NCBI GenBank assembly: GCA_905236275.1 | Contig: CAJOPI010000252.1 | Location: 1-24,886, forward strand | Source of the DNA: an uncultured Lachnospiraceae bacterium | GTDB taxonomy: Bacteria > Bacillota > Clostridia > Lachnospirales > Lachnospiraceae | Length of the DNA: 24,886 bases | Direction: 5' to 3' | In this document: positions 1 to 24,886 of the stretch, piece after piece | Layout: each line of letters begins with the position of its first letter | Numbering within the stretch: the first letter of the stretch is position 1 | Translations under genes and position numbers: made by a program | The notes under the pieces: model-generated | Database searches by the model: none | Seen by the model: only the letters and a program-made list of their open reading frames with translations | What the model was told of the DNA's origin: nothing

Positions 1-84
1 TATTTGTCCCGATATTAAACAGAAAACGTCTGTCCGTTGAATATTTGTATACAGCATACTTCTCCCCTAATTTAATTGTGCCGG

Positions 85-107
85 GACGCATAGGCTATGT
101 GTCTTTT
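85..107 (+). terminator. Possible weak terminator of a gene left of the window
   Basis: A seven-base-pair stem (GACGCAT at 85-91 with ATGTGTC at 97-103, one G-T pair) with a five-base loop is followed by only four T. It could end a plus-strand transcript entering from the left, but the stem is short and the T run is poor. The rest of 1-253 holds no gene I can support, only AT-rich DNA leading into manA. Confidence 0.25.
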
Positions 108-253
108 AAAAATCATCTGCTATTATATAGCTTACAAGTTATAAATTCAAGCTTTATATTTTTTATTTTTATTTAATATATGATATACTTGACTGGTAAT
201 GCCTATAAAACGTACTTTTAAATAAGGAATAATAAAGAAAGGACTGCAAAATC

Positions 254-1183
254 ATGATGATCAGATTTAAACCTGTTTTTTCCCATACCATATGGGGTGG
301 AACTAAGCTCAGGACTGACTGGGGCTTCAATGAAACAGGCGACGATATAGGTGAATGCTGGACAATAGCCGCACACCCACATGGAGACGTTTCTGTTTCC
401 GGCGGAAAATACGACGGAATGCATCTTTCAGAGCTTTGGGCGGAACACAGGGAGCTTTTCGGTAATACTGAAGGTGACAGATTTCCGCTTCTTATCAAGA
501 TAATCACCGCCTCTGACGACTTAAGCATTCAGGTACACCCGGATGATGATTATGCAAAAAAAAATGAAAACGGCTCTCTCGGAAAAACAGAGTGCTGGTA
601 CATCGTTGATTGTGAAAAAGACTCAAAACTTGTTATCGGGCACAATGCACGAACAAAGGCTGAACTTGAGGAAATGATCGACGAGGGACGCTGGACGGAA
701 TTTATCCGGGAGATACCGGTAAAGAAAGGCGACTTTATTAATATAGTTCCGGGAACAGTTCACGCAATAAAGGGCGGTATCACAGTCCTTGAAAGCCAGC
801 AGAACAGTGACATAACCTACAGGGTTTATGATTACGACCGTATGCAGAACGGTCTCCCCCGCGAGCTCCATATCGATAAGTCAAAAGACGTTATAACCGT
901 CCCCGCTCTGAGCGTTGATAAATCTGTTATAAGTGAAGATGGACTTTCAGGTGTAAAAAAACTATTATCCTGCAAATATTTTGACGTTTTTAGAATCAAT
1001 GTCGACGGGGAAGAAACTTTCAGCGAGAAACGCCCTTTCCTTCTTGCTTCCGTAATAGAAGGCAATGGCGAAGCTGATGGCGAAAAAATAAAAAAAGGCG
1101 ACGCTTTCATGCTTCCTTCAGGCTATGACAAACTAAGCTTCAAGGGCAGGATGAAAATCATAATTTCATCTCTTCCGGCCTAA
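254..1183 (+). CDS. manA: Mannose-6-phosphate isomerase, class I
   Basis: This cytoplasmic zinc enzyme interconverts mannose-6-phosphate and fructose-6-phosphate, linking mannose to glycolysis and to GDP-mannose synthesis. The 309-residue length fits the short Firmicute class I type. Visible family motifs are LSIQVHPDD (the metal-binding Gln and His), GKTECWYIVD (metal-binding Glu) and PGTVHAIKGG (metal-binding His). The N-terminal FSHTIWGG is also typical. The ATG at 254 follows an AAAGGA about ten bases upstream; the next codon is also ATG, so the start could shift by one residue. It is convergent with the alpha-mannosidase gene, and the two share a terminator. Its place beside a mannoside operon suggests that it processes mannose released there after phosphorylation, but it has its own leader, so co-regulation is inference. 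Confidence 0.95.
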   Translation: MMIRFKPVFSHTIWGGTKLRTDWGFNETGDDIGECWTIAAHPHGDVSVSGGKYDGMHLSELWAEHRELFGNTEGDRFPLLIKIITASDDLSIQVHPDDDYAKKNENGSLGKTECWYIVDCEKDSKLVIGHNARTKAELEEMIDEGRWTEFIREIPVKKGDFINIVPGTVHAIKGGITVLESQQNSDITYRVYDYDRMQNGLPRELHIDKSKDVITVPALSVDKSVISEDGLSGVKKLLSCKYFDVFRINVDGEETFSEKRPFLLASVIEGNGEADGEKIKKGDAFMLPSGYDKLSFKGRMKIIISSLPA

Positions 1184-1229
1184 AAAAAACGACTGCCGTA
1201 CCCAGTATCAGTACGACAGCCGTTTTTTT
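1182..1229. terminator. Bidirectional rho-independent terminator between manA and the GH38 gene
   Basis: A 14-position stem (1188-1201 with 1211-1224) has a nine-base loop and is flanked by A8 on the left and T7 on the right. Two positions are A/C mismatches in plus-strand RNA but become G-U pairs in minus-strand RNA, so it folds better as the end of the mannosidase operon. It touches the stop codons of both convergent genes. Confidence 0.9.
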
Positions 1230-4200
1230 CATGAGAGTGCAAGCGTCACTATTTCAAAAGGTCTCAGACTTAAAGAAATCTTATTATCCCGTATCTCAAC
1301 CTCCGTTTCCCTTTCCTCCAGCATATTGCAGATATATGCCTTATTAAATCCTTTCGCAAATTCAAGCGTAGTATTTACCCTGCTGTTATGGCATTCATAG
1401 AGCCTGATAATATTTTCACCTGAATTCAAAGCCTTCTTAACGACCTCAATCTTCACATCATCAGAATCAGCCTTGACGAAACTGTATTCCCTCGGAAGGT
1501 TTCCGCCCTCATTATCCTTTATCAGAGCAATAAGGGGATTGTTGAATGCATATGCCTTGTCAACAATTCCTGCTTCCCTGTAGCTTCCACTATGAGGTAT
1601 TATTGAGTAAGAGAAGCTGTGATGTTCCTTATCCCCGTCAGGATTCGGGTATCTTGCAGTTTTAAGCATCGTAAGCCCCACAAAATTTTCCTTTACGGAA
1701 CAGCCGTATTTGCAGTCATTTATGAAAGCTACTCCATAGCCCTCTTCTGCCACGTCCAGCCATTTATGCGCACATACCTCAAACCTTGCAAAATCCCAGC
1801 TTGTATTTGAGTTCGTTGCCCTCTTTACGTTTCCGTATTGTATTTCAAAACTTGCCTCACTGCAATTGACCTCTATCGCGAAATAATCCCTCAATAGTAT
1901 CTGGTCTTCCTTCCAGTCAATTTCATTTCTGATATCAATCCTGCAAAGGTCTCTGTAAAAATAGAGGTACTGCTCGATTATTGAACTTAAATATCTTCGC
2001 CTTATTTTTATGCAGGCACGCACAGCGCCATTCTCAACGATTTCCGCACTTTCCACGTCATCAACCGGCCATGCTTTTTCATTGTAATAATTGTTAATGT
2101 CCCACGCGTCAAAATTGTGAGGTTTGTTTTCGTAGCTTATAATTTCATTAGCGCACTTACCCTCGCTGATGATTTCTCTTCCTGCCTTTTTATCATAAAT
2201 GCTGACAAAGTGCATCTTTTCATCAAATCTTATGCTTAGAAAATCTGTCTCAACCTTTTCTAAGGAAATATCAATTCCCCCGCTTTTCTCCGTTGTCTCT
2301 TCAATCCGGAAGCTCCTGTATCCCTTTGCTTCGGGCGCATCAATCAGTGCAAGATAACCCTCCTCTGTTTTCTGCATGGGATAGGATTTATCCGAAAAAC
2401 TTAGCTGATATTCCTTTTCTTCATCAGCTGCATTTATATCACTGATAAGAAGAGGCACAAGTCCCTTCGAGGAATTTGGATTGAAAACTATAACTTCTCT
2501 TTTTTTCACATCAATTTTTCTTATAATTCTCGAAAGAGAGTCCTTAAGACTCTTAGCTGCTCTCTCGAAAAGGGCTTCATATTCCGCTTTGGACTCCTCA
2601 TAAACCTCTTTTATGGCAGAACCGGGAAGAATATCATGGAACTGGTTCCTAAGCACAGTCTCCCACAGATCATTTATCTCATCCGCCGGATAATCCGTAC
2701 CGATAAGCTCCTCTTCCATCACTCCCGCAAATTCAAGATTTTCCATGAGAAACTCAGCCTTGCGGTTATACTTTTTATTCCTTGCCATAGAAGTATAGGT
2801 TCCCCTGTGATATTCGAGATAAAGCTCCCCTATCCATTTGGCAAGATATTTATTATCCTTAACCTCTTCTTCAAGCCTTTCAAAAAATTCCAGTGCTGTA
2901 GACTGCTTTGTTCGTGGTATCCCTTTTAGCCCTCTGCTCAGACGTTTTTCAACCTCAAGCATTTCAGCAGTTGGACCGCCGCCGCCGTCGCCATATCCAT
3001 AAGACATAAGTACAGACTGATTCAGGTGTTTATCAGAATAGCGCTGCCAGCCTCCCTTTACCTGGGAAGGGTTGAGAATACCATTATAGGTTGTGAAATG
3101 CTCCGTCTCGGTTCCCCCCTCCTGTGCTGGTTTATTAAAGTCTCTGGTCGGAATGAAATGTGTAAGTATCTCCGTACCGTCAATCCCCTTCCAGAGAAAT
3201 GTATCATGCGGCATTTTATTAAATTCATTCCAGCTTATCTTTGTTGTCATAAAATATTTAATGCCGCATTTTTTCATAATCTGCGGAAGTGCGGCAGAAT
3301 ATCCGAATACATCCGGAAGCCAGAGTATCCTGTTATCCCTTCCGAATTCCTTTTTAAAAAAGTCCTTTCCATATAGAAACTGCCTGACAAGCGACTCGCC
3401 GGATGCAAGGTTACAGTCAGCTTCCACAAACATGCCTCCCTCGCTCTCCCATCTTCCCTCTTCCACACGTTTCTTTATCTTTTCATATACGGAGGGCGCG
3501 TTTTTTTTTACATATTTATAAAGCTGAGGCTGACTTGACATAAACTTATATTCAGGATATCTGTCCATAAGCTCAAGTACTGTCGAAAAACTTCTTACAG
3601 CTTTATCCTCTGTAGTTGCAAGTGTCCACAGCCACGCCACATCTATATGCGTATGTCCCACGCAGTATACAAGAGGACCTTCGCTCTTTCCCGAAAGAGC
3701 ATAATAGTTATCCTCCAAATACTTATCCGCCTCTTCAAGACTTCTGTAAAATTCTTCGGAATAACTAACCCTCATATCAAAGAGGTTCAGCGATTCGTTT
3801 AATTTTTTCAGTGTAAAAAGAGCTTCCTCGGACTCTGCCGGAAGCATTTTCAAAACCTCGTAGGGAACCCTGAGGTCGTAATAATATTTCTCAATCGCCC
3901 TGTCGAGAACCTTTATTTCAGAATCAAGACACAGGTTAAAATTATTGTCACCTGTATACGCCTGAAGAAGTATCTCAAACCTGTCTCCACTGCTTGCTTT
4001 TTCAGTCAGCAAAACCGTCCTGTGATTAACATCAAGTCCCTGTCTTATCTCACCGTTTACAATTATCAGAAACTGGGGATTTATCGCGTCCCATTCCCCT
4101 TCTTTTCCTGTCCTTAGTTCATATACAACTGTTTTTCCTGCAAAATCGTCAGGAAGGGAAATTTCCGTCCAGAAATAAAAATGCTCCCTGTTTCCGCCCC

Positions 4201-4339
4201 AGATGCCATTAGGCGAAAGCTCCTTCCAACTGCCATCCTCCTGTTTTAGGAGATATCCCCCGACAGTCCGGCGTTTTGTGTAGATAAGCTCCCCAACCTG
4301 TTCTATGAGTTTCCCTACTCTCTCTTTAATCAATATCAT
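1229..4339 (-). CDS. Alpha-mannosidase, glycoside hydrolase family 38
   Basis: This is a retaining, metal-dependent alpha-mannosidase that removes terminal alpha-mannose from oligosaccharides. The 1036-residue protein has no signal peptide, so it should act in the cytoplasm on imported sugars. Family signatures are GHTHIDVAW at 228-236 (His231 and Asp233 as metal ligands) and WLPDVFGYS at 340-348 with Asp343 as the expected nucleophile. A large beta-rich C-terminal half follows, as in bacterial GH38 enzymes. Its ATG overlaps the stop of the upstream regulator gene by four bases (ATGA), which suggests translational coupling. It is the last gene of the minus-strand operon. Exact linkage preference (alpha-1,2, 1,3 or 1,6) cannot be read from sequence; a partner GH125 enzyme for alpha-1,6 linkages suggests that this one handles other branches. 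Confidence 0.93.
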   Translation of the reverse strand: MILIKERVGKLIEQVGELIYTKRRTVGGYLLKQEDGSWKELSPNGIWGGNREHFYFWTEISLPDDFAGKTVVYELRTGKEGEWDAINPQFLIIVNGEIRQGLDVNHRTVLLTEKASSGDRFEILLQAYTGDNNFNLCLDSEIKVLDRAIEKYYYDLRVPYEVLKMLPAESEEALFTLKKLNESLNLFDMRVSYSEEFYRSLEEADKYLEDNYYALSGKSEGPLVYCVGHTHIDVAWLWTLATTEDKAVRSFSTVLELMDRYPEYKFMSSQPQLYKYVKKNAPSVYEKIKKRVEEGRWESEGGMFVEADCNLASGESLVRQFLYGKDFFKKEFGRDNRILWLPDVFGYSAALPQIMKKCGIKYFMTTKISWNEFNKMPHDTFLWKGIDGTEILTHFIPTRDFNKPAQEGGTETEHFTTYNGILNPSQVKGGWQRYSDKHLNQSVLMSYGYGDGGGGPTAEMLEVEKRLSRGLKGIPRTKQSTALEFFERLEEEVKDNKYLAKWIGELYLEYHRGTYTSMARNKKYNRKAEFLMENLEFAGVMEEELIGTDYPADEINDLWETVLRNQFHDILPGSAIKEVYEESKAEYEALFERAAKSLKDSLSRIIRKIDVKKREVIVFNPNSSKGLVPLLISDINAADEEKEYQLSFSDKSYPMQKTEEGYLALIDAPEAKGYRSFRIEETTEKSGGIDISLEKVETDFLSIRFDEKMHFVSIYDKKAGREIISEGKCANEIISYENKPHNFDAWDINNYYNEKAWPVDDVESAEIVENGAVRACIKIRRRYLSSIIEQYLYFYRDLCRIDIRNEIDWKEDQILLRDYFAIEVNCSEASFEIQYGNVKRATNSNTSWDFARFEVCAHKWLDVAEEGYGVAFINDCKYGCSVKENFVGLTMLKTARYPNPDGDKEHHSFSYSIIPHSGSYREAGIVDKAYAFNNPLIALIKDNEGGNLPREYSFVKADSDDVKIEVVKKALNSGENIIRLYECHNSRVNTTLEFAKGFNKAYICNMLEERETEVEIRDNKISLSLRPFEIVTLALS

Positions 4340-5454
4340 GGCTCTGCCTTTCTTTCACGTAAAATATACGGAACGTCAGTAATCATTTCCGTTTTTTTTC
4401 CATCCATTAAATCCGTCAGAACCTCCAGTGCTTTTTTTCCCATAAGGGACTCATTCTGTTTTATAAGAGTAAATTCACGTCCGGTCCTGTAAACTGTCTC
4501 AATACTGTCGAAGGTTGCGATTTCCTTTTTTATATCTGTTTCCTCAAGTGCCCGCCTCAAAAGGACTGCAATCTTATATTCAGCCGTCAGAAAAGCCGTA
4601 CAATCTCCGAAATCCTCCGCAATTTTCTTATACTCGCTTAAATCTATCCTGCCATACTCTTTCTCTATATCCATAGGAGCCGGATTATAGCTTTCAATCT
4701 TTGCGAAAACTCCGGTCACTGTACCGTTTTTTACAATGCTTTCGCTAAAGCCCCCGTAGCGTTCACTTATCGTAGAAGTTTCGATTGACGCATGTGTCAG
4801 GAAACAGATTTTCTTATTGCCATGTTCTATAAGCTTGTCTGTAAGCTCTCTTGCCGCCGCAAAATTGTTAGACTTTATACAGGGTATCGGAACGCCCTTT
4901 ATCTGCCTGTCTACCGTAACTATCGGGAAACGGTTCAATGACAGCTGCAAAATCGCAGAATTATATACTTCACCCTGCGCACACATGACAATGAAGCCGT
5001 CCACTCCGGCATCAAGCCCGTCCTGAACAGCCATCACTTCATCGTCCATATTTCCGTAGGTGCATCTGAAAAGCATATCAAAACGCCGTCTCGTACATTC
5101 CTGTTCTATGCTCCTTAGAAGCTCTGTTCCAAAATCATTTCCAAAAGTATCAAAAATTACACCTATTCTTTTTCGTCGTTTGGGCTTCTGCATTCGGGAG
5201 GGAATCTGTTGGGACGGTGCAGCGATAACATCTTCTATATTCTTATTTACAAATGATCCGCGCCCAGGCTGTCTCACAATATAGCTTTCTTCGGCAAGAA
5301 TTTCCATTGCCTTTTTTGCCGTTATCCGACTGACCTGATAAGCTTCACCGATTTCCTTTTCAGAGGGAATACGGTCTCCCGGACCATATTCCCCTGCAGA
5401 TATTTTTTTCTTTAGATCAGATAAAATTTTTTCGTACATTATCTGCTTTTCCAT
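4336..5454 (-). CDS. GntR-family transcription regulator with LacI-type sugar-sensing domain
   Basis: The 372-residue protein joins an N-terminal GntR winged helix-turn-helix (about residues 7-75, with PSEKEIGEAYQVSRITAKKA and the wing GRGSF) to a periplasmic-binding-protein-like effector domain that begins at RIGVIFDTFG. This is the AraR-like layout, in which a sugar ligand releases the repressor from its operator. It lies inside the operon between the GH125 and GH38 genes, 22 bases after the former, and overlaps the latter by four bases. An AGGAG lies 11 bases before the ATG. The natural target is the palindrome over the promoter of the solute-binding gene (10106-10130), so autoregulation of the whole operon is likely. 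The ligand is probably mannose or a mannoside; that is inferred from neighbours only. Confidence 0.88.
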   Translation of the reverse strand: MEKQIMYEKILSDLKKKISAGEYGPGDRIPSEKEIGEAYQVSRITAKKAMEILAEESYIVRQPGRGSFVNKNIEDVIAAPSQQIPSRMQKPKRRKRIGVIFDTFGNDFGTELLRSIEQECTRRRFDMLFRCTYGNMDDEVMAVQDGLDAGVDGFIVMCAQGEVYNSAILQLSLNRFPIVTVDRQIKGVPIPCIKSNNFAAARELTDKLIEHGNKKICFLTHASIETSTISERYGGFSESIVKNGTVTGVFAKIESYNPAPMDIEKEYGRIDLSEYKKIAEDFGDCTAFLTAEYKIAVLLRRALEETDIKKEIATFDSIETVYRTGREFTLIKQNESLMGKKALEVLTDLMDGKKTEMITDVPYILRERKAEP

Positions 5455-5476
5455 ACCCCTGAAAGCTCCTATAATT

Positions 5477-6775
5477 CTATTTTAGAATTTTATATCCGCA
5501 GTAATCCAACACTAACTCGCAGAATACCGAATTAGCCCACGAGAACCATTCTCTCGTGAATTTCGTCGGATCATCTGCAAATACCCCCTCATGCATACAA
5601 CCGCAACCACCGTCGCTATCTATCATAAGTTTAATTATTTCCTTTTTCTCAGCTTCGCTTTCAGCCACAAGTCCTCTCATTCCAGTTGAGATGTGCCATA
5701 CATAACGTGCGGGTGTATGTGGGCTTCCTATTCCGCTTAATTTTTCTCCACTGTAATAATATGGATTTACGTCTGACAGTATTTTCTTCTTTGTTTTTTT
5801 GTAAAGTTCATCTTCGGTCTGACAATAGCCGAACCATGGCGCACTGAGAAGACTCGGAAGATTTGCGTCGTCCATGACATTATACTGTCCAAAGCCGTCT
5901 ATCTCGTAAGCATAAAAAGATTCATCGCCTTCATTTACAGGAACAACTGCATATTTTTCCAATGCCGTCCTGATCTCTTCTGAAAACTTCTCTGCCTTCT
6001 TTCCCAACTCCTTTTCATTATAAATCATTAGAAAGATTTCGCCTATATATTTTAATACAACAGCCGCAAACATATTGGCAGGAACAAGATATCCGTAAGT
6101 ACAGGCGTCATCACTGGGTCTGAAGCCCGACCAAATAAGACCCGTTCCTTCTTTTACCAACGCGCCTTTTCCTTCTCTTGAAAGTGTGTCGGTATATACA
6201 CAGTTATCCCTCTCAAATCTGTAGCCCGATCTGCTTTCGTGATACTGCTCCGTCTCAAAGACTCCTATTATCCTTTTGGCAGCCTTCAGAAAGCTTCCAT
6301 CAAACTGACCTGTCCTTCCGGTATTCTTCCAAAGCAGATATGAGAGCTGTATGGGAAAGCAAAGAGAGTCTATCTCATATTTTCTCTCCCAGATTTCAGG
6401 TCCCATATCTGTCCTGTCATGCCGCCAGCAGTTTCCGTTTGCCTCCTCGTTGAAGGCATTTGCATAGGGGTCCTTCAATATGCATTCCATCTGACGATGA
6501 ACCAGCCCCTCTATCATATCTGCAAATTTTTCATCTTCCCCTGCAAGTATAAGATAGGGTCTTACCTGACAAGCCGAGTCCCTGAGCCACATTGCGGGAA
6601 TATCCCCTGTTATAACAAAGGTGGTTCCATCTTCTTTCAGTTGTATAGTTGTATCAAGGGTATTTTTTATACATTTTCTGAAAATTCCCCTGTCATCGAT
6701 TTCATTATCCCTTAAATATTTCTCCACCTTTTCTATCAGGCTTTCAAGGGAATTTCTTTCGCTAAGTTTTTCCAT
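5477..6775 (-). CDS. Exo-alpha-1,6-mannosidase, glycoside hydrolase family 125
   Basis: GH125 enzymes (formerly DUF1237) are inverting, non-metal exo-alpha-1,6-mannosidases that act on N-glycan cores and yeast mannan fragments. The 432-residue protein shows the family hallmark GDIPAMWLRDS at 57-67, then SGFRPSDDA, where the acid Asp is expected, and the C-terminal TREWFSWANSVFCE. It has no signal peptide, so it is probably cytoplasmic. I chose the ATG at 6775 because a GGAGG (6780-6784) stands just before it; a longer frame from 6838 would add 21 unconserved-looking residues and overlap the permease gene further. It lies 46 bases after the permease stop, within the operon. GH125 paired with GH38 is also known from the Streptococcus pneumoniae N-glycan locus. 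Confidence 0.93.
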   Translation of the reverse strand: MEKLSERNSLESLIEKVEKYLRDNEIDDRGIFRKCIKNTLDTTIQLKEDGTTFVITGDIPAMWLRDSACQVRPYLILAGEDEKFADMIEGLVHRQMECILKDPYANAFNEEANGNCWRHDRTDMGPEIWERKYEIDSLCFPIQLSYLLWKNTGRTGQFDGSFLKAAKRIIGVFETEQYHESRSGYRFERDNCVYTDTLSREGKGALVKEGTGLIWSGFRPSDDACTYGYLVPANMFAAVVLKYIGEIFLMIYNEKELGKKAEKFSEEIRTALEKYAVVPVNEGDESFYAYEIDGFGQYNVMDDANLPSLLSAPWFGYCQTEDELYKKTKKKILSDVNPYYYSGEKLSGIGSPHTPARYVWHISTGMRGLVAESEAEKKEIIKLMIDSDGGCGCMHEGVFADDPTKFTREWFSWANSVFCELVLDYCGYKILK

Positions 6776-6821
6776 CTTTCCTCCAATCGCCTCCGTCTGC
6801 ACTAAGTTCAACTGCGCACCA

Positions 6822-7646
6822 TTATCCCTTTGCGGCACCGGAAAGGTTGAAGCCTTTTGACATGTAGCTCTGTGACAGCACGTAAAGAATTATCGAAGGC
6901 AGAGCGTAGAGTGCCGAATATGCTGCAAGCTGTCCGTATACCACCATTCCGTTCTGTCCGAAAAACTGATACAGTTGAACCGACGCAGGCATTTTTTCCG
7001 CAGTCGAAAGCAGAATGTATGGAACAAAGAAATTTCCCCAGCTTCCTGAAAAGGTATAAATGAAAACCACGCATATTCCCGGAAACATAAGCGGTACGAT
7101 AACCTTGAATATGCTCGTAAGCGTTGTTGCCCCATCCACCTTTGCCGCTTCTTCGAGCTCCATGGGTACTCCGTCCATCGAATTTTTCATAAGCCATATA
7201 CCATAAGGAAGCGAAGTTGCCGTCATGAACAGAATAACACCGGGTATAGAGTTATAAAGCTTGACTGTAAGAAAGAGCCTGTAAACAGGCACCATTACAG
7301 CGGTCATTGGAAGAGCTGTCATAAATAATATTGTCAGCATGAAAATCTTTTTGCATTTAAGCTCAAATCTCGAAAGAGGATATGCCGCAAGTATCGAAAT
7401 AAAGACCACGATAAGTGACTGGAAAAGCGATATTATAAGTCCGTTCCTCAGTGCCCTCTGGTTCGTCTGACTCTTTATAACTTCTATATAATTCTGCAAT
7501 GTAAACTGTGCCGGAATTTTTACTCCCGACGAAGCATTAAGGTCTAATGATGCAAGCACTACCCACACAAGAGGTAATGCAAAAACTACTGCAAGTATGC
7601 TGAGCACTATATAAGGTGCTGCTTTTTTTGATCGTGCGTTTTTCAT
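6822..7646 (-). CDS. Sugar ABC transporter permease, CUT1 family (MalG-like)
   Basis: This inner-membrane subunit is one half of the channel that moves oligosaccharides from the binding protein into the cytoplasm. The 274 residues carry about six hydrophobic segments, the first at roughly 10-32. The EAA loop MELEEAAKVDGATTLTSIF, followed by KVIVPLMFPG, docks the transport ATPase. A strong GGAGGGG ribosome binding site lies three bases before the ATG. Only 11 bases separate it from the preceding permease gene, and the GH125 gene follows after 46 bases. No ATPase gene accompanies it, as is common for CUT1 importers that share one MsmK/MsiK-type ATPase. Confidence 0.93.
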   Translation of the reverse strand: MKNARSKKAAPYIVLSILAVVFALPLVWVVLASLDLNASSGVKIPAQFTLQNYIEVIKSQTNQRALRNGLIISLFQSLIVVFISILAAYPLSRFELKCKKIFMLTILFMTALPMTAVMVPVYRLFLTVKLYNSIPGVILFMTATSLPYGIWLMKNSMDGVPMELEEAAKVDGATTLTSIFKVIVPLMFPGICVVFIYTFSGSWGNFFVPYILLSTAEKMPASVQLYQFFGQNGMVVYGQLAAYSALYALPSIILYVLSQSYMSKGFNLSGAAKG

Positions 7647-7657
7647 TTGCCCCTCCT

Positions 7658-8530
7658 TTAATCCCTGTCAATACGTGTATAAAGTACGCTCAGTATTATA
7701 CCTATCACAAGAAGGAGCATGGCAATGGCTGTACCATAGCCTAACTGCTGGCTCACAAAAGCCTGCTTATACATGTAAATCGGTATTGTCGTTGTCTTGC
7801 TTCCCGGACCGCCGCCCGTCATCATATAAATCAAACCAAATACCCCAAGTGTGGAAAGCGTATTCAGCATTGTATTCGTAGCTATTGTTCCTCTTATACA
7901 TGGAATCACTATTTTCACAATCGTCTGTAAATAGCTTGCTCCGTCAACCCTTGCTGCCTCTTCTATTTCATTCGATACCCCGTCAAGCGCTGACTGGAAA
8001 TTCAGCATGGAAAATGCAGTACCATGCCAGATATTGGCAAGAACAACCGTAGTCATCGGCATGGTCTGTAAAAATTTGATCATCGGGATTCCCGCAAATC
8101 CCAATATATGATTCAATGTTCCCTCATTTGCAAAAAATGTCGAGCAGCAGATTGCTACCACAACCTCCGGAATTACCCAGCCTGCAAGGAAGAAAGGTCC
8201 TACTATTCTTCTGAAGGTTGAATTGCCGCTTTTCATCATTAGCGCGATAATAAAGCCGAGCACCTGCTGACCTATAAGCGAACCAACAAGAAAAACCAGC
8301 GTATTTTTTATACTTATGAATACCGTCCTGTCCTTCCACATTTTTATATAGTTTTCTATACCTGTGAACCGGAAGTTCTTTGCATTTGCACCCGACAGTG
8401 CCAGATTAGAAAAGGAATATCCAAAGGTCATAAGTATAGGTACAATAAAAAAACAAATCAGCAATATTACTGCCGGCAGCAAAAGAACTGTCCGTTTTAT
8501 TTCTGTCAAAGTCTGATTTTTCTCTTTCAT
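7658..8530 (-). CDS. Sugar ABC transporter permease, CUT1 family (MalF-like)
   Basis: This is the partner permease of the manno-oligosaccharide importer. The 290-residue protein has about six membrane segments, with a first hydrophobic helix near residues 13-36. Its EAA loop is EIEEAARVDGASYLQTIVKI, followed by VIPCIRG. It lacks the extra N-terminal helices and the periplasmic loop of enterobacterial MalF, as is usual for Gram-positive CUT1 permeases. It follows the binding-protein gene after a 60-base gap that contains a strong hairpin, so its expression may be lower than that of the binding protein. Substrate assignment rests on the two mannosidases downstream. Confidence 0.93.
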   Translation of the reverse strand: MKEKNQTLTEIKRTVLLLPAVILLICFFIVPILMTFGYSFSNLALSGANAKNFRFTGIENYIKMWKDRTVFISIKNTLVFLVGSLIGQQVLGFIIALMMKSGNSTFRRIVGPFFLAGWVIPEVVVAICCSTFFANEGTLNHILGFAGIPMIKFLQTMPMTTVVLANIWHGTAFSMLNFQSALDGVSNEIEEAARVDGASYLQTIVKIVIPCIRGTIATNTMLNTLSTLGVFGLIYMMTGGGPGSKTTTIPIYMYKQAFVSQQLGYGTAIAMLLLVIGIILSVLYTRIDRD

Positions 8531-8552
8531 TGTTTTTTCCTTCCTTAAATAC

Positions 8553-8587
8553 TAAAGGGCATCCGTTTTTACAGCGGATGCCCTTTA
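8553..8587 (-). promoter_or_regulatory. Intercistronic stem-loop after the solute-binding protein gene
   Basis: A perfect 13-bp stem (TAAAGGGCATCCG at 8553-8565 with CGGATGCCCTTTA at 8575-8587) with a nine-base loop begins three bases after the binding-protein stop codon. In the minus-strand transcript no real U run follows, so it is more likely an mRNA-stabilising or partial-termination element that lets the binding protein be made in excess over the permeases. Confidence 0.75.
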
Positions 8588-8590
8588 AGA

Positions 8591-10021
8591 TTACTTATTT
8601 ACGCAGTTTTCTTCTCCTACTGCATTTTCAACATCACTCTTGAACTGTGCCATTGCATCCTCAGGTGAAAGTGAAGCAGATGCTACATTTTCAACCATTG
8701 TCTGAATATATGTAGTTACCGTTGTGTACTGGTCGTTCTGCGGCCTGTATTCAGCAAACTCAAGGAAATCGGTTGCTTCCTGTACGAAAGGCTGTGCTGA
8801 ATATACTTCGTCTGTAGCAACATCGCTTCTTGTAGAAAGAACACCCTGAAGCTGTACTGCATTGAGATAATTATCATAGTTCATGCACCACTTAATGAAA
8901 TCCCATGCCGCATCTTTCTCATCGGAAAGAGAAGGGATTGCAAGTGTCCAGCCGCCTGACATTGTGATTTTGCCGGGAGCCTGTCCCTCTGATGTAGGCA
9001 TTTCCGCATAGCCGAGCTTTTCAGCATAATCAGCCCATGGAGCTGCACCTGTATCCTTGTAGTTACCTGTAATCCAGTAACCGTTAAGCATCATTGCAAG
9101 CTTTCCTTCAGGAAGATAATTATTTACAACATTGTCGCTCGACTCTGCATCATAAATAAGATCTGCTGTTGCATATTCCTTTGTAAAGAGCTCGTTTATG
9201 AAATTGAGTGTCTTCAGAATATTGTCTGATGAAGTAACCCACTTGCCGTCTTCGTATACCTTCTCGCCAGTACCGTAGAGAATCTCTTCGTAGGTCTGCA
9301 TTGAGGTTGCTTCTCCACTTATTGTACCTGCGTTGCACCAGAATGGAATTACATCAGGACACTTTTCTTTAATCTGTGCACACGCATCAAGTACGTCCTG
9401 CCATGATTTCGGCTCCCAGTCCGTCGGAAGACCTGCCTGCTCAAAGACATCCTTATTGAACCAGATACCACGAGAGTCAGCTGTGTAAGGTACTGCGTAA
9501 ACGCTTCCCTCAGCAGTTACACCGCTCTTTACATTTTCATAGAACTTTCCGCTTGTCCAGTCTTCCCATGAATTTACATAATCATCAAGATTTGTAAGAT
9601 TACCTGCTGCAACATCAGACGGAAGATAGAAGGTATCCTCGCAGACAATATCCGGAGCTGTATCCGCTGACTGTAAAGCAAGTGCAACCTTTGCAAAATA
9701 ATCACCCTCTGATGCTGTGATGTACTGGAAATCAAGTTCTATCTTATCCTTATCAGGATAAGTTTCATAAGCCTGACTGAACCACTGATAAAGCGGGTTC
9801 TGTTCGCCGTTACCCTCATCTCTCCATGTCATGGTAAGCTTGGTTTTAGTTCCATCAGATGCCGCACTTGCTGTATCTGACGTTTCTACGGTTCCTGCTG
9901 TTTCCGATGCAGTCTGTGAACCGGCATTTTCTGCTGCACCACCCTCAGACGAACTTCCACACGCTGCAAGTGAAAGAACCATTGTCATTGCCATAGCCAA
10001 CACCACTGCTTTCTTAATCAT
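8591..10021 (-). CDS. Extracellular sugar-binding lipoprotein of the CUT1 importer
   Basis: This is the substrate-capturing subunit of the ABC importer, anchored outside the membrane by lipid. The 476-residue protein starts with a lipoprotein signal peptide ending in the lipobox LAAC (Cys21), followed by a low-complexity Ser/Ala/Glu/Thr linker to about residue 58. The body has the cluster 1 solute-binding (MalE/UgpB-like) pattern, for example NGYWITGNY and GGWTLAIPSLSDEKDAAWDFIKW. A GGAGG lies about ten bases before the ATG. It is the first gene of the operon, behind a promoter with an overlapping palindrome. The presumed ligand, alpha-manno-oligosaccharides, is inferred from the GH125 and GH38 genes downstream. 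Confidence 0.93.
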   Translation of the reverse strand: MIKKAVVLAMAMTMVLSLAACGSSSEGGAAENAGSQTASETAGTVETSDTASAASDGTKTKLTMTWRDEGNGEQNPLYQWFSQAYETYPDKDKIELDFQYITASEGDYFAKVALALQSADTAPDIVCEDTFYLPSDVAAGNLTNLDDYVNSWEDWTSGKFYENVKSGVTAEGSVYAVPYTADSRGIWFNKDVFEQAGLPTDWEPKSWQDVLDACAQIKEKCPDVIPFWCNAGTISGEATSMQTYEEILYGTGEKVYEDGKWVTSSDNILKTLNFINELFTKEYATADLIYDAESSDNVVNNYLPEGKLAMMLNGYWITGNYKDTGAAPWADYAEKLGYAEMPTSEGQAPGKITMSGGWTLAIPSLSDEKDAAWDFIKWCMNYDNYLNAVQLQGVLSTRSDVATDEVYSAQPFVQEATDFLEFAEYRPQNDQYTTVTTYIQTMVENVASASLSPEDAMAQFKSDVENAVGEENCVNK

Positions 10022-10105
10022 TTATACCTTTCCTCCTCGAATAATATAAGTCAGATATGTCATTTACATACCCGTTTTATTTTTGCCTTTCGGCTTTGTT
10101 ACGAT

Positions 10106-10135
10106 AATGATATATAATTATTATATCATTTACAA
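10106..10135 (-). promoter_or_regulatory. Candidate promoter and overlapping operator of the mannoside operon
   Basis: On the minus strand, TTGTAA (10130-10135) and TATCAT (10107-10112) are 17 bases apart and could be -35 and -10 boxes. The spacer and -10 box coincide with a 25-bp inverted repeat at 10106-10130, with perfect nine-base arms (AATGATATA and TATATCATT) around seven bases. A palindrome there would let a bound repressor block RNA polymerase; the operon's own GntR-type regulator is the obvious candidate. Both boxes are imperfect and the DNA is AT-rich, so this is a proposal. Confidence 0.5.
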
Positions 10136-10173
10136 GTCTTTTTTGTGTATTCATAATTTTTCGTCATTGCAAA

Positions 10174-10209
10174 CAAAAATGTCAGCCCCTGTTTATCAGA
10201 AGCTGACAT
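10174..10209 (-). terminator. Rho-independent terminator of the rep gene
   Basis: In minus-strand RNA a 13-bp stem (10209-10197 with 10191-10179, two G-U pairs) and five-base loop are followed by UUUUUGUUU. It starts 27 bases after the rep stop codon and separates rep from the mannoside operon promoter. Confidence 0.88.
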
Positions 10210-10235
10210 ATCATTTTTATATCATTTAATCATTA

Positions 10236-11435
10236 TCAGTTTTTCCTGAGTTTCCTCTCCAGTTCATCATAATCATAGGTTCTTTCAGGAAAATCCCATC
10301 CTTCCATCCTTTTTACGGATGATTTTTTCACAGCAGGTTCGTATCCATTCTTTATCGCAGTCAGCATAAAGCCAACAAGATTTGATATCTGCGGACTGCT
10401 TTCAGCAACCTGATAGGCTTTTTCGATTTTACCCATATCATATCCTGCCGCTTCCGCTATCGCTTTAAATCCGTTAAAACTTATATCCTCTTTTATGATT
10501 CTCGACATTTTAAGGATAAAATCCATCTCATTTATCTCCGGCGCAGTCTGTATCTCATCTTCAATGATCATCTCTTTCTCTTCTTCAATTTTATCATTGA
10601 TAGTAAAAATAACTGCTGTTACCTTTCCCCCTTTTCCGGACCTGAAGGTATCATAACTGACAGATATTGAAGTATTCTCGTTTACCTCATCTATAGCCCT
10701 TGTCAGTACCCATTTCTTGAACTGTCCAAAGGTACCGTATTTCATCGCTTTTTTTTCTTTTGCAATTTTAAGGATTTTGTCATAATTAGGGCTCTCTTTC
10801 TTTGATTCGGCTGCGACTTCAGGATCACATTCGGGATCTATGATACCGAGCCTCAGATAAAGCTCCACAAGATTTATCTGCCACTCTATCTTTTTTGCCG
10901 GTGTCTTATGAATCGCCCTCTGATAATCCATGTTCGACTTGAGCATTTCATATAATTGTGAGGAATAGACAGAATTCAGCTTTACTGCCTCCTGAAGATT
11001 CAGTATTGTGAAATTGCTTTTAAGACCAATAAGCTCGTCCGTAAGGGAATTGTTAAAACGCAGTTTAAGCGTGCCGTTCTTATATTCTGCATCCTGTAAT
11101 ACATTTACAGCCCTAAATGCTTCCGATTCATCATCTTTAATAATAATACGCCAGTCAAGAAGACTTCTTCGCTTTCCGCTATTGTCCTTAACCGTTGCCT
11201 CAAAAACCGTTTCATATAATGAATTGGATTTTGTACCTATGATATTGCTTAAGGTTTTTACCGGAATAGTTGCCACTACAGTATTATCCTCAGTGCTTTT
11301 ATGTGCCTGGCCTATAGCTGCTGCAAAAAGCCTGAATGCCATAAGTGTTGCCTTTCCCCTCGCATTTATCAGGATATTCGATTTCTTATATGTAGTTTCC
11401 ATATATTCCGGAAACTGTTCCTTCTCTTTCCCCAT
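10236..11435 (-). CDS. Plasmid replication initiator, Rep_3 (RepB) family
   Basis: Rep_3 proteins bind iterons as monomers to open the origin, and usually repress their own promoter as dimers. The 399-residue protein starts with a typical stretch near 19-42 (NILINARGKATLMAFRLFAA) and carries the diagnostic NSVYSSQLYEMLKS at 154-167 in the first winged-helix domain, followed by YLRLGI and the second winged-helix region. The C-terminal 110 residues are a charged extension that I do not recognise. The ATG at 11435 follows AAGGA with an eight-base gap. The gene reads away from the iteron field at 11508-12243, as expected for an initiator beside its origin. The family suggests a plasmid, megaplasmid or chromid, not the main chromosome. 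Confidence 0.9.
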   Translation of the reverse strand: MGKEKEQFPEYMETTYKKSNILINARGKATLMAFRLFAAAIGQAHKSTEDNTVVATIPVKTLSNIIGTKSNSLYETVFEATVKDNSGKRRSLLDWRIIIKDDESEAFRAVNVLQDAEYKNGTLKLRFNNSLTDELIGLKSNFTILNLQEAVKLNSVYSSQLYEMLKSNMDYQRAIHKTPAKKIEWQINLVELYLRLGIIDPECDPEVAAESKKESPNYDKILKIAKEKKAMKYGTFGQFKKWVLTRAIDEVNENTSISVSYDTFRSGKGGKVTAVIFTINDKIEEEKEMIIEDEIQTAPEINEMDFILKMSRIIKEDISFNGFKAIAEAAGYDMGKIEKAYQVAESSPQISNLVGFMLTAIKNGYEPAVKKSSVKRMEGWDFPERTYDYDELERKLRKN

Positions 11436-11476
11436 TAGTTATTTCCTTCCCAGAAAACTCCCTAACTTCTAACTTA

Positions 11477-11504
11477 TTATTACACGCTGTCCTTTATTAT
11501 GCAA
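11477..11504 (-). promoter_or_regulatory. Candidate rep promoter
   Basis: On the minus strand TTGCAT (11499-11504) and TAATAA (11477-11482) are 16 bases apart, about 40 bases before the rep start codon. One iteron-like copy (11508-11528) lies directly upstream of the -35 box, which fits repression by the initiator itself. Confidence 0.5.
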
Positions 11505-11507
11505 GGA

Positions 11508-12243
11508 TTTTCCTATATTTCTCCATAAGTTACACTGTAGCTAATTTATCAGACTCTTCTTTCCCGTTTTTCACCATACGAAAATGAAGAAATCTAATGC
11601 TTATAATCCTACTTTTCATGAAATATAATGCACAATACAAGCTTAATCCGGAAGTTCTGGAGAAAAATGGGAAAGCGCAATGGGCAAACGTCAATGACGT
11701 TTGCTATAATTGATGGAGAAATTCGGGAAGAAAAACTACTGATGAAGCTTAAGTCTTGCCTTTTTTATAGTTTTCAGAGCTGTAGTTATGGTGAAAAACG
11801 GGAAATCTTTCCTGTTTTTCTACACAATTTTAAGCTATAGAAGTAAGAAAATGTTCATAAACTGACATGCTTCTTCGCTTCCACCACCATGAATAAAGAG
11901 AACTATGGAGAAATTCGGGAAGAATCACTTAATCTCCCAGTTTAAGCATTACTCAACTAAGAAAATTATGGAGATTTTCGGGAAGAGTTTCTTAAACTTA
12001 TAAAGATATTCGGGAACAGTTATGGAGAAATACGGGAAGAAATCATCAATGGATCATCTGCTTTCATTTCCCGAAAATCTCCATATTATTTCCCGAATTT
12101 CTAACATCTTTTACCGATTTTCTCCCTAAATTAGCTTCCCAATTTTCTCCATAACTTTAACCGGATTTCACCTCTTCCATTCCCGAATTACTCCACACCT
12201 TTTACCGTTTCTCTCCATGCCTCTTCCCATTTTTCTCCACATT
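11508..12243. other. Iteron-type replication origin
   Basis: This stretch holds about 17 diverged copies of a motif near TATGGAGAAATTCGGGAAG. Reverse copies lie at about 11508-11528 and 11558-11580. Copies in forward orientation lie at about 11654, 11711, 11785, 11902, 11966, 12001 (partial) and 12020. Another reverse copy at 11807-11828 faces the 11785 copy. Eight reverse copies then fill 12067-12243 at steps of 22, 21, 25, 22, 22, 22 and 22 bases, close to two helical turns. The best matches are at 11711, 11902 and 12020. Adjacent rep, parA and parB genes support the origin call. I see no TTATCCACA-type DnaA box. The AT-rich DNA after 12243 could be the unwinding region. Confidence 0.88.
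11684..11710 (+). promoter_or_regulatory. Perfect inverted repeat joined to an extended -10 motif inside the origin
   Basis: GCAAACGTC (11684-11692) and GACGTTTGC (11696-11704) form a perfect nine-base inverted repeat around AAT. TATAAT follows at once (11705-11710), and with the preceding TGC it makes an extended -10 element. It could be a plus-strand promoter with an operator, or a dimer-binding site for the initiator. No clear -35 box is present. Confidence 0.45.
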
Positions 12244-12498
12244 AACCTCTCTGGAATCCGTTAAATATGGCATTTTTACAGTTCCTAATAAAGAAAGAAA
12301 TTCAATTGTTGTTTAAAAACAAAAACAAGAATGAAGAACAACAACAGTGTGTTGTTGTATCTGTCTAAATGATTTTTTCATTATATTTATATGATGTCAA
12401 CTATCATAAACGTTCTCTCATTGTTTCTGTGATAGTTTTGTGATAGATAGAATGATAATATTGTCTCATAAAAATAAATCTTAAGGACGGGACAAAAT
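12244..12498. other. AT-rich flank of the origin with small inverted repeats
   Basis: No gene is visible here. The stretch is AT-rich and contains a hairpin ACAACAACA-GTG-TGTTGTTGT (12338-12358), TTGTTTAAAAACAA (12309-12322), and AACTATCA (12399-12406) facing TGATAGTT (12430-12437), with a second TGATAG shortly after. The last set lies before the small membrane protein gene and could control it. The region is also a plausible DNA unwinding element. Confidence 0.45.
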
Positions 12499-12735
12499 AT
12501 GAAAAATATGGTAGTTGATACAATGATAATAATTGGTGTTAGTTCAATGTTAATAGCCGGTGTGACAAATATATGTTCTAATCATATGAAAAAAAATTTA
12601 TATTTAGGGATGCTTCAGAACTGTACAAGAATTATAAATGAGTATAAAGATAAGACAGTCGGTAGTGAAATAGAAAACTATTTGGAAGACGAAATAGTAT
12701 CTGTTGTTGATAGTAATTTAGTTGCTTCAAAATAA
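12499..12735 (+). CDS. Small membrane protein of unknown function
   Basis: I do not recognise this 78-residue protein. A hydrophobic segment covers about residues 4-27 (VVDTMIIIGVSSMLIAG), followed by a charged, probably helical cytoplasmic part with many Glu, Lys and Asn, ending in SNLVASK. The ATG follows AAGGA with an 11-base gap. The gene lies alone between the iterons and the partition genes and has lower GC content than the sugar operon. Its place suggests a role in replicon maintenance or surface exclusion, or a small accessory gene, but nothing in the sequence proves any of these. Confidence 0.6.
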   Translation: MKNMVVDTMIIIGVSSMLIAGVTNICSNHMKKNLYLGMLQNCTRIINEYKDKTVGSEIENYLEDEIVSVVDSNLVASK

Positions 12736-12789
12736 AAAGATAGTCATAGTTTGCAGTCACGCAATTATAAAATTATTAAAGTTTCAGAA

Positions 12790-12893
12790 ATGATATCAGG
12801 GATTTTTATTCGCTTCACGCAGCTGTGCATACACGTTCACTAAGTATACCGAGTTCGCCATGTATTCGTAGCATCCCACAATCCTGATATCAT
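12790..12893. repeat. 104-bp inverted-repeat element (MITE-like or structured RNA)
   Basis: The ends are ATGATATCAGGGATT (12790-12804) and AATCCTGATATCAT (12880-12893), complementary over 14 bases with one bulged G. Inside, ATACACG (12829-12835) pairs with CATGTAT (12859-12865, one G-U on the minus strand), and around the centre ACTAAGTATACCGAGT (12839-12854) is an imperfect palindrome. The nested pairing gives a long cruciform or RNA hairpin. There is no transposase and no clear target-site duplication. It could be a miniature mobile or palindromic repeat, a non-coding RNA, or part of a centromere. Confidence 0.6.
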
Positions 12894-13205
12894 AGGATAT
12901 AAAAACTAAGAAAAATATTATTATATAAAATACTGCAAAATATATTAGTTAAGGGTTAATAGTATAATTTTTTGTTTGTAAAAAACATACAGCTTCCTTT
13001 TAATAATTACAAAAATCATATATTTAATAAATATACTGATGAAGATAGTTTATTTACTATAATGTAAAGTATAGATATCACTTAATTTCCACCTCATACT
13101 CTCTTATGGTCAGCATCAAAAGTACAAGCGATCGACTGATTTATAACTAAATTATTTCCCATAAAGATATTCACAAAATCCATATAATCTGTTATATTAA
13201 TCTCA
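12894..13205. other. AT-rich gene-free region before the partition genes
   Basis: I see no gene here. The DNA is strongly AT-rich, with short symmetric motifs such as TATATTTA-A-TAAATATA (13019-13035) and TTTAC-TATAAT-GTAAA. These may be chance in AT-rich DNA. It could be part of the partition site or carry promoters, but no feature is firm. Confidence 0.3.
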
Positions 13206-13263
13206 TCGGTATTGAAATACCGAGTATGTTAAATTTATCACAATGTCGGTATTGCAATATCGG
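13206..13263. promoter_or_regulatory. Paired palindromes upstream of parA: candidate parS/operator
   Basis: TCGGTATTGAAATACCGA (13206-13223) is a perfect eight-base-arm palindrome. A second copy, TCGGTATTGCAATATCGG (13246-13263), starts exactly 40 bases later with a degraded right arm. TTGAAA (13213-13218) and TATCAC (13236-13241) are 17 bases apart and could be the parA promoter, so both copies would bracket it. They end seven bases before the parA ribosome binding site. They are good candidates for the ParB-binding centromere or for a ParA/ParB operator. They do not resemble the chromosomal parS TGTTTCACGTGAAACA. Confidence 0.65.
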
Positions 13264-13280
13264 TCATTATTGGAGGAAAA

Positions 13281-14048
13281 ATGGCTTATAAAATTGTTGT
13301 AGCAAATCAAAAAGGTGGTGTTGCGAAAACAACCACTGCAGTAAATATTGCAGATGCACTCATGTACATGAATAACAGGGTTTTATTAATTGATCTTGAT
13401 CCGCAATCAAACAGCACATCGGTATTTACTGCAGGAGAAGTAATTAATGAAAACAATGTTGTAGATGTAGTTCTTGAAAGAAATTCCATTGAAGAATGCA
13501 TTTTACATACTGAGTTTGGAGACATAGTTCCAAGCAACAGAGAATTATCTGACTGGGACAGCAAATTGATACAGGCTCCAGGAGGAACTAAAAGGATAAA
13601 AAAAGCTGTCAAGATGATTGAGGACAATTATGATTACATAATAATGGATACGCCACCAAATGTTGGTGCATTTATGAGAAATGCCCTTTTTGCAGCAGAT
13701 GGAATCATTACTCCTCTTCAGGCGAAAAGATTCGCTTTGGACGGACTCTCAGATTTTCTTGATACAGTTTCAGCTCTCAAAGAAGACGGAAATGAGAATC
13801 TTGATATACTTGGTGTTCTTCTGACGATGTATGACCAACGCAATAAACAGGACAGGGAAGTTAAAGAAGCACTTCCGGCAATTGGTGAGAATCTAAACAT
13901 TCGAATATTTGATACAAAAATTCGCGTATGCCAGGATATAGAAAATGCAATTGCAAATTCTAAAAGCCTATTCCGCACAAAACCGAATTCAAATGGTGCA
14001 AATGATTATGCTGATTTAATTCTTGAAGTATTAAAAATAATTGAATGA
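13281..14048 (+). CDS. parA: ParA-type partition ATPase
   Basis: ParA proteins bind non-specific DNA when ATP-bound and drive replicon segregation with ParB. The 255-residue protein shows the deviant Walker A KGGVAKTT (11-18) with the signature lysine, Walker A-prime LLIDLDPQSN and Walker B IIMDTPPNVG. It lacks the N-terminal helix-turn-helix of type Ia plasmid ParA proteins, so it is the short type Ib or chromosomal-like kind; in such systems ParB usually does the repression. GGAGG stands five bases before the ATG. Ten bases separate it from parB. It reads divergently from rep across the origin. Confidence 0.95.
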   Translation: MAYKIVVANQKGGVAKTTTAVNIADALMYMNNRVLLIDLDPQSNSTSVFTAGEVINENNVVDVVLERNSIEECILHTEFGDIVPSNRELSDWDSKLIQAPGGTKRIKKAVKMIEDNYDYIIMDTPPNVGAFMRNALFAADGIITPLQAKRFALDGLSDFLDTVSALKEDGNENLDILGVLLTMYDQRNKQDREVKEALPAIGENLNIRIFDTKIRVCQDIENAIANSKSLFRTKPNSNGANDYADLILEVLKIIE

Positions 14049-14058
14049 GAGGAAATTT

Positions 14059-14988
14059 ATGAGCGCATTAGACAAGTTACAAGCGAAAACCAAAAAGCAG
14101 GCTACGCCCATTAAGAAAGTTGTAGATAATAATAAAGCAATAGAAAATAAGAAAACTGTAGCACCTGGACAAAAGGACAGTTCTCTTTCAAAAGATATAC
14201 GTGATATAGAAATATCCCTGATAGATACGGATGAACTTAATGAGGATCTGTATGGATATGAGGACCTTAATAAAATAGAACAGAGTTTTGAAGTTGTTGG
14301 AAATAAATCAATAATATATGTTTATAAAAGAGCAAATGGTCGTTTTTTATGTTATGCAGGTAATCAGAGACTGATTGTATCGAAAAAAAGAGGGGATAAA
14401 ACAATAACCTGTATTGTAGAGGGTGATGAACCATCTGAAGAAGAACGTATTGAACATCTGATATTTATGAATTCACAGAGAACCCCCAGACCTTACTATA
14501 CAGCAAGACAGTTATCCGAGTATGAGCGTCTGATCAGGAGAAAAGGGGAAAGAAACATAGTAGAGGCAATTCAGGAAAAATTTGGCTATAAGGAATCTGC
14601 CCAAAGAAAGTACAAACAAATCTTAAAACTGAGTCCTGAGCTGCAGAATCTTTTTAAAAGAGATGATGTTCCTTTTGTTGAACTTATCAGTCTCTGCAAT
14701 AAGATACCAGAGGAAAAATGTGAGGAATTTGCGTCCGCTTTTAGATTAAGATTTGCAGAAGAAGAGCCAAAAATTGATCAGATAAAAGAATTGTATAACA
14801 GTCTGTTTGCAGCAGAAGGGAAAGAAAAAGATAAAATTCTGAAAACCAACAAAATGTATAAGGAGCTTTTGTCTCTGCCATACTATACAGAGGAGATAAA
14901 AATTCCACCTAAAAAGAAAGACCTTATATATAAGCAGGCAAAATCAATGAGAGATTATCTTGACAGGATTATTGAGGCATGTAATTGA
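14059..14988 (+). CDS. parB: ParB-type centromere-binding partition protein
   Basis: ParB binds the centromere, spreads on DNA as a CTP-switched clamp, and stimulates ParA. The 309-residue protein has a basic N-terminus (about 1-40) suited to contacting ParA. It then has the ParB/Srx domain with GRFLCYAGNQRLIVSKK (GNQR at 101-104, the CTP-binding C-motif position) and NSQRTPRPY (138-146, in place of GERR). A helix-turn-helix region follows, near IVEAIQEKFGYKESAQRKY, then a charged C-terminal part. I chose the ATG at 14059, preceded by GAGAGG; a TTG at 14041 would overlap parA. No terminator follows the gene. Confidence 0.9.
   Translation: MSALDKLQAKTKKQATPIKKVVDNNKAIENKKTVAPGQKDSSLSKDIRDIEISLIDTDELNEDLYGYEDLNKIEQSFEVVGNKSIIYVYKRANGRFLCYAGNQRLIVSKKRGDKTITCIVEGDEPSEEERIEHLIFMNSQRTPRPYYTARQLSEYERLIRRKGERNIVEAIQEKFGYKESAQRKYKQILKLSPELQNLFKRDDVPFVELISLCNKIPEEKCEEFASAFRLRFAEEEPKIDQIKELYNSLFAAEGKEKDKILKTNKMYKELLSLPYYTEEIKIPPKKKDLIYKQAKSMRDYLDRIIEACN
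14960..14987 (+). promoter_or_regulatory. Possible weak promoter at the end of parB
   Basis: A perfect -35 consensus TTGACA lies at 14960-14965, inside the last codons of parB. At 16 bases, TAATTG (14982-14987) is a poor -10. If used, it would drive the microprotein and the ABC importer separately from parAB. Confidence 0.25.
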
Positions 14989-15006
14989 AAATGGAGGATG
15001 GTACAT

Positions 15007-15087
15007 ATGAAGAATCACAAGTTTTGGGCATGGGCAACTGTAATCTGTTTTTTATTAACGATGTGGACCGGATACAAGAGAAAATAA
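15007..15087 (+). CDS. 26-residue membrane microprotein between parB and the ABC importer
   Basis: A 26-codon frame begins at an ATG nine bases after a full GGAGG (14993-14997). It starts 18 bases after parB and ends 13 bases before the next start codon. The peptide has a basic N-terminus (MKNHK), a single hydrophobic, tryptophan-rich segment (FWAWATVICFLLTMWTG) and a basic end (YKRK), so it should cross the membrane once. Spacing and ribosome binding site indicate real translation. I do not assign a family. By position it could be an accessory peptide of the transporter that follows, or a translational leader; both are inference. Confidence 0.65.
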   Translation: MKNHKFWAWATVICFLLTMWTGYKRK

Positions 15088-15100
15088 AACGGAGGTTAGG

Positions 15101-16750
15101 ATGAGAAAGAGATGTCTCGCTTTTATTCTGGTAACGTTGCTCCTCACGATGGGAATAGCAGGCTGCGGAAGTTCATCAGAGGACGAAAAAAATTCTGCAA
15201 ATGACGGAAACACAACTGTAACTGCTGATGAGGACAAAACCTTGCGGCTTGCAATCGGTTCAGATATTGTCAGCATGGATGCGCATAGAACGACCAATGA
15301 CTACCTTGTACCAATGAATGTTTTCGACACGCTTTTTTCTATAATAAAGGACGAAAACGGAAATACAGAAATCGTAAACAGTCTTGTCGACAGCTATGAG
15401 ATATCAGAAGATGGACTAAAATATGATTTTCGACTAAAAGACGGTATTGTTTTTTCGGACGGGACTCCTCTCAAGGCATCTGATGTGAAGTTTACATTTG
15501 AGAGGATTTTGACTTTACCGGAAAGTGCGCAGACAGACTTTGTAATTGCTATCGACGGGGCACGGGAACTGCTTGACGGAAAAGCAGAGGAATTAACTGG
15601 TGTAACTGTTGCTGATGACCTCAATTTTACTATAACCCTTGCCGAACCCTTTGCCGGGTTTCTTTCCCAGCTGGCAGCACCGTCAACAGTTATTTATTCG
15701 GAAAAGCTGGTAACGGAAGCGGGAGATGATTTTGGAAATGTTCCCGAAAAGACCATAGGTACAGGTCCCTATATCGTTAAGGAATGGAATAGGGGGAGCG
15801 GACTTGTATTTGAGGTTAATCCGCTTTACTGGGAACAGGAACCCTCCGCAAAAAGGGTAGAAGTATCAGTTATGGAATCACAGGCGATGAACATGGCGTT
15901 CCAGAAGGGCGATATTGATATCATAGATTGTCTGAGACTGGACTCGGCGGTAGTTGACAGCACCTATAAGACAGAAGCCTATAAGGACAGGCTGGTCTCT
16001 GTAGACCGTGTGGGACTTAACTATTTTACCCTCAATGAAAAAATAGAGCCCTTAAATAACGTAAAGGTAAGGCATGCCATACAGCTGGCTATTGACAGGG
16101 AGTCAATACTAAATTCCATTTATGGCGGTGACGGCAAGTTAGAAGATGGTATATATCCGTCCGGTTGTATTGGCTATAGCGATGAGAATCAGGGATGGCT
16201 TAAATATGACCCGGAGGCAGCAAAAGACCTGCTTAAAAAGGCGGGCTATGCAGATGGCTTTGATATGGAAATTGCAGTTGATTCATCCGCAAACGGAGCA
16301 GTCAACAGTACAGTAGAAATAATAGCGCAGAACCTTTCTGACATAGCTATCAAAGCAGATATAAAAACGATGGATCATGCAAGCTGGCTTGACTTAAGAA
16401 ACAGCGGAGATATGCCGTCATTTATGGCACTTTGGTTACTGGATATCAATGACCCTGATAATATAGTATACACTTTCTTTGGAAGCAGGGAAAATACAGT
16501 TATCCGTTCGAATAACTATCCGGACAGTGAAGTTATATCAAGAGTGGCGGCTGCAAGGGCTATAGTCGATGAAGAAGAGCGCATGGAAGAATATGCCGCT
16601 TTAGAGAAGAAGCTTGTCGAGGAAGATGCGGTATGGGTTCCAATGTTTTCACTGAAGCATCTCTATGTAAAAGGTGAGCGGGTTGAAAGCTTCACGCCCC
16701 ATTGGGCAGGCTGGAGTGATGTATATTTTACGGGGGTTACATTAAAATAA
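15101..16750 (+). CDS. Peptide/nickel ABC transporter substrate-binding lipoprotein (family 5)
   Basis: This is the ligand-capturing subunit of the importer, lipid-anchored outside the membrane. The 549-residue protein has a signal peptide with lipobox IAGC (Cys22), an acidic linker, then the SBP_bac_5 fold. The signature GTGPYIVKEW is at 220-229, with LKDGIVFSDGTPLKASDVKF near 112-131 and NNVKVRHAIQLAIDRESIL in the middle. The length is close to OppA and NikA. GGAGG lies six bases before the ATG. The ligand is not decided by sequence: dipeptides, oligopeptides, nickel chelates and other small compounds are all used by this family. One base separates it from the first permease gene. Confidence 0.93.
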   Translation: MRKRCLAFILVTLLLTMGIAGCGSSSEDEKNSANDGNTTVTADEDKTLRLAIGSDIVSMDAHRTTNDYLVPMNVFDTLFSIIKDENGNTEIVNSLVDSYEISEDGLKYDFRLKDGIVFSDGTPLKASDVKFTFERILTLPESAQTDFVIAIDGARELLDGKAEELTGVTVADDLNFTITLAEPFAGFLSQLAAPSTVIYSEKLVTEAGDDFGNVPEKTIGTGPYIVKEWNRGSGLVFEVNPLYWEQEPSAKRVEVSVMESQAMNMAFQKGDIDIIDCLRLDSAVVDSTYKTEAYKDRLVSVDRVGLNYFTLNEKIEPLNNVKVRHAIQLAIDRESILNSIYGGDGKLEDGIYPSGCIGYSDENQGWLKYDPEAAKDLLKKAGYADGFDMEIAVDSSANGAVNSTVEIIAQNLSDIAIKADIKTMDHASWLDLRNSGDMPSFMALWLLDINDPDNIVYTFFGSRENTVIRSNNYPDSEVISRVAAARAIVDEEERMEEYAALEKKLVEEDAVWVPMFSLKHLYVKGERVESFTPHWAGWSDVYFTGVTLK

Positions 16751-16751
16751 T

Positions 16752-17669
16752 ATGGCATGGTTTGCGAAAAGGCTCTTAGGGATATTGCTGGTTCTCTTAG
16801 AGATTATGTTCCTGATTTTCATTATGCTCAGGGTTATTCCGGGAGATCCGGCTTCGGTGCTTTTAAATGAACATGTAAGTCCTGCGGCCATCGAAAAACT
16901 GACAGTCAGTATGGGACTTGATAAAAGCCTGTCGGAGCAATTTATAGACTATCTGAAGGATGCATTGAGGGGAGATTTCGGACTAAGCTATTATCTGCAC
17001 AAAAATGTGGGAGAGCTCATTTACGAGGCATTTCCTTATACGGCGAGACTTGCCTGTATGGCGGCAGTCTTTGCATGGAGCTTTGGGATAGTTTCGGGAA
17101 TTGTTTCCGTTATGTATCATGATCGAATCCTTGATTACCTTTTTAGGGGCTTGTCACTTTTGGGAATATCTGTTCCTATCTTCATGGTTGCAATGTTTTT
17201 GCAGTATTTAATCTACTACAGGCTCGGTATGCTTCCGCTTAACTTTAACGGTTCTTTTGTATCGCTGTTGCTTCCTGCCGTTGCACTTGGCTGGGACAGC
17301 GCGGGCAGCGTTGCGAGAATAACGAGATCACAGCTTATGGAACAGATGGGTGAGCCCTACATTGATACTGCAAAAGCAAAGGGGCTTTATTTTTCAAGAG
17401 CCGTATTGAGACATGCACTCAGAAATGCGATTTTACCGGTCATAACGGTGATGGCTCTGCAGCTTTCAGGAATGCTTTCGGGAGCAGTTATCACAGAAAG
17501 TATTTTTGGTGTCCCGGGTATTGGTCGACTCGCACTGACAGCAATACAGACACGTGATATGCCACTCCTTCAGGGAACGGTACTTTTCAGTGCGTTTCTT
17601 ATAGCAGTCGGAAATCTGCTGGCTGACCTTATAAACAGCATACTTGATCCGAGGCGAGGACTAAAATGA
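16752..17669 (+). CDS. Peptide/nickel ABC transporter permease (DppB/NikB-like)
   Basis: This is the first of two channel-forming permeases of the importer. The 305-residue protein begins with a membrane helix (RLLGILLVLLEIMFLIFIML) followed by the family-typical RVIPGDPA. About five more helices follow, as well as the ATPase-docking loop YIDTAKAKGLYFSRAVLRHA. The C-terminal GVPGIGRLALTAI and DPRRGLK are standard. It starts one base after the binding-protein stop and overlaps the next gene by four bases (ATGA), a pattern of tight coupling. Confidence 0.94.
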   Translation: MAWFAKRLLGILLVLLEIMFLIFIMLRVIPGDPASVLLNEHVSPAAIEKLTVSMGLDKSLSEQFIDYLKDALRGDFGLSYYLHKNVGELIYEAFPYTARLACMAAVFAWSFGIVSGIVSVMYHDRILDYLFRGLSLLGISVPIFMVAMFLQYLIYYRLGMLPLNFNGSFVSLLLPAVALGWDSAGSVARITRSQLMEQMGEPYIDTAKAKGLYFSRAVLRHALRNAILPVITVMALQLSGMLSGAVITESIFGVPGIGRLALTAIQTRDMPLLQGTVLFSAFLIAVGNLLADLINSILDPRRGLK

Positions 17670-18496
17670 ATAATATAAAATCCTTAATCAAAAACAGGTC
17701 AGTGTTTATACCGGCAGCTATTATAATTTTTATAGTTTTATTAGCTATAATTGCCCCGTTTGTGACAGGTTATGACGAAACAGGTCAGAACCTTTTGAGC
17801 CGTCTGATGCCGCCTGGAAACGGTCATATTTTCGGAACAGACGAACTTGGAAGGGATGTCTTTACAAGAATGCTTTATGGGACGAGAGTATCCCTGTCCA
17901 TTGCCCTGATACCTACATTGGCAGCATTGGCAGCAGGTACACTGCTGGGCATAATAGCTGCATATTTTGGCGGCTGGCAAGATTTTCTTATCATGCGTAT
18001 GGCAGACATAATGCTGTCGATACCGGGGATGCTTTTAGCAATGGTTGTACTATATACATTCGGAGGGTCTTTATTATCGGTTTATATCGCGATAGTCCTT
18101 ATCGAATGGGGCAGCATTGCAAGAGTCGTTAACGAGACGAGTTCTGTAATACTGGAAAATGATTATGTACTTGCAGCAAAATCAATGGGTGTCAGGGGTG
18201 TAATGATCGTTTTGAGGCATATCCTTCCAAATCTCGTGCCAACACTAATCGTGCTGTTTACTATAAATATTCCGTCTTCTATCCTTTCCGAAAGTGCTCT
18301 TAGTTTTTTAGGAATTGGAATACAGCCTCCAAAAGTTTCATTAGGACTTATGGCAGGTGCTTCAAAAGAGTTTTTGTTCCAGATGCCATGGCTGTCTCTT
18401 GCTCCGGCAGGAATGATCATGCTCTTATCGCTCTCCTTCAATTTCTTAGGTGATGCATTAAGAGAGCTGCTCGATCCGAAAAGGAGGGAAGTATGA
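17666..18496 (+). CDS. Peptide/nickel ABC transporter permease (DppC/NikC-like)
   Basis: This is the second permease subunit. The 276-residue protein has an N-terminal membrane helix, then the extracytoplasmic GTDELGRDVFTRMLYGTRVSL signature of the DppC group, and the docking loop DYVLAAKSMGVRGVMIVLRH. It ends with the usual NFLGDALRELLDPK. The length is close to NikC and somewhat short for DppC, which does not settle the substrate. It overlaps both neighbours by four bases. Confidence 0.94.
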   Translation: MNNIKSLIKNRSVFIPAAIIIFIVLLAIIAPFVTGYDETGQNLLSRLMPPGNGHIFGTDELGRDVFTRMLYGTRVSLSIALIPTLAALAAGTLLGIIAAYFGGWQDFLIMRMADIMLSIPGMLLAMVVLYTFGGSLLSVYIAIVLIEWGSIARVVNETSSVILENDYVLAAKSMGVRGVMIVLRHILPNLVPTLIVLFTINIPSSILSESALSFLGIGIQPPKVSLGLMAGASKEFLFQMPWLSLAPAGMIMLLSLSFNFLGDALRELLDPKRREV

Positions 18497-19506
18497 GTAG
18501 AGATATACTTCTGGAAATAAAAAACTTAACAGTGTCGGTTAAAAAGGACGGGAAAGACTTCCCCATTGTTAAGGGCGTGGATATTGAGGTTCCGAGAGGG
18601 AAGATTGTAGGTATCGTTGGTGAGTCAGGCTGTGGAAAGAGTATGACAGCAAAGTCGATAAACGGGATACTGCCGAGAGCTGCGAGGATAACAGGCGGCT
18701 CAATTATCTGGCATGATAAAAACGGTGAAGAGAGAGACCTTAGCAGTCTTTCGGAGAAGAAGCTCAGAACCATATGCGGCTCTGAAATCAGCATGGTATT
18801 TCAGGAACCAATGACCTCGCTCAATCCTATGATGCGGATAGGTAAGCAGGTAGAGGAGGTTCTTTTGATACATGGGCTTGCCAAAAGCAAAGCTGAAGCA
18901 AAGGAAAAGGTCATTAAAATGCTTGATGAGGTTGGAATAGCAGAACCGGAGCTCCGCTACAATTCCTTTCCTCACGAGCTGTCGGGCGGAATGAGACAGC
19001 GGGTTATAATCGCTATGGCGGTTATCGCAGAACCGAAGCTCTTAATAGCTGACGAGCCTACCACTGCACTTGATGTAACAATTGAGGCGCAGATATTAAA
19101 GCTTATCCGAAAAATGTGCGAAATCCATTCAATGAGCGTTATCATAATTACCCACAATATGGGTGTGGTGTCGAAGATATGTGATGATGCTTACGTGATG
19201 TATATGGGAAGGATTATGGAGCACAGCACGACTGAGAGGCTTTTCAGACGACCGGTGCACCCTTATACGAGGGGGCTTTTGTCCTCTATCCCGAGGATAG
19301 GAGAGGATAAAGAATATTTAGAAACGATACCCGGGAATATACCGGAGATAGATAAGGAAATCAGGGGGTGTGAATTTTGCCTGAGATGCAGTGATGATAT
19401 TCAGTCATGCTTTTTTGAAAAGCCGGAGGAGAAGGAGATAGAAGAGGGGCATTTTGTAAGATGCCATTCGGTTGAAGTGCTTCGTGGAGGCAGTAAGGTC
19501 TTATGA
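18493..19506 (+). CDS. Peptide/nickel ABC transporter ATP-binding protein (DppD/OppD-like)
   Basis: This is the first of two ATPases that power import from the cytoplasmic side. The 337 residues show Walker A GESGCGKS (43-50), signature LSGGMRQR, Walker B LLIADEPTTALD and the switch histidine in IITHN. The C-terminal oligopeptide-transporter tail carries Cys at 293, 296, 299, 306 and 324. The usual pattern for this group has four such positions, and some homologues bind an iron-sulfur cluster there; here there is one extra Cys (296). It overlaps both flanking genes by four bases. Confidence 0.94.
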   Translation: MSRDILLEIKNLTVSVKKDGKDFPIVKGVDIEVPRGKIVGIVGESGCGKSMTAKSINGILPRAARITGGSIIWHDKNGEERDLSSLSEKKLRTICGSEISMVFQEPMTSLNPMMRIGKQVEEVLLIHGLAKSKAEAKEKVIKMLDEVGIAEPELRYNSFPHELSGGMRQRVIIAMAVIAEPKLLIADEPTTALDVTIEAQILKLIRKMCEIHSMSVIIITHNMGVVSKICDDAYVMYMGRIMEHSTTERLFRRPVHPYTRGLLSSIPRIGEDKEYLETIPGNIPEIDKEIRGCEFCLRCSDDIQSCFFEKPEEKEIEEGHFVRCHSVEVLRGGSKVL

Positions 19507-20285
19507 AGGATAAATTAATAATTGCTGATGGCATGAATAAGAGCTACCGAATAGGAAGGGGAAAGCTCCATCATGCTGTAAGGGATGTGAGTTTCGAAAT
19601 CTACAGGGGTGAAACTCTGGCATTGGTGGGTGAGTCCGGCTGCGGAAAAAGTACTCTTGCGAAACTGATTATGAGACTTATAGAGGCAGACAGTGGGGAG
19701 ATTTATTTTGACGGCAATAAAATATCCGCCCTGTCGGAAAAAGACTTCAGACCCTATCGCAGACGAATGCAGATGGTTTTTCAGGACCCGGCATCTTCAC
19801 TTAATCCGCGAATGAAGATAAAGGACATTATAGCGGAACCTGTAAGGACATGGCATCTTTATGAAAGTAAGGGGGAAGTAGAAGAGAGGGTAAAAGAGCT
19901 CCTTGATATGGTCGAACTAAAGGAAAGTGCGTTGGAACGTTTTCCTAATCAGTTTTCCGGCGGACAGAAGCAGCGTATTGCAATCGCACGTGCAATTGCT
20001 CTGTCGCCGGAGCTTCTGGTATGTGATGAGTCGGTTTCGGCACTTGACGTTTCCGTACAGGCACAGATTTTAAATCTCTTAAAAAGGCTGAAAAAAGAAC
20101 TGGGGCTTTCCTGTCTTTTTATCAGCCATGATCTGTCTGTGGTAAATTTCATCGCAGACAGGGTCTGCGTGATGAGAGATGGAGGAATATGCGAAGAAGG
20201 GAATACGGCTGATATTTATGCCGCTCCAAAGCATGAATATACAAAATACCTGCTTTCCTCTATTCCCCAAATACCTCAATACTGA
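19503..20285 (+). CDS. Peptide/nickel ABC transporter ATP-binding protein (DppF/NikE-like)
   Basis: This is the second ATPase. The 260-residue protein has Walker A GESGCGKS (43-50), signature FSGGQKQR, Walker B LLVCDESVSALD and the switch histidine in FISHD. The Walker B region has Ser where Pro is common, but the catalytic Glu is kept. It ends soon after the ATPase domain and lacks the Cys-containing tail of full-length OppF, a size more like NikE. Its last ten bases overlap the end of the convergent MATE gene, and no terminator separates them. Confidence 0.93.
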   Translation: MKDKLIIADGMNKSYRIGRGKLHHAVRDVSFEIYRGETLALVGESGCGKSTLAKLIMRLIEADSGEIYFDGNKISALSEKDFRPYRRRMQMVFQDPASSLNPRMKIKDIIAEPVRTWHLYESKGEVEERVKELLDMVELKESALERFPNQFSGGQKQRIAIARAIALSPELLVCDESVSALDVSVQAQILNLLKRLKKELGLSCLFISHDLSVVNFIADRVCVMRDGGICEEGNTADIYAAPKHEYTKYLLSSIPQIPQY

Positions 20286-21655
20286 TATTTCTTTTTCTTT
20301 ACCTTGAAGAAGAAAAATGTCATGATAACTGCCAGTATTTCAGAACCAACGATAGAATACCAAACGCCGTAATATGCCGCCTCATAGCTTGAGCCAAAGA
20401 GATGGAAGAAAATCACAGGCACTATGATAATTGTTGCAAGGTTGAACACGAGGGTTCGAACAAGGGAAATAAAGCCTGAAGAAAAACCATCATTGAGCGC
20501 AGTAAAAAAGCCGGAACCATAGGTTGGTATGCCCTTGAACAGGAAGGACAGGGTAAATATCGATAGACCGTCCACAGTAATCTGAAGAAGTGTTTCATCT
20601 CCATGAGCAAAGATAGATGCCAGAGGAGTTGCCAGCAGTTCAATAAGAATAGTAGCGATAATACTGAATCCAATCACAATGCTCAGGCTCTTTTTATGCA
20701 GATTTTTTAGGGCAACGGTATTTTTCGCACCATAGTTAAATGCGATAAGAGGTGCGACTCCGACAGTATATCCGCCTGCAAGGGCGCAGAAGATAGTGTT
20801 TACGTAACCGACAGTACCGAAGGCAGCAACACCCATATCACCAATCATATACAGGAATAGGGAATTGTAAACAATGTTGATAAAAGATGCTGACACGTTG
20901 GTAAAGAATTCTGAAATACCGTTTCCACAGGTTTGTGTAATATAACTCAGCCTGAATACGGGTTTTCTGAGTCTTAGACTGCTGTTATTTTTTGAGAAGA
21001 AATAAAGCAGAGGAATCAGACCACCGACAACAAGGCCACATGCGGTTGCGGTCGCAGCTCCCTCAACGGCTTTGATCGGGTCTCCGTTGGCAAAAACGCC
21101 AACAAGGAGAAAGTCTCCGCCAATATTGACGATACCGGCAAGCAGTGTATCAACCATTCCCATCTTTGGTATGCCTGCACATACAAAGAAACTCTGGAAA
21201 AAGAACTGGAGCATGAAAAGAGTTATCGCAGGAATTACAATATGAGCGTAGGCCATGCAGAATGGAATCATTTCCTCAGTCGTTCCCAAAGCACGCAGTA
21301 AGGGTTCCACAATAAACCACAAAACGACTGAAAGGGTAACGCCTATTCCTATCAACGTATAAGACACCAGTGAGAATATCCTGTTTGCTCCTTCAGGATC
21401 GCCTTCGCCCATGACCTTGGAAACCAGCGCGGTTCCTCCCGTACCAAACATGAAACCGATCGAAGCGACTACAAGAAAAATAGGTCCCACCTGGTTGATA
21501 GCAGCAAATGCGGTTGTTCCTCCGAAATTGGAAACAAACACGCCGTCAACAATCGAATAGACGGAAGAGATAAGCAATGCAATAATAGTGGGAATGGTAT
21601 ACAGGATCAGTTTTCCTATAGACAGGTCTTGCGCGGTTGAATTGTTTTCACTCAT
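20276..21655 (-). CDS. MATE-family efflux transporter
   Basis: MATE proteins export drugs or metabolites by sodium or proton antiport across the cytoplasmic membrane. The 459-residue protein has about 12 hydrophobic segments in two similar halves, starting with LSIGKLILYTIPTIIALLISSVYSIVD, and includes the family-typical FVSNFGGTTAFAAINQVGPIF and FMFGTGGTALVSK. It resembles the MepA/DinF-like clostridial group. The frame stays open to an ATG at 21715, but a TATAAT box covers exactly that position and GAGGAG lies nine bases before the ATG at 21655, so the shorter start is preferred. The substrate is unknown. Confidence 0.92.
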   Translation of the reverse strand: MSENNSTAQDLSIGKLILYTIPTIIALLISSVYSIVDGVFVSNFGGTTAFAAINQVGPIFLVVASIGFMFGTGGTALVSKVMGEGDPEGANRIFSLVSYTLIGIGVTLSVVLWFIVEPLLRALGTTEEMIPFCMAYAHIVIPAITLFMLQFFFQSFFVCAGIPKMGMVDTLLAGIVNIGGDFLLVGVFANGDPIKAVEGAATATACGLVVGGLIPLLYFFSKNNSSLRLRKPVFRLSYITQTCGNGISEFFTNVSASFINIVYNSLFLYMIGDMGVAAFGTVGYVNTIFCALAGGYTVGVAPLIAFNYGAKNTVALKNLHKKSLSIVIGFSIIATILIELLATPLASIFAHGDETLLQITVDGLSIFTLSFLFKGIPTYGSGFFTALNDGFSSGFISLVRTLVFNLATIIIVPVIFFHLFGSSYEAAYYGVWYSIVGSEILAVIMTFFFFKVKKKKYQY

Positions 21656-21714
21656 TTTAGCCAGCTCCTCGTTGTTTCTTGACATTAATCGGTAAAAATT
21701 GCAATTATGCAACA

Positions 21715-21743
21715 ATTATAACATATGGCTGTTGAAAATCCAA
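21715..21743 (-). promoter_or_regulatory. Promoter of the MATE gene
   Basis: On the minus strand TTGGAT (21738-21743) and a perfect TATAAT (21715-21720) are 17 bases apart. The predicted start is near 21708, about 50 bases before the start codon. An inverted repeat TGGTAA-AAA-TTACCA (21749-21763) lies just upstream of the -35 box. The word GGTAAAAATT occurs both there (21750-21759) and in the leader (21691-21700). Confidence 0.65.
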
Positions 21744-21817
21744 GTATATGGTAAAAATTACCAAGATAAACGCATAAAAACGCATCAAAAATATTAAATA
21801 TTTCTATTAACTGGAAG

Positions 21818-21855
21818 GGTAGACATCGGAGTCTTTATATACTCCGATGTCTACC
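21818..21855. repeat. Perfect 15-bp stem-loop downstream of the protease gene
   Basis: GGTAGACATCGGAGT (21818-21832) and ACTCCGATGTCTACC (21841-21855) are exactly complementary around an eight-base loop. It lies 43 bases past the stop of the M16 gene. Neither strand has a T run after it, so it is not a textbook terminator. It may protect the 3' end of the mRNA or be a dispersed palindromic repeat. Confidence 0.7.
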
Positions 21856-21897
21856 TGCCTGAGAAGTCCTTAAAAACCCTGCTCGTATCGCCTTCAA

Positions 21898-24886
21898 TTA
21901 TTTTTCTTTATAATTCAGTACTTCGTCGAAGATATCACTGTCAGCCTTTATCCTGCTTTCATTTCCTGCCGTTACTAATGCAGAATTAGCATAAATCTTC
22001 CTTAGTTCAGCGACTGCCTTCTCTTTTAGCCCGACTGACGTATTCTTTATATCATTTACCATTTCGACATAATTATTTTCGTCAATCCCATAGATATTCC
22101 TGTTTATCGCCGACATACTTTCACTCCATAAGCCATATATCGACGTGGCGTTACCATAAGCCTTCAGTGCATATCCCTGAAATTCATCTTCTGCAAACTC
22201 AGCAGTTTCCAGATAGTCCGTAATTGATGAGAGCGCATTTGCGGAGTCCTTTACGTTCGGGTCTGAATAAGAATAGTTTAATATAAATGCATTTCTTGCG
22301 CTCATCCGGCTTCCGGCACTGTATGCTCCCATCTGGAATCTTAATTTTGGAATAGTATACTTATCACTTGCGGCATAGATGAAAGGAATGTACGATCCCT
22401 TGAATCTATCGTTTTTGTAGGTGCTTCCCATAAGATAACTGTAATTTTGTGAAGCCTCAACGATGAAAGCAGTTTTTAATGCCGTTACCGGAAGCTCGTA
22501 GCTTTCATAGCTCGCCTCTTTTTCGGATAAAGTATCAAGCTTTTTTCCTGCGGCTGACATTATGCTGTCGGTATCCTTTTTATAAGCTGCCAGCCCGAAA
22601 ATAAGATCAGACTTTGTGAATGCTTTCTTTCTTGCATTATCGAAATCATCTATATATTTGTCAAAAGCCGAATCAGTTTTTTCGATATCTGAAGCAATTT
22701 GAGAAATATAATGGTAATAATCCTGACCACTGCAATCATGCAAAAGTTTGTAAGTATCTGACATAATAGAACCGCTTGCGGCATAAGCATAATTACGTGC
22801 AAGTTCATTAGGGTCAGTCCTGCTCAGGTCAAAGCTTTCAGCATCTCTTGAAATCACATAAGCCATATCTTCCATATCCGAGAGGTCGGTTTCAGTAAGT
22901 ATATGGATAATAAGCTCAAGACTCTTCTCAAAATCAGCCGACAGACCTTTCCAGCTTACCAAAAGCTTTGGCTCATGGTCATCACCGGCATCTTCACCGG
23001 GATAAACCATACTTGTTTCGAAGTCATAAAGATATTTGCTTTCAAGTATATCAAGTTCTTCCGTACTGTATTTTGTGGTTCTGGTTTCAAGAAGCAGATT
23101 GAGATAAGTATTAAGTGCCATAATCTCATCTTTTGACATTCCTGAAAGGTCAAAGGAAATTTCATAAGCAGCCGCTTTTTCTGCGTCAACATTTCCCTTA
23201 TAAAATCTTATTCCGTTTATTTCCTCAACGGTAACATCAGGCGTTGAGAACTTCGGAAGCTCTGAAAGCTCTATAAGAAAATCGTTATTAGGCATTTCAG
23301 TCTCGTTCCATTCATTAAACTCCTTCGTTTCCCGGACCAGAGCCTTTATCTCCTCATCAGTCATTTTCTCTTTCATATCAGACAGATATTTTGCCAGTTT
23401 TTCATCGTGTTCTTCTGCCAATCCCGGTTTAGGAATGTTCGCAATCAGGGCACTGCGTCCGGGTGTCTTCATATTGTTCGCGAGTTCCTTGATCACTGTC
23501 TGGTCTTTGTCTGCCGAAAGCTCTTTCAAAGTATCTTCAAAAACAGAATAATAATCCAGTCTGCCTCTTGCTGACCAGAATACTCCCATTGTCTGGGATA
23601 AATTTATACCTGTATTCGTATTGTTCCTCATAAAGAGTGTATCTAACTCATCTTCTTTTAGAACACTCTCCAGTAGTTCCTGCGAAAAGCCATTCTCTGC
23701 AATTTCATTTATGGTATAGTCCGCAAGATCCTTCAAGGACTGCATCTGATCCTCATTTGCATAATCCATTTTAAAAAGCAGGAAGGGTTTTGCATATTCC
23801 ATGCTCATTGTTACCGATACCGGATTCTTAATCTTCTCTTCCAGCAGTCTTTTATTCATACAGGAAGATGACCTGTTTAAAACGGCTGCAATGATGCTCC
23901 ATTTTACCATGCTTTCAAAGTCGTCCTTCTGCATATCGATTGCATAATATATCTGACCGTTGTTCTCAACCGCATCACCCTCATAAGCCGGAGAATATTT
24001 TACTTCTTTTACATATCCATCTTCTGTGATAAGGTCCTGATATTCAAGCAGGTCAGTTTTGCCTGTATCATATTTTGAAAGATACTCTTTATCTAAAAAA
24101 TCAAGGAATTTCTCAATGTCTAAATTTCCATATAATGTAATAAGGCTGTTGTCAAAATGATAGCATCTGTTGTAGGTTTCGATTGTATGTTCATACGTAA
24201 GATCTTCATAGTTATGCTCTGCTCTTCCGGTAGTATTTGAAGCGTACTCTCCCGGGTAGAGGGAGTCCAAAAGATTGTTCATGCCGTCATCATCGGCATC
24301 TGTCAGATATCCCATATCTTCGGCATATACCGTTCCATTGATATTTATATCTGAATTTTCATCTTCAAGTTCATATCTTAATGCTTCTCTCTTAAAATAG
24401 TTTTCATTTTTGAGAATGTCCGGTTTTACCATACAGCTCATATATACGTCCATCAGTTTCAGCAGTTGTTTCTGACTGTATGATGAAACGGGATACATTG
24501 TTGCTGTCGGATAAGTAAAAGCATTTACGAAAGTTGAATAGGATTTATTATTTATGTCGAAAAACAGGTCGTATGCCGGATATTTTTCGGATGAAGCAAT
24601 TATGGCATGTTCAAAGACATGATTAGTATCCGTTTCATCAACAACGGGAGTCTTGTAGGCAATGCAGAAAGAACATTCATGATCAGTATTCTTTATATAT
24701 ACCAGTTCCGCACCGCTTTTTTCATGCTTATAAAAGCATATATCCGAATTTAGGAGCTTGTTGTTTTCTACTTTTTCAAGCTTAAACCCGCTGTAGCTGC
24801 TGCCGGCATTAAGAGCAGAGTTCCTGCTTTCACCCGTATCAGGAGCAGAGGCTTCGCTTTCACCGGCATCAGGAGCAGAAGCTTCA
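21898..24886 (-). CDS. M16C zinc metalloprotease (PreP-like), cut by the window edge at its N-terminus
   Basis: M16C enzymes are large clam-shaped zinc peptidases that degrade peptides. The frame stays open beyond the ATG at 24498 to the window edge, giving about 995 visible residues. The inverted zinc motif HxxEH reads HVFEH (24607-24621), and a Glu 96 residues later in NGTVYAED (the spacing of the third zinc ligand in plant PreP) completes the site, so it should be active. Before the catalytic part lies a linker of three ten-residue repeats rich in Glu, Ala, Ser, Pro and Gly, then SSYSGFKLEKVENNKL. Such a linker suggests a surface-anchored or secreted protein whose signal peptide lies outside the window. 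Nutritional peptide breakdown near a peptide importer is plausible inference. Confidence 0.88.
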   Translation of the reverse strand, partial: EASAPDAGESEASAPDTGESRNSALNAGSSYSGFKLEKVENNKLLNSDICFYKHEKSGAELVYIKNTDHECSFCIAYKTPVVDETDTNHVFEHAIIASSEKYPAYDLFFDINNKSYSTFVNAFTYPTATMYPVSSYSQKQLLKLMDVYMSCMVKPDILKNENYFKREALRYELEDENSDININGTVYAEDMGYLTDADDDGMNNLLDSLYPGEYASNTTGRAEHNYEDLTYEHTIETYNRCYHFDNSLITLYGNLDIEKFLDFLDKEYLSKYDTGKTDLLEYQDLITEDGYVKEVKYSPAYEGDAVENNGQIYYAIDMQKDDFESMVKWSIIAAVLNRSSSCMNKRLLEEKIKNPVSVTMSMEYAKPFLLFKMDYANEDQMQSLKDLADYTINEIAENGFSQELLESVLKEDELDTLFMRNNTNTGINLSQTMGVFWSARGRLDYYSVFEDTLKELSADKDQTVIKELANNMKTPGRSALIANIPKPGLAEEHDEKLAKYLSDMKEKMTDEEIKALVRETKEFNEWNETEMPNNDFLIELSELPKFSTPDVTVEEINGIRFYKGNVDAEKAAAYEISFDLSGMSKDEIMALNTYLNLLLETRTTKYSTEELDILESKYLYDFETSMVYPGEDAGDDHEPKLLVSWKGLSADFEKSLELIIHILTETDLSDMEDMAYVISRDAESFDLSRTDPNELARNYAYAASGSIMSDTYKLLHDCSGQDYYHYISQIASDIEKTDSAFDKYIDDFDNARKKAFTKSDLIFGLAAYKKDTDSIMSAAGKKLDTLSEKEASYESYELPVTALKTAFIVEASQNYSYLMGSTYKNDRFKGSYIPFIYAASDKYTIPKLRFQMGAYSAGSRMSARNAFILNYSYSDPNVKDSANALSSITDYLETAEFAEDEFQGYALKAYGNATSIYGLWSESMSAINRNIYGIDENNYVEMVNDIKNTSVGLKEKAVAELRKIYANSALVTAGNESRIKADSDIFDEVLNYKEK
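24796..24885 (-). repeat. Tandem 30-bp repeat in the protease linker
   Basis: Three in-frame 30-base units (24856-24885, 24826-24855 and a degenerate 24796-24825) encode EASAPDAGES, EASAPDTGES and RNSALNAGSS. More copies may lie beyond the edge. Such repeats often vary in number between strains. Confidence 0.75.

Follow-up and report, generated by a model that had tools for sequence, protein, structure and literature searches.

A very probable Rep_3 iteron origin with opposed arms on a Lachnospiraceae contig

The window analysed here, the whole stretch of 24,886 nucleotides, is the complete contig C252 of an uncultured Lachnospiraceae bacterium, whose assembly comprises 2.51 Mb in 453 contigs and is 81.5% complete. 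It carries an iteron field flanked by a gene for a Rep_3 initiator (10236–11435, minus strand) and a parA/parB-like pair (13281–14988, plus strand). Judged from the translations of open reading frames, there are also long runs of genes of sugar-uptake and peptide-transport type. The features are listed below; iteron positions come from a position weight matrix (PWM) scan, and each start is followed by its strand.

10236–11435, minus strand: rep, Rep_3 initiator of 399 aa with two winged-helix domains and a C-terminal tail (residues 384–399); Pfam Rep3_N 5.5e-22, Rep3_C 1.1e-11
11447–11578, minus strand: left part, rep-proximal iterons in canonical orientation (11447−, 11510−, 11561−), in the rep leader and presumed promoter region
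11656–12038, plus strand: left part, opposed (putative control) arm of seven inverted iterons (11656+, 11712+, 11787+, 11904+, 11967+, 11999+, 12021+)
11809–11826, minus strand: left part, single canonical copy within the opposed arm (11809−)
12068–12241, minus strand: right part, putative origin core (iterons 12224−, 12202−, 12180−, 12158− (degenerate), 12136−, a 25-bp step, then 12111−, 12090−, 12068−)
12242–12680, no strand: AT-rich flank, presumed DNA unwinding region, 23–29% G+C in 120-bp windows
12305–12358, no strand: distal element common to many relatives, with AACAACAATT ... GTTGTTGTT boxes (rep-sense order, reversed on the plus strand) and an inverted repeat at 12338–12358
13207–13222 and 13247–13262, no strand: two similar 16-bp palindromic sites before parA, the second imperfect, with starts 40 bp apart
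13281–14048, plus strand: parA-type partition ATPase; Pfam AAA_31 2.9e-52, CbiA
14041–14988, plus strand: ParB-like protein; PHROG 4715 'ParB-like partition protein' 5.2e-6

The ParB-like protein had no match in Pfam or NCBIfam, and the palindromic pair at 13207–13262 is probably the par operator or centromere. Between the field and parA lies a 78-aa open frame (12499–12735) with a hydrophobic N-terminus and no PHROG match. An Rfam scan of 9800–13400 gave no match, nor did a BLAST search of the iteron field against plasmids.

The repeats are copies of an 18-bp motif, TATGGAGAAAWTCGGGAA, of which the position-weight scan recovered 19 at 11447–12241. A preliminary description of this DNA had counted about 17 copies in 11508–12243, and the count was borne out: 17 copies there score above 10 bits, compared to a mean of 0.12 and never more than 2 in 60 Markov shuffles. 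An eighteenth copy (11447, 16.9 bits) lies in the rep leader, just beyond those bounds, and a nineteenth (12158, 6.7 bits) is very degenerate and occupies the sole empty slot of the right arm, in which the iteron at 12090 is also weak (13.3 bits). Other parts of the window have seven single matches above 10 bits (11.0–14.0 bits), so that the weakest field copies, taken one by one, would be inconspicuous. The preliminary description had named scatter across the genome as a point against an origin. In the 2.51-Mb, 81.5% complete assembly the motif is concentrated in the field, which has every one of the 11 matches with no more than one mismatch and 3 of the 14 with two mismatches, the other 11 lying singly on other contigs. 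An earlier motif run at a lower threshold gave 20 window copies, including an isolated 11-bit match outside the field, as well as meaningless motifs in GC-rich loci, and was superseded.

With + denoting the canonical orientation and the order taken from core to rep, the field runs ++++++++----+---+++, that is, eight canonical copies, inverted blocks of four and three split by one canonical copy, and three canonical copies at rep. The eight copies on the right are all in reverse, near a 22-bp pitch (steps of 22, 21, 25, 22, 22, 22 and 22, in blocks of five and three), and the two arms face each other across 12039–12067, both as first described. The left part had been called mostly forward; seven of its copies are, and four are in reverse (three of those within 11508–12243). 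The clustering by orientation is a modest excess over chance, with five runs among the 19 copies and equally few in 1.3% of permutations. Mean scores are 25.1 bits for the inverted copies, 20.4 for the core and 21.2 for the other four, using a matrix built from these same sites.

The adjoining gene confirms the proposed Rep_3 family: its Rep3_N and Rep3_C scores exceed the curated cut-offs, giving the two winged-helix domains (WH1 and WH2) of Rep_3 initiators, and profile matches include the structures of pi (5.1e-9) and RepE (2e-8) besides spurious matches to designed repeat proteins. Its named relatives are chiefly from Butyrivibrio, including RepB proteins of B. proteoclasticus B316 and the B. 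fibrisolvens plasmid pNP243. As in other Rep_3 iteron replicons, repeats of about 17–22 bp adjoin rep, partly at two-turn pitch, and an AT-rich region lies beside them. A DnaA box is common among such replicons but does not define them, so we keep the assignment though none stands out here (7 one-mismatch matches to the standard box in the window compared to 7.2 by chance).

The AT-rich flank beyond the core belongs to a wider pattern, in that most distal flanks of relatives are likewise AT-rich. The element at 12305–12358 was recognised from an 8-mer count, an alignment of selected loci and a palindrome scan. The 8-mer ACAACAAC is present in 15 of 57 distal flanks compared to 0.9 expected, and GTTGTT ... 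AACAACAATT boxes are recognisable in form and order in the window, L003, L009, L035, L040, L048, L053, L066 and L109, in an alignment that took in 19 selected loci. This GTTGTT/AACAAC element is common but not universal, L005, L037 and L024 being among the loci that show little of the GTTGTT boxes. Because the shared AT-rich element adjoins the core end, we read the right arm as the opening arm, and the core end would be the probable opening end. In many Butyrivibrio secondary replicons, the element marks where opening probably takes place.

Relatives of the window's Rep were gathered from 145, 48 and 397 whole genomes (overlapping sets with matches in 13, 8 and 24, the window's genome in each), from 64 loci of GTDB contigs, from two IMG/VR contigs and from plasmid records; in genome contigs a single-protein scan gave nothing and an alignment-based scan worked. 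Tried as a probe for 18 other loci (L002–L019), the window's own motif returned isolated matches of 11.7–13.5 bits only, so each locus needed its own. Motifs were therefore sought de novo in the upstream stretch of each rep (at most 1,300 bp); every locus had two shuffled controls and passed with at least 9 copies and twice the better of the two shuffles. We set up 92 loci, 89 of which had a candidate motif; 81 passed the control, 5 duplicates were taken out and 76 arrays were counted (window included), a set that still includes some near-copies such as L005/L006. The usual Butyrivibrio motif is GGTGAnnAAAAAGGGAA, canonical on the rep-sense strand. Canonical direction is poorly decided by motif similarity in several divergent loci (e.g., L003, L009, L038 and L023), and for this reason the tallies use minority-strand counts.

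The 76 arrays hold 9–30 copies, with a median of 16.5. Inverted copies are lacking in 39 of them, number one or two in 18 and at least three in 19, including the window. The preliminary description had taken a small number of copies, all oriented alike, as usual for simple iteron plasmids; these figures do not support that, and neither do F and P1, whose control arrays are wholly or mostly inverted to the origin array. At least three copies at 22-bp pitch are found in 40 of the 76 arrays. Nine relatives show four or five copies at 22 bp, then a step of 34–36 bp, then another 22-bp block; among the 15 commonest classes, this step to a second block is the most frequent (9 loci), and one of 57–58 bp occurs in 6. 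The window's 25-bp step is about one helical turn shorter than the 35-bp form of the relatives.

Core copies fit the leave-one-out consensus of their family worse than the rest do in 16 of 18 loci, by a mean of 3.1 bits, in a comparison of 25 loci from which 7 without a recognised core were left out; in 6 of the 18 the recognised core is two copies only, and both exceptions are among those six. From these scores, weaker core copies would fit an order in which Rep occupies the control sites first and the core last. In the window, the seven inverted copies keep a common helical phase, with R 0.86 at 10.7 bp and P 0.024 in a jitter control, and the phase of the canonical copies is not significant (P 0.11 for all 12, P 0.07 for the 4 outside the core). 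Across the relatives, non-core spacings cluster near whole helical turns in a sample of 659 from related loci, which are not independent draws, with same-strand steps peaking at 31–32, 42–44 and 53–54 bp (R 0.42 at 10.75 bp). The best-fitting period is 11.5–11.75 bp, not 10.5, because the 31–32 and 42–44 bp classes dominate.

Arrays in which a 22-bp block is followed towards rep by at least three opposite copies are found in the window, L009, L109, L091 and L098; L009 has 11 copies and then 19 inverted ones mostly at 40–44 bp, and L109 has 8 + 3. L107 has a run of 11 at 31–33 bp opposite to irregular far copies, and L023, L095 and L096 are of mixed orientation in other ways. The alternating-sign arrays L038, L075, L082 and L019 possibly have partly palindromic motifs and were excluded as evidence of arms. 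Two of the loci, L109 and L110, are IMG/VR contigs of 124–126 kb with related Reps and opposed iterons in an 8 + 3 arrangement; they could be phage-plasmids, or else megaplasmids that were misfiled. On the B. proteoclasticus plasmid pCY186 (L020), a related Rep directly follows genes for an ATP-binding protein, a DnaB helicase and a PolC-type polymerase, and the stretches scanned around it held no comparable iteron array.

When the label of at least three inverted copies (19 rows) is placed on a 76-row Rep tree by a quick method, with several long branches in the tree, it changes 10 times, 6 of them forced by well-supported branches, and it is clustered compared to a shuffle average of 17.1 changes. 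The window's own Rep clade has five rows (SH-aLRT 99), and no array among the other four has more than one inverted copy. The window's arm therefore probably turned within this clade, as a local change, and opposed arms are not needed for function in the family.

At the rep end of the field, the three canonical iterons are presumed autoregulation sites. A promoter-like pair at 11525–11496 overlaps iteron 11510, and promoter-like matches around the rep-proximal iterons are at chance level (9 found, 10.6 expected). Farther in, 11684–11704 (GCAAACGTCA-A-TGACGTTTGC) is the window's only inverted repeat whose 10-bp arms match perfectly and whose loop is no longer than 3. A rightward promoter-like pair (TGGGCA; TATAAT at 11705–11710), which would transcribe across the opposed arm, has this repeat in its spacer; no counterpart of the repeat was found in the relatives' arrays.

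A stray match to Rep in its own genome led us to a host protein of 380 residues with a PF07261 domain (Firmicutes DnaB/DnaD type), whose gene is directly upstream of one for an IstB/DnaC-like ATPase (PF01695) that we take for a DnaI-type loader. The final 16 residues (ERTYDYDELERKLRKN) are identical in Rep (10239–10286) and in this DnaB-type adaptor (L002:1546–1593). At the DNA level, 7 of 17 codons and 40 of 51 bases are the same; the differences take in the stop codon and 9 of the 16 tail codons. As the codons have diverged under identical residues, recent copying does not explain the match; selection appears to have preserved it, which suggests a docking tail on Rep. In B. subtilis, the C-terminal tail of DnaB binds the C-terminal domain of DnaI, according to the accessible text of PMC13326638. 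In RepA_N plasmids, according to the accessible text of PMC5703833, conservation of the C-terminal domain does not extend beyond the genus, and the domain may have a role specific to the host. We found no description of such a tail on Rep_3 proteins in titles and abstract openings of the open PMC literature.

Among 44 Rep-host pairs, the tail is present in 33 Reps and absent in 11, by a score cut-off of our choosing. The own host's tail is the best match, ties counted, for 13 of the 33. This includes all six tested pairs of the window's genus, in which one tail is common to two hosts (G046, a seventh genome, gave no host match and is outside the tally); in other pairs the own host ranks far down, to 24th. 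With Rep-body similarity held fixed, Rep-tail and host-tail similarity correlate (partial r 0.38; 0 of 2000 permutations). Fixing host-body similarity as well leaves a weak correlation of 0.18 (not permuted), so shared descent explains part of the tail match. It is tempting to speculate that a host-matched tail, which suggests a simple route for plasmids to take over the host's helicase loader, might also bear on host range.

The preliminary description had proposed looking for a GC skew switch at the field. The sign does change near 12.5 kb, but the change is largely confounded with divergent transcription, and we dropped GC skew alone as evidence of an origin. Of the 14 co-oriented genes, 13 have a positive third-position skew on the sense strand; of the three genes head-on to the presumed forks (254–1183, 20276–21715 and 21898–24498), two have a skew that goes with the replichore, not the gene. 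This pattern mildly supports an origin at the field. In the accessible text of the B. fibrisolvens genome paper (PMC6249431), a chromid origin is placed by GC skew, near repA, parB and hbs. The chromid descriptions in the accessible parts of that paper and of the B. proteoclasticus paper (PMC2914790) do not mention iterons, and our search of the open PMC literature found no paper pairing 'Butyrivibrio' with 'iteron'.

Taken together, the results make it very probable that the field is an iteron origin, in which one arm is the origin arm and the other, opposed to it, a control arm, much like a start and a brake. We think it likely that 11447–12680 is the Rep_3 iteron origin of a Lachnospiraceae secondary replicon or plasmid, apparently from a gut or rumen bacterium, with the right arm as core and the left arm as control array. 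Separate opening and control arrays, which the preliminary description had offered as one possibility, would thus be the best reading. The sequence itself gives the sites with their orientation, pitch and conservation, the family of Rep and the identity of the tails; from these we infer Rep binding, opening, looping, autorepression and helicase recruitment in the following form. Rep monomers would fill the eight canonical core iterons, and the AT-rich GTTGTT/AACAAC region (12242–12680) would open. The left arm, with its better consensus matches, helical phase and irregular steps, would take up Rep first and could form, with the core, Rep-bridged loops in one molecule or pairs between molecules (handcuffing), which would block opening until growth dilutes them. 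The copies adjoining rep would repress rep, and the Rep tail would dock onto the host's DnaI-type loader for helicase loading. More tentatively, the Lachnospiraceae Rep_3 replicons may form a series in which core pitch and direction are kept and the control array has turned several times. In the window the opposed array would be placed to let control and core sites, 47–568 bp apart, fold together, and the host-matched tail would recruit the DnaI-type loader directly, skipping DnaA-DnaD-DnaB.

The same origin could instead be indifferent to the orientation of the left copies, which would then act by Rep titration only, the arm being a local inversion or duplication with no role in looping. The arrays of the nearest relatives, one-way or nearly so, fit this, as do the inverted copies in other loci, often scattered rather than forming one arm and following no shared plan in several lineages. 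Over 40 nt including flanks, four of the window's seven inverted copies have 63–80% similarity to a reference copy, as after local duplication. We nevertheless consider it somewhat unlikely: inverted runs between the 22-bp block and rep recur in separate lineages (L009, L091, L098 and L109), and the control arrays of F and P1 are inverted to their origin arrays.

That the replicon is an inactive remnant integrated in the chromosome seems improbable. The long transport-gene runs would fit a chromosomal setting, and this is one contig of an incomplete assembly; yet rep, parA and the parB-like gene all have open frames, Rep and its host still share an identical tail though the codons have diverged, and named relatives are on megaplasmids such as pCY360 and pNP243. 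It is very improbable that the repeats are the centromere of the ParAB system and not an origin. The start of parA is about 1.0 kb from the field, but the repeats abut rep, not parA, which has its own palindromic pair, and an array above control lies upstream of related Reps in 81 of the 89 loci with a candidate motif. Least credible of all are twin origins, one per arm, as the arms of seven and eight copies might suggest, since the regular 22-bp pitch and the shared AT-rich element occur in the right arm only and the left arm is followed by rep.

The preferred reading, of a core and an opposed control arm, bears on a general issue. Titration, pairing of molecules and looping within a molecule have been argued over as means of iteron control from few, mostly proteobacterial, plasmids. 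With 76 arrays on a common core plan and control sites that are one-way, mixed or opposed, the effect of orientation becomes readable and testable.

The closest resemblances are to F and P1. In F (L119), which has a Rep_3-type initiator (RepE), our scan placed ori2 iterons at 12256, 12277, 12310 and 12332 (plus strand), at 21–22 bp with one 33-bp step, and incC iterons at 13204, 13226, 13259, 13350 and 13433, all on the minus strand and thus five of five inverted to ori2, as is the window's arm to its core. Unlike the window, F has incC downstream of repE, with five copies to four in ori2, whereas here seven copies face eight and the arm lies between rep and the core. In P1 (L120), oriR has five iterons (minus strand) at 21–22 bp, and incA has six on the plus strand and three on the minus strand at steps of 30–41 bp, so that six of nine are inverted to the origin; this control array, too, lies downstream of its rep gene, repA. 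At the P1 origin the record has an annotated DnaA site, and the window has none above chance. The Butyrivibrio motif matches those of F (TGTGACAAAT..CCC) and P1 (ATGTGTGCTGGAGGGAAA) in layout and direction: the TGTGA half site of F is directed relative to rep as the Butyrivibrio GGTGA is, and the P1 motif, GTG...GGGAA, is alike in layout.

RepFIB also has two iteron sets with origin and control roles, for which handcuffing is proposed, but its sets lie on either side of rep (PMC11983097). The accessible text of that paper assigns the upstream iterons to the origin and the downstream ones to control, favours a Rep sandwich within or between molecules, and models FIA and FIB with the same pairing of origin and control iterons, within or between molecules. 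In the FIB replicon of F, a rougher count of ours has 6 of 7 upstream copies in one direction and 5 of 7 downstream copies in the other. Handcuffing is further described, in the text available, for pPS10 (PMC4857107) and V. cholerae chromosome 2 (PMC6090056). The ori2 of the latter resembles the window in having an origin array with an adjacent inhibitory region, under titration and handcuffing control, but uses a different initiator, RctB, and two kinds of site, whereas the window has one motif in both arms.

The Rep_3 replicons of Butyrivibrio and other Lachnospiraceae (L003–L110; pCY360, pNP243) share with the window a homologous Rep, 9–30 iterons upstream of rep and, often, a 22-bp block at the far end with the AT-rich GTTGTT element. 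The majority run one way or nearly one way, 57 of 76 having two inverted copies or fewer, and pCY360 (22 iterons) and pNP243 (24) have three scattered inverted copies each, whereas the window has 7 inverted copies among its 19, arranged as two adjoining blocks. In F and P1 an opposed control array is the classical arrangement, and the initial surprise at finding one here rested on too narrow a picture of iteron plasmids. Like theirs, the window's control iterons are inverted to the origin iterons; unlike theirs, they lie upstream of rep, and we therefore describe the window as probably working like the F/P1 type but do not file it as one. The logic is known from F and P1, and the window is a new variant in its layout: what is unusual is the place of the opposed array, adjoining the core between it and rep rather than downstream of rep.
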